A stretch of 64,000 bases of DNA from Gemmatimonadetes bacterium SCN 70-22 (GTDB lineage: Bacteria; Gemmatimonadota; Gemmatimonadetes; Gemmatimonadales; Gemmatimonadaceae), in the NCBI GenBank assembly GCA_001724275.1, contig MEDZ01000006.1:62001-126000 (forward strand), written 5' to 3'. Positions 1-64,000 of this stretch are shown one piece after another; position 1 is the first letter of the stretch, and every line of letters starts with the position of its first letter. Position numbers and translations under genes: made by a program. The notes under the pieces were generated by a model. It had not been told where the DNA came from. It ran no database searches and saw nothing but the letters and a program-made list of their open reading frames with translations.

Positions 1-2874
1 CTCGAGCGCGACGGCGACGTGGCGGCGCAGGACATCCGGACGAAGATCGAGACGATTCGCCGCGACCTCCCGGGCGACATCGACCCGCCGATCGTGCAGA
101 AGCTCGACCCCGGCGCCCTGCCGATCCTCTCGCTCGGGCTCTCCAGCCAGGCGACGCCGCTGGTGGAGTTGACGACCCTCGCCGATGAGGACGTACGGCG
201 CAAGCTGGAGTCGGTGTCGGGCGTGGGCGAGGTGCGTCTCTCGGGTGGGCTCAGGCGCGAGATCCGCGTCAACCTTATCCCCGGCAAGCTGCAAGCGTTG
301 GGCGTGACCGTGCCCGAGGTGATGGGGGCGCTGCAGCGGCAGAACCTCGAGATCCCCGCGGGGCGCGTGGAGCAGGGGCCCAACGAGCGCATCGTGCGCG
401 TGACCGGGCGCATCACGGACCCACGCCAGTTCGACGAGGTGATCGTCGCCACGCGGGGGGGGAGCCCCGTGCGCCTGCGGGAGGTCGCGCGCGTCGAGGT
501 CGGGAACGAGGAGGAGCGCTCGCTCGCCCTGCTCGGGAACGAGCGCACGGTGGCCCTGGACGTCATCAAGGTCTCGGGCGCCAACACCGTCGCCGTCGCC
601 GACGGCGTGCAGGAGGCGCTGGCCGAGCTGCGCGGGACGCTCCCCGATGGGGTGGAGCTGTCGGTCATCCGCGACAACTCGGTGCAGATCCGGCACTCGG
701 TGGAAGACGTGATCAAGGAGCTGATGATCGGCGCCGTGCTGACGATCATCATCGTCATGCTCTTCCTCAACGACTGGAAGGCGACGGCGATCACCTCGCT
801 CGCCCTCCCGGTCTCGGTGATCTCGTCGTTCATCCTCATGGGTGCGCTGGGCTTCACGCTCAACATGCTCACGCTGATGGCGCTCTCGCTGTCGATCGGG
901 ATCCTGATCGACGATGCCATCGTGGTGGTGGAGAACATCGTCCGCCATCGGGAGATGGGGCGCGACCACTTCACGGCCGCGGGGACGGCCACCCGCGAGA
1001 TCGCGCTCGCCGTGATGGCGACGACGTTCGCGATCGTGGCGGTCTTCGCGCCGGTGGCCTTCATGAAGGGGATCATCGGACGGTTCTTCTACCAGTTCGG
1101 CCTCACCGTGTCGTGGGCGGTGCTCGTCTCGCTGTTCGTCTCGTTCACGCTCACCCCGATGTTGAGCGCGTGGTGGGGAGTGAACCCCCATGGTGGCGAG
1201 GGCGGTAACGCCATCACGCGCGCGATCGGCACGTTCAATCGCTGGTTCGACCGGCAGGCCGAGGGGTACCGGGGCGTCATCACCTGGGCCCTCCGGCACC
1301 GCCGCTCCACCATGGGGCTCGCCGTCGCGAGCCTGGTGGGGGCGCTGGCGCTGGTCCCCTTCATCGGCGGGAGCTTCCAGCCCGATACCGACAAGGGGGA
1401 GTTCGTGGTGCAGGTCGAGGCACCGGCGGGACAGAGCCTGGCGTACACGCGGGGCAAGGTGGAGCAGGCCATCGCCACGCTCGAGGCGCTGCCGGAGGTG
1501 AACTACGTGTACACCACCGTGGGCTCGGGGGCCACCGGGACGGTGACGACCGGCGAGCTGTACGTGAAGTTGCACCCGGCGGCCCGGCGCACGCGGTCGC
1601 AGCAGGAGGTGATGGTCGCGGCTCGCGCGGCGCTGGCGCCCATCCACGGGTTGCGCACCGGCGTGTACATCGCCAGCGACATCGGGGGGATCCGTCCCCC
1701 GCTGGCGATCGAGGTCCGTGGGCCCGAGACGTCGGAGCTGGCGCGCATCGCGAGCCTGGTGCTGCGCGAGGCGGGGCAGGTGCCGGGGGTCGTGGACCTC
1801 AAGTCGTCGCTGGGCGATCCCAAGCCCGAGTACCGCATCGCCCTCGATCGCGACGTGGCCAACCGGATCGGGATCGATGTGGGCCAGGCGGCGGCGACCA
1901 TTCGCCCCCTGATGGCGGGCGAGACGGCGACGCGCTGGGAGGATCCGTCGGGTGAGGAGCGTGATGTCGTGGTGCAACTCGCCCCCGAGTTCCGCCGCTC
2001 GCTCGAGGACGTGGGGCAGATCCCGGTGCCGACGGCGGCGCGTGGCGTGGCGGGCGTCTCGACGATTCCGCTCCGCGACGTGGCGACGATCACGCAGGGG
2101 GCCGCGCCGGCGCAGATCGACCGCAAGGCGTTGCAGCGCATCGTGACCATCTCGGGCAACCTCACGCTGGAGACGTCGCTGTCCGAGGCCTCGCGGGCGA
2201 TCGCCGCCCGGGTGGCGTCGCTCGAGCTCCCGCCGGGGTACGACATCGCGCTCGGCGGCGACACCGAGCAGCTGGCGGAGACAGGGGGCTACGTGCTCGA
2301 GACGCTGGCCCTGGCCATCATCCTCATCTTCCTCATCCTCGCCTCGCAGTTCGAGTCGTTCACGCAGCCGGTGGCGATCATGCTCTCGCTTCCGCTGTCG
2401 CTCGTTGGGGTGCTCCTGGCACTCCTGCTCACCGGGACGACGCTGAACATGATGTCGATGATCGGCGTCATCATGCTCATGGGGCTGGTGGTGAAGAACG
2501 CCATCCTCCTCGTCGACAATGCCAACGAGCGGCGGGCGATGGGGCACGACCGCTTCGTGGCCCTGGTCGACGCCGGCGTCGTCCGGCTCCGCCCGATCAT
2601 GATGACCACGCTGGCGATGGTGGTCGGGATGATCCCGGTGGCGCTCGGACTCGGCGAGGGGGGCGGCTTCCGGGCGCCGATGGCGCGGGCGGTGATCGGC
2701 GGGCTCCTCACCTCGACGATGCTGACGCTGGTCGTCGTCCCGGTGGCATACAGCTACCTCGACGACCTTGGGTCGTGGTTCAAGGGGAAGCTCGTCACCC
2801 CGGAGCGGGAACGAGAGATCACCGAGGAGCGACGGGCCTCGGGACTCGCGGCGGAGACGGGCTGGGGAGACTGA
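1..2874 (+). CDS. RND (HAE1/AcrB-type) efflux transporter, 5' end cut by window edge
   Basis: Inner-membrane proton-driven pump subunit of a tripartite efflux system. The reading frame is open from base 1, so the start lies upstream and only roughly the first hundred residues of a family of about 1,050 are missing. The frame at the edge reads LERDGDVAAQD, typical of the first porter domain. The proton-relay residues are visible: GILIDDAIVVVEN carries the two adjacent Asp of TM4, and LVVKNAILLVDN carries the TM10 Lys. Two sets of hydrophobic segments alternate with two periplasmic loops, as expected. The C-terminus is charged (REREITEERR). The membrane-fusion and outer-membrane partners are not in view and would be expected upstream. 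The family call is secure; the substrate cannot be told. Confidence 0.95.
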   Translation, partial: LERDGDVAAQDIRTKIETIRRDLPGDIDPPIVQKLDPGALPILSLGLSSQATPLVELTTLADEDVRRKLESVSGVGEVRLSGGLRREIRVNLIPGKLQALGVTVPEVMGALQRQNLEIPAGRVEQGPNERIVRVTGRITDPRQFDEVIVATRGGSPVRLREVARVEVGNEEERSLALLGNERTVALDVIKVSGANTVAVADGVQEALAELRGTLPDGVELSVIRDNSVQIRHSVEDVIKELMIGAVLTIIIVMLFLNDWKATAITSLALPVSVISSFILMGALGFTLNMLTLMALSLSIGILIDDAIVVVENIVRHREMGRDHFTAAGTATREIALAVMATTFAIVAVFAPVAFMKGIIGRFFYQFGLTVSWAVLVSLFVSFTLTPMLSAWWGVNPHGGEGGNAITRAIGTFNRWFDRQAEGYRGVITWALRHRRSTMGLAVASLVGALALVPFIGGSFQPDTDKGEFVVQVEAPAGQSLAYTRGKVEQAIATLEALPEVNYVYTTVGSGATGTVTTGELYVKLHPAARRTRSQQEVMVAARAALAPIHGLRTGVYIASDIGGIRPPLAIEVRGPETSELARIASLVLREAGQVPGVVDLKSSLGDPKPEYRIALDRDVANRIGIDVGQAAATIRPLMAGETATRWEDPSGEERDVVVQLAPEFRRSLEDVGQIPVPTAARGVAGVSTIPLRDVATITQGAAPAQIDRKALQRIVTISGNLTLETSLSEASRAIAARVASLELPPGYDIALGGDTEQLAETGGYVLETLALAIILIFLILASQFESFTQPVAIMLSLPLSLVGVLLALLLTGTTLNMMSMIGVIMLMGLVVKNAILLVDNANERRAMGHDRFVALVDAGVVRLRPIMMTTLAMVVGMIPVALGLGEGGGFRAPMARAVIGGLLTSTMLTLVVVPVAYSYLDDLGSWFKGKLVTPEREREITEERRASGLAAETGWGD

Positions 2875-2929
2875 GGCGGCGGCGCGGCGGGCCATTCCGC
2901 GCCTGCGTGTGGGGGCGTACTGTACCGAC

Positions 2930-4129
2930 ATGACGGTTCCGCTCTCGCTCGATGGCGTGCGCGTCCTCGACCTTACACAAGTGATGGCCGGCCCCTTCTG
3001 CACCATGCAGCTGGGCGACATGGGGGCCGACGTCATCAAGGTCGAGCCCCCCGGCACCGGCGACCTCTCCCGCTCGATGGGCGGGGCCCCGCTGCGCATG
3101 ACCGGCGACGACAACGCCCCGTTCTTCGCCCTCAACCGCAACAAGCGCAGCGTCACGCTCGACCTCAAGGATCCGGCCGACCGGGAGCGATTCCGGGCGC
3201 TGGCGCGCACGGCGGATGTCGTGGTGGAGAACTTCCGCCCGGGCGTGACGCAACGGCTCGGCGTCGACTACGCCACCCTCTCGGCGCTGAACCCACGCCT
3301 CGTGTACGCCAGCATTTCGGGCTTTGGCCAGGACGGCCCCTACGCCGACCGCCCGGGCTTCGACCTCATCGCCCAGGGGATGGCGGGAGTCATGAGCGTG
3401 ACCGGCGAACCGGGGCGGGCACCGGTCAAGTGCGGGATTCCCATCGCCGACCTCGCAGCGGGGCTGTATGCCACGACCGGGATCCTGGCCGCCCTGCTGG
3501 CGCGCGAACGAACGGGGCGCGGGCAGCACATCGAGACCTCGCTCTACGACGCGGCGCTCGCGCTCTCGGTGTGGGAGTCCACCGAGTACTGGTGCACGGG
3601 GGTCGCGCCGCAGGCGATGGGCTCGGCGCATCGCCTCAACGCCCCGTACCAGGTCTTTGCCACGCGCGACGGCCATGTGGCGCTCGCCGCGCTCACGCCG
3701 CAACAGTGGGAGCAGCTGTGCCGCGTGCTGGGACGACCGGCGCTGGCCAGCGACCAGCGATTCGGGACGAATGCGCAACGCATGGCACACCGGGAGGCGC
3801 TGGTGCGCGTGATCGAGGAGGTGCTGGCGGCGCGCACCAGCGACGAGTGGGTGGAGGCGCTCCTGGCGGCGGGCGTCCCGGCGGGCCCCATCCACGACTA
3901 TGCGCAGGCGCTGGACGACCCGCACACGCGCGCCCGGCACATGGTGATGGAGATCGAGCACCCGGTGGAGGGGGTCATCAAGTCGTTAGGCTTCCCGGTC
4001 AGGATGGGTGGGACCCCGCTCGCCGTGCGGCGCGCTCCGCCACTCCTGGGGCAGCACACGGCGGAGGTGATGGGGGAGCTGGCGCATCCCACGCCCGGCC
4101 CGTCGGCCGAGGGGAGCGGCGCGCGATGA
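2930..4129 (+). CDS. CaiB/BaiF family (class III) CoA-transferase
   Basis: Transfers CoA between carboxylic acids through an aspartyl intermediate. The protein is 399 aa, normal for the family. It opens with LDGVRVLDLTQVMAGPFCTM and DMGADVIKVEPP, the classic N-terminal signature, followed by LNRNKRSVTLDL and VENFRPGV. The likely catalytic nucleophile is Asp174 in IADLAAG. I chose the ATG at 2930, where the family signature begins; the frame stays open upstream but that extension is Arg-rich antisense-like sequence. A TAnnnT box (TACTGT, 2918-2923) lies 6 nt before the ATG and there is no Shine-Dalgarno, so a leaderless start is possible. The stop overlaps the next gene's ATG (ATGA), so the two are probably translationally coupled. 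The substrate is unknown. Confidence 0.92.
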   Translation: MTVPLSLDGVRVLDLTQVMAGPFCTMQLGDMGADVIKVEPPGTGDLSRSMGGAPLRMTGDDNAPFFALNRNKRSVTLDLKDPADRERFRALARTADVVVENFRPGVTQRLGVDYATLSALNPRLVYASISGFGQDGPYADRPGFDLIAQGMAGVMSVTGEPGRAPVKCGIPIADLAAGLYATTGILAALLARERTGRGQHIETSLYDAALALSVWESTEYWCTGVAPQAMGSAHRLNAPYQVFATRDGHVALAALTPQQWEQLCRVLGRPALASDQRFGTNAQRMAHREALVRVIEEVLAARTSDEWVEALLAAGVPAGPIHDYAQALDDPHTRARHMVMEIEHPVEGVIKSLGFPVRMGGTPLAVRRAPPLLGQHTAEVMGELAHPTPGPSAEGSGAR

Positions 4130-4905
4130 CGCCCGCCGGCGGGGGGGTGCGATACGAGCGCCGGGGGGCGACGGCCTTCGTCACCGTCGACCGCCCGTCG
4201 GCCCGCAACGCCATGACCTGGGCGATGTACGAGGCGCTCGGCGCCGTCCTCGACGCCGTCGATGCGGAGCCCGGCGTTCGCGTGGCGGTCCTGCGCGGGG
4301 CCGGGGGGAGCTTCGTCGCGGGGACCGACATCGCGCAGTTCGCCGGCTTCACCTCGGACGGGGACGGCGTCGCCTACGAGCGCCGTCTCGAGGAAGTGGT
4401 GTCGCGGCTGGAGCGGCTCACGGTCCCCACGCTCGCCGTGGTGGAGGGGGGGGCGATGGGGGGAGGGCTGATCCTCGCCGCCGCCTGCGACGTGCGGCTC
4501 TGCACGCCGGGCGCGCGCTTCGGCGTCCCCATCGCGCGGACGGTGGGGAACACGCTGTCGCCGGCGAACCATGCGCGGCTCGTGTTGCAGCTGGGCGCGT
4601 CGCGCACCATGCAGCTGATCGCCACGGCGGAACCGATGTCCGCGGACGAGGCGCTGCGGCGCGATTTCGTGCTCGAGGTGGTGCCTCCCGCGGAGCTCGA
4701 CGCGCGCGTGGAGTCGCGCGCCGCCCAGCTGGCCTCCATGGCGCCGCTCACGCTCCGGGCAACGCGCGAGGTGCTGCGGCGCATGGTGGGGGCGCTGTCG
4801 GTGGAGGGCGACGACCTGGTGCGGCGGGTGTACGGGAGCCGCGACTTCCACGAGGGGGTCGCCGCGTTCATGGCCCGGCGCCCCCCGCGATGGGAAGGGC
4901 GGTGA
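4126..4905 (+). CDS. Enoyl-CoA hydratase/isomerase family protein
   Basis: Crotonase-fold enzyme acting on acyl-CoA esters, 259 aa, the usual size. The oxyanion-hole segments are visible as FVAGTDIAQF (around residue 65) and EGGAMGGGLILAAACDVRL (around residue 110). The C-terminal helices (PLTLRATREVLRRM) also fit. The ATG overlaps the stop of the CoA-transferase by the ATGA arrangement. The pairing suggests that an acid is activated to its CoA ester and then hydrated, dehydrated or isomerised. Its own stop overlaps the downstream dehydrogenase start region (GTGA at 4902). Hydratase versus isomerase or lyase cannot be decided from sequence alone. Confidence 0.9.
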   Translation: MTPAGGGVRYERRGATAFVTVDRPSARNAMTWAMYEALGAVLDAVDAEPGVRVAVLRGAGGSFVAGTDIAQFAGFTSDGDGVAYERRLEEVVSRLERLTVPTLAVVEGGAMGGGLILAAACDVRLCTPGARFGVPIARTVGNTLSPANHARLVLQLGASRTMQLIATAEPMSADEALRRDFVLEVVPPAELDARVESRAAQLASMAPLTLRATREVLRRMVGALSVEGDDLVRRVYGSRDFHEGVAAFMARRPPRWEGR

Positions 4906-4910
4906 CGCCG

Positions 4911-7830
4911 ATGCGCGAGCCGGCCTCCATGTCGCCAGATGCAAGCGGGTGCGAGGCCGCGCTGCGCGCGGCGCTGTCCGGCGAGGTGCGCTTCGACGCG
5001 TACGCGCGCCACCTGTATTCCACCGACGCGAGCCTGTACGCCATCGAACCAGTCGGCGTCGCGTTTCCCCGGGACGCCGACGACGTGGTGGCCGCCGTGG
5101 AGGTGGCGCGGCAATTCGGCGTGGCCGTCCTGCCGCGCGGCGCGGGGACCAGCCTGGCCGGGCAGACGGTGGGGAGGGCGGTGGTGCTCGACTTCTCGCG
5201 CCACATGCACGAGATCGTGTCACTCGATCCCGAGGCGCGCGTGGCGCGTGTGCAGCCGGGCGTGGTACAGGACGACCTCAACCGGGCGGCCGCCCCCCAT
5301 GGCCTGCTCTTCGCCCCCGACACCTCCACCGCCAATCGCGCCACCCTGGGGGGGATGATCGGGAATAACTCGTGCGGGATGCGTTCCGCGCGCTACGGCA
5401 TGACGATCGACCACGTTGCCGCGCTCGATGTGGTGTGGTCCGACGCATCGCGTGGCAGCTGCAATGCCGCCGGCCCCGACGTCGTGCGGCAGCGCGCGCT
5501 GGGCGGCACGCTCGAGGCGCGGCTGTACCGTGAGCTCCCCGCGCTCATCGCCCGGCACGCAGCGGCCATCCGGCGAGACATCCCCGCCTTCTGGCGCCGG
5601 TCGGGGGGGGTACCGCCTCGAGCGCATGCTCCCCGAGCACGCCCCGTTCAACCTGGCCAATCTCATCGTGGGGTCGGAAGGGACGCTGGCGATCGTCACC
5701 GAGGCCACGGTGCAGCTGGTGCCGCAGCCGCGGGCGGTGGTCGCGGTGGCCGGGCACTTCGAGTCGGTCGCCGCCGCCATCGCCGCCAACGACGACGCGC
5801 GTGAGTGCGGGGCCGCGGCCATCGAGCTGGTCGACCGGTTCATCCTCGACCTCGCGCGCGGCTCACCGGTGCACGGCGGCCTGGTCTCGATGCTGGACGG
5901 GCGCCCCGGCGCCGTCCTGTTCGTCGAGTTCTACGGTGACACCGTGGCCGAGGCCCGGTCCCTGGCCGAGCGCCTGGAGCGGCAGTGGCGTGCGCACGGA
6001 CACGGCTACGCCACGCTGCGCGCCGAGTCGCCGGCCGATCGCCGCCGCTTCCAGGAGCTGCGCAAGGCCGGGAACGGGATGTTGCAGGCGGCGGGAGAGG
6101 GGCGCGAGCGGGCCATCGCCTTCGTCGAGGACACCGCCGTGGCCCCCGCCCGGCTCGCCGACTACACGGCGCGTTTCGCCCAGCTGCTTTCGCGCCGCGG
6201 CCTGCGCGCCGGCTTCTACGGCCACGCCTCGGCGGGGTGCCTGCACATCCGCCCCTTCATGGACCTCACCCGCCCCGGAGCGGTGGCGACGCTCCGCGAG
6301 GTGGCCGAGGAGGTGCTGGCGCTGGTGCAGGAGTTCGGCGGCATGAACAGCAGCGAGCATGGCGACGGCCTGGTGCGCAGCGAGTTCAACGAGCGGTTCT
6401 TCGGCCCCGAGGTGTACGCGGCCATGCGGTCGCTCAAGCAGCTGTTCGATCCCGACGGCCGGCTCAATCCCGGCAAGAAGGTCGAGGCCCCGCGGATGAC
6501 CGCCCACCTGCGCGACGTTGCCCTGGCCAGGCCGCGCGCGCTCCCCACGCACTTCGCCTTCGACGCCAGCGAGGGGATGTTCGGCTCGGCCAACCGCTGC
6601 GCGCGCATCGGCGAGTGCCGCAAGTCGCCCGCCGCCGGCGGGACGATGTGCCCCTCGTACATGGCCACGCGCGACGAGACCCATTCCACGCGCGGGCGGG
6701 CCAACGCGCTGGTCCACGCCCTGTCGTCGCCCGACCCGCGCGCCGCGTTAGGCAGCGATGCCCTGCACGAGGTCCTCGACCTCTGCCTCGAGTGCAAGGC
6801 GTGCCGCAGCGAGTGCCCGATGTCGGTGGACATGGCGACGATGAAGTCCGAGGCGCTGGCGGCGCGCCACGCGATCCACGGCGTCCCCCTGGCGTCGCGC
6901 CTCTTCGGTCATGTCCGCCTGCTCAATCGCGCCGGGGCGGCGCTGGCCCCGCTCTCCAACTGGGTGGCGCAGTCCGCCCCGGTGCGCGCCCTCCTGGAGC
7001 GCGCGGCCGGGATCGACCGTCGGCGTCGCCTCCCCCCGTTCGCGCGCGAGTCGCTGCCGCGCTGGTTCGCGCAGCGTCCGGCGGCGGCTTCCCGGGGAGG
7101 GACGTCGCGGGGGCAGGTCGTCCTTCTCGCCGATTCGTTCACCAGCTACACCGAACCCGAGATCGGCCGCGCCGCCATCGAACTGCTGGAGCGCGCGGGG
7201 TGGGAAGTGGAGCTGGTCGACGACGTCTGCTGCGGGCGCGCGCTCATCTCCAAGGGGCTGCTGGACCAGGCGCGGGCGCAGCATCGCGCCCTGATCCGGC
7301 GGCTGGCCCCCGCGGCGCGACGGGGGACGCCGATCGTCGGCGTCGAGCCGTCGTGCATCTTCACCCTGGTCGACGAGCTCCCGGCGCTCGCCCATGGCGA
7401 CGAAGGGGCGGGCGCGATCGCCGCGCAGGCGCGGTTGGTCGACGACCTCCTGGTGGCTGCCATCGACGACGGCGGATTGCAACTGGCGAGAGGGGGCGGC
7501 GAGCGACCGATCCTCTTCCACGCCCACTGTCACCAGAAGGCGGCGCACGCCACGGCGTCGAGCGTCGCGCTGCTGGAGCGACTCCCGGGGGCGCGCGTGC
7601 AGGTGCTCGATGCCGGGTGCTGCGGGATGGCCGGGTCGTTCGGCTACGAGCGGGAGCACTACGAGCTGTCGCAACGCATCGGCGCGCTGCGCCTGTTCCC
7701 CGCGGTGCGGGGGGCCCCCGAGGCGGAGGTCGCGGCGACGGGGGTGTCGTGCCGCCAGCAGGTGGCGCACGGCACCGGGCGGACGGCGACGCATCCGGTC
7801 GTGCTCGTACGGCACGCCCTCGCGGAGTGA
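4911..7830 (+). CDS. FAD-linked oxidase / Fe-S 2-hydroxyacid dehydrogenase (GlcD-GlcF/YdiJ-like), frameshifted at a G8 run
   Basis: Fusion of a GlcD-type flavoprotein with a GlcF-type iron-sulfur reductase, as in D-lactate or D-2-hydroxyglutarate dehydrogenases, about 970 aa if repaired. FAD-binding part: PRGAGTSLAGQTVG and GMIGNNSCGMRSARYG. FAD-oxidase C-terminal part: GHASAGCLHIRP, EHGDGLVRSEF, FDPDGRLNPGKK. Fe-S part: CARIGECR...MCPS and CLECKACRSECP. CCG parts: DDVCCGRALISKG, HCHQKA, DAGCCGMAGSFG. The frame breaks at 5603-5610, eight consecutive G. Removing one G restores WRRSGGYRLERML, matching the family, and both halves are otherwise intact, so this is either a homopolymer error or a very recent lesion. 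The start is uncertain: ATG 4890, GTG 4902 (overlapping the previous stop) or ATG 4911. GGGAAGGG at 4892-4899 suits 4911. Confidence 0.85.
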
Positions 7831-7915
7831 GCAGCTGCGCCACCTTGCCGAATGCTGATCGCCGTCCGAGGTTCTCCCGCCCGTCGCGCGCCTCTCCCGA
7901 TCCCGGTCGTATCGC

Positions 7916-9271
7916 ATGGACGCCAGCATCACCGATAGCGTCATCATCGCCGTTGGCGGCCTGGTCGGCGTCGTGGCGTTCCTCTTCCTCGCGATCACGC
8001 GCCTCAAGTGGCACGTGTTCACGGCGCTGCTCGTCCCGATCCTCCTCTTCGCCCTCCTCCCGGGCATCGACCGGGCCAACTACGTCAGGGCGTTCGAGCA
8101 GGGGTTCGGGAAGACGATCCAGAGCATCGCGGTGGTGATCGTCCTCGGCTCGATCCTGGCCGAGGCGCTCAAGCACACCGGTGGGGTCGAGCGCATCACC
8201 ATGTCGATGATCCGCTGGGTGGGGGAACGCCACATGCCGCTCGCCCTGACCATGAGCGGCTTCGTGATCGGGATCGCGATCTTCTCCGACGTGGGGTACA
8301 TCATCCTCAACCCCCTCGTGCACTCGGCGGCGATCAGGACGGGGCTCAACATGAGCGAGATGGCGACCGGACTGGTGGGGGCGATGCAGCTGACGCACGC
8401 CATGGTACCGCCGACTCCCGGTCCGCTGGCCGCGGTGGCGATCGTGGGCGCCGACGTGGGGCGCGTCATCCTGTACGGGTCGATCGCGACCTTCATCGCC
8501 AGCTTCGCGGGGTGGGGATACGCGCGGATCGTCGGGCCGCGCGTCGTCTCGCCGCCGTCGGCCGACTTCACGGGGCAGTCGTTCGTGGAGCGTGGGCTCG
8601 AGGCGGAGCTCCCGTCCACCTGGGCGGCGTATGCGCCGATCCTCATCCCGCTCGCGCTCATCGCGGGGCAGGGGGTAAGCGCCTTCGCGCTGCCCAGGGA
8701 CCACATGGTGAACGTGGCGATGACGTACCTGGGGTGGCCGGTGGTGGCGCTCGGCATCGGCGTCCTCCTCGCCTACCGCGGCACGCGCCCGGAGCACGCG
8801 GCGGCGCGCCGAGGGGAGTGGGTGGAGAATGCGTTAGGCACCTCGGCCATGATCATCATGGTCACGGGGCTCGGCGGGGCGCTCAGCCAGATCCTGCGCG
8901 AGACGCCGGCCGTGGACGCGATCGCTTCGGGGATGGTCTCGACCGGCCTCCCCGCGATCTTCCTCCCGTTCGTGCTGGGCGTGGTGGGCAACATGGTGAC
9001 CGGCTCCACCACCGTCGGGGTCATCACGTCGGCCACCATCAGCGCGCCGATGATGCCGACGCTGGGGTTGAGCCCCGAGGCGACGATGCTCGCGGGAGCG
9101 GCCGGGTCGTTGATCGTGAAGTACATGAACTCCAGCTATTTCTGGGTCTGCACGTCGCTGTCGCGCATGCCGCTGCGCTCGGCGCTCATCTCGTTCGGCG
9201 GCGTGACGCTCGTGAACGGGGTGGTCGCGATGGCGGTCGTCTACGCCATGTGGCGCATGGGAATCGTCTGA
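7916..9271 (+). CDS. GntP-family permease (gluconate/organic acid:H+ symporter type)
   Basis: Polytopic inner-membrane transporter of 451 aa, the family norm, hydrophobic throughout with about a dozen predicted spans. Family landmarks include the N-terminal VGVVAFLFLAITRLKWHVF, the LGSILAEALKHTGG segment, and QLTHAMVPPTPGPLAAVAI, a hallmark substrate-pathway motif of GntP proteins. It lies 85 nt behind the hydroxyacid dehydrogenase on the same strand. Together with the CoA-transferase and hydratase, this suggests that it imports the sugar acid or hydroxyacid consumed by the cluster (inference). No clear Shine-Dalgarno precedes the ATG. The gene ends just before a perfect hairpin at 9281-9310. 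Confidence 0.92.
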   Translation: MDASITDSVIIAVGGLVGVVAFLFLAITRLKWHVFTALLVPILLFALLPGIDRANYVRAFEQGFGKTIQSIAVVIVLGSILAEALKHTGGVERITMSMIRWVGERHMPLALTMSGFVIGIAIFSDVGYIILNPLVHSAAIRTGLNMSEMATGLVGAMQLTHAMVPPTPGPLAAVAIVGADVGRVILYGSIATFIASFAGWGYARIVGPRVVSPPSADFTGQSFVERGLEAELPSTWAAYAPILIPLALIAGQGVSAFALPRDHMVNVAMTYLGWPVVALGIGVLLAYRGTRPEHAAARRGEWVENALGTSAMIIMVTGLGGALSQILRETPAVDAIASGMVSTGLPAIFLPFVLGVVGNMVTGSTTVGVITSATISAPMMPTLGLSPEATMLAGAAGSLIVKYMNSSYFWVCTSLSRMPLRSALISFGGVTLVNGVVAMAVVYAMWRMGIV

Positions 9272-9280
9272 GCGGCGGGG

Positions 9281-9310
9281 GCCTCGCCGCCGGGGCCGCG
9301 GCGGCGAGGC
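9281..9310. terminator. Perfect hairpin between convergent genes, probable bidirectional terminator
   Basis: An 11-bp stem GCCTCGCCGCC (9281-9291) pairs with GGCGGCGAGGC (9300-9310) around an 8-nt loop. It sits between the stop of the GntP permease and the stop of the convergent TPR reading frame. No U-tract is present. Confidence 0.6.
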
Positions 9311-9313
9311 GCG

Positions 9314-10798
9314 CTAGCGGGGGAGCGCCAGCCGCGCGTAACGTCGCGCGGCCGTGTCGTTCCGCTGCAGGCGGTAGCGCTCCGCCATGCGCTCGTAGAC
9401 CCGGCGAACGTCGGGGTGCGTCGAGTCGACATACCGCGCCTGGTTGGCGAGCGCGCGCTGGAAGAGCGAGTCCGCCAGGCGGAAGTCGCCCTTGCGTGCG
9501 TACACCCGCGCGAGCTTCGACAGGTCGAGCCCGTATCCGGCGTTGTCGTTGCCGAAGAGCTGCTGCCGGATGTCGATCGCGCGGCGATAGAGCCCGATGG
9601 CCTCGTCGAGCCGCCCGAGGGCCAGCCGGATGTCGGCGTAGGCCGCCAGGGCGCCGGCATACGCGGTATGGTGCCGGCCGAGCGAACGCTCGAACACGGC
9701 GATGACGTCGCGTTGCACCTGCTCGGCGTCGGCGGGGCGCCCGGCACTGATGTAGATGGCCACCAGTCCCTGTGAGTAGTCGGCCACGTTCGGATGCGAT
9801 GGCCCGTATGCGCGGCGCTGGATCACGAGCCCGGCGCGGGCCAGGCGCTCGGCCTCCTCGAACCGGCCGCGTTGCGCCAGGAGCATCGCCAGGTCGCCCA
9901 TGGCCCAGCTGGTGCGGATGTGGTCCTCGCCGAGCGTCGCGCGGCTCGTGGCGAGGGCCCCGCGCATGAGCGATTCCGCCTGCGCCGTGTCGCCGCGTGC
10001 CTCGAGGATGACGTCGGCCAGGCGCAGCTGGAGATATGCGGCATCGCTGCTCCGCGCCCCCGCGGCCGACTGGTACAGGGCAATGGCTTCGCGCAGCTCT
10101 GCCTCCGCCTCGGCCAGCCGGCCGAGCCGGCGCAGATAGGCCGCGTGTCGCTCCAGGCTGGCCCCGATCCGCGGGTCGCCCGGTTCGAGCGTGGCGCGCC
10201 GGATCGCGAGCGCGCGTCGCGACATTTCTTCTGCGCCTCGCAGGTCCTGCAGGTAGATCGCCAGCCCGGCGCGTTGCGCGAGTATCGCGGCCGTCGCCGG
10301 GTGGCGCGCGCCGTACCGCATGGTGCGGATGGCCTGTGCCCGCTGCGCCAGCGAGTCCGCCTCGCGGTAACGCCCTGTCCTGCGGAGGACCTCCGTGAGA
10401 TAGAACAACGTCTCTGCGACCTCGACATGGTCGGCGCCCAGCCGGGCGACGCGCAAGGCCAGGGAGCGCTCCAGCTCCGATTGCGCCGTCCCGTACTGGG
10501 CCATGGTCATGTGGACGCGCGCCATGGCTTCCAGCATTCGCGCCTGCACCAGGGGCTGTCCTCGCAACGCCTCCAGCTGCGTTGCGCCGCGGCTCAGCAG
10601 GTCCTCCGCCGTCACCGCGCCTCGCCCTGACGTCGGGAGCGAGGCGTCGAAGAGCCCGACGAGGAAACCGGTGACGCTCTCGGATTGGCCCAGCGACTGC
10701 TCGGCGTCGGCCAGGGCGCGCTGCGCGCGGACGCGCTCACGCTCCGCCACCGTCGCCTGCCTAACGGCCACCCCGGCTCCGAGCGCGAGCGAGAGCAC
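9314..10798 (-). pseudogene. TPR C-terminal half of a Ser/Thr protein kinase, catalytic domain deleted
   Basis: The frame starts inside a transmembrane helix (VLSLALGAGVAV). It continues with the juxtamembrane coiled stretch and the FLVGLFDASLPTSGRG/LLSRGA motif that in TPR-type Pkn kinases follows the kinase and membrane domains. At least eight tetratricopeptide repeats then run to the end (for example LERSLALRVARLGADH, ARAGLVIQRRAYGPSHPN). No kinase motifs (GxGxxG, HRDLKPxN, DFG) occur upstream. Instead the frame runs directly into the N-terminal coding sequence of an ECF sigma factor in another frame. The GTG at 10798 is only the first usable initiator in the truncated frame. It is therefore probably a remnant. 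Coupled translation of a membrane-anchored TPR protein behind the sigma fragment cannot be excluded. Confidence 0.75.
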
Positions 10799-11036
10799 CG
10801 CCGCCGCGGCGGCCGCCGACTCCGCGCGACAGCTTCAGGTACGCCTCGTGGACCAGCGCCGTGGCGTGCATGGTCCGGTCGCCCAACTCGCGACGCAGTT
10901 GCCGGCGGGCAATGGCGCGCAAGTCGTCGTACAGGAGGGGGATGACGCGATCCAGGGCCTCGCGGTCACCGCCGCGCGCCGCGCGGAGGAGCCGCGTTAC
11001 CTCGCCACCGGCGGTGTTGGCCGAGCCTGGCTGCAT
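10761..11036 (-). pseudogene. ECF sigma factor N-terminal fragment (TIGR02999-like), truncated
   Basis: From ATG 11036 the frame encodes EVTRLLRAARGGDREALDRV, then a YDDLRAIARRQLRRE segment and ATALVHEAYLKL. These are the unmistakable region 1.2/2.1 signatures of ECF factors that accompany Ser/Thr kinases. After about residue 60 (around 10830) the similarity stops abruptly in low-complexity Gly/Arg sequence, and a TAG follows at 10761. Sigma regions 2.2 to 4.2 (normally about 120 more residues) are gone, so it cannot work as a sigma factor. The TPR kinase tail begins a few bases downstream in a different frame. This points to one deletion removing the end of the sigma gene and the whole kinase domain. 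A GTG at 11057 is an alternative start. Confidence 0.75.
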
Positions 11037-11218
11037 GGTCTCCGTGGGCTGGTGCACGGAGAATCTGGGTCCTCCCGGCTCGATCTACAAGGAGAAACCC
11101 GGTGGGTGATACGAGATGTCCGCCGGGCCCCCGGAATTCCGCAATTCCTGGATACGGCCAAACGCTCGGCGAGGCCGTCGCGCCGCCGCGCGCCCCACCG
11201 ACCACCGGAGAAATCATC

Positions 11219-11878
11219 ATGCATCGCTTCAACACCGTCGTGCGCCGCGTCATGGTTGGCGCCACGGCGCTCGCCATCGTCGCATCCGTCTCGGCCATGT
11301 CGGCCGCGCCGTCGCATGTGCACGCCAGTGCCATGGTCCCCGCCGACGCCTGGCTGAAGAGGCTCCACGGCAAGCACCGCCAGCTGTTCGACTCCCTGTC
11401 GTCGTCCGGCGGCATCGCGCTCATCCACATCCTCAACTTCTACGACACCTACAACAAGGCGTACCGCGTCCCGGACACCGACATCAACGCCATCGGCACC
11501 TTCTATGGCATGACGACCTTCATGGGGGTCAACGACGCGATGTGGGCGAAGTACCGCATCGGCGAGTTCCTCGGCGAGAAGGACGCCAATGGAGTGCCGG
11601 CGACGAAGAACCCGTGGCGTGAAGCGCCGACGATCCTCGGCATGGAATTGCGCCAGGCCAGCATCGTAGCGCTGCAGAAGCGTGGCGCCACGTTCATTCT
11701 CTGCAACAACTCCCTCGGCATCCTCTCCGGGATGCTGGCAAAGGCCCGCGGCCTCGACGCGGACGCGGTGCTCGCCGACATGAAGGCGAACATCCTGCCT
11801 GACGTGGAGTTGATTCCGGGGATGGTGGTGGCGATCGACCAGGCGCACGCCGCCGGCGTGAGCTACCATCGCCAGTGA
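11219..11878 (+). CDS. Secreted DsrE/DsrF-like family protein
   Basis: A 219-aa exported protein. A Sec-type signal (HRFNTVVRRVMVGATALAIV...SAMSAAPSHVHA) covers roughly residues 1-38. The mature part has the DsrE-fold pattern: the strand-loop GIALIHILNFYDTY, then LRQASIVALQKRGATFILCNNSL with a Cys at the position of the reactive Cys in sulfur-relay proteins, LARARGL-type helices, and the C-terminal DVELIPGMVVAIDQAHAAGVSY typical of this periplasmic subfamily. The start is fixed by GGAG at 11207-11210, 8 nt before the ATG; an upstream in-frame extension has no signal character. It stands alone, with a hairpin terminator immediately downstream. The role (sulfur relay or redox) is inferred from the fold only. 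Confidence 0.75.
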   Translation: MHRFNTVVRRVMVGATALAIVASVSAMSAAPSHVHASAMVPADAWLKRLHGKHRQLFDSLSSSGGIALIHILNFYDTYNKAYRVPDTDINAIGTFYGMTTFMGVNDAMWAKYRIGEFLGEKDANGVPATKNPWREAPTILGMELRQASIVALQKRGATFILCNNSLGILSGMLAKARGLDADAVLADMKANILPDVELIPGMVVAIDQAHAAGVSYHRQ

Positions 11879-11888
11879 CGTGCGGGGA

Positions 11889-11924
11889 GGCGCCGACCGT
11901 CATCCTCATCGGGCGGTCGGCGCC
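11889..11924 (+). terminator. Hairpin terminator after the DsrE-like gene
   Basis: An 11-bp perfect stem GGCGCCGACCG (11889-11899) pairs with CGGTCGGCGCC (11914-11924) around a 14-nt loop, beginning 11 nt after the stop codon. There is no U-tract. Confidence 0.6.
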
Positions 11925-11927
11925 GAG

Positions 11928-11963
11928 GGTGCCGTGTAGCGCCGGGGGTGCCGTGTAGCGCCG
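11928..11963. repeat. Tandem duplication, two 17-bp copies
   Basis: GGTGCCGTGTAGCGCCG occurs at 11928-11944 and again at 11947-11963. It lies between the terminator and the convergent DUF362 gene. No function is apparent. Confidence 0.7.
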
Positions 11964-11978
11964 CGGCGCTGTCGCGCC

Positions 11979-12974
11979 TCACCCCAGCGCGAGAATCCCG
12001 CGAAGCCGCTCGGCGTACGCGGCGCTCGCGGCATCGCCGGTCACGATCTCGACCTCGGTTGGCGACGTGGCGCCGAGCCCCAGCTCCACCGCCCGCGCGA
12101 TCTGTTCCTGCTCGAAGATGCGCCGGTCCATGATCGCGGGGTTGGAGCCCAGTTCCTTGAGGACCGCGAGCCCCACCGCATCGACGGCGATGCGGTCGTC
12201 GCCCACGAGCATCACGTTGCCCGCCTTCCGCGTGCCGTGCGACGGCCCGCCGTCGGTGAAGGCGGAGACACCATCCAGGACGATGAGCTGCGGCGCGTAC
12301 GCCGCGTTGAGCTCGGCGATCATGCGCCGCATGTGAGGCGAGCGATGCATCGTGCGCCTGACGGGCTTCGGCGTGAGTCCGACCGCGAGCTTGAGCGACA
12401 TGGTGAAGACGCCGCCGTAGCCGTGCGTCTTGAGGCAGCAGGTCGTGACGAGATACTCCGCGCTCGCGACCATGCGCGGGATGTGGAAGCCGTCCGGCCA
12501 GTGCGATGCGCCCTGGGGAAAGAAGTCCCAGTCGTCGTCGCCCAGCGCCTCGAAATCGACGACGCCGAAGCGGAGGGTGCTGGCGAGGTCGAAGATCGCC
12601 TTCTGTTCCATGACGCCGCGCGTTCGCGGCGGGCCGCTGGACTCGCCCAGGGTGATGGAGCGCGCTCCCCGCTCGCGGAGTTCGACAACGAGCTGGGAGA
12701 GGGTGTCGTTGTGCGTCGAACCCGGTGCCTCGTCGGCGGAATTGAAGTTCGGCTTCAGCACCACGCGCCGGCCGTCGATACCCCGGGGAGCGAAGAGCTT
12801 CAGCGCCTCGCTCACCCCGTGCGCGCGGTCGCTGGTGCGGACGAGGGCAACGCGGCTCGTCCGTCGCGGCGTGGGAAGGACGGGCGCCACGGCACCGAAT
12901 GCGGGGAGGATGGCGAGCCCAGCCGACGTGCGCAGGAAGTCGCGGCGGTGCAGCGGGTGTGCGGGGATGCGCAT
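11979..12974 (-). CDS. DUF362 domain protein with Tat signal
   Basis: A 331-aa protein beginning with a twin-arginine signal (HRRDFLRTSAGLAILPAFG), so probably folded before export, as cofactor proteins are. The body has DUF362 landmarks: VLKPNFNSADEAPGSTHND, ITLGESSGP, a VTTCCLKTHGYGGVFTMSLK segment and DRIAVDAVGLAVL. The domain is found in Fe-S-associated proteins of unknown reaction. The Cys pair (TCC) and the Lys that follows are conserved features. The C-terminal ferredoxin half present in some relatives is absent here. It diverges from the small lipoprotein at 13229, with 254 bp of GC-rich spacer between them in which I see no clear promoter. The domain is secure; the function is unknown. 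Confidence 0.85.
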   Translation of the reverse strand: MRIPAHPLHRRDFLRTSAGLAILPAFGAVAPVLPTPRRTSRVALVRTSDRAHGVSEALKLFAPRGIDGRRVVLKPNFNSADEAPGSTHNDTLSQLVVELRERGARSITLGESSGPPRTRGVMEQKAIFDLASTLRFGVVDFEALGDDDWDFFPQGASHWPDGFHIPRMVASAEYLVTTCCLKTHGYGGVFTMSLKLAVGLTPKPVRRTMHRSPHMRRMIAELNAAYAPQLIVLDGVSAFTDGGPSHGTRKAGNVMLVGDDRIAVDAVGLAVLKELGSNPAIMDRRIFEQEQIARAVELGLGATSPTEVEIVTGDAASAAYAERLRGILALG

Positions 12975-13228
12975 CTGGACCTCCGAAGCCCGTCCCGGCG
13001 GGAAGGCCGGGGCCTACGTCCCCACGATGGGGAGGGGGGCGGGGGAGGGGCTATCGGGCAGGTGCCTGGGGCGACGTCAGGCAAGGGGGAGCGGGGAGGT
13101 ACGCCGAAGGCGCCGTCCCTCGGAATGGTCGAGGTCCCTACGCCGCCAAGCACCCTTGCCCTAATGACCGAAAGACGGCATCGTTGCTCGACCGTCAGGC
13201 AGTCTCCCCTCACCGTGCAGGAGGAACC

Positions 13229-13681
13229 ATGCGCCGATACGTTGCCGCCCTCGCCCTGTCAGCGCTGAGCGCGCTGGCCTGTGCCAAGAAGGAACAGCCC
13301 GCCGCCGACAGCGCCGCGATGGCGCCGGCCCCCGCGGCGATGACCGACGCCGACTTCTCCGGAACCTGGACCGGGATGGCGAAGCTGGCCGGAACCGACT
13401 CCGTCATCGCGCACTGGACGCAGGTGTGTGGCGGCGGGACGTGCCTGGGGACGTCGGTCGAGGCTCCCGACACGGTGAAGTCGACGTACGCGATCGAGGC
13501 GGACAGTTCACATGGCGTGACCTCGCCGTATGTGGACAAGGCGATGGGAGGGGCCCGAGTCGTGGATCACTGGATTGCGCGCGTGAGCGGAGGGACGGTG
13601 CAGGGGCACGGCTGGTTCGTGCTGGCCGACAAGCCCGATTCGGTGGTGGCGCGGTACACGTTCGAGGGGACGCGGAAGTAG
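13229..13681 (+). CDS. Small lipoprotein, unknown function
   Basis: A 150-aa protein with an obvious type II signal: MRRYVAALALSALSALAC, lipobox Cys18. A short Ala/Pro-rich linker follows, then a compact domain beginning DFSGTWTGMAKLAGTDSV that resembles small beta-barrel or lipocalin-like secreted domains. A Cys pair (CGGGTC) may form a disulfide. The start is strongly supported by AGGAGG ending a few bases before the ATG. It is not in an operon with its neighbours. I do not recognise a named family. Confidence 0.75.
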   Translation: MRRYVAALALSALSALACAKKEQPAADSAAMAPAPAAMTDADFSGTWTGMAKLAGTDSVIAHWTQVCGGGTCLGTSVEAPDTVKSTYAIEADSSHGVTSPYVDKAMGGARVVDHWIARVSGGTVQGHGWFVLADKPDSVVARYTFEGTRK

Positions 13682-13716
13682 CGCCGAGCGCGCGCCGCGG
13701 TGCTCGCGGGCGTGTC

Positions 13717-13920
13717 GGGCAGACTCTCCGCAACAGTTCGCTCGTCACGGCCGACTACGGCGGCTCGGCCAAGCTCCCGCTGGCCGAGTGCATCACGTCG
13801 ACCACGTGCATCGGCGGGCAGTACTATCGCACGGAGCTCAACGAGTCGCTCCTCGGCGGATTCGGCTACGCCAGCGCCGGGCTCGAGCCCGTCTCCGCGG
13901 TCATCACGCAAGCCTGCTAG
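13717..13920 (+). pseudogene. Possible gene fragment, C-terminal remnant of a secreted protein
   Basis: The stretch 13682-14036 has no intact gene. In one frame, 13717-13920 encodes a coil-poor stretch with protein-like composition (NSSLVTADYGGSAKLPLAE, then ITSTTCIGGQYYRTELNESL) ending in a Cys before TAG. It has none of the Arg/Pro-rich look of antisense frames here. There is no start codon with a ribosome site, and the frame merges upstream into an out-of-frame reading of the lipoprotein gene. It may be the tail of a deleted gene. The rest of the interval holds only a hairpin at 13968-13999. Confidence 0.35.
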
Positions 13921-13967
13921 ATCGCGGGGCAGTCGTCGTCGGCCGGTCTCGACGCCCGTGAACGGCA

Positions 13968-13999
13968 ACGGCGCGCACCGGAACCCTGGTGCGCGCCGT
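13968..13999 (-). terminator. Hairpin terminator after the Ig-repeat lipoprotein gene
   Basis: A 12-bp perfect stem ACGGCGCGCACC (13968-13979) pairs with GGTGCGCGCCGT (13988-13999) around an 8-nt loop. It lies 37 nt past the stop of the minus-strand gene at 14037. Confidence 0.6.
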
Positions 14000-14036
14000 C
14001 GACTGGCATTCGCGTCGGGGCGACGCTACGCAGGCA

Positions 14037-17000
14037 TCACGTTCCCGTCGCCCTGAATACCAGGACGAAGGTGCGTCCGCCGATGACCGTCGTCGCGGTC
14101 ACGGTGTTCGGGCCCGGCGTGGAGCCCAGGTACCAGAGCTGGGTCCCCGACGACTGCGCACGCCCGAGTGGCCCCGAGTACTCCAGCAGCTGGGTGACGT
14201 TGCCGGTGGCCCCGAAGCGGCCACCACCCTGCGTGATGGTGAAGGTCACGAGCTGGTTCGCGATCGGTTGGTTGTTCGCGTCCCGCACGAAGACTCCGAC
14301 CCGGACGGGGATGCTGTCGCCCGCTGCCGCGGTGACCGTGGATTCGTACGTCGCGTTGTCATAATCCATCATGACGTACGCGGTGAAGACCTGCGGGCTG
14401 TTGGTCAGCGCCCCGCTGGTCGCCGACACCGTATTGAGGACGAGCGAGTTCCCGAGCGTCCAGCTCCCCAGCGACGCGATGCCACTGGCATCGGTCGTGG
14501 CTGGGTTGGCCCCGGTGATGTTCCCTCCGCCCGCCGTGACGGCGAACGAGACCGACACGCCCTGCACGGGATTGTTGTACTGGTCCACGACCTTCACGCT
14601 CGGCGTCCGGACGGCGTCGAAGACGGCGCCCGAGTCCGGGTCGACGGAGTTCTTGAGGAGGGTGGCGGCCGCACCGGCGGTCGCCGATGCGGTGAACGTC
14701 GCCGCGGGAAGGGCGCCGACGGTTGCGCTCAGCGTGTTGTTGTTGCTGCCGGCGGTGGTGCCCAGCGTCCATCCGCCAACCGTCGCGATGCCGGAGGCGT
14801 TGGTCGTGACGGTCGCCGATCCCGTGATCGACCCGCCACCACTGGTGACGGCGAACGTCACGTTCGCGCCGTTGATGGGGTTGGAGTTGACGTCGCGCAC
14901 GACGACGCTGGGCGCGGTGGCTACCGCCGCCGCCACGCTCGCCGTCTGGTTGTTCCCTGCGTTGATGGTGATCGACGCGGGGACGGGCGCCGTCCCCGTG
15001 GCGGTGAAGGTCGCGGGGCTTCCGGCGATCGCACCACTCGTCGCGCTGAGCGAGTTCGCACCCGCAAGCGTCCCGAGGATCCACCCGCCGACCGTCGCGA
15101 TGCCCGAGGCGTTGGTCTGCACGGTTGCCGGACCGCTGATCGAGCCGCCGCCACTGGCGACGCCGAACGTGACGCTCACCCCCGCCACCGGATTGCCGTG
15201 GCTGTCGGTGATACGGACGGCTGGGGCGGTGGCCACCGCGTAGCCTGCGACGGCGGTCTGCGCGTCGCCGGCGTGCTTGGTGAGCTGCGCTGCGGGGCCG
15301 GCGACACCGGTCGCGCTGAAGGTGACGGGGACGATGCCGGCCGCCGTCGCCTGCAGGGTGTTCGGCCCCACCGTCGTTCCGAGCGTCCAGGTCGTCAGGG
15401 TGGCGACGCCGAGGGCATTCGTCATGACGGCGCCCACCGGGGCCACCGCCCCGCCACCGCCCGTGACGCTGAAGGTGACGGCGATGTTGGGCATGGGATT
15501 GCCGAACCCGTCACGCACGAAGACGCTGGGCGGCGTCACGACCGCGGACCCCGCCGTCGCGACCTGGCCATTCCCGGCGTTGACCTGCATCGTCGCGAGG
15601 GACTGGATCGCCGTCGCGTTGAAGGTGACCGGGCTCCCTGCGAGCCCGTTGCTACTGGCGGTAACGGTGTTGGCCCCCGGCGTCCCGCCGAGCACCCACA
15701 CCTCGAGCATCGCCAGCCCGGCGGCGTTGGTCTGGACCATCGACGCCCCATTGATGGCGCCGCCGCCCGTCGTGACGGCGAAGGTCACGCGTGTCCCCGC
15801 ACCCACCGGATTGTCGTTGGCGTCGAGCACGCGAACCGTCGGGTCGATCGGCAGGGGGAGTCCCACGCCGCCGACCTGGTTGTCGCCGGCGTACTTCACC
15901 ATCTTCGCCGCGGGTCCGGGGATCGCGGTGGCCGAGATCGTCGTCCCGGCCACGCCTGCGGCAGCGACGCTGGCCGTGAGGGTGTTGGGGTTCCCCGCCA
16001 CCGTCTTGCCGAGCGTCCAGCTGGTCGCGCTCGCGATTCCCTGCGCGTTGGTCTTGACCGGGGTCACAGGTGCAACGACGCCCCCGCCGCTCGAGACGGC
16101 GAAGGTCACCTCGGCCCCCGCGATCGGATGGCCCAGGGCGTCCTTCACGATCACGCTTGGCGCCACGGCGACGGCGGCGCCGGCAATGGCCGTCTGGTCG
16201 TTTCCGGCGTGCACGGCGATCGTCGCCGCCGTCTGGATCGCGGTCGCGGTGAAGGTCAGCGGGCTACCCACGAGCGTCCCGCTCGTCGCGAGGAGCCTGT
16301 GCTCGCCGGCCGCCGGCCCGAGCTTCCACCCGCCGACGGTGGCGATCCCCTGGGCATCGGTCTTCACGGTGGCGTCACCGACGATCGTCCCCCCGCCGCT
16401 CGCCACGGCAAAGGTCACGGCGGCGTTCGCGACGACATTGCCGTTGGAGTCCGTCACCCGCACGGCGGGCGCCGTCGGGAGCAGCGTGCCGGCGGCTGCG
16501 GTGAGGTTGTCACCCGTCACCTTCTCGATGCGGGCTGCCGCTCCGGTCGTCCCCGTCGCGCTGAAGGACACCGGCGGCACCCCCGTGGCACGCGCCGACA
16601 GCGCGTTGGCGCCGACCACCGTACCGAGCACCCATCCGCTCACGGTCGCCGTCCCAGTGGCATCCGTCTTCACGAGCGCGGGAGCCACCGTTCCCCCACC
16701 GCCGGTGACGGTGAACGTCACGTCGACGTCGGGGACCGGGTTGCCTAACGCATCCTTCACCAGGACACTGGGTGGCACCGCCACCGTCGTCCCCGCGATG
16801 GCCGACTGGTTGTTGCCCGCCTTGATGGCCAGCGTCGCCGCCACTCCCGCACGGCCGGAGGCAGCGAACGTCAGCGGATTCCCGGCCAGCGCGGGAGCGG
16901 TGGTCACCGTCAGCGTGTTGTTGCCGGTCCCCGCCCCCGATCCCAGGATCCAGTTGGTCACGCTGGCGATGCCGCCGACGGTCTGCACCGTCACGGCGGT

Positions 17001-17552
17001 CGCGTTCGAGTTGAGCTTCCCCCCGCCGGAGGTCACGGTGAAGGTGACGGCTGTCGGGGTGACGACGATGTTGTCGTTGGCGTCGGTGACCTTCACGCTC
17101 GGCGGGACCGCGACAGCCGTCCCGACGATGGCCGACTGGTCCATCCCTGCATTCGGCACCACCTTGGCGGCCGCGCCAGCCCTCGTGGACGCGGTGAAGG
17201 TCGTCGACCGGCCGGCGGCCGTCACGGCCAGGGTATTCCCGCCGACGGTTGCGGCGAGCTTCCAGCTGGCGGAGGCCTTGCCGTCTGCCCCGGTCTGCAC
17301 CGTGGCTGGCGTGACGCTCCCGCCGGCCGAGGGGACGAAGGTGACGGCAACATTTGCCGCCGGTCCGTTCACGCCCGACACGATGACCGAAATCGGGACT
17401 TCGGTACCGACCACCACGTCGGCATATGCGGCGGGGACCCCGGAGGCGGGCGCCACGCTGCGAATCGCCGGCGCCGAAATGGGGTCGTCCTTGGAGCAGG
17501 AAGCGGTGATCGCCACCATGGCGAGCACGGTCAAGAACTTGAATGGACGCAC
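14037..17552 (-). CDS. Large lipoprotein built of eleven Ig-like (invasin/Big_1-type) repeats
   Basis: About 1,171 aa. A short N-terminus with PFKFLTVLAMVAITASC ends in a lipobox, predicting an acylated, probably surface-exposed protein. The remainder is about eleven repeats of roughly 100 residues. Each has a xPSVxVxDxxGNPV strand, VTFxVxSGGG, then GxATVxGWxLGxxxGxNTLxATxxG, joined by linkers such as INAGNNQTA. This is the bacterial Ig-like pattern of invasins and intimins, used for adhesion or as a stalk. No catalytic or binding head is visible; repeat 11 is the most divergent and ends the protein. The GTG at 17552 is preferred over the longer frame from 17609, because it opens the signal peptide and follows GTGAGGG. 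The repeats create long antisense frames that are not genes. Confidence 0.85.
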   Translation of the reverse strand: MRPFKFLTVLAMVAITASCSKDDPISAPAIRSVAPASGVPAAYADVVVGTEVPISVIVSGVNGPAANVAVTFVPSAGGSVTPATVQTGADGKASASWKLAATVGGNTLAVTAAGRSTTFTASTRAGAAAKVVPNAGMDQSAIVGTAVAVPPSVKVTDANDNIVVTPTAVTFTVTSGGGKLNSNATAVTVQTVGGIASVTNWILGSGAGTGNNTLTVTTAPALAGNPLTFAASGRAGVAATLAIKAGNNQSAIAGTTVAVPPSVLVKDALGNPVPDVDVTFTVTGGGGTVAPALVKTDATGTATVSGWVLGTVVGANALSARATGVPPVSFSATGTTGAAARIEKVTGDNLTAAAGTLLPTAPAVRVTDSNGNVVANAAVTFAVASGGGTIVGDATVKTDAQGIATVGGWKLGPAAGEHRLLATSGTLVGSPLTFTATAIQTAATIAVHAGNDQTAIAGAAVAVAPSVIVKDALGHPIAGAEVTFAVSSGGGVVAPVTPVKTNAQGIASATSWTLGKTVAGNPNTLTASVAAAGVAGTTISATAIPGPAAKMVKYAGDNQVGGVGLPLPIDPTVRVLDANDNPVGAGTRVTFAVTTGGGAINGASMVQTNAAGLAMLEVWVLGGTPGANTVTASSNGLAGSPVTFNATAIQSLATMQVNAGNGQVATAGSAVVTPPSVFVRDGFGNPMPNIAVTFSVTGGGGAVAPVGAVMTNALGVATLTTWTLGTTVGPNTLQATAAGIVPVTFSATGVAGPAAQLTKHAGDAQTAVAGYAVATAPAVRITDSHGNPVAGVSVTFGVASGGGSISGPATVQTNASGIATVGGWILGTLAGANSLSATSGAIAGSPATFTATGTAPVPASITINAGNNQTASVAAAVATAPSVVVRDVNSNPINGANVTFAVTSGGGSITGSATVTTNASGIATVGGWTLGTTAGSNNNTLSATVGALPAATFTASATAGAAATLLKNSVDPDSGAVFDAVRTPSVKVVDQYNNPVQGVSVSFAVTAGGGNITGANPATTDASGIASLGSWTLGNSLVLNTVSATSGALTNSPQVFTAYVMMDYDNATYESTVTAAAGDSIPVRVGVFVRDANNQPIANQLVTFTITQGGGRFGATGNVTQLLEYSGPLGRAQSSGTQLWYLGSTPGPNTVTATTVIGGRTFVLVFRATGT

Positions 17553-17762
17553 GAGACCAACCCTCACGACAAGTGATGATGGAGGCGCCGCGCGCGCGCG
17601 ACAGCGCACGCGCTCGCGCTTGCATCGCTCCTTATGGAAGACGCATGCGCGAAGGTTGGGGATACTTCATCCGCGACCACCGTGCAGCGCTCTCGCACGA
17701 GGGAGGACGCACCTTTCGTGCCGAACCCGGGTACCAGCGTCCCGTGCCCACGTCCGTGGGGT

Positions 17763-17828
17763 CGCGCGCGAGGGCGCGCGAGGGCGCGCGAGGGGGCGCG
17801 CGAGGGGGCGCGCGAGGGCGCGCGAGGG
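17763..17828. repeat. G-rich tandem array, six 10-12 bp units
   Basis: Units are CGCGCGAGGG with one or two extra G or a CG extension. The array ends 58 bp before the octaheme cytochrome gene and occupies the only notable part of the 334-bp gap 17553-17886. On the plus strand it would lie in that gene's 5' leader if transcription starts upstream. The rest of the gap shows no gene. Confidence 0.8.
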
Positions 17829-17886
17829 CGCCTGGTGACGGCCAGTCGCCCATCCGTTTGACGGGAGCCGTACCGGGAGGGAGTGT

Positions 17887-20103
17887 ATGTGGATGCTGCC
17901 CTCCGTGCGCGCGCTCGCGTCGCTCGGCGTCGCTGCCCTGTTCGCCGCAGCGTGCCGCCCCTCGTCAGGCAGTGCTGGCGCCGATGCCGACGCGCGGTTC
18001 GTCGGGTCCGCCCGCTGCGCGCCGTGCCACGCATCGCAGTACGCCGCCTGGCGCTCGTCGCAACACGCCGTGGCCATGCAGCCGGCCACCGACAGCAGCG
18101 TCCTCGGGGACTTTTCCGGTGCGACGTACGTCGAGGACGGGCACGTCTCGCGCTTCTTCAGGCGCAACGGGCGATTCGTCGTCAATACCACGGGCGCCGA
18201 CGGCCGGCTGCACGACTACGAGGTGCGGTACACGTTCGGCGTCTACCCGCTGCAGCAGTACCTCGTCGCCTTCCCTGGGGGGCGGCTGCAGCCACTCACG
18301 CTGTCGTGGGACGCGCGCCCCGCGGCCCAGGGCGGGCAGCGCTGGCTCGCCCTCGACGTCGTGGCTCCGCTCGGCCCAGACGACGACATGCACTGGAGCG
18401 GGCGTGGGATGAACTGGAACTACATGTGCGCCGACTGCCACGCCACGGCGGTGCGCAAGCACTACGTGGAGCGCGCCGACAGTTTCGACACGCGGTACTC
18501 GGAGCTCGGCGTGGGATGCGAGGGGTGCCATGGCCCCGGGGAGGGTCACGCCGCGTGGGGACGCCTCCCGGCGTGGCTGCGGCGCACGGTCTGGCGCGAG
18601 GCCAGGCTGCCCGCGCGTCTCGACGAACGGCGGGGCGCCACCTGGAGCATCGACTCCACCAGCGGCAACGCGCGGCGGAGCGTGCCGCTCCGCACCGATC
18701 GCGAGCTCCAGGTGTGCGCGCAGTGCCACGCGCGGCGCGTGCACGTCGCCGAAGGATACACGGCGGGCGCGCCCTTCATGGACTACTACGACCCGCTGGT
18801 GATCGTCCCCGGGCTGTACCATGCCGATGGGCAACAGGAAGACGAGGTCTACAACCATGTGTCGTTCCTCGAGAGCCGCATGCACGCCTTTGGCGTGACG
18901 TGCGCTGACTGCCACGATCCGCACACGCAGAAGCTGCGGCGGCCGGGGAACGAGGTGTGCGGGCAGTGCCATTCTCTCGCGCGCTTCGGCTCGGGCGCCC
19001 ATCACGGTCACGCGCGCTCCAGCGCGGGCGACGCGTGCGCCTCATGCCACATGCCGGTGACGAACTATCTCGAGATCGACGGCCGTCACGACCACAGCAT
19101 CCGCGTCCCGCGCCCGGACCGGAGCGTCACGCTCGGAGTCCCCAACGCCTGCAACGCCTGTCACGCCGATCGGAGCGCGGCGTGGGCGGCGGGTTGGGTG
19201 CGGAGCATGGGAGGGCGTGATCCCGGCGGCTTCCAGCGCTTCGCGGAATCGTTCGCGCTCGACGATCGCGGGGGGGCGGGGGCGATGGACTCGCTCGTCA
19301 CCATTGCCCGCGACCGTACGCAGCCTGCGGTCGTCAGGGCGTCGGCGCTCGCACGGCTGGCGCGCCATGGAGCGGCTTTCGCCGGCGGTGTGGCCGATGC
19401 ACCCCCGACCGGCGCCAGCGAGGGCGGCGTGCCGGCCCCTCATGCGGTGCGCGACACCGCCTCCCCCGCGAGCCGGCTGCTCGCCGCCGCCGCCGACGGG
19501 GCCGGCGATACGGATCCGCTCGTTAGGCGATGGGCGCTGGCGGCGCTCGAGGGAGTGCCGCCGGCGGCGCGTATCGCGGTCGCCGCCCCCCTCCTCTCGG
19601 ACCCCCTGCGCGCGGTGCGCCTGGCCGCCACCTGGTCGCTGGCGCCGGTGGCCGATTCGCTCGCGCGCCCGGAGTGGCGCAGTGCCTTCACGCGCGCCAG
19701 CGAGGAGTTCATCGCCAGCCAGCGCTACAACGCCGACCGCGCCGAGCACCGGGTCACCCTCGGCGCCTTCTTCCTCACGCGCCGTGACACCGCCGGCGCC
19801 GTGCGCGAGTTCCGCGCCGCCGCGCAGCAATGGCCGCGCAACATCCCGGCCATCGTCAACCTCGCCGGGGTCTTCTCCCTGCAGGGGCGCGAGGGCGACG
19901 GAGAACGCCTCATCCGGGACGCGATCGCGCGCATGCCGAACGAGGCGGAGCTCCATTTCGAGTTGGGGCGGTCTCTCGCCCGGCAGCGGAAGCTTCCGGA
20001 GGCCATTGCGGCGCTGCAGCGGGCCGTGCAGCTCGCCCCGGGCGACGCTCGTTATGCGCGCACCCTCGAGGCGCTCCGTGCCGGCAGGGGTGCCACGCGC
20101 TGA
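17887..20103 (+). CDS. Octaheme c-type cytochrome lipoprotein with HEAT and TPR tail
   Basis: A 738-aa exported redox protein. The type II signal ends at Cys23 (LFAAACRP). Eight CxxCH haem-binding motifs follow between about residues 44 and 426: CAPCH, CADCH, CEGCH, CAQCH, CADCH, CGQCH, CASCH and CNACH. The spacing resembles the cytochrome c554/NrfA-related multihaem superfamily. Residues of about 450-600 look like HEAT-type helical repeats (VVRASALARLARHG, DPLVRRWALAALEG, DPLRAVRLAATWSLAPVAD). Residues of about 610-738 carry TPRs. The haem part may pass electrons at the outer surface while the helical tail binds partners (inference). GGGAGGGAG upstream supports the ATG. No maturation genes are adjacent. 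The downstream convergent gene is only 10 nt away. Confidence 0.9.
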   Translation: MWMLPSVRALASLGVAALFAAACRPSSGSAGADADARFVGSARCAPCHASQYAAWRSSQHAVAMQPATDSSVLGDFSGATYVEDGHVSRFFRRNGRFVVNTTGADGRLHDYEVRYTFGVYPLQQYLVAFPGGRLQPLTLSWDARPAAQGGQRWLALDVVAPLGPDDDMHWSGRGMNWNYMCADCHATAVRKHYVERADSFDTRYSELGVGCEGCHGPGEGHAAWGRLPAWLRRTVWREARLPARLDERRGATWSIDSTSGNARRSVPLRTDRELQVCAQCHARRVHVAEGYTAGAPFMDYYDPLVIVPGLYHADGQQEDEVYNHVSFLESRMHAFGVTCADCHDPHTQKLRRPGNEVCGQCHSLARFGSGAHHGHARSSAGDACASCHMPVTNYLEIDGRHDHSIRVPRPDRSVTLGVPNACNACHADRSAAWAAGWVRSMGGRDPGGFQRFAESFALDDRGGAGAMDSLVTIARDRTQPAVVRASALARLARHGAAFAGGVADAPPTGASEGGVPAPHAVRDTASPASRLLAAAADGAGDTDPLVRRWALAALEGVPPAARIAVAAPLLSDPLRAVRLAATWSLAPVADSLARPEWRSAFTRASEEFIASQRYNADRAEHRVTLGAFFLTRRDTAGAVREFRAAAQQWPRNIPAIVNLAGVFSLQGREGDGERLIRDAIARMPNEAELHFELGRSLARQRKLPEAIAALQRAVQLAPGDARYARTLEALRAGRGATR

Positions 20104-20113
20104 CGCCCCATGC

Positions 20114-21562
20114 TCACGGCCTGATCCAGGCCGGGTTGCGCCCCGCGGCCCGCTGCCGGATCACCCTCCCGTTCGGCCGCATCGTGAAGACGTGCTGCAC
20201 CTCGGCGACGTAGCCGGTGAAGGCGAGGTGCGCGCCGTCGGGCGACCAGACCGGATCGAGCTGGTGCCCGGGGATGGCGATGTACGTGGCCGCGCCGCCC
20301 GAGCGCGGGACGATGACGATGTCCTGGCCGGTCGGCCCGTTCAGCGACGAGAAGGCGATGTGCTGTCCATCGGGCGACCAGGTCGGGTGCAGCGAGTGCC
20401 GCATCTTATCATCGCTCACCCGCATGCGCGACGAGCCGTCGGCGTTCATCACGTAGATGTGCGACGTGCCGATCAGGCCGAACGACGAGAAGGCGATGCG
20501 GGAACCGTCCGGCGACCAGGCGGGCGCCTGCTCGTAGGAGTACGGCATGTCGGCCGTCAGGTTCACCACCGTGCTCCCGTCCACGTCCACGACGAAGATG
20601 TCATAGGGATCACCGACGGTTGCGGAGCCGACGAAGGCGAGCTTCGTCCCGTCGGGGCTCCACGCGGGATCGGTCTCGACGCCGGCCATCTTCGTGAGGT
20701 GGCGGATGTTCATTCCGTTGCGGTCGACGATGAAGAGGTCGTACAGCATTTCCCCGGTCGTCAGGTCGCGCTGCGTCACCGCGAAGGCGATGCGCCGGCC
20801 ATCGGGTGATGGCGTCGGGTGACGCGAGACGTTCCCCGCGTTGATGCGCGTCAGGGTGCCGTCGAGGGCGCGCACGAAGATCTCGTTCCCACTTTCCGAC
20901 ACGCGATCGAATACCAGCGCGCCCGTCGGGCGCGGATGCACCGTGGCCGTCAGCTGCGCGGACCTTCCCTCGCTCGACACCGTGATCACGGTCGATCCGG
21001 GAGCGAGCGCCCGAAGCTGTCCATTGCCCGCCACCTGCACCACCTCGGGGCGACTCGCTCCCCAGTACTGCTCCCGCCCAATCAGGAGTGACCCGTCGGC
21101 GGCCTCGGTGCGGGCGACGACCTGGTATTCCTCGCCCAACTCGAGATCCAGGCTCCCGTCGCTCAGGACGACACGGGCGACCGGCGGCACCGGCGGCTCC
21201 ACCGCCGCGACGACCAGTTGAACTTCGCCCGTCACCCCATCGCTGGTCGCAGCGATCGTCGCCTGGCCGGCGCCGACCCCGGTCGCCACCCCCGACTCGC
21301 TCACGGTCGCGATGTGGGGGGCGAGACTCTGCCAGGCGACGGGACGGTGCAGCTGGCGTCCCTGGGCGTCGCGCGGCGTCGCGGTCAGCTGCACCCCTTC
21401 GCCGACGCGAATGGACGGCATCGCCGGGGTGAGGACGACCGCATGGACCGGGGCTGGAACGGCCACGGGGGGGATGGGGGCCGAGTCGCCGCACGCGGCG
21501 GCGAGCACGGCGAAGGCGATTGCCAGCGCGACGGTGCGGTGGTTTGCTCGGTTCGATAACAT
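20114..21562 (-). CDS. Lipoprotein with Ig-like (Big_2) domains and TolB/WD40-like propeller
   Basis: A 482-aa protein. The signal and lipobox AIAFAVLAAACGD give an acylated Cys near residue 24. Two Big_2-like domains follow (IRVGEGVQLTATPRDAQG...WQSLAPHIATVSESGVATG; LDLELGEEYQVVARTE). The C-terminal half is a TolB-type beta-propeller with repeated PxWSPDGxxIAFxS blades (ETDPAWSPDGTKLAFVG, QAPAWSPDGSRIAFSS, HPTWSPDGQHIAFSS, DPVWSPDGAHLAFTG). AGAGGAG lies 7 nt before the ATG. It is divergent from the BTAD regulator at 21733, across a 170-bp region containing a direct repeat, so it may be that regulator's target (inference). Probably an extracytoplasmic binding or scaffold protein. Confidence 0.87.
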   Translation of the reverse strand: MLSNRANHRTVALAIAFAVLAAACGDSAPIPPVAVPAPVHAVVLTPAMPSIRVGEGVQLTATPRDAQGRQLHRPVAWQSLAPHIATVSESGVATGVGAGQATIAATSDGVTGEVQLVVAAVEPPVPPVARVVLSDGSLDLELGEEYQVVARTEAADGSLLIGREQYWGASRPEVVQVAGNGQLRALAPGSTVITVSSEGRSAQLTATVHPRPTGALVFDRVSESGNEIFVRALDGTLTRINAGNVSRHPTPSPDGRRIAFAVTQRDLTTGEMLYDLFIVDRNGMNIRHLTKMAGVETDPAWSPDGTKLAFVGSATVGDPYDIFVVDVDGSTVVNLTADMPYSYEQAPAWSPDGSRIAFSSFGLIGTSHIYVMNADGSSRMRVSDDKMRHSLHPTWSPDGQHIAFSSLNGPTGQDIVIVPRSGGAATYIAIPGHQLDPVWSPDGAHLAFTGYVAEVQHVFTMRPNGRVIRQRAAGRNPAWIRP

Positions 21563-21643
21563 ATGGATGCTCCTCTCGCTCGATTGCCGGTTCGTTCTGG
21601 GGCCTCACGGCGGCCTCCGTAACGGGTGTATTCTGGCGTGCAC

Positions 21644-21675
21644 GCGTTATCTCCCCCTGCTGGCAGGCGTTATCT
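21644..21675. promoter_or_regulatory. Direct repeat GCGTTATCT x2 in divergent promoter region, candidate operator
   Basis: GCGTTATCT occurs at 21644-21652 and 21667-21675, a start-to-start distance of 23 bp (about two helical turns). The site lies 58 bp before the BTAD regulator gene and about 80 bp from the divergent lipoprotein gene. SARP-type activators are known to bind heptamer direct repeats spaced by about 11 or 22 bp. The assignment is inference. Confidence 0.35.
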
Positions 21676-21732
21676 GGGGGGTCTCCGCCGACTTTTCTTC
21701 TCGATCCCGGCCATTTTCGGCGATTTCCGGCG

Positions 21733-24117
21733 ATGATTCGGTTCCAGACCCTCGGCGCAATCGAGCTCCGACGGGACGACACGGCGCTGGCGACGATCCT
21801 GGCGCAGCCCAAGCGCTTGGCCCTGCTGGCTTATCTGGCCTGTGCGCGGCCGGCGGGATTCCGGAGTCGCGACACGATTCTCGCCCTTTTCTGGCCCGAA
21901 TCGGACACCGAGCGCGCGCGAAACAGCCTCCGGCAGGCACTGCACCACCTCCGGCGGGGGATGGGAGAGGACGCCATCACGACGCGGGGCGAGCGCGAGG
22001 TGGGGATCGACCCGGCGATCGTGATATGCGACGCCTCCCGTTTCGACGCCGCGATCGATGGCGGGCAGCTCGAAGAGGCGCTGGCGCTGTACCAAGGGGA
22101 CTTCCTCGCGGGGCTGCATGTCCACGACGCCCCCGACGCCGAGCGGTGGCTGGACGATGAACGACTGCGACGACGGCGATTGGCGGTGGAGGGGGCGCGA
22201 CAGCTGGCCGAGGCGGCCGCATCCTCGGGCGACGCCGAAGGGGGCGTGCGCTGGGCCCGGCGGGCGCTGGCGATCGATCCGACGGACGAGGGGGCGGTGC
22301 GCCGCCTCGTGGAGTTGCTGGCGGATGCGGGTGACGTGACCGGCGCGCTGGATGTCTATGCCGACCACGTGAAGCGCCTGGCGGCGGACTTCGGCCTCAA
22401 GCCGTCGCTCGAGCTCACGCGCCTGGTACAGTCGATCGGCGAGCGCCCGGTCGCGACGACGGCCGAAATCGTCGCCCTTGCACCTGGCGGAAGCCGGGGC
22501 GCACCAGAGGGAGACCAGTCAGGAGCTGGTGGAGCGGTGACGGCGGCGCTGCCTGTGTCCGTCGCGCCCGTCGCGCCGGCCGCGCCTGCTGCGCCGGCCG
22601 CGGCGCGTGCCTTGCCTGCGGCGCCTCTCCATGGCGCTCCCGGGCGACGACGCTGGGCGCGCGCCGCCCTCGGACTCGCCGTGCTCGTCGTGGCCATCCT
22701 CGGCATCCGCTGGGCCATGCGGGATCGCGCCGAGCGAACCGGCACCACCCCGAGCATCGCCGTCCTCCCGTTCGTCAACATGAGCGGCGACTCGGGAAAC
22801 GAGTACCTGGCGGACGGGATGACCGAGGAGCTCCTCAACCGACTGGCGCAGGTGCCCGGGCTCCAGGTGGCGGCGCGGACGTCGGCCTTCGCCTTCAAGG
22901 GGCGCAACCTCCCCGTGGATTCAATCGGGCGCGCCCTGCGGGTGCGGCACGTGCTGGAGGGGAGCATCCGCCAGGCCGGCGACCGCTGGCGCATCACGGC
23001 CCAGCTGATCGATGCCGCAAGCGGGTATCACCTGTGGAGCGACAACTTCGAGGCCTCGATGGGCGACGTGGTCGCCGTGCAGGACAACATCGGTCGAGCG
23101 ATCGTCGCGCGCCTCCTGGTGCAGGTGGGAACGGGGACCGTGGCGGCCGAGCGAGAGCCTCGGGATGCGATGGCGCACGTTGCCGTCATGAAGGGGTGGC
23201 GCGCCTTCCGTGCGAACACGCCGGAGGGATACGCCGCGGCCATCGGGCACTTCCGCGAGGCCATCGCCCGTGATTCGTCATATGGGCATGCATTCGCCGG
23301 ACTGGCTACCGTCAGGCACTGGCAGGGGTACCTGCGGTGGGCGCCGACGGACAGCGCGTACGACGAGGCGCGCTCGCTCGCCGGACGTGCGCTCGCCCTC
23401 GACTCGAATCTCGTGGATGGCTGGCTGGTGCTCGGTCGCACCCAGGAAGTGCGCGGCGGCGATGACGCCGTCGCCGAGGGGCACTACCGGCGGGCGATGC
23501 GGGCCGCCCCAAGCGATCCACGCCCGTATTCGCGCCTCGCCCCGCTCGTCGCGCGGGCCGGCCGCCCCGACGACGCCGTCGCGCTCGCGCTGCGCGCCGT
23601 CGAGCTCGACCCGGCGTCGCCGGCCGTGTACTCGGACTTGGCCAACCTCTACTCGACACTGGACCGCCCGGCCGACGCGGAGCGCGCCATCCGCCAGGCG
23701 CTGGCGCTCGATCCCGGGCACCCGATCCTCCTCGGCAACCTGGCGTTGCAGCTGGTACGCCTCGGGCGCTTCGTGGCCGCCGAGTCGGCCATCGTCCGGT
23801 CACGCGCGCGCGCGCCCGACAACCCGGTGCAGCTGGGGCAGCACGCCTTCATCGCCGCGCGGCTCGGCCAGCGCGACCGGGCACGCGCCCTGGCCGACAG
23901 CGCCGCGCGCCTGGGGGTCTCGCGCGTGAGCCTGGCGACGACCTGGCTCGCCCTCGGCGACACCGCACGCACGTACGCGCTGCTGGAGCGGGCGCTGCGC
24001 GAGGGTGACGACGAGCTGCCCTTCGTCCTCGACAGCACGACCTTCGCCGCCATACGGCGCGAGCCGCGGTTCCAGCGCATCCTCGAAGCCGTTCGCACCG
24101 CGCGGGACTCGCGGTAG
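21733..24117 (+). CDS. BTAD/SARP-type regulator with membrane span, TolB-like (FlgO) domain and TPRs
   Basis: A 794-aa one-component regulator. Residues 1-95 form an OmpR/SARP-type winged helix (MIRFQTLGAIELRRDD... LALLAYLACARPAGFRSRDT... RNSLRQALHHLRR). Residues of about 100-250 are a bacterial transcriptional activator domain (ALALYQGDFLAGL, a conserved landmark). An Ala/Pro linker follows, then one transmembrane helix near residues 306-325. A TolB-like or FlgO-like domain comes next (SIAVLPFVNMSGDSGNEYLA, LNRLAQVPGLQVAARTSAF, VLEGSIRQAGDRWRI), and TPRs run from about 470 to the end. DNA binding would be cytoplasmic and the TolB/TPR part periplasmic, so it could signal directly across the membrane. 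The start is where the winged helix begins. Its target is plausibly the divergent lipoprotein. Confidence 0.88.
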   Translation: MIRFQTLGAIELRRDDTALATILAQPKRLALLAYLACARPAGFRSRDTILALFWPESDTERARNSLRQALHHLRRGMGEDAITTRGEREVGIDPAIVICDASRFDAAIDGGQLEEALALYQGDFLAGLHVHDAPDAERWLDDERLRRRRLAVEGARQLAEAAASSGDAEGGVRWARRALAIDPTDEGAVRRLVELLADAGDVTGALDVYADHVKRLAADFGLKPSLELTRLVQSIGERPVATTAEIVALAPGGSRGAPEGDQSGAGGAVTAALPVSVAPVAPAAPAAPAAARALPAAPLHGAPGRRRWARAALGLAVLVVAILGIRWAMRDRAERTGTTPSIAVLPFVNMSGDSGNEYLADGMTEELLNRLAQVPGLQVAARTSAFAFKGRNLPVDSIGRALRVRHVLEGSIRQAGDRWRITAQLIDAASGYHLWSDNFEASMGDVVAVQDNIGRAIVARLLVQVGTGTVAAEREPRDAMAHVAVMKGWRAFRANTPEGYAAAIGHFREAIARDSSYGHAFAGLATVRHWQGYLRWAPTDSAYDEARSLAGRALALDSNLVDGWLVLGRTQEVRGGDDAVAEGHYRRAMRAAPSDPRPYSRLAPLVARAGRPDDAVALALRAVELDPASPAVYSDLANLYSTLDRPADAERAIRQALALDPGHPILLGNLALQLVRLGRFVAAESAIVRSRARAPDNPVQLGQHAFIAARLGQRDRARALADSAARLGVSRVSLATTWLALGDTARTYALLERALREGDDELPFVLDSTTFAAIRREPRFQRILEAVRTARDSR

Positions 24118-24138
24118 CGCGAGCCGCCGCGTCCGCCG

Positions 24139-24187
24139 CGCCACGCAGCCGGCCCGCACCGCCGGTGCGGACGCCGGATGCGTGGCG
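24139..24187. terminator. Long hairpin between convergent genes, probable bidirectional terminator
   Basis: The outer stem CGCCACGCA (24139-24147) pairs perfectly with TGCGTGGCG (24179-24187). An inner stem CCGCACC pairs with GGTGCGG around a 3-nt loop, with CCGGC/GCCGG between them. It separates the stops of the BTAD regulator and the SCO gene. Confidence 0.6.
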
Positions 24188-24203
24188 CCGTGTCCCGGCT
24201 CGA

Positions 24204-24803
24204 TCAGGGCGACTCCGCCAGGAGCGTCTCGATTCCCGTTGCCACCTGGTCCACCGTCGCCTCGTACGGAAACTGGATGCGCACGCGCCCCCGCGCATCG
24301 AGCGCGTAGAGCGTGGTGGTGTGATTGACCGTGTACTTGATCGCCGACTCGGGCCGGGGAACGAACTCGTACGATGCGCCATAGAGCGCGACGACCCGAT
24401 CGATCTCCTCGCGCGTCCCGGTGAGGCCGAACGCGTCGAGGTCGAAGCTCTCGAGATCGGCCGCGAGCACCTCTGGGGTGTCACGCTCGGGGTCGACGGT
24501 GATGTACAGCGTCGTCACCCGGGCCCTGTCGTCCCCGAGCCGGCGCGTGACCGAGGCGAGCTTGGAGAGGGTCGTGGGGCAGACGTCGGGGCAGTAGGTA
24601 TAGCCGAAGAAGACCAGGACCACCTTCCCTCGCTGCGACGCGAGGGAGAACGGCGCACCGGTGTGATCGGTCAGGACGAAGTCGCCGCCGATGGACGTCA
24701 CGGGGGGGTGGTCGCGTGACGTCTTCCAGCGCGCCAGTCCGAGTGCGGCGACGGCGAACGCGAATGCGAGCGCGGCCGCCGTTCGGCGTGCGGTCGGCGT
24801 CAT
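24204..24803 (-). CDS. SCO1/SenC family copper chaperone
   Basis: A 199-aa periplasmic thioredoxin-fold protein, membrane-anchored by an N-terminal helix (AALAFAFAVAALGLA). The copper ligands are intact: Cys71 and Cys75 in the CPDVCP motif, and the distal His161 in YTVNHTTTLY. SCO proteins deliver copper to the CuA site of cytochrome c oxidase. It is the last gene of a minus-strand operon whose start overlaps the PCuAC gene stop (ATGA at 24800-24803), so the two are probably coupled. Length and motifs are fully normal. Confidence 0.93.
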   Translation of the reverse strand: MTPTARRTAAALAFAFAVAALGLARWKTSRDHPPVTSIGGDFVLTDHTGAPFSLASQRGKVVLVFFGYTYCPDVCPTTLSKLASVTRRLGDDRARVTTLYITVDPERDTPEVLAADLESFDLDAFGLTGTREEIDRVVALYGASYEFVPRPESAIKYTVNHTTTLYALDARGRVRIQFPYEATVDQVATGIETLLAESP

Positions 24804-25300
24804 CGCATCATCCCTTGCCGCTTGCGCACTTCGGCGGCGATGGGGAGGCGGGTCCCGTCGTCCAGGGTGAGGGTGACGGTGATGGTGTCGCCGGCCACCA
24901 GCGGCTGGCGCACGCCGAAGAGCATCAGGTGCAACCCGCCCGGGCGCAGCGCCACGGCGCCGCCGGCGGGGATGTCGATCGAAGGCACGGGCGACATCTG
25001 CATCATGCCGCCGCCGCGCTTCATCTCGTGCAGCTCGAGGGTGTCGGCCACCGCCGTGGCTCCGCCCACGACCGCGCGTGGGGCAGGGCCCCGGTTCTCG
25101 AGGATCGCGAACACCGCCGTGACCTTGCGCCCGGCGGGAGTCTCGAAGGTGAAGGCGTCGCGCGCGGTCACCGCGGTCACCGCGGTCACGGCGGGGGCCT
25201 GCGCGCCGAGCGGCAGCGCGGCGACGGCGAGGAGGAAGGCGATGGCCGCGAGTGGTGAAGCGCCCGCGCGGCGCGCGAGGTAGGTCGGGGGAAGGGTCAT
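24800..25300 (-). CDS. PCu(A)C copper chaperone
   Basis: A 166-aa exported protein with an N-terminal signal (LAAIAFLLAVAALPLGAQA). The Cu(I)-binding pattern is present: LHEM, then GGGMMQM, then GGLHLMLFG, matching the H-x-M ... M-x-M ... H-x-M ligand arrangement. The family hands copper to SCO or directly to CuA of cytochrome oxidase. A DNA repeat encodes VTAVTAVTA just after the signal. Its start overlaps the stop of the upstream fusion gene (ATGA, 25297-25300) and its stop overlaps the SCO start. This places all three in one transcript. Confidence 0.9.
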   Translation of the reverse strand: MTLPPTYLARRAGASPLAAIAFLLAVAALPLGAQAPAVTAVTAVTARDAFTFETPAGRKVTAVFAILENRGPAPRAVVGGATAVADTLELHEMKRGGGMMQMSPVPSIDIPAGGAVALRPGGLHLMLFGVRQPLVAGDTITVTLTLDDGTRLPIAAEVRKRQGMMR

Positions 25301-26340
25301 GGCAGTGGTGTCGAGTGTGGTGGGGACGCGCGCAGCGAGATGAGAAAGCCGGCCAGCGTGCGGCGCTCGTCGATGGTGAGGTGTGCGTACCGCGGCATCG
25401 CGCCGCCCCCGGGGATGCCGGTGGCGAGGGTCTGGGCGATGGCGGCGGTGTCGATTCCGTTGCGGAAGGCGCGCGCGTCGCGGAAGTCCCGCGGGCGCGG
25501 ATCGAGCGTGGCGGCGATGGGGCCGTCGCCGCGCCCGTCCGTGCCGTGGCAGCTGGCGCACCCGTTGGCGCGGTAGAGTGCGCGGCCGCCCGGCACGGCG
25601 GCGGCGTTGCGGCCCCCGGTGGCCGCGAGCGGTGAGGGGGCGCTGTCCAGCGCGGTGAAGGCGACCACGCGTGCGCGTACCGACAGCACGCGCCTATCCG
25701 TCAGATGCAACGCCAGGGCCACCGTCTCGCCCAGGACGAGCGGGCGTTGCAGCCGTGCGACGACGCCGTGCACGCCGCCCGGCGAGAAGGCGACGTCGCC
25801 CCCGGGCGCAATGGCGACCGAGGAGACGGGCGCCGTCATCGCCATCCAGCGCGATCCGTCTCCGCCCGTGGGGGACCGGTGCTGCCGCTGGGTCACGAGC
25901 GAGACCGCGCCCACGCCTGGGGCGGTGATGCCGCGCAGCGTGTCGGGGTAGCGGCCATGGTTGACCAGGGTCAGGTAGACTGCCGCTGGCGCCCCGCCCG
26001 TGGGTGGGACCATCACCGCTCCTTCGGCACGCACCTCCGGGGAGGTGAAGCCGCACGCCGCCAGCAGCAACACCAGCAGGAGCAACGCCGGCAACTGCGC
26101 CAGCGCCGACGGCAACGGTGCGGGCGGCATGGCGGGCGGCATTGCGGACGGCATTGCGGACGGCATTGCGGACGGCATTGCGGGCAACGCCGCGGGCAGC
26201 GCCGCCGGCGCCAACGTGAGCGATGCGACGACAGCGCCGCGCGACTGCGCGACGAGGCGCCTCCCGACTCGGGGCGCCGGCTGGGGCGTGCGAATCATGC
26301 GTGGCGATTGGTGTCGGAGCGACGTCCCCCGCGGGATCAT
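25297..26340 (-). CDS. PCu(A)C-like domain fused to a class I cytochrome c, lipoprotein
   Basis: Up to 347 aa. A hydrophobic stretch LLLLVLLLAACG supplies a lipobox. A PCuAC-like domain follows (AAVYLTLVNHG, TLRGITAPGVGAVSL, IAPGGDVAFSPGGVHGVVARL). The C-terminus is a mono-haem cytochrome c (YRANGCASCHGTDGRGDGPIA, with MPRYAHLT supplying the distal Met). The copper ligands look degraded compared with the downstream PCuAC: the HxM positions read VTQ and HGV. The domain may therefore be structural or bind metal differently. Joining a copper chaperone to a haem domain suggests redox-coupled copper handling (inference). The start is uncertain: ATG 26340 or 26298, or an internal ATG in a Met-Pro repeat. 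None has a clear ribosome site. Confidence 0.78.
   Translation of the reverse strand: MIPRGTSLRHQSPRMIRTPQPAPRVGRRLVAQSRGAVVASLTLAPAALPAALPAMPSAMPSAMPSAMPPAMPPAPLPSALAQLPALLLLVLLLAACGFTSPEVRAEGAVMVPPTGGAPAAVYLTLVNHGRYPDTLRGITAPGVGAVSLVTQRQHRSPTGGDGSRWMAMTAPVSSVAIAPGGDVAFSPGGVHGVVARLQRPLVLGETVALALHLTDRRVLSVRARVVAFTALDSAPSPLAATGGRNAAAVPGGRALYRANGCASCHGTDGRGDGPIAATLDPRPRDFRDARAFRNGIDTAAIAQTLATGIPGGGAMPRYAHLTIDERRTLAGFLISLRASPPHSTPLP
26126..26185 (-). repeat. Five 12-bp tandem units inside the PCuAC-cytochrome gene
   Basis: GGCATTGCGGAC and close variants are repeated in frame and encode an (A/S)MP(S/P) ladder before the lipobox. A change in copy number would lengthen or shorten the leader and add or remove potential ATG starts. 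Confidence 0.8.
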
Positions 26341-26442
26341 CGCATGGAACGATGGACGCCGTGGACCGGCGCCGCCGCAGGAGGTGGCGGCCGGTGGGGG
26401 ACGCGTGGGAGTGGGATCGCCGGCGCCGGGCGCCGGGGGCCT

Positions 26443-26895
26443 CTACGCCGCCGGTGGGGCGTTGGCGAAGGGGAGGAGCCGCACGCGCGCCGCCGCGACT
26501 CCGATCGTCGAGGCGAAGACGGGCGCGTTGCGCGCCGGAATCGCATGCGGGGCGGCCAGGATCGAGGGGGGCTCGATCGCGGTCGGCGACGTGCCGCAGC
26601 AGTCGGTGGCGCAGTCGCAGGGATGCGCGGGAGCGTCCTCGCCGGCGTCCACTTCGTGCGCGGCCGCCGCCATGTGCGTGTCGGCGTCCGCGTCGTGCGC
26701 GGCCACCGCCATGTGCGTGCCGGCGTCCGCGCGCTCGTGAGCCCCGGCGTGCGTGCCGCTCCCTGCGACCCCGTTCTGCCGGACGGGGTGGTGCATCGGG
26801 CACGGACGCCACGACGCCGGCGCCGCCAGGAAGACGGCGAACCAGATCCACAGCAGGGCGGAGGCGGCGCGGCGCGAGCACGACGGGTGGCGCAT
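26443..26895 (-). CDS. Small His/Cys-rich exported protein, putative copper binder
   Basis: A 150-aa protein with an N-terminal hydrophobic segment (SALLWIWFAVFLAAPA). It then has CPMHHP, and a duplicated His/Met-rich stretch (GTHMAVAAHDADADTHMAAAAHE) of which the two halves are near copies, followed by CDCATDCCG. These are typical soft-metal ligands. It heads the copper operon and is 102 bp upstream of the PCuAC-cytochrome fusion on the same strand. I do not recognise a named family; small DUF2946-like copper-operon proteins have a similar look. It is probably a periplasmic copper buffer (inference). It is divergent from the small membrane protein at 27007. Confidence 0.65.
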   Translation of the reverse strand: MRHPSCSRRAASALLWIWFAVFLAAPASWRPCPMHHPVRQNGVAGSGTHAGAHERADAGTHMAVAAHDADADTHMAAAAHEVDAGEDAPAHPCDCATDCCGTSPTAIEPPSILAAPHAIPARNAPVFASTIGVAAARVRLLPFANAPPAA

Positions 26896-27006
26896 CGTGC
26901 GTCCAACCTAGCCTGCCACCGCCGTGCAGCAATCGTCTTTTCCCCGATGTCCGGACGTGTGCCGGGGCGGTAGCATCCCGCTCGCCCCCACACCGGACGC
27001 CATCCC

Positions 27007-27384
27007 ATGGATACCCTGCAGAAGGCCACCGCCATCGTGGCCATCGCCTTCGGCCTTGCCACCGTTGCTGCCGGCGGACGAGTCCTGGCGGGCGGTGACC
27101 CGGGCTATGTCGTCTACCTGCCACTCCTGGTGTTCAACACCGTCATGGGCGTGGCATACATCGGGGCGGGCGTCGCGGCATGGCGCAACGCCCGCCGCGG
27201 AAGGAGCGCTGCCGGGGCGATCGCCCTGCTCAACTTCCTCGTCCTGCTTTTCATCGTTTACCAGTACCAACGCGGGAGCGCCGTCGCGGTCGACAGCGTG
27301 CGCGCGATGACGTTCAGGACCGCCGTCTGGCTCGTCCTGCTCGCTGCGATGACCCTGGTGCTGCGCCGATCGCGCGCCGCCTGA
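27007..27384 (+). CDS. Small integral membrane protein, unknown
   Basis: A 125-aa protein with four predicted membrane helices (ATAIVAIAFGLATVAAGG; YLPLLVFNTVMGVAYIGAG; AAGAIALLNFLVLLFIVY; TAVWLVLLAAMTLVL). No catalytic or binding motif is evident and I do not recognise the family. It ends 6 bp before the convergent CBS protein. A TAGCAT box lies about 35 nt upstream of the ATG. Confidence 0.75.
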   Translation: MDTLQKATAIVAIAFGLATVAAGGRVLAGGDPGYVVYLPLLVFNTVMGVAYIGAGVAAWRNARRGRSAAGAIALLNFLVLLFIVYQYQRGSAVAVDSVRAMTFRTAVWLVLLAAMTLVLRRSRAA

Positions 27385-27390
27385 CGGGCG

Positions 27391-27846
27391 CTAGCGAAGC
27401 TCCCGCCCCAGGTGCGGTACGCCGGTGTGCGGCTTGACGCGCTTCCGCAGCGGCAGCGCCTCCTCCGGGGGGAGCTTGGTCGCGATGTCGGCTTCGGCCA
27501 CGATCCCGATCAGGACCCCGTCGTCGCTCACCACGGGGACCCGTCGCACCGATCCCTCCTCCATCAGGCGCACGATCTCCGATACCTCGGCGTCCGGGTG
27601 TACCGTGCTGAGCGGGGCAGGGGTCATCACGTCATGCACCGGACACGGGTGCTGGTGCCGGCGCGCAACGCATCGCGTGGCGATGTCGCGATCCGTGATG
27701 AGTCCCACCAGGCGCAGGCGTGTCTCGCTCTCCACCACCGGGACCCCGCCGATGTTCTCGTAGCGCATGATCTCTGCCGCCTTGCAGACGTCATCCGTCG
27801 GCGTGACGAAGAACGGCTTCGGCGTCATGATGTCGCGCGCTTTCAT
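27391..27846 (-). CDS. Tandem CBS-domain protein
   Basis: A 151-aa stand-alone Bateman module. CBS1 runs DIMTPKPFFVTPTDDVCKAAEIM to GLITDRDIATRC. CBS2 runs DVMTPAPLSTVHPDAEVSEIVRLM to GIVAEADIATK. Each has the closing GxIxxxDI signature used for adenine-nucleotide binding. Such proteins act as small energy or ligand sensors on partner proteins. I prefer the ATG at 27846, because AAGGGGG lies 8 nt upstream; a GTG three codons earlier sits on top of that site. No partner domain or transporter is adjacent. Confidence 0.9.
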   Translation of the reverse strand: MKARDIMTPKPFFVTPTDDVCKAAEIMRYENIGGVPVVESETRLRLVGLITDRDIATRCVARRHQHPCPVHDVMTPAPLSTVHPDAEVSEIVRLMEEGSVRRVPVVSDDGVLIGIVAEADIATKLPPEEALPLRKRVKPHTGVPHLGRELR

Positions 27847-27997
27847 CAGGCTCACCCCCTTGGCCAGATCTCGTTCTCCTGAAGCATAAGGCCGAACGAC
27901 GCGGCAGGCATCCGGCGACCGTTACCGGTCGTGTCCGGCATTCCCGCAGCTGCGGCAGCTGCGGCAGCGCGTCACCGCCGGCCCCGAGCGCGGCGGG

Positions 27998-30900
27998 CTA
28001 CCACCCGGGAAGGAGCTGCACCCCCCACACCCATCCCTTGGTCGGTCGCTGGAACGGCTTGGCGTAGAACACCTCCAGCACCATCGCCCCGAACAGGTTG
28101 AAGCGAGAGGAGACGCCGGTGGAAACGATCGGGATGCGATCGGGAGACTCGCGCGCGAACACCCACCTGGGCGAACTCTCGCTCGTCCACGCCACGCCGG
28201 CATCGACGAACGGGGAGATCTCGACGGGGAGGAAGCGCGTCTCCAGCAGCCCGAGATCCTTCGTGCCGAACAGCGGAATGCGCAGCTCCAGGTTCGCGGC
28301 GCCGATGCGGCTCCCGATGAGCCGGTCGTACTCCGGACAGCTGCTCCCACCCTGTACCCCTGCCGAGCACTCCGCGGGATCGAACGAGAACACGGAGTAG
28401 CCGCGCACCAGGTAGCTGTCGCCCACATACAGCGGCGAGAGACGAGGTGATTCCGAATCCTTCCCGTAACGCCCCAGCGAGAGGCCGCGGAAGGCGAATG
28501 TGAACGGCTTGGCGAAGAGGTAGCGGCGGTAGTCGACCGTGACCAGGTTGTACGTCAGGTCGCCGACGGCGGGGGCGATCTCGAGGCGATACCGCCCGCC
28601 GGTGACCGGCGAGGTGAAGCCGAACATCGAGTTGTCGAAGACGAGCGCGGCCGACCCCTGCGCGAAGGAGAGCGACGAAGGAGAGTCGGCGTTGGCCCGC
28701 CCCAGGTCATAGGCGGTGCCGCCCAGCACCGCCAGCCGCTGCACCCTGGTGCTGAAGCTCACGCGCGAGAGACCGGCCGACAGCTCCAGTCGCCTGACGG
28801 ACGAGAACGGGTATGTCACCCCCGCTTGCACCTGGTCGAAGAAGACGCGCTGCAGGTACTGATTGACGATGGTCGCATCGGCGGTGCCACCTCCCGGGAC
28901 GTTCACGGTTCCCGGCTCGACGGTGGTGTAGAGCGTGAGGTAGGGGACGTGACTGGCCCCGTAGTAGCGTTGCCATCGACGCTTGAGGTCGAGGTAGTAC
29001 GCCGCGGCACCGATGTCCTGCACCTCGCCCATCGCCTGCACCGCAACCCCGACGTTGCGGTCGCCCAGCTCGTCGCTCCAACTGGCCGATATCCCCCCCG
29101 CGAACCCCGTCCCGTACCGGCTCGTCGCGACACCGACGGAGAGTGGTGAGATGGCGTCGAGCTTGAGGGTGGGGGCGTAGGCGCGCTCGCTGAAGGTGCT
29201 CGTCCCCACGAGCCCGCTGCTGGCGTCGTGGATGCGACGCTCGACCACGCTCGTCGCGACGGCCTCGGCCGGCGCCAGGAGCCCGGCCGTCGCGTGCGCG
29301 ACGATGGTATCCGTCACCGGCTCGCCCCGCGCGCTCGCCGCGTCCAGCGCGCGAAGGCGATACCCCGTGCGATCGAAGACGGAGAAGAAGACTCGCCCGG
29401 TGCGCGAGGCCACGGAGATCGCCGGCGATAGCGCCGCGATGCCGCTGACGCCGGTGGCCGTGTGCGTCACGCGCGTGCGCGCCCCGGTGGCGAGGTCGAC
29501 CCGATAGATGTCGGGAAAGCCATCGGGGGTGCTCAGCACGTACAGGCTCTTCGAATCGGGCGTCCACTGGGGGTTGAGCGTGTTGACGCCGGCAAAGAGC
29601 GGCACCGGCCGGATGGCCCGTGAGGCGACATCGATGACGGCGATTCCCAGCGGGGCGTAGGTGAGCTGGTCCAGGTTCGTCCCGGGGCCACGGTCGGTGG
29701 CGAAGGCGATCGACGCGCCGTCGGGTGACCACGCCGGCTGCACGTCGGCGTACGGGTCGCTCGTCAGGCGCCGTACGCTCCCGGTCGTGAGATCGTAGGT
29801 GTAGAGATCGCTCACGCCGCCGGCCTGCCCCGAGAAGGCGATGACCTTGCCGTCGGGGGACCAGGTGGGGCTGGAGATGCCGCTGACGCCCGGAATCGTC
29901 ACCTGCCGCGTGATGTCGCGCCGTGCCACGTTGGCGATCGCCAGCTCGTTGCGTCCCTCCCGGTACGTGACGAAGGCGAAGTCGCGCCCGTCGGGAGACC
30001 ACGTCCCGGCGTTGTAGACGAAGCTGAGCGCGTCGAAGTGTGTCGTGCCCGTGGACGACGTGAGGCGCGAGACGATCTCTCCGGTGGCGACGTCGGCGAT
30101 GAAGATGTCGATGGAAAAGAGCGAGCGGCTGGAATAGAACGCGACGTAGCGTCCGTCGGGGCTCACCACCGGGGCGACGTCGAGTCCCGGCTCGCGCCCG
30201 CGCTCGGCGAGCACGGCGACGCCGACCTCGCGCGGATCGCTGCGCCCCGACATGGCCGGCCGGTACAACGCGCGCATCGCCTCGGTCCACTCGGCGACGA
30301 GCTGGTCCGCGGTGAGATGCAGCTGGCGCTGGATGGCGTTCTCGAGCGGGTGGCGCAATGCCTCGAGGAAGAGGTCGACGAGCGTGTCGTCGCCCCAACG
30401 CCCGCCGATGTAGGCGCACAACGCCTGTCCGTAGCGATACGGGAAGATCCGGGGGTCGGTGAGGTCCTTGTACTTCGGGACCTTGTCGCGCAGCACCGCC
30501 GAACGCATCCACATGGCCGTGTTCGGATCGTTGCGCCCGACGGACAGGTACTCCGCCATCCCCTCGACCAGCCAGAGCGGGAGCTGCCCGAGACTCTGGA
30601 TGCCCCCTCCGCCGCCGCGCTCCGCCGGCGCCTCGGCAGCGGCATACTGGAAGACGTGCACGAGCTCGTGCCCCAGGACGTGATCGTTCTCCGCGTAGAC
30701 ACCGGTGAGCGGCATGGTGACGCGGCTGCGGTACGCCTCGGTGACGCCCCCGGTCCCCTCGCCGATATCGCTGGGAACGACGTTCGTCTGCTGGAAGTCG
30801 GCCGGGCTGGCGTAAAGGATCAGCGAGCGCCGGCTGACCGTGTCGCCGAAGAGCGCCAGGTGTCGCGCGTACCAGCGTTCCGCCATGCGCCCGGCGTCAC

Positions 30901-31099
30901 GGGTAGCGGCCGCCTCCTCCGGATAGTAGTGCACGTCGTAGTGCGGCGTGCGGAGGACGCGGAAGTCGAAGCGTCGGTACACGACCTTGTTGCGCCCGAA
31001 GTACTGCGCCGGGAGTACCGCCGGAGCGGCGAGGGACAGGGCAAGGAGGGCGGGACGCAGGGCGCGCGCCGCTCGCCGGATGGTCGTGAGGTATCGCAT
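27998..31099 (-). CDS. Outer-membrane protein: gluzincin peptidase-like domain, WD40-like propeller, Omp85-like beta-barrel
   Basis: A 1,033-aa protein with a Sec signal (ALLALSLAAPAVLPAQ). Three modules follow. Residues of about 40-280 resemble peptidase MA-like gluzincins: HELVH near residue 142 and a downstream WLVEGMAEYLS supply the two His and distal Glu of an HExxH...E zinc site. Residues of about 290-560 form a TolB-like propeller (PDGRYVAFYSS, WSPDGRDFAFVT, WSPDGKVIAFSG, WSPDGASIAFAT). Residues of about 640-1033 look like a surface-antigen/BamA-type barrel with alternating aromatic strands (YDRLIGSRIGAANLELRIPLF, FVDAGVAW) and end in an aromatic residue. GGGGAGGATT gives a strong ribosome site for ATG 31099. 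It is probably an outer-membrane-anchored protease or self-exporting surface protein (inference). Confidence 0.82.
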   Translation of the reverse strand: MRYLTTIRRAARALRPALLALSLAAPAVLPAQYFGRNKVVYRRFDFRVLRTPHYDVHYYPEEAAATRDAGRMAERWYARHLALFGDTVSRRSLILYASPADFQQTNVVPSDIGEGTGGVTEAYRSRVTMPLTGVYAENDHVLGHELVHVFQYAAAEAPAERGGGGGIQSLGQLPLWLVEGMAEYLSVGRNDPNTAMWMRSAVLRDKVPKYKDLTDPRIFPYRYGQALCAYIGGRWGDDTLVDLFLEALRHPLENAIQRQLHLTADQLVAEWTEAMRALYRPAMSGRSDPREVGVAVLAERGREPGLDVAPVVSPDGRYVAFYSSRSLFSIDIFIADVATGEIVSRLTSSTGTTHFDALSFVYNAGTWSPDGRDFAFVTYREGRNELAIANVARRDITRQVTIPGVSGISSPTWSPDGKVIAFSGQAGGVSDLYTYDLTTGSVRRLTSDPYADVQPAWSPDGASIAFATDRGPGTNLDQLTYAPLGIAVIDVASRAIRPVPLFAGVNTLNPQWTPDSKSLYVLSTPDGFPDIYRVDLATGARTRVTHTATGVSGIAALSPAISVASRTGRVFFSVFDRTGYRLRALDAASARGEPVTDTIVAHATAGLLAPAEAVATSVVERRIHDASSGLVGTSTFSERAYAPTLKLDAISPLSVGVATSRYGTGFAGGISASWSDELGDRNVGVAVQAMGEVQDIGAAAYYLDLKRRWQRYYGASHVPYLTLYTTVEPGTVNVPGGGTADATIVNQYLQRVFFDQVQAGVTYPFSSVRRLELSAGLSRVSFSTRVQRLAVLGGTAYDLGRANADSPSSLSFAQGSAALVFDNSMFGFTSPVTGGRYRLEIAPAVGDLTYNLVTVDYRRYLFAKPFTFAFRGLSLGRYGKDSESPRLSPLYVGDSYLVRGYSVFSFDPAECSAGVQGGSSCPEYDRLIGSRIGAANLELRIPLFGTKDLGLLETRFLPVEISPFVDAGVAWTSESSPRWVFARESPDRIPIVSTGVSSRFNLFGAMVLEVFYAKPFQRPTKGWVWGVQLLPGW

Positions 31100-31176
31100 G
31101 GTCAATCCTCCCCGCTGGGCGCGCGTGCGCGCTTCGACGCATCGTCCCGCCCGTATGCCCTAACGAGATACAACTA

Positions 31177-31665
31177 TCACATGCACGCGGCCGTGTCCCG
31201 CCTCACGACAGCGGTGTCGGAGGTGCCCGACGCCATCGCCGCCCGGCCGTTGGCGGCGGCGACGATGGTGGTATAGAGCGACGTGCGGCCGAGGTCGCCG
31301 CCGGGATCGGCGTAGATGTCGAGGCAGGCCGCCTGCGTGGGGTCGACCATGACGGCGGGCGACACCCAATAGCTGTTGCTCCCGATGGCGTGCAGGTAGA
31401 GGACCAGCACTCCGCCTGGGCGCAGCGCGATTGCGGGGACACTCAGTTGCTGCGTGGAGTGCCCCGTGACGGTCCCCAGCCGGATGCGCGTGTCGAGCCC
31501 CGTGGTGGGGAGCGAGAAGACGTTCACGTCGAGGAAGGCATTGTTGCGCACGAAGAGCGCGACCTCGCCACCCCGAGGGGCCTGGCTCGTACGGTTGCAC
31601 CCCGCCAGCGTCAGGAGCGCGCCAACCAGGGTGACAGCCGATACGAGACGACGAACGCTGGACAT
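31177..31665 (-). CDS. Lipoprotein, unknown function
   Basis: A 162-aa protein. SAVTLVGALLTLAGCNRT gives a type II signal with lipobox Cys21. The mature part is all-beta in character (VALFVRNNAFLDVNVFSLPT, ALRPGGVLVLYLHAIGSNSYWVSP) and resembles small extracytoplasmic beta-sandwich proteins, with two late Cys that could pair. GGGAGG just upstream supports ATG 31665. It is followed by the peptidase/propeller/barrel gene on the same strand 78 bp away, so the two may be co-transcribed. No family is recognised. Confidence 0.75.
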   Translation of the reverse strand: MSSVRRLVSAVTLVGALLTLAGCNRTSQAPRGGEVALFVRNNAFLDVNVFSLPTTGLDTRIRLGTVTGHSTQQLSVPAIALRPGGVLVLYLHAIGSNSYWVSPAVMVDPTQAACLDIYADPGGDLGRTSLYTTIVAAANGRAAMASGTSDTAVVRRDTAACM

Positions 31666-31874
31666 TGCACCTCCCTGCGAGCGACGGCGTGACGATAGCG
31701 CTCGCCACGGCCGTGTCTGTCGGGTCATCGGCGCTGGCTCGTCGGGACGTCGCCACGGAACACGGGTGCGCCTGCGGAATCGGGTGCCAGGGCGCGACGC
31801 ATCGCTCCATGGTGATACGCGGAGGCGCACGGGAGGTTCACTCTTCAACACGTTCTTTGCAGGAAACCCGTGAG

Positions 31875-31893
31875 CGCGCACGCCGGGTGCGCG
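31875..31893 (-). terminator. Short hairpin after the membrane protein gene
   Basis: A 7-bp stem CGCGCAC (31875-31881) pairs with GTGCGCG (31887-31893) around a 5-nt loop, 12 nt past the stop of the gene at 31906. The rest of the 240-bp gap 31666-31905 shows nothing recognisable. Confidence 0.4.
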
Positions 31894-31905
31894 GGCGCGT
31901 GGACG

Positions 31906-32421
31906 TTACAGGTATCGCGACACCGCCATGCACAGGACCGAGATGAGCAGGAGGACGGCGGCCCCCTGGATGGCGGCGGTGCCACGCGCACGCAGGTGGC
32001 CGGCCCGCGTGATGAGCGCCGCCTTCTCCATCCCGTCGGCCATCGTCGCGGCACGCGTCATCAGGGCCGCCGCCTGCAACGTGTTGGGGCGCCCCACGAT
32101 GGCACCGATGAGGAGCGCGAGGATCCCGGTCACGGCGCCGATGCTCAGCCCCATCCCCGTCGGGGAGCGGATCCAGTCGGTGCCGTAACGCCCGGATGTG
32201 CGCCGATAAAGGTCGAGTCCGCTAAGCACCGTGATCAGGGCAGCGGCAGGGATGACGTCGAGGAAGCGCCGCTTGATCAAGGCTCCCATCACCTGACCGC
32301 CTGCCGGTCCCGCATCGGCGACCGCCTTCATGAGGAAGGTCACGACGACGAAGACGGCACCGGCCCAGTACACGCCGGCCAGGATGTGAACAGCGCGCAA
32401 GATGACGAGAGGGGTGTCCAT
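31906..32421 (-). CDS. Integral membrane protein, CopD/DUF2269-like
   Basis: A 171-aa protein with four helices (LVILRAVHILAGVYWAGAVFVVVTFLM; VIPAAALITVLSGLDLYRR; GLSIGAVTGILALLIGAIVG; IQGAAVLLLISVLCMAVSRYL). The first helix has a His followed by the GVYWAGA pattern seen in small haem- or copper-associated membrane proteins of the CopD/DUF2269 type. The second ends in SGLDLYRR. The assignment is by pattern only. It is divergent from the sensor-like gene at 32609. No clear operon partner. Confidence 0.6.
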   Translation of the reverse strand: MDTPLVILRAVHILAGVYWAGAVFVVVTFLMKAVADAGPAGGQVMGALIKRRFLDVIPAAALITVLSGLDLYRRTSGRYGTDWIRSPTGMGLSIGAVTGILALLIGAIVGRPNTLQAAALMTRAATMADGMEKAALITRAGHLRARGTAAIQGAAVLLLISVLCMAVSRYL

Positions 32422-32573
32422 GCGAGGCTCCGAAGGAGTGACGGTGCCCGGAGAATCCAGTCATGACGGGTTGGGCTCGCAAGGGGCCCGGGACGCCCTT
32501 CACTCACCCTTAGCAGGGTACGAGTGTCATAGCGGCATCACACAGGGAGGATTTCGCCCCTGCAGATCGTCGC

Positions 32574-32603
32574 TTGTCGAAGCACCGGGTGCCGGCTTAC
32601 GAT
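32574..32603 (+). promoter_or_regulatory. Candidate promoter for a leaderless transcript
   Basis: TTGTCG (32574-32579) and TACGAT (32598-32603) are separated by 18 nt and resemble sigma-70 -35 and -10 boxes. The -10 lies only 5 nt before the ATG at 32609, which has no Shine-Dalgarno. Transcription would start about at the ATG. Confidence 0.35.
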
Positions 32604-32608
32604 CCAGC

Positions 32609-33766
32609 ATGCCTGATGAGTACGAGCTGGCCCCTTCCCGCGCGGCGCGCCGCCTCGCCAGGGGAGTCGCGGTGATCATCGCCCTCATGGGCGCCGTGGC
32701 GTTGGCAGGGTGGACCTTCGGCGTTCCCATCCTCGCGACATTGGTGCCGGGTGACGTGTCCATGAAGGCCAACACGGCACTCGCCTTCATCCTGGCCGCC
32801 CTTGCGCTCTGGCAGGTGACGCGAGATGCCGAAGCGTCGCGCATGCCCCCTGCGATCGGCCAGGCGGCCGCCATCCTCGTCATCCTCATCGGTGGGGGGG
32901 CGCTCGCGGAGCATGTCCTCGGGGTAGACCTCGGCATCGACCACATGCTGGTGCGCTCGGCACGCGTGGACGATTTCGGGCCGGAGCCATCGCCGCGGAT
33001 GGCCCCAGGTGCGGCGCTGGGCCTCGTGCTGAGCGGGACGGCGCTGTTGGTGCAGTTGCGCCTCCCCGCCTTCGCCACGGCGGTGGTCTACGCACTCATG
33101 TCGTCGGTGCTGTTTCTCGCGGCCACGGCCTTCGTCGGCTACTTCTACGGGGTGCGCTCACTGACGACGTTCGGAGCGACCACGGCGATCGCGCTCTCCA
33201 CCGTGGTGAGCTTCATGCTCCTCTCGGTGGCCACGATGCTCGCCAGGCCGGAGCAGGGATTCATGCCGATCCTCCTCGGTCGGGGTGCCGGTGGCCTGGT
33301 GGCGCGGACGCTCCTCCCCGCGATCTTCCCCGTCCTCTTCCTCCTGGGATGGATCCCGGTCATCGGCGAGCGACTGGGGCTGTTCGACGCGCGCTTCGGC
33401 CTGGCGGTCATGGTGGTCCTTGGCGTCGTGGTCGCGACGGTCATCCTCGTCAGGCTCGCGATGGCGTTGTGCCGCGTCGACGCCGAGCGCCGGGGCGCGC
33501 AGGAGGAGCTCGAGGCGCTGAATGCCGGGTTGGAGCTCAGGATCCGCGAGCGCACGGCATCACTCGAGCGCGCGCTCGCCGAGGTGAAGCAGCTGGGCGG
33601 GCTCATCCCCATCTGCGCCTGGTGCAAGCGCATCCGCGACGACCATGACTACTGGCAGGAGGTGGAAGGGTACATCGCCGCGCGCTCCAACGCCGAGTTC
33701 ACGCACGGCATCTGCCCCACCTGTTCCGAGACGCTGCTGCGGAAGGCGGAGATCGAGGATGGCTGA
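32609..33766 (+). CDS. Membrane sensor-like protein with C-terminal CxxC...CxxC module
   Basis: A 385-aa protein. Seven or eight hydrophobic segments cover residues of about 20-285. A coiled coil follows (RRGAQEELEALNAGLELRIRE and TASLERALAEVKQL). The last 70 residues form a distinct module, PICAWCKRIRDDHDYWQEVE ... FTHGICPTCSETLL, with Cys336, Cys339, Cys369 and Cys372 as a probable zinc site. The same tail ends many PAS, GAF or receiver proteins (SYCKKIRDD...CPEC). No kinase, cyclase or receiver domain is present. It probably senses through the membrane part and signals to an unknown partner through the Cys module (inference). The ATG was chosen where membrane-protein composition begins. 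Confidence 0.78.
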   Translation: MPDEYELAPSRAARRLARGVAVIIALMGAVALAGWTFGVPILATLVPGDVSMKANTALAFILAALALWQVTRDAEASRMPPAIGQAAAILVILIGGGALAEHVLGVDLGIDHMLVRSARVDDFGPEPSPRMAPGAALGLVLSGTALLVQLRLPAFATAVVYALMSSVLFLAATAFVGYFYGVRSLTTFGATTAIALSTVVSFMLLSVATMLARPEQGFMPILLGRGAGGLVARTLLPAIFPVLFLLGWIPVIGERLGLFDARFGLAVMVVLGVVVATVILVRLAMALCRVDAERRGAQEELEALNAGLELRIRERTASLERALAEVKQLGGLIPICAWCKRIRDDHDYWQEVEGYIAARSNAEFTHGICPTCSETLLRKAEIEDG

Positions 33767-33807
33767 GCCATGCCGCACGCGGCCGGCGGCCTCCCCCCGC
33801 GACCTGG

Positions 33808-34515
33808 TCACGTATCCGCGCGCCGAGGGGCGACGCGGCGCGCCACCGCCCACGGCAGCCACAGCAGCGTCATGGCGAGAGAGGCCAGCAGGACCATCCA
33901 GAGCGCGCGCCACGGCCACGCCCCGAGGACGTCCAGCAGCGAGGGTTGCCCCGGCATGTCGCGCCCGAGATAGCCGTAGTTGAGGCCGAACGCCGCGTCG
34001 ACGATGAACATCGTCACGGCATAGGCGAGTCCGAGCCCGATCGCCAGGCGCAAATCTGGCCAGGCGGGGCGGAAGCGGCGGACCACGACCGCGTACACCC
34101 CCGCCCCGATGACGAAGGTGTGATAGAGCCAGAAAGCCCAGAAGGCGAGCGTGGAGGGTCCCCCCTGCAGGTCCGGCGTGAGGACGGCCTGTGAGGCGAG
34201 GGCGAGTCCCCAGAACCACGCGAGCGCGTGGAGGGGGCGCCGCGGCCAGGCAAAGGCGAGGGCCGCGATCACCGCCGAGCAGTCGCACAGCTGCAATGGG
34301 AGCGACCAGCGCACGTCGAAGCCGTGGACGATGTGATCGTATCCCTGGTACGCGACCCAGAGCGACGCGACCAGGAGGGCGATGAGGCGCTCGTAGCGGC
34401 GCCGAGCGCGCGTCTCGCGCAGGTGCGCGCCGATGGCGCACAGGGCGGCGACGACGCCCGCGAGGGCGACGACCGACGTGAGGTGCAGCGCGCCAAACGG
34501 GGTGAAGCGCGTCAT
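33808..34515 (-). CDS. YwaF/TIGR02206 family integral membrane protein
   Basis: A 235-aa protein with six or seven membrane helices. Family landmarks: FTPFGALHLTSVVAL at the start, HGFDVRWSLPLQLCDCSAVIAALAF, and GLNYGYLGRDMPGQPSLLDVLGAWPWR near the end. The biochemical role of the family is unknown. ATG 34515 was chosen over an upstream in-frame start because the family signature begins there. The gene converges on the sensor-like gene 41 bp away. It is divergent from a lipoprotein gene across 259 bp containing a strong GC hairpin. Confidence 0.87.
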   Translation of the reverse strand: MTRFTPFGALHLTSVVALAGVVAALCAIGAHLRETRARRRYERLIALLVASLWVAYQGYDHIVHGFDVRWSLPLQLCDCSAVIAALAFAWPRRPLHALAWFWGLALASQAVLTPDLQGGPSTLAFWAFWLYHTFVIGAGVYAVVVRRFRPAWPDLRLAIGLGLAYAVTMFIVDAAFGLNYGYLGRDMPGQPSLLDVLGAWPWRALWMVLLASLAMTLLWLPWAVARRVAPRRADT

Positions 34516-34642
34516 CGCGAGACATGGACGGGAGGAGGCACCCAGCGCAGGACGCCCGCCGGCGTGGAGCACCCGTCACCTCGGGAGCCCCCAGGGCGCG
34601 GGATCGCCCTCGGGGGCCGCAGGCGGCGCCAGCGGCGATGCG

Positions 34643-34696
34643 GCCCCGCCCCCGCCCCCCTCCAATCAACTCCTGCGCAGGGGCGGGGGAAGGGGC
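34643..34696. promoter_or_regulatory. Strong imperfect GC hairpin in a divergent intergenic region
   Basis: GCCCCGCCCCCGCCCC (34643-34658) can pair with 34680-34696 (ten contiguous CCCCCGCCCC/GGGGCGGGGG pairs plus a bulged GCCCC/GGGGC), with a loop of about 21 nt. It lies about 80 bp before the lipoprotein start, in its possible leader. It could be an attenuator, or a terminator of upstream transcription. Confidence 0.35.
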
Positions 34697-34774
34697 GCGC
34701 GCCGGGACATCCCTCACCGCACGGCTCGGCTTCGCCCGATTGCCTCCGGTACGCACGGGGTGTCTCTTCCGGGC

Positions 34775-35572
34775 ATGACTGCATCCATCCGTTCATTCAT
34801 CGCCGCCGCCGCCCTCGCCGCCCTGGCCGGCTGCGCATCGTTTGGCTCGGGGAAGTCCCCATCGCCCCAGTCGCCGACGGCGACGCGCATCGTCACGCAC
34901 GTCGTCACCCATGACGCCAAGCTGATCGGCTCGGCCGTGGGCGGCGTGCGGGTCAGCATCCGCGACGCGGCCACCGGCCGCCTGCTCGCCGAGGGGCGGC
35001 ACGAGGGGGGAACGGGAGACACGCGACGCATCATGCAGGAGCCGCGCAAGCGCGGCGAGGACGTCTTCACGGCGGGCGATGGCGCCAGGTACGTGGCCAC
35101 CATCACCCTCACGGAGCCGACGATGGTCGATGTGACGGCCGAGGGGCCGCTCAATTATCCCGACCAGATGGCACGCGCGTCCAAGCGGCTCTGGCTCTTC
35201 CCGGGGCGCGACGTCACGGGCGACGGGGTCGTGCTGGAGATGCACGGCTACGTCATCGACCTCCTTGCCCCCGACACGACGGCGGCGCTCCGGGCGTCGT
35301 CCCGCGTGCCGGTGCGTGCGCGCGTGCGCATGCTGTGCTCGTGTCCCACGCAGCCGGGCGGCATGTGGGAGGTGGGGGACGTCGTCGCCCGGCTGGTGCG
35401 CGACGGGATGGTGGTGCGAGAGGGGAAGCTGGCGTATGCAGGCGAGGGGAGCACCTATGCGGGGGAGATCGAGCTCCCGGCCGAGGGGCGGTACGCCCTC
35501 GAGATCCTGGCGGCCAACCCCGGGGCGGCGACGTTCGGGATGGTGCGCCGCTGGGTGAACGTGGCGCGTTAG
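34775..35572 (+). CDS. Lipoprotein, unknown function
   Basis: A 265-aa protein with signal FIAAAALAALAGCAS, lipobox Cys20. The mature region is all-beta in character. It includes an Ig-like or carboxypeptidase-regulatory-like first half (GVRVSIRDAATGRLLAEGRHEG, ARYVATITLTEPTMVDVTAEG) and a second beta domain (VPVRARVRMLCSCPTQPGGM ... GRYALEILAANPG). Two nearby Cys (LCSC) are notable. Family unrecognised. The ATG is fixed by the signal peptide. The TAG stop lies in a CGTTAGGG motif, and a perfect hairpin follows. Confidence 0.75.
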   Translation: MTASIRSFIAAAALAALAGCASFGSGKSPSPQSPTATRIVTHVVTHDAKLIGSAVGGVRVSIRDAATGRLLAEGRHEGGTGDTRRIMQEPRKRGEDVFTAGDGARYVATITLTEPTMVDVTAEGPLNYPDQMARASKRLWLFPGRDVTGDGVVLEMHGYVIDLLAPDTTAALRASSRVPVRARVRMLCSCPTQPGGMWEVGDVVARLVRDGMVVREGKLAYAGEGSTYAGEIELPAEGRYALEILAANPGAATFGMVRRWVNVAR

Positions 35573-35589
35573 GGCGATAGGGGAAACGA

Positions 35590-35616
35590 ACGGGCGGCGC
35601 GTCGTGCGCCGCCCGT
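35590..35616. terminator. Perfect hairpin between convergent genes, probable bidirectional terminator
   Basis: An 11-bp stem ACGGGCGGCGC (35590-35600) pairs with GCGCCGCCCGT (35606-35616) around a 5-nt loop. It lies 18 nt after the lipoprotein stop and about 60 nt past the stop of the convergent aminotransferase. Confidence 0.65.
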
Positions 35617-35677
35617 GGCGTCGAGCCCCCTCGGGTCGTGGACCGCGCGTGGGGCGGCCGGTGCCGGACGCCGCTGG

Positions 35678-37066
35678 CTACGCCTCCACCATGCGGTGCG
35701 CGAAGGCGATGACGGCGTCCACGTCGGCGGCGTTCGTCGCCAGGCCGAACGAGACGCGCACCGCCCCCGTCCCCTTGGTCGGGTCGATGCACTGGCGGAA
35801 GGGCTCGAAGCCGCCGCCCAGCGCATCGGCGGGGAAGCAGCGCTCGATCTCGCCGCGTGACAGCCGCAACGCGGTCTCGCCGGCGCCCGGGTTGCAGAAG
35901 CACCCCGTGCGCAGCGAGATACGCTCGGCGGCGGCGTGTGCCTCCACCTGGCGATGGTCGACGAGCGTGCCGTCGCCCCGGTAGAAGTTGAAGACGATGG
36001 TGCCACCGCGGCGATCGGTGGAGCCCGGGCCGAAGATGCGCAGCACCGGGGCGCCGTTCCCGTGCCGAAGCGTCGCGAGTGCGGCCAGGGCACGCTCGGT
36101 CAGCGCCGTCACGTGCTCGTGCACGTGCTCGATCCCCACGCGCTCCAGGACGTCGAAGCCGAACAGGATCGCGGGGATGCCGAGATAGTCCACCGTCCCG
36201 TCCTCGAACGCCGCAGCCCCTTCGGCGAACAGGAAGCGATCGGCCTGCACCGAGGCGACGGAGATGGTACCTCCGGCGAACCAGGGGCGGTGCAGCTTGG
36301 CCAGCGCCCGGCGCCTGGCGATCAGCGCCCCGATCCCGGTGGGGTAGCCGAACATCTTGTAGAACGAGAGCGAGACGAAGTCCGGGTGCCAGCGCGAGAG
36401 GTCGAGCCGGTTGGTCGGCGCGAACGCGGCGGCATCGAGAAGGACGTCCCACCCCGCGTCCTGCGCGCGCGCGATGAACTCCAGCGGGTGTTGCACGCCC
36501 GAGAAGTTCGACTGCGCCGGATAGGCAAACAGCGAGTTGCTGGCCTCGGGGTGCATCGCCAACTCGCGCTCGAGGGCCTCGTCCTCGATGCGGAGCTCGG
36601 GGCCGAGCGGGACGTACGTCGTGGGCGCGCCATGCGTCCGCGCGAACTCGCGGATCCCGTTGACCGAGTTGTGGTTGTCGAAGGTGAGGAGGAAGCGATC
36701 CTTGTTGGTGAACGGGTACGACTCGCCGACGAGCTTGAGCGCGTGGCTGGCATTGGCGGTGAAGATCACCACGTACTCGTCCGGATCGGCCCGGAAGTAG
36801 CGGAGCACGCGCTCCCGCACCTGCTCCACCAGCTCGCTGGCCCGCAGCGAGGCGGGGCTCAACGAGTGCGGATTGCCGTAGATGCCGGTGCGCAGGAGCT
36901 CGGCGTGGCGGTCGACCTGCGACTGCGCATAGAGCCCGCCCCCGGTGAAGTCGACGTAGACGTGACGGTCGGCGTCGAGCCTCGCGTATTCGGTCCCGCG
37001 CAGTCGGGCGATCCGATCGGCGGCCGCCTCGTCCAAGGCGTGTCGAGGCTCCATCGACGTGCTCAC
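35678..37066 (-). CDS. Class V aminotransferase fold protein, molybdenum-cofactor sulfurase-like
   Basis: A 462-aa PLP enzyme. The PLP lysine is Lys237 in SLSFYKMFGYPTGIGALI, a context closer to eukaryotic MOCOS than to SufS or IscS. LRTGCFCNPGAGE carries Cys389 and Cys391 at the position of the MOCOS substrate-sulfur Cys. Other landmarks are YGNPHSLSPAS, VIFTANASHALKLVGESYPF and YPAQSNFSGVQHPL. This suggests cysteine desulfuration with sulfur transfer to a cofactor or protein. The C-terminal MOSC domain of MOCOS is absent, so the acceptor is unknown. No molybdenum cofactor genes are nearby. It lies downstream of the histidine kinase on the same strand, 90 bp away. Confidence 0.85.
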   Translation of the reverse strand: MSTSMEPRHALDEAAADRIARLRGTEYARLDADRHVYVDFTGGGLYAQSQVDRHAELLRTGIYGNPHSLSPASLRASELVEQVRERVLRYFRADPDEYVVIFTANASHALKLVGESYPFTNKDRFLLTFDNHNSVNGIREFARTHGAPTTYVPLGPELRIEDEALERELAMHPEASNSLFAYPAQSNFSGVQHPLEFIARAQDAGWDVLLDAAAFAPTNRLDLSRWHPDFVSLSFYKMFGYPTGIGALIARRRALAKLHRPWFAGGTISVASVQADRFLFAEGAAAFEDGTVDYLGIPAILFGFDVLERVGIEHVHEHVTALTERALAALATLRHGNGAPVLRIFGPGSTDRRGGTIVFNFYRGDGTLVDHRQVEAHAAAERISLRTGCFCNPGAGETALRLSRGEIERCFPADALGGGFEPFRQCIDPTKGTGAVRVSFGLATNAADVDAVIAFAHRMVEA

Positions 37067-37156
37067 GAGCGATCTCCTTGCTCTCAGGGGAAGGTGGGGG
37101 GCGCGGCGCGGGACCGGCGTGCAATCTACCGACAGCCGGACGAAATGGCGCGGGCG

Positions 37157-40100
37157 CTAGGCCGTCCCGAGCGCCAGCCCCACGAGATCGAGGATCTGGC
37201 GCGGGGTCGCCGGCTTCTGCAGGAAGTTGACCCCGGGCTCCAGTCGCACCGGGTGGGTCCCGTGGTCGGGGTCGTAGCCGCTGGTGAAGATCACGTGCAG
37301 GGCGGGACTTCGGGCCTGGAGGTGGGCGGCCAGCTCCACCCCTCCCACCCCCTCCGGCATCACGAGGTCCGTCAGGAGCAAGTCGGGCGGGGGGGTGTAG
37401 CCCTGCCACCGGTCCAGCGCCTCGCGACCGCTGTGCGCCACGTGCACGCGGTATCCCCCGCGCTCGAGGACGCGCCGCGTCATCTCGCGCACGGAGGCGT
37501 CATCCTCCACCACGAGGATGGTCCGCATGACGGGCGGGAGGGGGAGCGGTTCGGCGGTCGGCGCCGCGATGCGCACCTCCCCGGGGACGAGGGCGGGCAG
37601 GAGCACCTCGAACGAGGTGCCGTGGCCGACCTCGCTCTCCATCAGGATCACGCCGTGGTGCTGCTGCACGATGCCGAAGACGGTCGGGAGGCCGAGCCCG
37701 GTCCCCTTCCCGGGTTCCTTGGTGGTGAAGAACGGCTCGAAGATGTGGGTCCGGTGCTCGGGGAGGATCCCCGACCCCGTGTCGCGCACGCGAACGCCGT
37801 TGAACGTGCCGGGCTCCACGCCGGGGAAGGGGCGCACGTCGTCGGCGGAGAGCGCGCGGGTGAAGGTCTCGATCGTCAGCACGCCGCCGCCGGGCATGGC
37901 ATCGCGCGCGTTGACGGTGAGGTTCATGATGACCTGCTCGAGCATCCCGGGGTCCGCCTTGACGGTCAGGGCCCGCGGGTGCATCGCGAGCTGCAGCTGC
38001 AAATCCTCCGGGACCACCCGGCGGAGCATGCGCGCCAGGTCGGCGACCAGGTCGTTGAGCTCGACCGGGCGCTCCTGCATCACCTGCTTGCGGCCGAACA
38101 CGAGGAGCTGCCGCGTCAGGTTGGCCGCCCGCTGCGCCGACGCCTGGATGTCCTGCAGCAGCTCGGCGGCGTCGCCAGGCAGGCCGGGGAGGGCGCGGGC
38201 CATCCCCACCTGCATCATGATGGCGGCCAGGATGTTGTTGAAGTCGTGCGCGACCCCGCCCGCCAGCTGCCCGATGGCCTCCAGTTTTTGCACCTGGCGG
38301 AGCTGGTCCTCGACCCGCTTGCGGGCGGTGATGTCGTCGGTGACGCCCACCACCCGATAGATCCCTCCGTCCGCGTCGCGCACCGGAAAGGCCCGCGCGT
38401 GCACCCAGTGGATCGTCCCGTCGGGACGCTGCAGGCGATACTCGTGGTCGTACTCGCCGCCGGCCACCACCGTGTCCCAGGCGCGAACGATGCGGTCGCG
38501 ATCCTCCGGATGGATGAGCGACAGCCCCACCTCGGGCGAACGCACCAGCGTCTCGGCCGATACGCCGTACATCCGCTCCACCCCGGGGCTCATGTACAGC
38601 GTGTGGCCGGTGCGGGCATCGATCATCCAGAACACCTCGCGGATGTTCTCCGCCAGCTGCCGAAACCGCTCCTCACTGGCGGCCAGCGCCGTCTCGGCAC
38701 GGGCATGCTCGCTGCGCGAGCGCAACGCCATGATGCCATAGGCGAGGTCGTCGGCCAGCTCGGCGAGGAGCGCGATCTCCTCCTCGTCGAACGCGCCAGC
38801 CTCGGGCGCGTACACCGTCAGCGCGCCGAAGACGTGTCCCCCGTCGCGCAGCGGGACGACGAGCGACGCGCGATACCCGCGCGCGATCGCGTCGGCGCGC
38901 CACGGCTCCATCGTCGGGTCGGAGAAGAAGTCCTGGCACACGACGGGCTGCCCGGTGCGGATGGACGTCCCGGTGGGGCCCCGCCCGCGCGGCGTGTCGC
39001 TCCAGACGATCTCGAGCCCCTCGAGGTAGCCCGCCTCGTACCCCCAGTGCCCCACCGGCTCGACGTGCTGCTCGTCGTCGTCGCCGGCGTACCCCACCCA
39101 CGCGAGTCGGTAGCCGCCGTCCTCGACGATGACGCGGCAGATGTCGCGCAACAGCTCGGTCTCCGTCTGGGCGCGCACCAGCACCTGGTTGCAGTGGCTG
39201 ACGGTCAGCAGGGCCCGGTTGGCACGCCGCAAGCGATCCTCGCTCTCGCGGCGCTCGGTGGTGTCCGACTGGATGCCGTCCCAGACGACGCGCCCGTCCT
39301 CGAGGCGCCGCGGCGTCGAGGAGACCTGGATCCAGCGCGTGGCGCCATCCGGACGGGTGATCGGCGCCTCGACACTGAACACGGAGAGGTCGCGCGCCGA
39401 GGCCTCGGCGGCCGCGTCGATGCGCGCGCGATCGTCGGCGGAGTAGAGTCCGAGCATCGCCGAGATGTCACGCTGGACCTCCTCCGCCCTCACCCCCATG
39501 ACGCGCTCCACGTTGGCGCTGACGTGCAGGTAGCGGCGCGTCCCATCCAGCTCCCGCACCACCTGGTACAGCACGCCGTTCGGGATGTTGTCGCCGATGG
39601 CCTTGAGGCGCTCGGCGTACTCGCGGGCCTCGACGGTCGCGGTGCGCGCCTCGGCCAGCGCCGAGGCGAGGAAGAGTCCGGTCACCGTGATCGCGGCCAG
39701 GAAGACCTGGACGAGGAAGAGCCGCTGCGCCAGCGTCTCGCCGCCTAACGGGAACGACGCGGGGGCGCGCAGGACGACCGCGACCGCCACCAGGGCCAAG
39801 CTGGTCATGGCCGCGGTGACGCCCCGGATCCCCAGGCGGAAGGCTGCCCAGACGACGATGGGCGCGAGCATGTAGGGGTGCGGCGCCAGCCATCCGATGA
39901 CGACATCGCCGCGGAAGATCCGGTAGGCGGCCGCGATCCAGATCGCGAGGACGACGACTCCCTCGAGGGCACGCACCGGCCGCCGCGGCGTCGTGACGCG
40001 GTCCGGGGTGCGCGCCCACGAGACGATCAACGGGGTGAGGAGGAGCATCCCGAGGACGTCGGCGGTCCACCAAGTGCCGACGCTCGCCAGGAAGCGCGCC

Positions 40101-40537
40101 TGGCTGGTCAGACTCGTCAGCCACGCCGCGACCACGGCGCTCGCCGCCGCCCCGAGCGTTGCCCCGGCCAGGAGGGCGAATGTGTCGCGAACGCGCCGGA
40201 AGGTGACCGACAGTCCCGCCACCCGGTCGATGATCCACAGCGCCACGCCGAGCTCGATCAGCGATGCGCTGAAGTAGCCCAGCCCCAGCCACAGTCGCAC
40301 GCCGGCCAGCGTGCTCGAGATGCTGGCGGCGAGGATGACGGTAGCGGTGGCCGCTCGCCACGTGCGGCGCGGGAGGAGGATGAACCCGCCGAGGAGGACC
40401 CCCGAGGGAGGCCAGAGCGGGGCGAGCGGGTTGGGGAGGGTGATGCTGTGCAGCCCCACCTGATGGGCGACGAGGAAGGCCACGCCAAGGAGGGCGAGGG
40501 CGAGGGCGTCGCGCAGGCGCGAGGACGGGGGGAGCAC
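37157..40537 (-). CDS. MASE1 hybrid sensor histidine kinase/response regulator
   Basis: A 1,126-aa inner-membrane sensor. Domains in order: MASE1 membrane sensor (about 1-300, with NPLAPLWPPSGV), a PAS (about 310-435), a GAF (about 450-610, GTSIRTGQPVVCQDFFSDP), a second PAS with PAC (about 625-750), HisKA with phospho-acceptor His764 in GGVAHDFNNIL, a HATPase with NLTVNARDAMP, RDTGSGI and GKGTGLGLPTVFG, and a C-terminal receiver (ILVVEDDASVREM) with Asp1057 in LLLTDLVMP and the downstream QKP Lys. All catalytic residues are intact. The receiver is covalently attached, so a phosphorelay or a local regulatory role is likely; no separate DNA-binding regulator is adjacent. Ligand unknown. Confidence 0.93.
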   Translation of the reverse strand: MLPPSSRLRDALALALLGVAFLVAHQVGLHSITLPNPLAPLWPPSGVLLGGFILLPRRTWRAATATVILAASISSTLAGVRLWLGLGYFSASLIELGVALWIIDRVAGLSVTFRRVRDTFALLAGATLGAAASAVVAAWLTSLTSQARFLASVGTWWTADVLGMLLLTPLIVSWARTPDRVTTPRRPVRALEGVVVLAIWIAAAYRIFRGDVVIGWLAPHPYMLAPIVVWAAFRLGIRGVTAAMTSLALVAVAVVLRAPASFPLGGETLAQRLFLVQVFLAAITVTGLFLASALAEARTATVEAREYAERLKAIGDNIPNGVLYQVVRELDGTRRYLHVSANVERVMGVRAEEVQRDISAMLGLYSADDRARIDAAAEASARDLSVFSVEAPITRPDGATRWIQVSSTPRRLEDGRVVWDGIQSDTTERRESEDRLRRANRALLTVSHCNQVLVRAQTETELLRDICRVIVEDGGYRLAWVGYAGDDDEQHVEPVGHWGYEAGYLEGLEIVWSDTPRGRGPTGTSIRTGQPVVCQDFFSDPTMEPWRADAIARGYRASLVVPLRDGGHVFGALTVYAPEAGAFDEEEIALLAELADDLAYGIMALRSRSEHARAETALAASEERFRQLAENIREVFWMIDARTGHTLYMSPGVERMYGVSAETLVRSPEVGLSLIHPEDRDRIVRAWDTVVAGGEYDHEYRLQRPDGTIHWVHARAFPVRDADGGIYRVVGVTDDITARKRVEDQLRQVQKLEAIGQLAGGVAHDFNNILAAIMMQVGMARALPGLPGDAAELLQDIQASAQRAANLTRQLLVFGRKQVMQERPVELNDLVADLARMLRRVVPEDLQLQLAMHPRALTVKADPGMLEQVIMNLTVNARDAMPGGGVLTIETFTRALSADDVRPFPGVEPGTFNGVRVRDTGSGILPEHRTHIFEPFFTTKEPGKGTGLGLPTVFGIVQQHHGVILMESEVGHGTSFEVLLPALVPGEVRIAAPTAEPLPLPPVMRTILVVEDDASVREMTRRVLERGGYRVHVAHSGREALDRWQGYTPPPDLLLTDLVMPEGVGGVELAAHLQARSPALHVIFTSGYDPDHGTHPVRLEPGVNFLQKPATPRQILDLVGLALGTA

Positions 40538-40686
40538 GCGGGAAAGGTATCGCGCCCTTCACGAGTCGGTGAGGGCGTGGCGTTGGGGGGGGCGCCGTGC
40601 GGTCACCCGGGCGCGGGCCGACGGGGGATGGCGGGGAGGGGCGGATGCGCGTGCCGCTCCGCGACACCGCGCTCCCGCCCCCTGCC

Positions 40687-42910
<2,224 letters not shown>

Positions 42911-43154
42911 GTGGCTGGGCTGGAAGGGAAGGTCCGATGAAAGCTCGCCCTCGGTTCCGCCGTGGGCAACGGGGGAGAGCCGCACGCGCCGCGACGCGAA
43001 ATGTGACAACCCGCCTGCCGGGGGACGGGGGGCTACTCAGCGCGGCCGCGCGCCGCGCACATTGGTGCGCGCCGCCGCGGCGTCGGGCGCCGTTGCGTCG
43101 GCCGTCGCCGCGCCATGCGATCCGCACTCCGACCACAGCATTCCGACTCACGAG

Positions 43155-43994
43155 ATGTCTCGATACCCCCTGACCGACCTCGCGCTCTCCCGACGCCTCG
43201 AGCGCGCCGAGGCGTGCGCCAATGCCGCCTTCGTCGAGGCGCGGGCTGCCCTGTCGCCCGCCGTCGGGGCCGGGTGGCGTGACGTGGGTGGGGCGTACGT
43301 CATGTTCGACGGCATCGGCTCCCCCCTCACGCAGAGCTTCGGGGTGGCGCTCTTCGCACCCGCCTCGCCCGATCAGCTGCAAGGCATCGAGGAGTACCTC
43401 GGCGCGCGGGGCGCCGAGGTCGTCCACGAGGTGAGCCCGATCGCCGATCCCGCGATCCTCCCGATCCTGGCCGCGCGCGGATACCGTCCGGTCGAGCTGA
43501 CATCGGTGCTCTGCCGCGTGTTGGACCCCGCGCAGCCGTCGCCCGACTCCGGTACGCCGGGACTCGTGGCGCGCCGTATTGCTCCTGACGAGACTGCCAC
43601 CTGGGTCGAGACGGCGGCGGCCGGATGGGGCGAGACGCCCGAGCTGGCCGAATTCATGCGTGACTTCGGTGGCGTGACCGTGCGGGCCAGCCGGACCCAC
43701 GCCTTCATCGCCGAGCGGGACGGGGTGCCCATCGCCGCCGGCGCGATGCATATCAACGAAGGCGTCGCCCTCCTGGCGGGGGCGAGCACCGTTCCGGCCG
43801 GGCGGCGCCAGGGGGCCCAGGCCGCGTTGCTCGCGGCCCGGCTCCGGTACGCCGCCGACTGCGGCTGCGACCTGGCGATGATGTGTGCGGCACCGGGCAG
43901 TGGATCGCAGCGCAACGCCGAGCGGCGCGGCTTCCGGATGGCGTACACGCGCATCAAGTGGGGGCGCGGCGACGCCCTAACGCGGGAGGCCTGA
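43155..43994 (+). CDS. GNAT family N-acetyltransferase
   Basis: A 279-aa protein. The C-terminal half holds the GNAT acyl-CoA site: ALLAGASTVPAGRRQGAQAALLAARL (the R/Q-x-x-G-x-A loop) and a NAERRGFRMAYTRIKW ending. The N-terminal half resembles a second, degenerate acetyltransferase-like domain (GGAYVMFDGIGSPLTQSFG; LPILAARGYRPVELTSVL), as in double-GNAT proteins. The substrate is unknown. Its last 18 bp overlap the 3' end of the convergent lipoprotein gene. Confidence 0.87.
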   Translation: MSRYPLTDLALSRRLERAEACANAAFVEARAALSPAVGAGWRDVGGAYVMFDGIGSPLTQSFGVALFAPASPDQLQGIEEYLGARGAEVVHEVSPIADPAILPILAARGYRPVELTSVLCRVLDPAQPSPDSGTPGLVARRIAPDETATWVETAAAGWGETPELAEFMRDFGGVTVRASRTHAFIAERDGVPIAAGAMHINEGVALLAGASTVPAGRRQGAQAALLAARLRYAADCGCDLAMMCAAPGSGSQRNAERRGFRMAYTRIKWGRGDALTREA

Positions 43995-44978
43995 GGCGAC
44001 GACCCGCCCCAGCCAGGTCGGCAGGGCGTGCAGGTGGTCGATGTGGTCGGGCGCGCTGTTGCCGGCGAAGCCAAGGAGGGTGAAGCCCCCGGCGCGCGCC
44101 TCCGATGTCTGCTGCATACCGTTAGGTCCCCACGCCAGCGCGGTTGCGCGCGGCACCCCCAGCTCCGCCAGCAGCCAGCTGGCGGTCTCGGTGGTGCTGG
44201 CAAAGGTCCCCGGAAAGATCTCGGAGTGCGACACGAGCATGCGCACCTCGCCGCGCACGGCCCGTCGCGCGAAGCGCAGGAGCGACTGGAGGTTGGCGGG
44301 GTCGAGGCGCCCCCCCTCGGCGACGACGCGCCGGTCGGGGATGTACCCCGTGTGGATTCCGTCGAGGATGACGATGCCGCGCACGCGTGCGGCGCCGGCG
44401 CTGTCGCCGACGATCGCGCGCACCGCGCCGTTGCCGGCGCTGAAGGCGCTGAGGTAGACATCGCCCGACGCCACGCGCCGCGCCCCCCCATCGCGCAGCA
44501 CCGAGTCGATCGCGGCCAGGAGGCGAGGCCACGCGCTGCCGTCCCGGAAGGGGCGCTCGTAGGCTGACGACCCCGCGGCGAGATTCACGACCGCGACCGC
44601 CATCCCTGAGTCGATCGCCTGCGCGGCATCGACCGCCAGGTACGCGGGGCCGAGGAAGTGGATCAGGAGCGGAACGGACATCCCGCTCGGTGCGCGGGAC
44701 GGAAGGTGGAGTTCGACCGGACGGGGCAGGATCCCCTCGAGGAGGACGCGCCGCGTGCCGAGTTCGTGGGGCGCGATGCGCCGATGGGCGCGAGAGCTCT
44801 CCACCATCGGCGACGGGTACTGCGCCGCCGGTGGTGGGGCGGGCGCGGCGGCGATCGGTGCAAGAGGCGGAGGAGCGGGCGTTGCCGCTGGCGGCAGTCG
44901 CCCGCACGCCGCCGCCCCCCACGAGCATGCGACGACGAGCGCGACGAAGTCACGGGGGGAGCGCCGGGAGGAGGTCAT
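43977..44978 (-). CDS. Alpha/beta-hydrolase-like lipoprotein
   Basis: About 333 aa. A signal with lipobox CSWGAAACGR is followed by a Pro/Ala-rich linker. The domain has hydrolase-fold features: PLLIHFLGPAYLAVDAA, the strand-turn YLSAFSAGNGAVRAIVGD at the nucleophile-elbow position (A-x-S-x-G rather than G-x-S-x-G), IVILDGIHTGYIPDR, and a late His in APDHIDHLHALPTWL. This suggests an exported esterase or peptidase-like protein, but the triad is not proven. ATG 44978 opens the signal. It lies downstream of the ADOP permease, separated from it by a hairpin. Confidence 0.68.
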   Translation of the reverse strand: MTSSRRSPRDFVALVVACSWGAAACGRLPPAATPAPPPLAPIAAAPAPPPAAQYPSPMVESSRAHRRIAPHELGTRRVLLEGILPRPVELHLPSRAPSGMSVPLLIHFLGPAYLAVDAAQAIDSGMAVAVVNLAAGSSAYERPFRDGSAWPRLLAAIDSVLRDGGARRVASGDVYLSAFSAGNGAVRAIVGDSAGAARVRGIVILDGIHTGYIPDRRVVAEGGRLDPANLQSLLRFARRAVRGEVRMLVSHSEIFPGTFASTTETASWLLAELGVPRATALAWGPNGMQQTSEARAGGFTLLGFAGNSAPDHIDHLHALPTWLGRVVASGLPR

Positions 44979-45001
44979 CCCCACCAAGCTGGCGCCGGTG
45001 C

Positions 45002-45027
45002 GATGGGCCGGCCAGTGGCGGCCCATC
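45002..45027 (-). terminator. Hairpin terminator after the ADOP permease gene
   Basis: A 9-bp perfect stem GATGGGCCG (45002-45010) pairs with CGGCCCATC (45019-45027) around an 8-nt loop, 18 nt past the permease stop. Confidence 0.55.
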
Positions 45028-45044
45028 TCTCCGACGACCGCGCC

Positions 45045-47540
45045 TCACTCGTACCGCAGGGCCCGCATCGGGTCGACCTTCGACGCGCGGAGTGCCGGGA
45101 GATAGCCGGCCCCGAGCGCGACGACGGCCAGCAGGAGCGCGCCGCCCACGACCGCGAAGGGGTCGAAGCCCTGCACGCCATACAGGAGCGACTGCGCCCC
45201 GCGCCCGACCGCGACGGCCCCGGCGATGCCGATCACGCCGCCAATGGCCAGCATGACCGCGACCTGCCGCAGGACCATCCCACGCACCATCCCGGCGTCG
45301 GCCCCTAGCGCCATGCGCACCCCGATCTCACGCGTGCGCTGGGCCACGGTGTAGGCCAGCACGCCGTACAGCCCCACCGCCGCCAGCAGCGTGGCGAGGG
45401 CGGCAAAGGCGGCCGAGAGCGTCCCGAGCATGCGATCCAGGAAGACGTTCTCCTTCACCTGCTGCGGGAGCGTCTTGAGCTCCTCGACCGGGAGGTTGGG
45501 GTCGAGGCGGGCCAGGAGCGGCGGGATGCTGCGCAGGAGCTGCTCCGGCGCCATTGCCGTCCTGACGTAGAAGTACATGTTCCCCACCGTCGAGTCCTGG
45601 CGCCAGGGGATGAAGAACTGCGGGGGAACGGCCCGCTTCACGTCGCTGTACTTGGCGTCCTTGATGAGTCCCACGATCTCGATCTCGAGCGGCCCTTCGC
45701 CCTCGGTCGAGATGTGCTTCCCCACCACGTCGCGCCCCATGTTGAACTTGCGCGCGAACGCCTCGTTGACGACCGCGACCTGCGGCGCCCCCCTGCCGTC
45801 GGCCACGGTGAACTCGCGCCCGGCCAGGAGCGGGATGCCTAACGCCGAGAGGTAGCCGGCGCCGACTTCGTTGAAGCGGGCATTGGTGTCGGTGTCGGGA
45901 TCGGCCTGGAAGCCCTCGACGCGCATGTCGGTCCCCCAGTTGTCGCCCGAGAGGATCGGGACGCGGGCCGACGACACCGCGGTGACCCCCGGCAGCCCCG
46001 AGAGCTCCTCCTCGACCCGGTTGAAGAGCGTGGCCGAGCGGGCGGGCGCGTAGCCGTTGAGCCGCGGCGAAATGGCGAAGGTGACGACGTTGTCCGCCTT
46101 CACGCCCAGCTCGACCCGCGCGATGTTGGCCAGCGACCGGATGAACAGCCCCGCGGCCACCAGGAGCGCCATCGAGAGGGCGATCTGCGCCGTGACCAGC
46201 GATGACCGGAAGCGCGCGGCCGACTTGTGCGAGGAGAGGTTGCCGGCGTTCGAGCGGATGGTCGTGACCAGGTCGGAGCGCGTGGAGTGGAGGGCCGGAA
46301 AGAGCCCGAACAGCACGCCGGTCGCCAGCGACGTCGCGGCGGCGAAGACGACGACGCCGGTATCCAGGGAGAGGACGAGCGTTCGTGTCGCCGCGGGCGG
46401 GAGCATCGACGCGATCGCGGTCAGCGTCCACTGGGCGACGATGACGGAGACGACGCCCCCCATCACCGCCAGCAGCACCGACTCCGTCAGCAGCTGACGG
46501 AGCAGCTGCCAGCGTGCCGCGCCGATGGACAGCCGCACCGCCATCTCCATGGAACGGTTGGCGGCCCGTGCCAGGAGGAGGTTGGCGATGTTCGCGCACG
46601 CGATCAGGAGGACGATCGCCGTGATCCCCATGAGCATGAAGAGCGGCGTGCGCGATTCCGTGTGGATGGTGCTCTGGCCGCGCGCCCCGGGGGCCAGCAC
46701 GAGCTCACGCGCCTTGAAGCGCGCCATGGTCGCGTCGCTCATCCCCTGCTGCTGCGGCGCCTCGACGTCGGTGATGATGGGCTTGTAGATGCTGTTGAGT
46801 CCCTGGGCGGCCTGCGCGAGGTCGACGCCGGGCTTGAGTCGCCCGAAGGCGTACACCCAGTAGGAACTCCGGCGCTCGTAGTCGTCGCGCGGCCCGGAGA
46901 GCAGCCCCCGCATGGTGATGGGGACGAAGACGTGGGGCTCGATACCGAGCGTGGTCCCCGTGAACCCCTCGGGGGCGATGCCGATGATGGTGAGGGCCTG
47001 CCCGTTGACGGTGATGACCTCGTTGAGGACCGACGGGTCGCTCCCCAGCTGTGTCTCCCAGTACTGGTGGCTGAGGACGGCGAGCGGGTGCGCGCCGATG
47101 ATCTCGTCGTCATTGGGGCCGATGAGTCGCCCGCGCGCGGCCGAGATCCCCAGCGTCGAGAAGTACGATCCGGAGACGAACATCCCGTTGCCGTTCAGCG
47201 TCTGGTTCCGGAAGGCGACATTGGCGGTGAAGCCCCGGTGGGCGGCCAACCCGGCAAGGACCGTCTGTCGCTGCTCCAGGTCGCGGAACATGGGATACGA
47301 CAGGACCTGCTCGCAGTCGCCGGCCTGGCTGCAACTCGTGCGTCCCGGCTTGGGTCCCGGCGCCGAGAGGTTCACCAGCCGGCTCGCCTCGCGCACCGGG
47401 AGATTGCGCAGGAGCATCTGGTTGAACAGGGAGAAGATCGCGGCGTTGGCGCCGATCCCGAGCGCCAGCGAGATGACGGCGACGGCGGTGACGAACGGCG
47501 ACTTGGCGAGCGTGCGGAAGGCGTACCGTATCGTGTGCAT
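45045..47540 (-). CDS. ADOP-family (MacB/FtsX-like) ABC transporter permease, orphan
   Basis: An 831-aa inner-membrane protein with duplicated FtsX/MacB permease halves. The N-terminal helix and MacB-PCD start read MHTIRYAFRTLAKSPFVTAV...SLALGIGANAAIFSLF. The first FtsX part contains LMGITAIVLLIACANIANLLLARA. A second periplasmic part contains VVNEAFARKFN and VGLIKDAKYSD. The last FtsX part is LLAAVGLYGVLAYTVAQRTREIGVRMALG, ending PALRASKVDPMRALRYE. This is the acidobacterial duplicated orphan permease layout. No ATP-binding subunit is encoded nearby, as usual for the family. ATG 47540 begins the family signature. Substrate unknown. Confidence 0.92.
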   Translation of the reverse strand: MHTIRYAFRTLAKSPFVTAVAVISLALGIGANAAIFSLFNQMLLRNLPVREASRLVNLSAPGPKPGRTSCSQAGDCEQVLSYPMFRDLEQRQTVLAGLAAHRGFTANVAFRNQTLNGNGMFVSGSYFSTLGISAARGRLIGPNDDEIIGAHPLAVLSHQYWETQLGSDPSVLNEVITVNGQALTIIGIAPEGFTGTTLGIEPHVFVPITMRGLLSGPRDDYERRSSYWVYAFGRLKPGVDLAQAAQGLNSIYKPIITDVEAPQQQGMSDATMARFKARELVLAPGARGQSTIHTESRTPLFMLMGITAIVLLIACANIANLLLARAANRSMEMAVRLSIGAARWQLLRQLLTESVLLAVMGGVVSVIVAQWTLTAIASMLPPAATRTLVLSLDTGVVVFAAATSLATGVLFGLFPALHSTRSDLVTTIRSNAGNLSSHKSAARFRSSLVTAQIALSMALLVAAGLFIRSLANIARVELGVKADNVVTFAISPRLNGYAPARSATLFNRVEEELSGLPGVTAVSSARVPILSGDNWGTDMRVEGFQADPDTDTNARFNEVGAGYLSALGIPLLAGREFTVADGRGAPQVAVVNEAFARKFNMGRDVVGKHISTEGEGPLEIEIVGLIKDAKYSDVKRAVPPQFFIPWRQDSTVGNMYFYVRTAMAPEQLLRSIPPLLARLDPNLPVEELKTLPQQVKENVFLDRMLGTLSAAFAALATLLAAVGLYGVLAYTVAQRTREIGVRMALGADAGMVRGMVLRQVAVMLAIGGVIGIAGAVAVGRGAQSLLYGVQGFDPFAVVGGALLLAVVALGAGYLPALRASKVDPMRALRYE

Positions 47541-47726
47541 GTCGCACTCTGCTGGGGATGGCCGGAGGGACGACGTCCAGCGCCTTGGACAGCGTACGAA
47601 CGCCAAGGGGTTTCGTTTCAGGGTGCGCCTCGCCAAGCGCCCGGGGGCCCGACACTATAGGAGTGGCGCAGGCCGGCGCCTGTGTGCGCCTCCACTCCCG
47701 TCCTCCGTCCCCAGGTCATTCGACCC

Positions 47727-48158
47727 ATGCCCGACATCGTCCACGACTTCCCGGTTGGCGCGCCAGCCGCCCGCGTCTTCGACATGTTCACGACCTCGGC
47801 CGGCCTCGACACCTGGTGGACCGCCCGCTCGAGCGGGACGCCGTCGTTAGGCGCGGAGTATCACCTCTGGTTCGCCCCCGAGCACGACTGGCGCGCCCGC
47901 GTCACGGCCTGCGATCCCGGGCGCCGCTTCGAGCTCGAGGTGACGCGCGCCATGGATGACTGGTTGGGGACGCGCGTGCGCGCAGAGCTCGAGGAGCACT
48001 CCGGTATCACCACGGTCCGCTTCGCCCATCTCGGCTGGCGCGAAGCCAGCGAGCACTTCAGGATTTCGTCGTTCTGCTGGGCCATGTACCTCCGGTTGCT
48101 GCGGCTGTATCTCGAGGAGGGGGTGGTGGTGGAGTATGCGCGGCGGCTGACGGTGTAG
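47727..48158 (+). CDS. SRPBCC (START-like/AHSA1-type) domain protein
   Basis: A 143-aa single-domain protein. IVHDFPVGAPAARVFDMFTTSAGLDTWWT is the canonical opening of polyketide-cyclase/AHSA1 proteins, and TTVRFAHLGW followed by the long C-terminal helix (SFCWAMYLRLLRLYLEEG) completes the helix-grip fold. The family binds hydrophobic ligands or assists a chaperone; nothing here indicates which. The ATG sits at the domain start. Its TAG runs directly into a G-rich 14-bp repeat array. Confidence 0.87.
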   Translation: MPDIVHDFPVGAPAARVFDMFTTSAGLDTWWTARSSGTPSLGAEYHLWFAPEHDWRARVTACDPGRRFELEVTRAMDDWLGTRVRAELEEHSGITTVRFAHLGWREASEHFRISSFCWAMYLRLLRLYLEEGVVVEYARRLTV

Positions 48159-48213
48159 GGCGGGATACGCAGGGCGGGAGGCGCCGGGCGGGAGACGCCG
48201 GGCGGGAGGCGCG
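48158..48213 (+). repeat. G-rich tandem array, four 14-bp units
   Basis: Units GGGCGGGATACGCA, GGGCGGGAGGCGCC, GGGCGGGAGACGCC and GGGCGGGAGGCGCG follow one another from the SRPBCC stop codon. Paired GGG tracts in every unit give G-quadruplex potential on the plus strand, about 160 bp before the NHL protein start. Confidence 0.8.
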
Positions 48214-48374
48214 AGTCGGGAGACAGGACCGGTGGCGCGTGGTGCGCCGCCAGCGGCGGGTGGATAGCGTTGCCGGAAGGGTGAGCGTATGCTATCGGCG
48301 GCGGACACCCGGTGTTCCGCCGAACGCACACGTATCCAACGGGCGCCAGCGCGCCGGAACACCAGGAGGGGAGC

Positions 48375-49484
48375 TTGGCTCGTCGTCAGGATCGCGTGCG
48401 CCGCGCGGCGCGCGCTGGAGGGCGCGTCGCCACTTTGCTGCTGGCGGTGCCGTTGGCGGTGCCGTTGGCGGTGGCCGGGGCGCAGCAGGGTGCGGCGCCG
48501 GTGAACGATCGCCCCAACCCGTACAAGACCGAGGTGGGATGGGCTCGCATGCCCGAGGGGCGCACATGGGGGTCGACCAGCGCGGTCGACATCGATCCCG
48601 ACGGCGTGAGCGTCTGGGTGGGCGAGCGTTGCGGCGCCAATACGTGCGTCGGGTCGAATCTCGACCCGATCCTCAAGTTCGACGCGACCGGATCGCTGGT
48701 CAAAAGCTTCGGTGCGGGCCTGGTCATGTGGCCGCACGGGATCCATGTCGACCGCCAGGGGAACGTCTGGGTGACCGACGGGCTGGACAACCGCCCACGC
48801 CGCCCGCGCGGCGCCCCGCCCGACGCCCCCCTCCCCCCTGCGCCTGCGATGGTCGCGGGGCACCAGGTCCACAAGTTCTCGCCCGAGGGCAAGCTCCTCA
48901 TGTCGCTCGGCGATCCGGGGGGCGGGCATGACGCCCGGTACTTCTGGCAACCCAACGACGTCCTGGTGGCGCCCGACGGGAGCATCTTCGTGGCCGAGGG
49001 GCACGGCGGCGACAATGCGCGCATCCTCAAGTTTGCGCCTGACGGTAAGTTCCTGAGGGCGTGGGGGAAGAAGGGGACCGGCAGGGGAGAGTTCGACCAG
49101 CCGCATGCGCTGGCCATGGATTCGCGGGGGCGTCTCTTCGTCGCCGATCGCTCGAACAACCGCATCCAGATCTTCGACCAGGAGGGGACCTTCCTGGACG
49201 CGTGGTACCAGTTCTCGCGCGTCAGCGGGCTCTGGATCGACGCCGACGACACGCTCTACGCCGCCGACTCCGAGTCCGGGTCGATCGATCCCTCGCGCAA
49301 GGCGTGGCTGCGCGGCATCCGCATCGGGAGCGCGAAGGACGGGAGCGTGCGGTACTTCATCCCGGATCCGGATGTGGACTCACGGAACACGAGCGCCGCC
49401 GAGGGCGTGGCCGTGGACCGGAACGGCGTGATCTACGGGGCGGAGGTGGGGCCGCGGGCGCTGAAGCGGTATGTGAGGAAGTAG
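48375..49484 (+). CDS. Secreted NHL-repeat beta-propeller protein
   Basis: About 369 aa. The signal peptide contains a DNA-level repeat giving AVPLAVPLAVAG. The mature protein is a six-bladed NHL propeller with blades DPILKFDATGSLVKSFG, GIHVDRQGNVWVTDG, HKFSPEGKLLMSLGDPG, LVAPDGSIFVAEGHGG, FDQPHALAMDSRGRLFVADR and GVAVDRNGVIYGAEVG, the pattern of peptidyl-alpha-hydroxyglycine lyase-like proteins. Two Cys (ERCGANTC) may form a disulfide. The probable start is TTG 48375, placed 5 nt after AGGAGG; longer in-frame starts have no ribosome site. A related protein is encoded at 53920 on the other side of the PQQ dehydrogenase, suggesting a shared role. The reaction, if any, is unknown. Confidence 0.83.
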   Translation: MARRQDRVRRAARAGGRVATLLLAVPLAVPLAVAGAQQGAAPVNDRPNPYKTEVGWARMPEGRTWGSTSAVDIDPDGVSVWVGERCGANTCVGSNLDPILKFDATGSLVKSFGAGLVMWPHGIHVDRQGNVWVTDGLDNRPRRPRGAPPDAPLPPAPAMVAGHQVHKFSPEGKLLMSLGDPGGGHDARYFWQPNDVLVAPDGSIFVAEGHGGDNARILKFAPDGKFLRAWGKKGTGRGEFDQPHALAMDSRGRLFVADRSNNRIQIFDQEGTFLDAWYQFSRVSGLWIDADDTLYAADSESGSIDPSRKAWLRGIRIGSAKDGSVRYFIPDPDVDSRNTSAAEGVAVDRNGVIYGAEVGPRALKRYVRK

Positions 49485-49493
49485 GTGGGAGTC

Positions 49494-49526
49494 GGGAGAC
49501 GGGGGACGGGGGACGGGGGACGGGAG
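49494..49526 (+). repeat. G-rich 7-bp tandem array after the NHL gene
   Basis: GGGAGAC followed by three GGGGGAC units and a partial GGGAG begin 10 bp past the stop. It has G-quadruplex potential on the plus strand. Confidence 0.8.
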
Positions 49527-49573
49527 TGCGCGCGTGTGGCCGCGCGCTGACCGGCGCGCAGGCACCGAGACAC

Positions 49574-49601
49574 GCAAACGGCGCCCAGAGGCGCCGTTTG
49601 C
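49574..49601. terminator. Perfect hairpin, bidirectional terminator
   Basis: A 12-bp stem GCAAACGGCGCC (49574-49585) pairs with GGCGCCGTTTGC (49590-49601) around CAGA. It lies between the stops of the convergent NHL and PQQ dehydrogenase genes. A short A-tract on one arm and T-tract on the other suit either direction. Confidence 0.75.
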
Positions 49602-49631
49602 ACTCCCGTCTCCCAACGCCCGTCTCGCCAC

Positions 49632-51836
49632 TCACCTCCGCAGCGCCAGCGCCGTCAGCGTGGTCGACGATCCGGCCCCGGAGGCGAAGACGATGTACTG
49701 CCGCCCCTTGTGCATGAAGGTCATCGGGAGCGCGGTGGTCTTGGCCGGAATGCGCACCGCGCCGACCTGCTTGCCGGTCGCCTTGTCGACGGCGAACAGC
49801 TGCGGCGGCTGGCCGGGGACGCCGCCATTGCGCCCCGTACCGTAGATGAGGAGCGTCTTCGTCGTGATGATCTGCGCCTGCCCCCGCGCCCCCTGCGGCG
49901 GGAGCGACACGCCGGCGAAGAGCGGGTCCTTGCTGCTGACGGGTACCATCCCGCCGTTGGGGATCCACCACTTCCTGTCGCCGGTGTTCAGGTCGTAGGC
50001 GGTGATCCCGCCGAATTCCCTGGGCTTGGCGATCGACACGCCCCCGATGAGCGAGGCGCCGGCGCGTGACGAGAATCCCTCCCCCTGCAGGTCCTTGCGC
50101 GGCGTGTACCCCGCGGGGGTCGGGAGCGCCCCGGGAAGGCCGCAGCTGTCGTGCGGCGACGAGTAGTTGAACTCCGAGCACGGGTCCTTCTGCAGGGAGA
50201 TGGTGCTCAGCCCCGTCTGCGATCCGACGTACACCATCCCCGTCTCCGGGTCGACCGCGACGCCGCCGTCGATGTTCACCCCGCCCGACGCGCCAGGGGC
50301 GTACCACGAGCAGGTGAGCCCGCTCGTGCCACCGTCGATGGGCTGCCCCGGGATGTAGTACGCGCCCATGCGGCACTTCCGGGCCAGCGTGAGCGCCGAG
50401 TCCCTGATGGCCGGCGTGTAGTCGATCAGGTCGCGCTCCATCAATCCCTGCTGGCTGTACGGCGCCGGCCTGGTGGGAATCGGCTGCGTGGGCCACGCCT
50501 CCTCCCCCGGGACCTCGCTCGCCATCACCGGGGTCTCGACGATGGGCCAGACGGGCTCTCCCGTCTCGCGGTCGAGCACGTAGAGCCACCCCTGCTTGGT
50601 GGCCTGGGCGACGATCCTGCGCCGCCTCCCGTCGACGGTGACGTCCAGCACGTTAGGCGCGATGGGGGTGTCGTAGTCCCAGATGTCGTGGTGCACGAAC
50701 TGGTAGTGCCACTTGCGCTTCCCGGTCCTGGCGTCGATCGCGACCAGCGAGTTGCCGAAGAGGTTCGCCCCGGGACGATGGCCGCCGTATTCGTCCATGA
50801 GCGGCATCCCGGTGGGGACGTAGACGAGGCCGAGCTCGGGGTCCGACGCCCACGTCGCCCACGGGTCCACCTTGCCGACCCCCGGCGTCCCGGGCTTCGT
50901 CCCATGCTTCCACGTCTCGGCGCCGAACTCGCCCGGCTGCGGGATGAGGTTGAACTTCCACAGCTGCGTCCCGGTGCGCACGTCGAAGCCGCGCACGAAG
51001 CCGTGGATGTTCCTGAGGCGGATCGGGTAATAGCCGTGGATCGACGAGTTCCCGAGGACGATCACGTCGCCCATGATCACCGCCGGGCTGCTGTTGGCGA
51101 TTTGTCCCTCGCTGGGGTCGATGCCGGTGGTGCCGTCGGCGCCCGTCTTCGTCGCCTCGTTCCACCGTTCGCCCGGCCTGGCCTTGCGCGCGGGGGCCGC
51201 GTCGGAGATGATGAGCGGTCCCGAGTCGTCGACGGCCAGCGGCACGATCGGGTAGCCGAGTCCCTCCATGAGGTCGACGACCCCGTTCTTCCCGAACCGG
51301 GGGTCGGGAAGCCCGGTCTTCGCGTCGAGCGAGGCGAGGTGGTAGCCCGGCGTGATCACGATGACGCGCTCCTCCTTTCCGTCGGTCCAGTACGCGAGCC
51401 CCCGACCGGCGAACTGTCGCGGCGCCTTCTGCCAGCGGATCCCCTCGTCCATGCGCCACATCCACAGCGTCTCGCCCGTCTCCGGATCGATGGCGGTGGC
51501 GATGCGGCGCGTGGTGGCCACGGTGAAGAGGCGCCCGTTCGCGTAGAGCGGGGTCGTGCGGTAGTACTCGTCGGCGCCGAAGGGGGCCGCGTTCCACGTC
51601 CACGCCACCTTGAGCGAGTCGAAGTTGCGGGCGTTCACCTGGTCGAGCGACGAGTAGCGCGTCCCCCACGCGTCCCCGGCCCAGTACCGCCACTCCCCCG
51701 GCACGTTGCCGCGGACCAGCGACTGCCCCTGCGAGGCGCTCGAGGTGGCGACGCGGGCGAGCGAGGCGGCGACCAGCGCCGCCGCCAGTACGGCCGTCGT
51801 CCCTAACGAGCGCCGGGTGGTCCATCGTTGCGTCAT
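49632..51836 (-). CDS. PQQ-dependent dehydrogenase (membrane glucose dehydrogenase-like propeller)
   Basis: A 734-aa periplasmic quinoprotein with an N-terminal signal (TTAVLAAALVAASLA). The eight-bladed propeller is marked by tryptophan-docking motifs such as AIDPETGETLWMWRMD, AIDARTGKRKWHYQFVHHDIWDYDT (the HHD-x-W-D region of mGDH-type enzymes), YVLDRETGEPVW, AVDPETGMVYVGS and AYDLNTGDRKWWIPNGG. The family oxidises sugars or alcohols with PQQ and passes electrons to a quinone or cytochrome. There is no membrane anchor domain like that of mGDH. No fused haem is present either; the HupE-cytochrome c fusion just upstream in the same operon (45 bp) could accept the electrons. PQQ biosynthesis genes are not in the window. 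Confidence 0.9.
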   Translation of the reverse strand: MTQRWTTRRSLGTTAVLAAALVAASLARVATSSASQGQSLVRGNVPGEWRYWAGDAWGTRYSSLDQVNARNFDSLKVAWTWNAAPFGADEYYRTTPLYANGRLFTVATTRRIATAIDPETGETLWMWRMDEGIRWQKAPRQFAGRGLAYWTDGKEERVIVITPGYHLASLDAKTGLPDPRFGKNGVVDLMEGLGYPIVPLAVDDSGPLIISDAAPARKARPGERWNEATKTGADGTTGIDPSEGQIANSSPAVIMGDVIVLGNSSIHGYYPIRLRNIHGFVRGFDVRTGTQLWKFNLIPQPGEFGAETWKHGTKPGTPGVGKVDPWATWASDPELGLVYVPTGMPLMDEYGGHRPGANLFGNSLVAIDARTGKRKWHYQFVHHDIWDYDTPIAPNVLDVTVDGRRRRIVAQATKQGWLYVLDRETGEPVWPIVETPVMASEVPGEEAWPTQPIPTRPAPYSQQGLMERDLIDYTPAIRDSALTLARKCRMGAYYIPGQPIDGGTSGLTCSWYAPGASGGVNIDGGVAVDPETGMVYVGSQTGLSTISLQKDPCSEFNYSSPHDSCGLPGALPTPAGYTPRKDLQGEGFSSRAGASLIGGVSIAKPREFGGITAYDLNTGDRKWWIPNGGMVPVSSKDPLFAGVSLPPQGARGQAQIITTKTLLIYGTGRNGGVPGQPPQLFAVDKATGKQVGAVRIPAKTTALPMTFMHKGRQYIVFASGAGSSTTLTALALRR

Positions 51837-51881
51837 GGTGGTCTCGATCCTCGCGCGGTGGGGGAAGGGTGGGCGGCGCCG

Positions 51882-53654
51882 TCAGCGCCCGCTGGTCTCG
51901 ATCCGGATGCGCCTGGCGGCGACGGTGTCCGCCGGGAGCTCCTCGTCGCCCGCCGGGAGGCCGTTGAGCATGAGGATGTACGCCGTCACCGCCGCGTACT
52001 CGTCGCTCGTCAGGCTTCCCGGGCTGTTCTTGGGCATCTTCTCGGTCATGAAGGCGAGCAGTTCGGAGAGGCGCCTGCCCTCCCAGGCGTTCCGGAACGT
52101 CACCCCGGTGTGCGAGGCCGGCGTGTGGCACTCGCGGCACGTCCCGACGTAGATGTCCTTCCCGCGTGCCGCCTGGGCATCGGTGTACACCCCCGACAGC
52201 GTCGAGCGCACCTCCTCGCCCGCCTGCGCGTGGGCGGTGGCGGCGGCGCCGGCCAGGGCGATGGCGAGGGCGAGCACGGCGAGCGTCCCGCCGGCCGGGC
52301 GCGATGGCGTCCGCGCCAGGCGGGCGACCACGATCGACACCCCCCAGAGCACGGCGACGATGATCAGCAGGAGCATCAGGGTACGCATCAGGGCGACGGC
52401 CAGCGTCACGTCGAGCGCGGGCCAGGTGAAGCGGTATGCGCGCAGCACGGCGAACCGTGCCGTCATCCAGTGCCAGCTTTCGTGGGCCACCAGGGCCGAG
52501 AGCACGATCACGCCCAGCCGCTCGGCGACCACGCGGCTCAAGATCCATGCAAGGAGCGGGATGGCAAGGGCGATGACCAGCAGCTGCCCCAGCTCCACGC
52601 CGACGTTGAAGGCGAGGAGCGAGGTCACGAGATGGCGCCCCGCGAACTGGAGCGAGTCGCGCAGGGCGAAGGAGAAGCCGAAGCCGTGCACCAGCCCGAA
52701 GCCGAAGGCCACGAGCCACCGACGGTCGAGGCGCGCCCCGGCGATGTTCTCGAGCGCCATGGCGACGATCGAGGCGGCGATCAGGAACTCGATGAGGGGG
52801 GGAAACCACCCAGCGCCGGGCGCCATGCCTAACGCGGATGCGAGCAGGGTGATGGAATGCGCCGCCGTGAAGGCGGTCACGACCCCGGCCAATGGGCGCA
52901 GCCGCCGGATCGGGATGACGAGGCAGAGGAGGAACAGGAGGTGATCGAGCCCCCCCAGGATGTGCTCGAACCCCAGCGCCACGAAACGCCCCGCCGCCTG
53001 CCACGCGCCCGGATCGAGGGGGACCAGCCCCGGGTTCCCCTCGTACTGGAAGGCGCGCTCGCTTCCGTCGGGCATCGCCCAGCGCAACACGGTGGAGGTC
53101 GTGACGCCCAGGTGGGCCAGCAGGGGGCGTACCGAGAAGCGCGAGTGGGGCGAGGCGATGGGATAGGCGAGGACCACGTCCATCATCGCCTGGCGCCACG
53201 GGAGCTCCGTCTCGTTGGGGAGTGGCGGGGACGACGCCCCGGCCACGGCGCAGTCGAACGACTCGAAGCTGCGGTCCGACGGCAGGGCGATGCGCGCCGC
53301 GACGATGCGCCCGCCGGTGAGGCGGCGGCCGCCCTCGTACAGCTCGAGGTAGCCCAGGATCCACAGCGTCGCGGCCTCGTGCAGGCGCGGGGTCACGCGC
53401 GCGATGTCGAGGTAGTCGCCGCGGATGAGCGGGATGTCGACGTCGCGCACCGCCTCGAGCGGGACCCTGACGACGAGGCGCAGCTGCGTGCTGTCGGCCC
53501 GCGCGATCAGCTGCACCGTCGCCCGGGGCGGGACCTCGTGCCCCCATCCCGGGGCCGACCGGGCCAGCAGGAGGAGGATGAGCGCAAGGAGCGGGCGCCA
53601 CGCGCGCGCCGCGCGCGGGTGCGCGCGTTGCACGAGCGTGTGCGGCGGCGCCAT
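51882..53654 (-). CDS. HupE/UreJ family membrane protein fused to a cytochrome c
   Basis: About 590 aa. A signal and a periplasmic beta domain come first (about 40-200: VRVPLEAVRDVDIPLIRGDY). The HupE/UreJ-type membrane region follows (about 220-480), with GFEHILGGLDHLLFLLCLV, FTAAHSITLLAS, GFGLVHGFGFSFAL and VAHESWHWM, rich in conserved His typical of this presumed metal-handling family. After one more helix comes a mono-haem cytochrome c (CRECH near residue 505, EKMPKNSPGSL with the distal Met). The cytochrome domain resembles the free cytochrome at 42365. Transcribed just ahead of the PQQ dehydrogenase, it may anchor or accept electrons from it; the HupE part may move a metal (inference). 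ATG 53654 or GTG 53657; no ribosome site is obvious. Confidence 0.83.
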   Translation of the reverse strand: MAPPHTLVQRAHPRAARAWRPLLALILLLLARSAPGWGHEVPPRATVQLIARADSTQLRLVVRVPLEAVRDVDIPLIRGDYLDIARVTPRLHEAATLWILGYLELYEGGRRLTGGRIVAARIALPSDRSFESFDCAVAGASSPPLPNETELPWRQAMMDVVLAYPIASPHSRFSVRPLLAHLGVTTSTVLRWAMPDGSERAFQYEGNPGLVPLDPGAWQAAGRFVALGFEHILGGLDHLLFLLCLVIPIRRLRPLAGVVTAFTAAHSITLLASALGMAPGAGWFPPLIEFLIAASIVAMALENIAGARLDRRWLVAFGFGLVHGFGFSFALRDSLQFAGRHLVTSLLAFNVGVELGQLLVIALAIPLLAWILSRVVAERLGVIVLSALVAHESWHWMTARFAVLRAYRFTWPALDVTLAVALMRTLMLLLIIVAVLWGVSIVVARLARTPSRPAGGTLAVLALAIALAGAAATAHAQAGEEVRSTLSGVYTDAQAARGKDIYVGTCRECHTPASHTGVTFRNAWEGRRLSELLAFMTEKMPKNSPGSLTSDEYAAVTAYILMLNGLPAGDEELPADTVAARRIRIETSGR

Positions 53655-53738
53655 CACGGGAGGGTGGGGGCGATGGGGGAGGTGCGCATCACGACTGTAC
53701 GGACACGCCGCTTTGGATGCTGGCTGCGGTCACGGATC

Positions 53739-53815
53739 GGGTGCGAATCGGGTGCGGGACGGGTGCGGGCCGGGTGCGGGACGGGTGCGGGACGGGTGCG
53801 GGACGGGTGCTGGAC
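53739..53815 (+). repeat. Seven 11-bp G-rich units between divergent genes, G-quadruplex potential
   Basis: GGGTGCGGGAC is repeated with the first, third and seventh units slightly changed (GGGTGCGAATC, GGGTGCGGGCC, GGGTGCTGGAC). GGG tracts with 2-3 nt loops on the plus strand form a textbook quadruplex pattern. It lies between the HupE-cytochrome start (53654) and the NHL gene start (53920). Confidence 0.85.
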
Positions 53816-53919
53816 GGGAGGCGGAACGCGACGGTAGTATGGTCGCCGCACGCCGCGCCGACGAGACCAGCGCCCCCCTTTCGCGCGGGAATGGGGCCGT
53901 TCCCCGGGATTGGACGTCC

Positions 53920-55101
53920 ATGACGCGTTCGCGGAAGCTCCTGGCCGCCACGGCCCTCGTGGCCACGATTGCCGCCCTCGGCGTGGGGCAGCGTGCCCTG
54001 CAGGGTGCCGCCCAGGGAAGGGGGGCGCAGGCCCCCGCCTTCGAGGTCGACCCGTTCTGGCCGCAGCCGCTGCCTAACCATTGGGTGATGGGCTCGGTGA
54101 TCGGGGTCGGCGTCGACGCGCGTGACCACGTCTTCATCGTGCACCGCCAGCAGACGCTCAACCAGCGGACCGAGGTGCTGACGGGAGAGGCGGCGAAGAG
54201 CGGGGACTGCTGCGTGGCCGCACCTCCCGTTCTCGAGTTCGCCCCTGACGGCAAGCTGGTCAACGCCTGGGGCGGAGCGGGGGAGGGGTACACCTGGCCC
54301 GCGTCGAACCACGGCATCTCGATCGACCACAAGGACAACGTGTGGATCGGCGGCAACGGGCAGGGCGATTCGCACATCCTCAAGTTCACCCACGACGGGA
54401 AGTTCCTGCAGCAGATCGGGATCCCCGGGAAGGGCGCCAACAGCACGGCGACGGAGCACTTCGGGCGCGTCGCCAAGATCTCGTTCGACGTCGGCGCCAA
54501 CGAGGCGTATGTCTCCGACGGGTACGGCAACAAGCGCGTGGCGGTGCTCGACATGAACACCGGCGCCATCAAGCGCTACTGGGGCGCCTACGGCAACACG
54601 CCGAGCGACAGCAACCTCGGTCCGTACGATCCGGATGCGCCGCTGGCGCAGCAGTTCCGCAACCCCGTGCACTGCGCGGAGCCCAGCACCGACGGGCTCG
54701 TGTACGTCTGCGACCGGCCTAACGATCGCATCCAGGTGTTCCGGACGGACGGGAAGTTCGTGAAGGAGGCGCGCATCGCCCCTCGCACCCTGGGCGACGG
54801 CTCGGTCTGGGACATCGCCTTCTCGAAGGACCGGGACCAGAAGTACCTCTACCTGGCCGACGGGAAGAACGAGAAGGTCTACGTCATCGAGCGGCAGTCG
54901 CTCGAGGTCCTCACCAGCTTCGGTGACGGCGGCCGCCAACCCGGGCAGTTCTTCGCCGTACACAGCATCGCGACCGACTCGAAGGGGAACATCTACACGA
55001 CGGAGACCTACGAGGGGAAGCGGCTGCAGAAGTTCGTGTACAAGGGACTGGCCCCCGTGACGGCGAGGAATCGGGGCGTCCCCTGGCCGGGACGCCGCTG
55101 A
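53920..55101 (+). CDS. Secreted NHL-repeat beta-propeller protein, second copy
   Basis: A 393-aa protein. The N-terminal signal is KLLAATALVATIAALGVGQ. Propeller blades are GVGVDARDHVFIVHR, LEFAPDGKLVNAWGGAGEG, GISIDHKDNVWIGGNG, ILKFTHDGKFLQQIG, YVSDGYGNKRVAVLD, YVCDRPNDRIQVFRTDGKF and SIATDSKGNIYTTETYEGKR. A Cys pair sits in GDCCVA. It is related in architecture to the protein at 48375 and belongs with the PQQ/cytochrome island, from whose operon it diverges. ATG 53920 opens the signal peptide; an in-frame ATG at 53839 is less likely. No catalytic residues can be named. Confidence 0.87.
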   Translation: MTRSRKLLAATALVATIAALGVGQRALQGAAQGRGAQAPAFEVDPFWPQPLPNHWVMGSVIGVGVDARDHVFIVHRQQTLNQRTEVLTGEAAKSGDCCVAAPPVLEFAPDGKLVNAWGGAGEGYTWPASNHGISIDHKDNVWIGGNGQGDSHILKFTHDGKFLQQIGIPGKGANSTATEHFGRVAKISFDVGANEAYVSDGYGNKRVAVLDMNTGAIKRYWGAYGNTPSDSNLGPYDPDAPLAQQFRNPVHCAEPSTDGLVYVCDRPNDRIQVFRTDGKFVKEARIAPRTLGDGSVWDIAFSKDRDQKYLYLADGKNEKVYVIERQSLEVLTSFGDGGRQPGQFFAVHSIATDSKGNIYTTETYEGKRLQKFVYKGLAPVTARNRGVPWPGRR

Positions 55102-55140
55102 GGTATCGCGACGGTCGCGGGGCGTCACGCCGATCGCGAC

Positions 55141-55170
55141 GCCACGCGACGCCACGCGACGCCACGCGAC
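55141..55170. repeat. Three 10-bp tandem units
   Basis: GCCACGCGAC is repeated three times in the 234-bp gap after the NHL gene. The rest of the gap shows no gene or clear regulatory site. Confidence 0.8.
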
Positions 55171-55335
55171 GTGGCCGCGTCGCCCGGCCGCGCTCGTCGT
55201 TGGCGCGCCCCATCACCGGCGCCGCCGCGTGAAACGGCCACGCAGCGGTCGCGTAGTGGTGGCGGGGGGCGCTAACTTCGCGTGGCGCAGACCACGAGTC
55301 GCCCCGCACCTCGCGCCCAGTCCCGAGGCCCTCGC

Positions 55336-56025
55336 ATGCAGAACGTGACCGCCGCTCCTCCCCCGCCGCCTCCCCTCCCCGACGTCCCCACGCCGCCGAA
55401 TCCGTCCGCGGAACCGGTGGTGCAGGCCCCCGCGGTCGCCGGAACGAGCGCGCCCTCGGCGGCCGAGATGTATCAGGCGGCGCGGGCGTACCGCAATGAG
55501 CTCAACCGCCAGCTGAGCGACCTGGAATCGAAGCGCCTGGCCATCGCGCGCCGGCTGCGCGAGGGGCAGGTGACGGGCGCCGACAAGGCAGGGCTCGAGG
55601 CCCGACTCACGGAGCTCGACGGACGCATCAGCGAGATGTACAAGCAGATCGCGGCCGCCGATGCGCAGGTGGCGCGCGCCGCCGCCCTGCCGGGGGCCGT
55701 GGACACCCCGCCCACGTTCGTTCGCAACGGCCCCTCCGACGAGGCGGTCGAGCTGACGATCATCGGCACGATGTTCCTCCTCCTCCCGGTGTCGATCGCA
55801 CTCGCCCGCCGGCTCTGGCGTCGCGCCACCGGCGCCCCGCTTCCGGCCAACCTGGCCAAGGAGATGGACGAGCGCTTCACCCGGCTCGAGCAGGCGATGG
55901 ACGCGGTCGCGGTGGAGGTGGAGCGGATCGGCGAGGGGCAACGTTACGTCACAAAAGTGCTCGGCGCGGGCGCCGCCGCTCCCCTGGCGCTGCGCGCACG
56001 GGAAGGCGTCGAGGTCCCGCGGTAG
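55336..56025 (+). CDS. Membrane protein with coiled coils, unknown
   Basis: A 229-aa protein. A Pro-rich start (APPPPPPLPDVPTPPNP) is followed by a coiled coil at about residues 55-125 (YRNELNRQLSDLESKRLAIA, LTELDGRISEMYKQIAAADA). One transmembrane helix follows (LTIIGTMFLLLPVSIALAR, around residue 145), then a second amphipathic coil (EMDERFTRLEQAMDAVAVEV). ATG 55336 has GAGG 7 nt upstream; a GTG at 55282 is the alternative. It sits 2 bp before a DUF4184 gene and may be co-transcribed. Family not recognised. Confidence 0.72.
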   Translation: MQNVTAAPPPPPPLPDVPTPPNPSAEPVVQAPAVAGTSAPSAAEMYQAARAYRNELNRQLSDLESKRLAIARRLREGQVTGADKAGLEARLTELDGRISEMYKQIAAADAQVARAAALPGAVDTPPTFVRNGPSDEAVELTIIGTMFLLLPVSIALARRLWRRATGAPLPANLAKEMDERFTRLEQAMDAVAVEVERIGEGQRYVTKVLGAGAAAPLALRAREGVEVPR

Positions 56026-56027
56026 CG

Positions 56028-56810
56028 TTGCCGTTCACCCTGTCCCACCCCTCGGCCGCCCTCGCCGCCTGGCCGCTGGTGCGCCGCGGCTATCTCCCGC
56101 TGGCGCCGTTCGTCGTCGGGGCGATGGCGCCGGACTTCGAGTATCTCCTGCGCCTGGAGCCGTACGCGCTCGTCTCCCACTCGGCGCGCGGGATCCTCAC
56201 ATTCGACCTTCCGGCGGGCGTGGTCGCGCTGATCGGATGGTACCTGCTCCTCGCGCCCTTCGCCCGCGCCCTGTTCGCGATCTCGCCCCCCCCGCTTCAC
56301 CGGCGGTGGGGCGTGGGGGAGGTGGCGGGGGCGCTGGTGGCCCTCGCGCTAGGCAGCGTCTCGCACGTGGTGTGGGACGCCTTCACGCACCGCGATGCGT
56401 GGGGGCCGGTCGTCGTTCCCGGGCTCAGGGCCACGGCCTTCACGATCGCCGGCGCTCCGGTGGCATGGTACAATGCGCTCCAGGTGGCCAGTTCGCTGGT
56501 GGGAGGAGGGGTGGTGGCGGCGTGGCTGGGTCGCGAGGTGCAACGTGAGGGCGGGGGATGGCGCGCCCTCATCGTTCCGTGGCGCATGCGCCGATGGCTG
56601 GCGTTAGGCGTGGCCGTGGTCGCGATGGCGGCCTGGAACGCCCCGCGACGCGGGATGATGTCGGATCCCTCGCGGACCAAGATCGTGTTCGGGCGGGCGG
56701 CGGTGGGAGGGCTGGTGGGGCTGGCGGCGGGGATGGCGACCCTGGCCCTGCAGTACCGCGTGCAGCGCAAGTCGGGAACGAGGAACCCATCGGGAGGAAG
56801 GCATGCTTGA
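56028..56810 (+). CDS. DUF4184 family membrane protein
   Basis: A 260-aa protein opening PFTLSHPSAALAAWPLVRRGYLPLAPFVVGAMAPDFEYLL, the DUF4184 signature. The conserved His/Asp residues (LSHPSA, APDFEY, SVSHVVWDAFTHRDAWG) resemble the metal-site layout of membrane-bound hydrolases related to YdjM. Six or so helices are predicted. It starts with TTG at 56028, two bases after the preceding stop. Its end overlaps the ATG of the next gene (56803), with GGAAGG as the ribosome site. The biochemical role is unknown. Confidence 0.85.
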   Translation: MPFTLSHPSAALAAWPLVRRGYLPLAPFVVGAMAPDFEYLLRLEPYALVSHSARGILTFDLPAGVVALIGWYLLLAPFARALFAISPPPLHRRWGVGEVAGALVALALGSVSHVVWDAFTHRDAWGPVVVPGLRATAFTIAGAPVAWYNALQVASSLVGGGVVAAWLGREVQREGGGWRALIVPWRMRRWLALGVAVVAMAAWNAPRRGMMSDPSRTKIVFGRAAVGGLVGLAAGMATLALQYRVQRKSGTRNPSGGRHA

Positions 56811-57911
56811 ACCCACGCCGGCGCCGCGAGGCGCAACGCACACGGACGGCGAGTTGCGCGAGCCCCGCGCGTCACGCGCGTCCGGCGAGTCCCGCACGCC
56901 CCGGACGATGGTGACGCGCGCGACCGGTGCCGTCCTGGCGATCCTGGCCCTGGCCGCCCTCGCCCCGGCCGCCCGGACACGGCAATCGACGCTGGGTGCC
57001 CAGGGGAGCGCCCCGCCCCTCAACTGGTACAAGGGGAACACGCACACGCACACGCTCAACTCCGACGGCGACTCCTCGCCCGACGACGTGGCGCGCTGGT
57101 ATCGCGAGCACGGCTACCACTTCCTCGTCCTCAGCGACCACAACTTCCTCACCTCCACCGACGGGCTCAACGCCCTCCTCGGCGCCGACGAGCGGTTCCT
57201 CATCATCCCCGGCGAGGAGGCAACGTGCAGCACCTGGTGCGCCCGCAGGGCGGGGCGACGATCGTCGAGGCGCTGCAACGCGACATCGACGCCATTCGCG
57301 CGGCAAGCGGCGTCCCGCACCTCAACCATCCCAACTTCGGGTGGGCCGTCACCGCCGCCGACATCGCCCGTGTGAAGAACGATCGGCTCTTCGAGATCTT
57401 CAACGGGCATCCGTTGGTGAACAACCAGGGCGGCGGCGGGATGCCCGGGCTCGAGGAGATGTGGGATGTGATCCTCTCGTCAGGCAAGCTGTTGTACGGC
57501 CTGGCCACCGACGATGCGCACGACTTCAAGCGCCCTGGCGATCCCACCGCGGCGGGCCCCGGGCGCGGGTGGATCGTCGTGCGGGCGCCGCGCCTCGCCG
57601 CGCGCGAGGTGCTGGGGGCGCTGGAGCGCGGCGACTTCTACGCCAGCACCGGCGTCGAGCTGAAGGACGTCCAGCGCTCGCCGTCGCGCCTCGTGGTCGA
57701 GATCAAGACCGATCGCTGGAGCCGCTACACCACGCGCTTCATCGGGCGCGACGGAAAGGTGCTGGCCGAGAGCACGGAGAACCCGGCACGCTACGACATC
57801 AAGGGTGACGAGGGATACGTGCGGGCGGTCGTCCTGGAGTCGAACGGGAAGCGGGCGTGGGTGCAGCCCGTCATGCTCGGAGGCGAAGGGCGAGGGAGCG
57901 GCACGCGCTGA
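56803..57911 (+). pseudogene. PHP-domain (CehA/McbA-type) phosphoesterase-like protein, disrupted by a small deletion/frameshift
   Basis: The first part (56803 to about 57222) has a membrane or signal helix (GAVLAILALAALAPAA) and the PHP metal motifs KGNTHTHTLNSDG and FLVLSDHNFLT, reaching FLIIPGEE. Normal relatives then have a short strand-loop containing HVN before the next segment. Here that piece is missing. The coding frame shifts after about 57220 to a different frame carrying NVQHLVRPQGGATIVEALQR, VPHLNHPNFGWAV, ATDDAHDF and a complete C-terminal beta domain. About 12-16 residues and the frame are therefore lost at the same point. Both halves are well conserved, so the damage is recent, or an assembly collapse. 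As sequenced it cannot make a full protein. Confidence 0.75.
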
Positions 57912-57912
57912 A

Positions 57913-58440
57913 TTACCCGGCCGACTCCAACAGGCGGGCGATGAGCGCGACCTGCCCCGCGTGGTAGGCGTCGTGCATCGCCATTCCGACCACCTGCTCG
58001 CCCAGTACCCACCGGCTTCCGGCATGGCGCGCTTGCAGCCGTGAACGCGGGGCACGTCGCACACGCTCCAGGAGGCGTTCGTGGCACTCGTCCAGGAGCG
58101 CCAGGTCGGCGCGCCACTGGCGCGCGCGCAAGGCGGGATCCTCGATCTCCGGTGACGCGGCCCACCACGACCGCTGGCGCGTGCGCGGAAAGCGACCGCG
58201 CCTGGCGGGGTCGAGGCGATCGGCGACCAGGTGCTTGCCGATGGCGCAGTGGAGCGCCTGCTCCCAAATGTTGGGGCGTCCGCGGCCGGGGCGCCACAGT
58301 GCCTGCTCGGCGGTGATCCCCTTGAGCGCCGCCTCGAGTGAAGGGCCGTGCCACGCGGGTCCGTGAAACGCCTCGTCGAGCGTGCGGACGAGGGCGGGGC
58401 GCGATGGAACGGGGGGGCGTTGCGACGCGGCGACGGGCAT
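57913..58440 (-). CDS. DinB family protein
   Basis: A 175-aa four-helix-bundle protein of the DinB/YfiT superfamily. Metal-ligand His are spread as expected: LHCAIGKHLVADRL in the first half and GMAMHDAYHAGQVALIARLL at the end (HDAYHAGQ is the family signature). Members include metal-dependent thiol transferases and proteins of unknown function. GAGG 8 nt before ATG 58440 fixes the start. Its stop is one base from the end of the convergent PHP gene. Confidence 0.87.
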   Translation of the reverse strand: MPVAASQRPPVPSRPALVRTLDEAFHGPAWHGPSLEAALKGITAEQALWRPGRGRPNIWEQALHCAIGKHLVADRLDPARRGRFPRTRQRSWWAASPEIEDPALRARQWRADLALLDECHERLLERVRRAPRSRLQARHAGSRWVLGEQVVGMAMHDAYHAGQVALIARLLESAG

Positions 58441-58560
58441 GACCGGTACCTCGCGGGACGGAGGGCGCACCTCACGGTGCGCCCGAATTCTATCCCGATC
58501 GGGGCGACCGGACCACGCACGGTCGCCCGCGCACCGCGACGGCGTGCCGGCACGCCGGTC

Positions 58561-58600
58561 CGCTACGCCGCTACGCCGCTACGCCGCTACGCCGCTACGC
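58561..58600. repeat. Five 8-bp tandem units at the end of the DUF4405 gene
   Basis: CGCTACGC is repeated five times. The last copy carries the stop codon of the minus-strand gene that ends at 58595, so the array lies in its 3' untranslated region. Confidence 0.8.
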
Positions 58601-59638
58601 CGCTCGCTGCTCGAGCGGGTCGCCCATGGCACGCTTCGCTCGGCGCAGCCGCCCCAGCGCCGCCAGCGCGGTGAGCGTCGCGATGAACGGGAGCCCCATG
58701 TAGATCGCCAGGTACCGTCCGCCTCGCAGCAGGCGGATCCGCAGGCTCACGCGCGGTGGCGCCTGCGGCGCCACGCGCACCCTGGCCCTTGATGTCTCCT
58801 GAGCGGTTCCGGCGACGACTGGCGCGCCGCCGATCGTGGCGGGCGCCGTCGAAGGAGGACTGGTCACTGGCGCGGGAGCCTGCCCGAGAGTCGGCGCCGG
58901 TGCCTGCGCCGGTGCCTGCGCCGGTGCCTGCGCCGGTGCCTGCGCCGGTGCCTGCGCCGGTGCCTGCGCCGGTGCCTGCGCCGGTGCTTGCGAGGGGACC
59001 TGCGCCGTGGGCGCGGGACGCGGGGGGCGCCCCCGGGCGCGTACGCGTTCGGCCTGCGGCGTGAACCCCATGACCAGCGTCACCACCGAGAGGATGAGGG
59101 CGCTCCCCGCGATCATCCCGGTCGGCCTGATCCACCAGGTCGCGGCATCGGGGCGCGCGGCCGGGCGCGAAAGGGTCCCCGACACGAGGCGCCCGAGGGC
59201 GGCCGTGACCCAGTCCCAGTGCATCGCCAGGTGCACGCCCACCATCACCAGCATCGCGTCGGACGAGACCGAGTGCATCCTGCTCCAGAACCGGTCGGGG
59301 CGGTGCGCGATCCCCATCTGCGGGAGCGCGACCTCGGAGACCACGACCCCCGAGACCATCACGACGGCCAGCGTGGCGTAGAGGAGGAGGTCCCACACGT
59401 AGTTGAAGCGCACCTCACCGCGAAGCGGGGCCACGATGCGCCGCGTGACATTGACGATCCAGTTCCAGCTGAACAGGAGGTGGAGCGCCACGATCAGGCA
59501 GAAGGCGAACGACCACCATTCGTGGAGGGCAATTCGCGTCACGGCGGGGAGCGAGAGCGCGACGAACGAGATGGCCAGCGCGGTGTTGACGACGAGCTTG
59601 GCGCGTACGGATCCGGCGCGTGGTCCGGGGGGTGTCAT
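58595..59638 (-). CDS. DUF4405 cytochrome b-like membrane protein with (PAQA)n linker
   Basis: A 347-aa protein. The first half has four helices with paired His: IALHEWWSFAFCLIVALHLLFSWNW and MHSVSSDAMLVMVGVHLAMHWDW, the DUF4405 layout thought to bind haem b. A fifth hydrophobic segment precedes a periplasmic low-complexity stretch of (PAQA) repeats, then a Pro/Thr-rich linker and a final helix (YLAIYMGLPFIATLTALAALG). The His spacing suggests a quinol- or cytochrome-linked haem protein (inference). The repeat stretch is perfect at DNA level. The start ATG is at the family's N-terminal helix. Confidence 0.78.
   Translation of the reverse strand: MTPPGPRAGSVRAKLVVNTALAISFVALSLPAVTRIALHEWWSFAFCLIVALHLLFSWNWIVNVTRRIVAPLRGEVRFNYVWDLLLYATLAVVMVSGVVVSEVALPQMGIAHRPDRFWSRMHSVSSDAMLVMVGVHLAMHWDWVTAALGRLVSGTLSRPAARPDAATWWIRPTGMIAGSALILSVVTLVMGFTPQAERVRARGRPPRPAPTAQVPSQAPAQAPAQAPAQAPAQAPAQAPAQAPAQAPAPTLGQAPAPVTSPPSTAPATIGGAPVVAGTAQETSRARVRVAPQAPPRVSLRIRLLRGGRYLAIYMGLPFIATLTALAALGRLRRAKRAMGDPLEQRAA
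58894..58989 (-). repeat. Eight in-frame 12-bp units encoding PAQA
   Basis: GCGCCGGTGCCT is repeated almost perfectly eight times within the DUF4405 gene. Units are in frame, so copy-number change alters linker length without a frameshift. Confidence 0.85.
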
Positions 59639-59871
59639 GGGAACCGGGCGGTGTGGTCGACGTGGAATCGGCGGGAGTCCCCGCCGGGCGTCGTTGCAGC
59701 AGGGAGCGTGCCGGGCGTGTACCGCTGAAAAAAGCTCGCCCCGCGTCGTGAACGCGCGATGAATGCGCAGCGTGCACGCTGTTCTGTCTCGCGCCAGCTG
59801 GCGCCTCCGCTGCCGTCAACGCATAGTCTCCTGTTCGGCGTAATTCGCAGGATACTTCCAGCCCATCGCGC

Positions 59872-61548
59872 ATGTCCGCACCCCACTCGCGTCCCCTTCC
59901 GCCGCCGCCCACGCGTCGCGCGTTCGTCGCTTCGGGGAGCGGGGCCGTCCTCGCCCTCGCGGGCTTTCCTGCCATCTGGACACGCCGCGACGAGTACGAC
60001 CTGGTGATTCGCGGCGGGACGATCCACGATGGGAGCGGCGGGGCGGGACGGGAGGGCGACCTGGCGGTTCGGGGCGATCGCATTGCAGCCGTCGGCGGCC
60101 GCCGTGGCGAACGCGGACGCCAGGAGATCGACGCACGCGGGCTCGTGGTCGCCCCCGGCTTCATCGACATCCACTCGCACGGCGACGGCAACCTGCGCGC
60201 AGACCCGCGTGCCGAGTCGGTGGTGCGCCAGGGCGTCACCACGCTCGTCGGCGGCCAGGACGGCGGGTCGCGGGCGTGGGGCGAGGCGGGGCGTCCCGGC
60301 GATCCCCCGGACGGCGGGTCCTTCGCCGCCTGGTTCGCGTCCGTCGACGCGCTGCGTCCGGCGGTGAACGTGGCGGCGATGGTGGGGCTGGGGACGGTGC
60401 GCGCCACGGTGGTCGGCGATGACGACCGCCCGGCTACCGCGAGCGAGATGGCACGCATGGTGTCGCTCGTCGAGCGGGCGCTGGCCGATGGTGCCTGCGG
60501 TGCGTCGTCCGGTCTCGAGTACACGCCCGGCGCCTTCGCCCCGCTCGAGGAGCTCGTCGCGCTCTGCCGCCCGCTGGCGGCGCGCCGCCTTCCGTACGCC
60601 ACGCACATGCGCAACGAGGATGACCGGCTCCTCGACGCCATCGACGAGTCCATCGCCGTGGCGCGCGGGGCGCGCTGCCCGTTGCAGGTCGCCCACCTCA
60701 AGACGCAGGGGCCGCGCAACTGGTCCCGGCTCGACGAGGCGTTCCGGCGCATCGAGGGGGCGCATCGCGATGGCGTCGATGTCGCCTTCGACCGCTATCC
60801 CTACACGGCCTACCAGACGGGGCTCACGAACCTCTTCCCGGTCTGGAGCCGTGATGGCGGGACGGCGGCCTTCCTCGCGCGCCTGGACGACGCGCAGGTG
60901 GCGCCCCGCATCCGCGAGGAGACGCTGGCCAAGGTGGAGCTGATCGGCGGGTGGGAGAACGTGCACATCGCCTCGGTGCGCGCTCCCGAGGATCGCGACG
61001 CCGAGGGGAAGCGGCTCGGGACGCACGCCGGGTCGTTAGGCATGGATCCCTACCAGGTGGCCGTGGGGCTCCTGCGCCGGAGCGACGGGAACGTGGGGAT
61101 GGTCGGCTTCGCGATGAGCGAGGAGAACCTGGACCGCATCCTGGCCCATCGGCTGGGGATGGTCTGCAGCGATGGCGGCGCCTTCGCGATCGACGGCCCG
61201 ACGCGCCGGGGGAGCCCGCATCCGCGCGGCCTGGGGAGCTTTCCGCGCGTCCTCGGGCGCTACGTGCGCGAACGCAAGGCGCTCTCGCTCGAACAGGCCA
61301 TCCACAAGATGTCGGCCTTCCCCGCCCGTCGCCTCGGGATCACCGATCGCGGGATGCTGAAGGCCGGCCTGGCGGCCGACATCGTGGTGTTCGATCCCCA
61401 ACGCGTGGCGGACACCGCGACCTACGAGCAGCCGTTCCAGTATCCCGTCGGCATCACCGCGGTCGTGGTGAACGGAAGCCTGGCCCTGCACGGGGGCGAC
61501 CGGTCATCCGTCGGCACCGGCCGGTCGGTGCGCCCGGGGGAGCGGTAA
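59872..61548 (+). CDS. N-acyl-D-amino-acid deacylase (amidohydrolase superfamily), Tat-exported
   Basis: A 558-aa protein. A twin-arginine signal (TRRAFVASGSGAVLALAG) implies export after folding. The catalytic domain has DLVIRGGTIHDGSGG, the metal motif GFIDIHSHGDGN, GASSGLEYTPGAFAPLEEL (a D-aminoacylase hallmark), YATHMRNEDDRLLDAIDE, and the late Asp in VCSDGGAFAIDGPTRRGSPHPRG. LKAGLAADIVVFDP closes the fold. It is likely to hydrolyse N-acyl-D-amino acids or dipeptides derived from the cell wall. It is monocistronic, with TyrA converging from the other side. The 233-bp gap upstream shows no clear promoter. Length and motifs are complete. Confidence 0.92.
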   Translation: MSAPHSRPLPPPPTRRAFVASGSGAVLALAGFPAIWTRRDEYDLVIRGGTIHDGSGGAGREGDLAVRGDRIAAVGGRRGERGRQEIDARGLVVAPGFIDIHSHGDGNLRADPRAESVVRQGVTTLVGGQDGGSRAWGEAGRPGDPPDGGSFAAWFASVDALRPAVNVAAMVGLGTVRATVVGDDDRPATASEMARMVSLVERALADGACGASSGLEYTPGAFAPLEELVALCRPLAARRLPYATHMRNEDDRLLDAIDESIAVARGARCPLQVAHLKTQGPRNWSRLDEAFRRIEGAHRDGVDVAFDRYPYTAYQTGLTNLFPVWSRDGGTAAFLARLDDAQVAPRIREETLAKVELIGGWENVHIASVRAPEDRDAEGKRLGTHAGSLGMDPYQVAVGLLRRSDGNVGMVGFAMSEENLDRILAHRLGMVCSDGGAFAIDGPTRRGSPHPRGLGSFPRVLGRYVRERKALSLEQAIHKMSAFPARRLGITDRGMLKAGLAADIVVFDPQRVADTATYEQPFQYPVGITAVVVNGSLALHGGDRSSVGTGRSVRPGER

Positions 61549-61602
61549 CGGCGCGCGGGCCCGACGCCCGTCACATGCCGTCGCCGTCATCGGCGTGCGC
61601 TG

Positions 61603-62742
61603 CTAGGCCCGCTCGACGATCCGATCGATGAGGAACGACGACTGTTCCAGCGCCTCGCGGGTGAAGTCGCCGAAGAATGTGCGAACCTCGTCGAACATCG
61701 CGTCGAAGGCCGGCTGGTCGCCGGTGGCGATGATCTCCCCCAGCTCACGCGCCGCCGCCGCGAAGGCGTGCGTCACCTCACCGCTGCGCGGGTTGCGCAT
61801 CTCGATGGGGCCGTAGAGCGCCGGCGACTGCGCGAAGTGGCGGGCGGCGACGTACAGCTCCAGGAGGTACGCGGGCGAGGTGAAGCGCAGCGTCTCCTCG
61901 AGGGGGATCCCGAGCCGTGCGAGGGTGAGCCCGAGGACTTGTGTCTGGAAGTGGTTGAGGACCTGCACCACCGCCATGGCGCGGTCGTGCTGCTGCGGCG
62001 TGGTCTCGGTCACCACGAGTCCGCGCGCGGTGAGGGTGTGGGCCACCCAGTCGGCCCAGCGATCGCCGCGTCCCCGGCACATCACGATGCGTTGTCCCTG
62101 CAGCGTGTGCACGCTGGGACCGAACATCGGGTGTGTCCCGACGACGCTCCCGCGCGTCGAGGCGAGCATCGCGCGCATCGGCGCCTCCTTGACGCTCGTC
62201 ACGTCCATCAGGAGCGCGTCGTCACGCACGTGCGGGCCCACGTCGCGGACCACGCCTTCGGTCACGTCGATCGGGACGCTGATGACCACCACGTCGGCGG
62301 CGGCCGCGGCCTCCGCCGCCCGCAACTCGGTGTCGACGTCCACCACCAGGACCCGGTGCCCGAGGTCGGCGAAGAGCCGCGCCATCACCGCTCCGATCTT
62401 GCCGCGCCCGCCGATGATCGCCACGGTCCGCGGGGACTCGTCGGGCGGGACCTCGGCGCGCAGCGCGGCCTGGTGGTCGCGGCTGGCGCGCAACAGGAGC
62501 CGGAAGAGCGACTCGATCTCCCCGCGTGGCAGCCCGAGCTCGTCGGCCAGTCGCGAGCGATCGGCCAGCACGTCGTGCTCGCGTTGCGCGTCGCGGATCT
62601 TCACCCCGGCCGCGCGCTTGGCGGCGGCCACCTCGGCCACCAGCGCCATGCGCCGGGCCACGATCTGGAGCAGGTCGTGGTCCAGGGCATCGATCATGGC
62701 CCGCAGGATGGGGAGCGGGCGCGGGGTCGGTGGAGTCGCCAT
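61603..62742 (-). CDS. tyrA: Bifunctional chorismate mutase/prephenate dehydrogenase (T-protein)
   Basis: A 379-aa cytoplasmic enzyme for tyrosine synthesis, close to the length of enterobacterial TyrA. Residues of about 10-95 are an AroQ-type chorismate mutase (IDALDHDLLQIVARRMALVAEVAAAKR, then KIRDAQREHDVL). From about 105 there is the NAD-binding prephenate dehydrogenase: VAIIGGRGKIGAVMARLFADLGHRVLVVD, VISVPI, LLMDVTSVKEAPMRAML, the catalytic GTHPMFGP, and the HFQTQVLGL segment. Fusion in this order is best known from gammaproteobacteria. A TAGATT box lies about 25 nt upstream of the ATG on its strand. It is divergent from the DUF900-type gene at 62815. Confidence 0.94.
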   Translation of the reverse strand: MATPPTPRPLPILRAMIDALDHDLLQIVARRMALVAEVAAAKRAAGVKIRDAQREHDVLADRSRLADELGLPRGEIESLFRLLLRASRDHQAALRAEVPPDESPRTVAIIGGRGKIGAVMARLFADLGHRVLVVDVDTELRAAEAAAAADVVVISVPIDVTEGVVRDVGPHVRDDALLMDVTSVKEAPMRAMLASTRGSVVGTHPMFGPSVHTLQGQRIVMCRGRGDRWADWVAHTLTARGLVVTETTPQQHDRAMAVVQVLNHFQTQVLGLTLARLGIPLEETLRFTSPAYLLELYVAARHFAQSPALYGPIEMRNPRSGEVTHAFAAAARELGEIIATGDQPAFDAMFDEVRTFFGDFTREALEQSSFLIDRIVERA

Positions 62743-62814
62743 GGGCGGGGAAGGGGAGAGCGGGTGAATCTAAGCCGGGAGAAGTCGGGCGTGGATGCCG
62801 CTAGCTTACCGATC

Positions 62815-64000
62815 ATGACCAGTGGCCGGCCGACCAACGCGCAACCGACTGCGGCGCCGCAGGGGGCGCGAGTCACGAGGGCCGGCGCAGGCGCGGGTGT
62901 GCAGGCGCGGCCAGCGACGCACGCGCCAACCACGGGCGCTGGTGCGCACCCGTGGTCGCCGGCGCTCCTCCTGCTCGCCCTGGCGGCGTGCGCCCCACGG
63001 GTCGCGCCGCCTCCCCCTCCACCCCCGCCGCTCGCCTCGCCCGCCGCCGCGCCGGCCAGTGGCGTCAACCTTCCGCCGACCCTCTCCGTCAGTAGCAACA
63101 TCGCGGCCGGCGAGGTCCGGTATGGGACCGTGCTCTCGCTGGCGGGCGCCTGTACCGACCGCGAGGACGGCCCCATCAGCGCGATCCGCTGGAGCACCGA
63201 CGACGGACGCCTGCTGGGGGAAGGCCCGGCGATGCGGCACATGCCCGAGCCGGGGAGCGTCCTCATCCTCGCGACGTGTACCGACCGTCAGGGGCGAGCC
63301 ACGACCCAGGCGGCGACCGCGCGCCTGACGGTTGTGGATCGTTGGACCTCGGCCGACGCCATCCCGGTCCTGGTGACGCTCCCCTTCGTGACCAATCGCG
63401 CGGGGGGCGCGGGCGCGGCAGCTGGCGGGGCGTTCGGGGGCGCCGCGCTCGACTCGCTCGCGCGGGGGATGCTGACCGTGAATGTCCCGGCCGGCGACTT
63501 CCGGCGCTCGGGGGAGGCGTCACGGACGCCGTTCATGCGCTCGGTGCGCGGGAACTTTGCCCGCAGCGATGCCACGCAGCTCTCCATCAGGGGGGGCGAG
63601 CCGCTGGACTCGCTCGCGCTCGATGCACGCCTGCGCGCCGCCCTGTCGCTGGCGCCGGCGGGCGACGTCCTCGTCTTCGTGCACGGGTACAACACGTCGT
63701 TCGAGGGGGCGGTGGCGCGCGCGGCGCGGCTCGTCGCGGGGATGCAGTACCCGGGCGCCCTCGTCCTCTTCTCCTGGCCCTCCGACGGCGCGCTGGCGAG
63801 CTATCGCCTGGACCAGCAGGCCGCCCGCGCCGCCGGCGTGCAGCTGGCGCGCACCCTCGCCGAACTCCGGGATGTCGCCGGGGGACGGCGCGTGTCGGTC
63901 GTGGTGCACAGCATGGGGGGAGAGGTGCTCGCCGCGGCCCTGCGCTCGCTCGATGCCGCCCGCGCGCCACTCGGGTTGGGAGACGTCGTCTTCATCGCCC
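62815..64000 (+). CDS. DUF900-type alpha/beta hydrolase lipoprotein, 3' end beyond window
   Basis: Open from ATG 62815 to the window edge (395 codons, no stop). The N-terminus is extended, then ALLLLALAACAPR forms a lipobox and a run of Pro follows. An Ig/PKD-like domain comes next (GVNLPPTLSVSSNIAAGEVRYG, ILATCTDRQGRATT). The last part is an alpha/beta hydrolase of the DUF900 type: VLVFVHGYNTSFEGAVARAARL, LVLFSWPSDG, YRLDQQAARAAGVQLARTL and the nucleophile elbow VVVHSMGGEVLAAAL (Ser366). The triad Asp and His would lie beyond the edge. TAGCTT (62802-62807) lies 7 nt before the ATG with no Shine-Dalgarno, so a leaderless start is possible. Probably a surface or periplasmic esterase. Confidence 0.82.
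   Translation, partial: MTSGRPTNAQPTAAPQGARVTRAGAGAGVQARPATHAPTTGAGAHPWSPALLLLALAACAPRVAPPPPPPPPLASPAAAPASGVNLPPTLSVSSNIAAGEVRYGTVLSLAGACTDREDGPISAIRWSTDDGRLLGEGPAMRHMPEPGSVLILATCTDRQGRATTQAATARLTVVDRWTSADAIPVLVTLPFVTNRAGGAGAAAGGAFGGAALDSLARGMLTVNVPAGDFRRSGEASRTPFMRSVRGNFARSDATQLSIRGGEPLDSLALDARLRAALSLAPAGDVLVFVHGYNTSFEGAVARAARLVAGMQYPGALVLFSWPSDGALASYRLDQQAARAAGVQLARTLAELRDVAGGRRVSVVVHSMGGEVLAAALRSLDAARAPLGLGDVVFIA

Follow-up and report, generated by a model that had tools for sequence, protein, structure and literature searches.

Four open frames at the locus encode NHL1, PQQDH, a HupE-cytochrome c fusion and NHL2; all four are real genes, and their arrangement is conserved. The window, by which we mean the whole stretch of 64,000 nucleotides that was analysed, first presents NHL1 (48312..49484, plus strand), a secreted PAL-superfamily protein with six propeller blades that is a variable member of the module. 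NHL1 is convergent with PQQDH (49632..51836, minus strand), a soluble PQQ-dehydrogenase-like propeller that has neither a membrane anchor nor haem and whose PQQ/metal site is altered. On the same strand, 45 bp away from PQQDH, lies the HupE-cytochrome c fusion (51882..53657), a single open frame. Its HupE part (52326..53657, minus strand) comprises a signal peptide, an N-terminal His (His40), an Ang-like beta-sandwich (approximately residues 41-216) and a HupE_UreJ_2 membrane domain. The cytochrome c part (51882..52325, minus strand) harbours the sequences CRECH and MPK; ahead of it is an internal signal peptide whose last residues, ATAHA, are followed by Q. Finally, NHL2 (53920..55101, plus strand), a periplasmic PAL-like propeller and the conserved partner of HupE, is divergent from the fusion gene, with which it shares a promoter region (53658..53919) that contains an 11-bp tandem repeat at positions 53738-53818. 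The longest open frame for NHL2 spans 53425-55101 on the plus strand, but it starts too early, because alignment places the start near 53920. The spacing of the two minus-strand genes and the orientations of the NHL genes agree with the initial annotation.

Linkage was assessed by counting same-contig cases among 298 genomes of the phylum (Gemmatimonadota). HupE and NHL2 are no more than 2.3 kb apart in 99 of 99 such cases, 98 of which are head to head, and PQQDH follows HupE in 48 of 48. Neither association is due to chance, and the tightest partnership in the module is that of HupE with NHL2. In Acidobacteriota, 6 of the 7 distant PQQ-dehydrogenase homologues lie near HupE, but we do not score them as linked, since a relative may have dozens of such genes and some would probably adjoin HupE by chance. 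HupE together with NHL2 was present in 67 of the 73 testable named loci, which belong to Gemmatimonadota, Acidobacteriota, Pseudomonadota and others, and most phyla have the pair without a close PQQDH. HupE and NHL2 are the ancient core, and cytochrome c and PQQDH are mainly a Gemmatimonadaceae addition. As for the expectation that the fusion would be regularly accompanied by a PQQ dehydrogenase and NHL genes, it holds for PQQDH, whose co-occurrence is not rare, and for NHL2, but only partially for NHL1, an orthologue of which lies near HupE in about half of the family relatives. The idea that the genes form a single conserved module of the periplasm, with the PQQDH gene accompanied by one for a cytochrome c, is borne out.

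A palindromic operator pair, AGTATACT-N15-AGTATACT, was found at one place per genome in 7 whole genomes, namely the HupE/NHL2 intergenic region. The bacteria that carry the AGTATACT operator between HupE and NHL2 belong to other phyla, and it is absent from the 64,000-nucleotide window.

The membrane domain of HupE matches PF13795 (HupE_UreJ_2) above the gathering score (E 1e-42, residues 225-373). Other folds listed for this membrane part, with Z of 7-10, were taken as uninformative. For the AF2 model of the periplasmic domain (residues 43-216), the top PDB match is the Cu-bound Ang-1 protein RbAng-1a (9gce; Z 11.0, rmsd 3.2 over 138 residues; Foldseek E 7e-5). This match is seen by fold only, as a sequence-profile search with HupE returned no solved relative. 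H40 is invariant in 19 sequences, and an H[DE][IV]P motif is found in 104 of 115 HupE relatives, with Ala preceding the His in 89. The HupE protein of the window has Gly rather than Ala at that position, and the placement of its His at the mature N-terminus follows from predicted cleavage. HupE is an anglerase-type permease whose N-terminal-His domain probably serves to capture periplasmic Cu or Ni. The metal role initially proposed for it is supported by the match of its periplasmic domain with a solved copper-binding domain. Anglerases are the Ang-1/Ang-2 HupE/UreJ-2 proteins, named in 2025 (Nat Commun, PMC12537917), where Ang-1 was reported mainly from Pseudomonadota. Like anglerases, HupE has a secreted N-terminal His, a periplasmic beta-sandwich and a PF13795 permease. 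Unlike those reported, its subfamily also fills Gemmatimonadota and Acidobacteriota, and it carries a cytochrome fusion in Gemmatimonadaceae. A PAL-like partner is not mentioned in the parts of PMC12537917 that were consulted.

NHL2 contains an NHL repeat domain (E 1e-8), and the top PDB match of its AF2 model (pLDDT 92) is PAL (3fvz; Z 33.0 over 295 residues). However, TRIM-type NHL domains score nearly level with PAL by fold (Z 31-32, the range that unrelated NHL propellers reach) and above it by sequence profile, so that the case for PAL rests on residues. Equivalents of PAL R533, H585, Y654, H690, R706 and H786 are found in NHL2 by hhalign, which places five of the six positions on identical residues and H690 one residue off the invariant H244. 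Across 50 relatives, each of these residues is either invariant or conserved to at least 90%. In PAL, the three His of the site are metal ligands, and Tyr654, Arg533 and Arg706 complete the set. NHL2 thus resembles PAL in being a six-bladed propeller with all six site-residue equivalents; unlike PAL, it is bacterial, set apart from the monooxygenase and paired with a permease, and the two are approximately 23-25% identical. NHL1 has PF01436 NHL repeats (E 1e-19) and also matches PAL (3fvz, E 3e-24). Its residues R106, H142, H231, H265, R280 and E364 are invariant in 26 relatives, and its site is PAL-like but with His in place of Y654 and Glu in place of H786, in an alignment made partly by eye. 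The conservation of all six PAL site residues in NHL2 suggests catalysis over mere binding. Initially envisaged as acting on or binding the substrate, the two NHL proteins resemble enzymes of the PAL type, with a putative lyase activity, more than simple substrate binders.

The cytochrome c domain of the fusion (PF13442, E 2e-8, residues 494-561) and HupE share an uninterrupted reading frame in 18 of the 115 sequences. The joint is recent. A tree had first pointed to three fusion events, but a single fused clade is not rejected (AU p 0.61), and we therefore do not claim repeated fusion. It is conceivable that the fusion works as a single protein, with the cytochrome kept tethered to the permease; the continuous frame and the non-rejected single clade speak for this. 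We nevertheless regard it as unlikely: most relatives encode the two separately, and each of the 18 fusions retains at the joint a hydrophobic stretch ending in A-Q that resembles a signal peptidase site. The fusion may thus be cut in two, as is FbcH of Bradyrhizobium (cytochrome b/c1), which is cut after translation. The same observations weaken the earlier suggestion that electron acceptance is coupled to metal supply through the fusion.

PQQDH has a PF01011 propeller (E 9e-154), and like Gcd and PQQ-dependent dehydrogenases it has the catalytic Asp pair and Lys493. Unlike Gcd, it has a signal peptide instead of the N-terminal membrane anchor domain, after which the alignment begins. The locus might, in line with the initial view, encode an ordinary quinoprotein chain, in which PQQDH would take PQQ from the surroundings, oxidise a sugar or an alcohol and pass the electrons to the adjacent cytochrome c, with HupE and the NHL proteins supplying metal and binding the substrate. 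The catalytic WDYD (D387) and the equivalents of Trp404, Arg266 and Lys493 (Gcd numbering) are indeed retained, and at loci L041 and L044, where the cytochrome c and PQQDH genes no longer lie near HupE, the two still accompany each other. The metal-ligand D or E is also present in four further PQQ-family proteins of this genome, paralogues of PQQDH, even though the genome yielded neither PqqC nor a PqqE above the cut-off. The organism may therefore be a PQQ scavenger, so that the absence of PqqC alone is not decisive. However, the residues at Gcd E217, D354 and T424, which we take to be PQQ and metal contacts, are R, H and L in all 22 orthologous sequences. In contrast, enzymes from PqqC-bearing relatives have E at 217 in 16 of 20 cases and D or E at 354 in 18 of 20; positions 262 and 607, which shift between alignments, were left out of this comparison. 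Moreover, PqqC was found in none of the 56 genomes that carry close PQQDH orthologues versus 34 of the 242 others in the phylum sample, and the fact that in most phyla HupE and NHL2 have no close PQQDH beside them also argues against such a chain. We consider it rather improbable, and the initial label of quinoprotein, in its usual sense, is not supported for PQQDH. PQQDH also scores 204.7 bits against acido-empty-quinoprotein group A (TIGR04528), well under the NCBIfam cut-off of 650, and thus represents a different group. As its family name implies, TIGR04528 gathers PQQ-DH homologues of bacteria without PQQ synthesis.

In 7 gammaproteobacterial loci, PHM-like proteins are encoded downstream of HupE on the same strand. 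Two of the 7 partner proteins scanned match Cu2_monoox_C above the gathering score, and Cu-ligand-like positions HH, H, HMH and M (six residues), presumably the PHM copper ligands as assigned by motif, are kept in at least 15 of 16 PHM-like sequences. They resemble PHM/DBM copper type II monooxygenases in these features but differ from them in carrying fused redoxin and cytochrome c domains. A cytochrome c accompanies the oxidising enzyme in both the PHM-like and the PQQDH-like versions. No PHM-like protein (PF03712) was found in the window's own genome, and the oxidation step would therefore fall here to PQQDH, a protein with an uncertain cofactor.

Our preferred reading, held tentatively and at a little short of an even chance, is that the locus represents, in Gemmatimonadaceae, a widespread oxidation/lyase module of the periplasm that depends on metal and is PAM-like (PHM+PAL), rather than a standard quinoprotein chain. 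The initial interpretation as a whole is partly supported. Conservation shows the core to be the anglerase-type HupE permease, which probably captures Cu or Ni, and the PAL-like NHL2, whose gene lies head to head with that of HupE. The accessory slot after HupE is filled by a cytochrome-c-linked oxidising enzyme: some gammaproteobacteria have a copper monooxygenase of the redoxin-cytochrome-PHM-like kind, whereas the present locus has cytochrome c and the PQQDH-like propeller. In the mechanism that we infer, including its reactions, substrate, metal and direction of electron flow, this periplasmic enzyme would generate a hydroxylated product resembling a carbinolamide, with electrons passing via cytochrome c, and the metal-dependent PAL-like propeller would cleave that product, as PHM and then PAL do in animal PAM, while the permease captures the metal. 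Against this PAM-like module count the absence of a PHM-like protein from the window's own genome, that of the AGTATACT operator from the window, and the permease itself, which would move metal inwards, not obviously to periplasmic enzymes. A role in metal acquisition is another reading: cytochrome c, with the PQQDH-like protein, would reduce Cu(II) or a different metal, which HupE would then take up, and the PAL-like propeller would bind metal or degrade a metal-binding ligand. This would agree with the recurrent coupling of cytochrome c to HupE, fusion included, with the match of the N-terminal-His domain to a Cu domain and with the dedicated operator, but is quite improbable given the catalytic look of the NHL2 site, the PHM-like enzymes in the same slot and the occurrence of HupE without the cytochrome in most relatives.

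Returning to the PAM-like module, it is tempting to speculate further that it is a bacterial counterpart of animal PAM, performing periplasmic oxidation and PAL-type cleavage of amides or peptides, with a copper-capturing permease and a dedicated operator. In Gemmatimonadaceae, the PQQDH-like enzyme would then replace the copper monooxygenase, its Ca/lanthanide site having become a His-containing transition-metal site. This extended proposal is a long shot. The gain of a cytochrome and of an altered sugar-dehydrogenase-like protein in that family points to an oxidation system located beyond the inner membrane and not yet described, and we found no described HupE/PAL/PQQ or bacterial PHM-PAL system in the literature. 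Chemistry of the PHM+PAL type, familiar from the amidation of peptide hormones, may also occur as a module in bacteria.

The gcd gene has been reported in over half of Gemmatimonadota genomes, as a quinone reductase (PMC9426454). Caution is warranted before Gemmatimonadota 'gcd' genes are counted as PQQ glucose dehydrogenases, as the orthologues studied here lack the PQQ/metal-site residues and their genomes lack PqqC. Anglerase permeases and bacterial PAL-like propellers, both poorly understood, each gain a neighbourhood partner and with it a testable function. Of note, HupE back to back with a PAL-like protein is carried by many bacteria of soil, lake and sea.

The four genes were found, by reading frame and domain search, at the positions proposed in the initial annotation: an NHL propeller (NHL1; 48312-49484, plus strand), a PQQ-dehydrogenase-like gene (PQQDH; 49632-51836, minus strand), the HupE-cytochrome c fusion (51882-53657, minus strand) and a second NHL propeller (NHL2; about 53920-55101, plus strand). 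The genome is 99.98% complete, and its named relatives put it in the Gemmatimonadaceae. The genes present, their linkage, their predicted folds and the conserved residues are established directly. The evidence best supports reading the module as a periplasmic oxidation/lyase system that depends on metal and is built around an anglerase permease and a propeller resembling peptide-amidating lyase (PAL); we infer its substrate, metal, reactions and electron flow.

As for linkage, 298 Gemmatimonadota genomes were searched with HupE, PQQDH and NHL2. HupE and NHL2 lie at most 2.3 kb apart in 99/99 same-contig cases and head to head in 98 of these 99, and HupE and PQQDH are on the same strand, at most 12 kb apart, in 48/48. 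A comparison of twenty 20-kb neighbourhoods revealed that cytochrome c and PQQDH move as a unit, at times apart from HupE (loci L041 and L044), and that other families of the phylum retain HupE and NHL2 without them. Among 80 named loci picked by HupE similarity, a sample of this HupE subfamily only, NHL2 occurs within 4 kb of HupE in 67 of the 73 testable for it (Gemmatimonadota 18/18, Acidobacteriota 22/28, Pseudomonadota 24/24, others 3/3), while a PQQDH orthologue is present in 11; the core of the module, within the subfamily sampled, is therefore HupE and NHL2. The organism name of locus L109, Bordetella parapertussis, is doubtful, since the contig comes from a MAG.

The AF2 model of NHL2 (pLDDT 92) has PAL (3fvz) as its top match by both Foldseek and VIA-align, with Z 33.0 over 295 residues, against 31-32 for TRIM NHL domains. 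In a profile alignment with the PAL chain, R533, H585, Y654, R706 and H786 of PAL align with R69, H124, Y195, R259 and H341 of NHL2 (counted from window base 53941), and H690 falls one residue from H244. Across 50 relatives that span several phyla, these PAL-site-equivalent residues vary little or not at all. NHL1 is likewise near PAL (E 3e-24), but it has His at the Y654 position and Glu at the H786 position, the latter placed by eye; both are invariant in 26 relatives.

The signal peptide of HupE lies within residues 1-39, and the predicted mature protein would start at His40, in an H[DE][IV]P motif found in 104/115 HupE relatives. The AF2 model (pLDDT >90 across most of residues 41-410) contains a beta-sandwich that matches best, among PDB structures, 9gce, the Ang-1 domain of a HupE/UreJ-2 protein with copper bound (Z 11.0). 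Proteins of this kind have been described as anglerases, in which Cu is bound by the N-terminal His with a Kd of 74 nM and Ni with one of 220 nM; the Ang domain was proposed to supply the permease (PMC12537917). In the text examined, the neighbourhood survey of that study lists unknown-function, DUF4198, indigoidine-A-like and PfkB genes, and the words NHL and lyase have no match there.

Most relatives having both encode HupE and cytochrome c in neighbouring but separate genes. The two are fused in 18/115 HupE sequences, all from Gemmatimonadaceae, and a single origin of the fusion was not rejected when tested. A hydrophobic stretch ending in A-Q immediately precedes the cytochrome in all 18 fusions and resembles a former signal peptide, and the fusion is likely cleaved after insertion, by analogy with Bradyrhizobium FbcH, a precedent for such cleavage.

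The initial annotation had proposed a quinoprotein respiratory module, which is possible provided that PQQDH, with its altered site, works with scavenged PQQ. PQQDH is a PF01011 member, and its sequence has neither membrane anchor nor haem motif. Relative to Escherichia coli membrane glucose dehydrogenase (Gcd), R266, W404, D466, D468 and K493 are kept, but E217, D354 and T424 are replaced by R, H and L, substitutions common to all 22 orthologous sequences. Among 20 control PQQ-family proteins from PqqC-bearing relatives, E217 is kept in 16 and D or E occupies position 354 in 18. PqqC was detected in 34/298 genomes of the phylum and in 0/56 carrying a close orthologue of PQQDH (Fisher p 8e-4, uncorrected for kinship). 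The window's genome yielded no PqqC and only below-cut-off PqqE matches, and the organism is probably a PQQ auxotroph. Its four further PQQ-dehydrogenase paralogues (L167 on contig C50, L168 on C9, L169 on C2 and L170 at C6:22234) hold D or E at 354, the metal-ligand position; thus the organism may scavenge PQQ, and the altered site is a feature of PQQDH in particular.

As for the oxidation/lyase system, seven gammaproteobacterial loci carry directly after HupE a gene for a redoxin, a cytochrome c (CxxCH) and a copper monooxygenase like PHM, the partner of PAL in animal PAM, joined in one chain and often in two or three copies per locus (among others L068:11351-13123, L083:11485-14951 and L097:11412-13115). 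HH, H, HMH and M are conserved in these PHM-like proteins, and CstA, penicillin-amidase and amidohydrolase genes lie nearby. A search of the window's genome found no PF03712. Both lineages thus place a cytochrome-linked oxidising enzyme after HupE, PHM-like in gammaproteobacteria and PQQDH-like in the window.

Within 85 loci, the palindrome AGTATACT is confined to the HupE/NHL2 intergenic regions, where it appears 28 times. The pair AGTATACT-N15-AGTATACT, whose spacer is not conserved, is found at exactly one place per genome in seven gammaproteobacterial genomes, always between HupE and NHL2 (L068, L073, L082, L083, L094, L097 and L100), and may act as an operator or represent overlapping -10 boxes. 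In the window, the HupE/NHL2 divergent promoter region contains an 11-bp GC-rich tandem repeat (7.4 copies, 53738-53818); a 12-bp repeat (9.5 copies, 58894-59007) codes for an Ala-Gln-Ala-Pro tract within a DUF4405 membrane protein. An ADOP-type MacB/FtsX-like permease (45045-47636) adjoins the module and, among the neighbourhoods inspected, is kept only in the same-genus relative L034.
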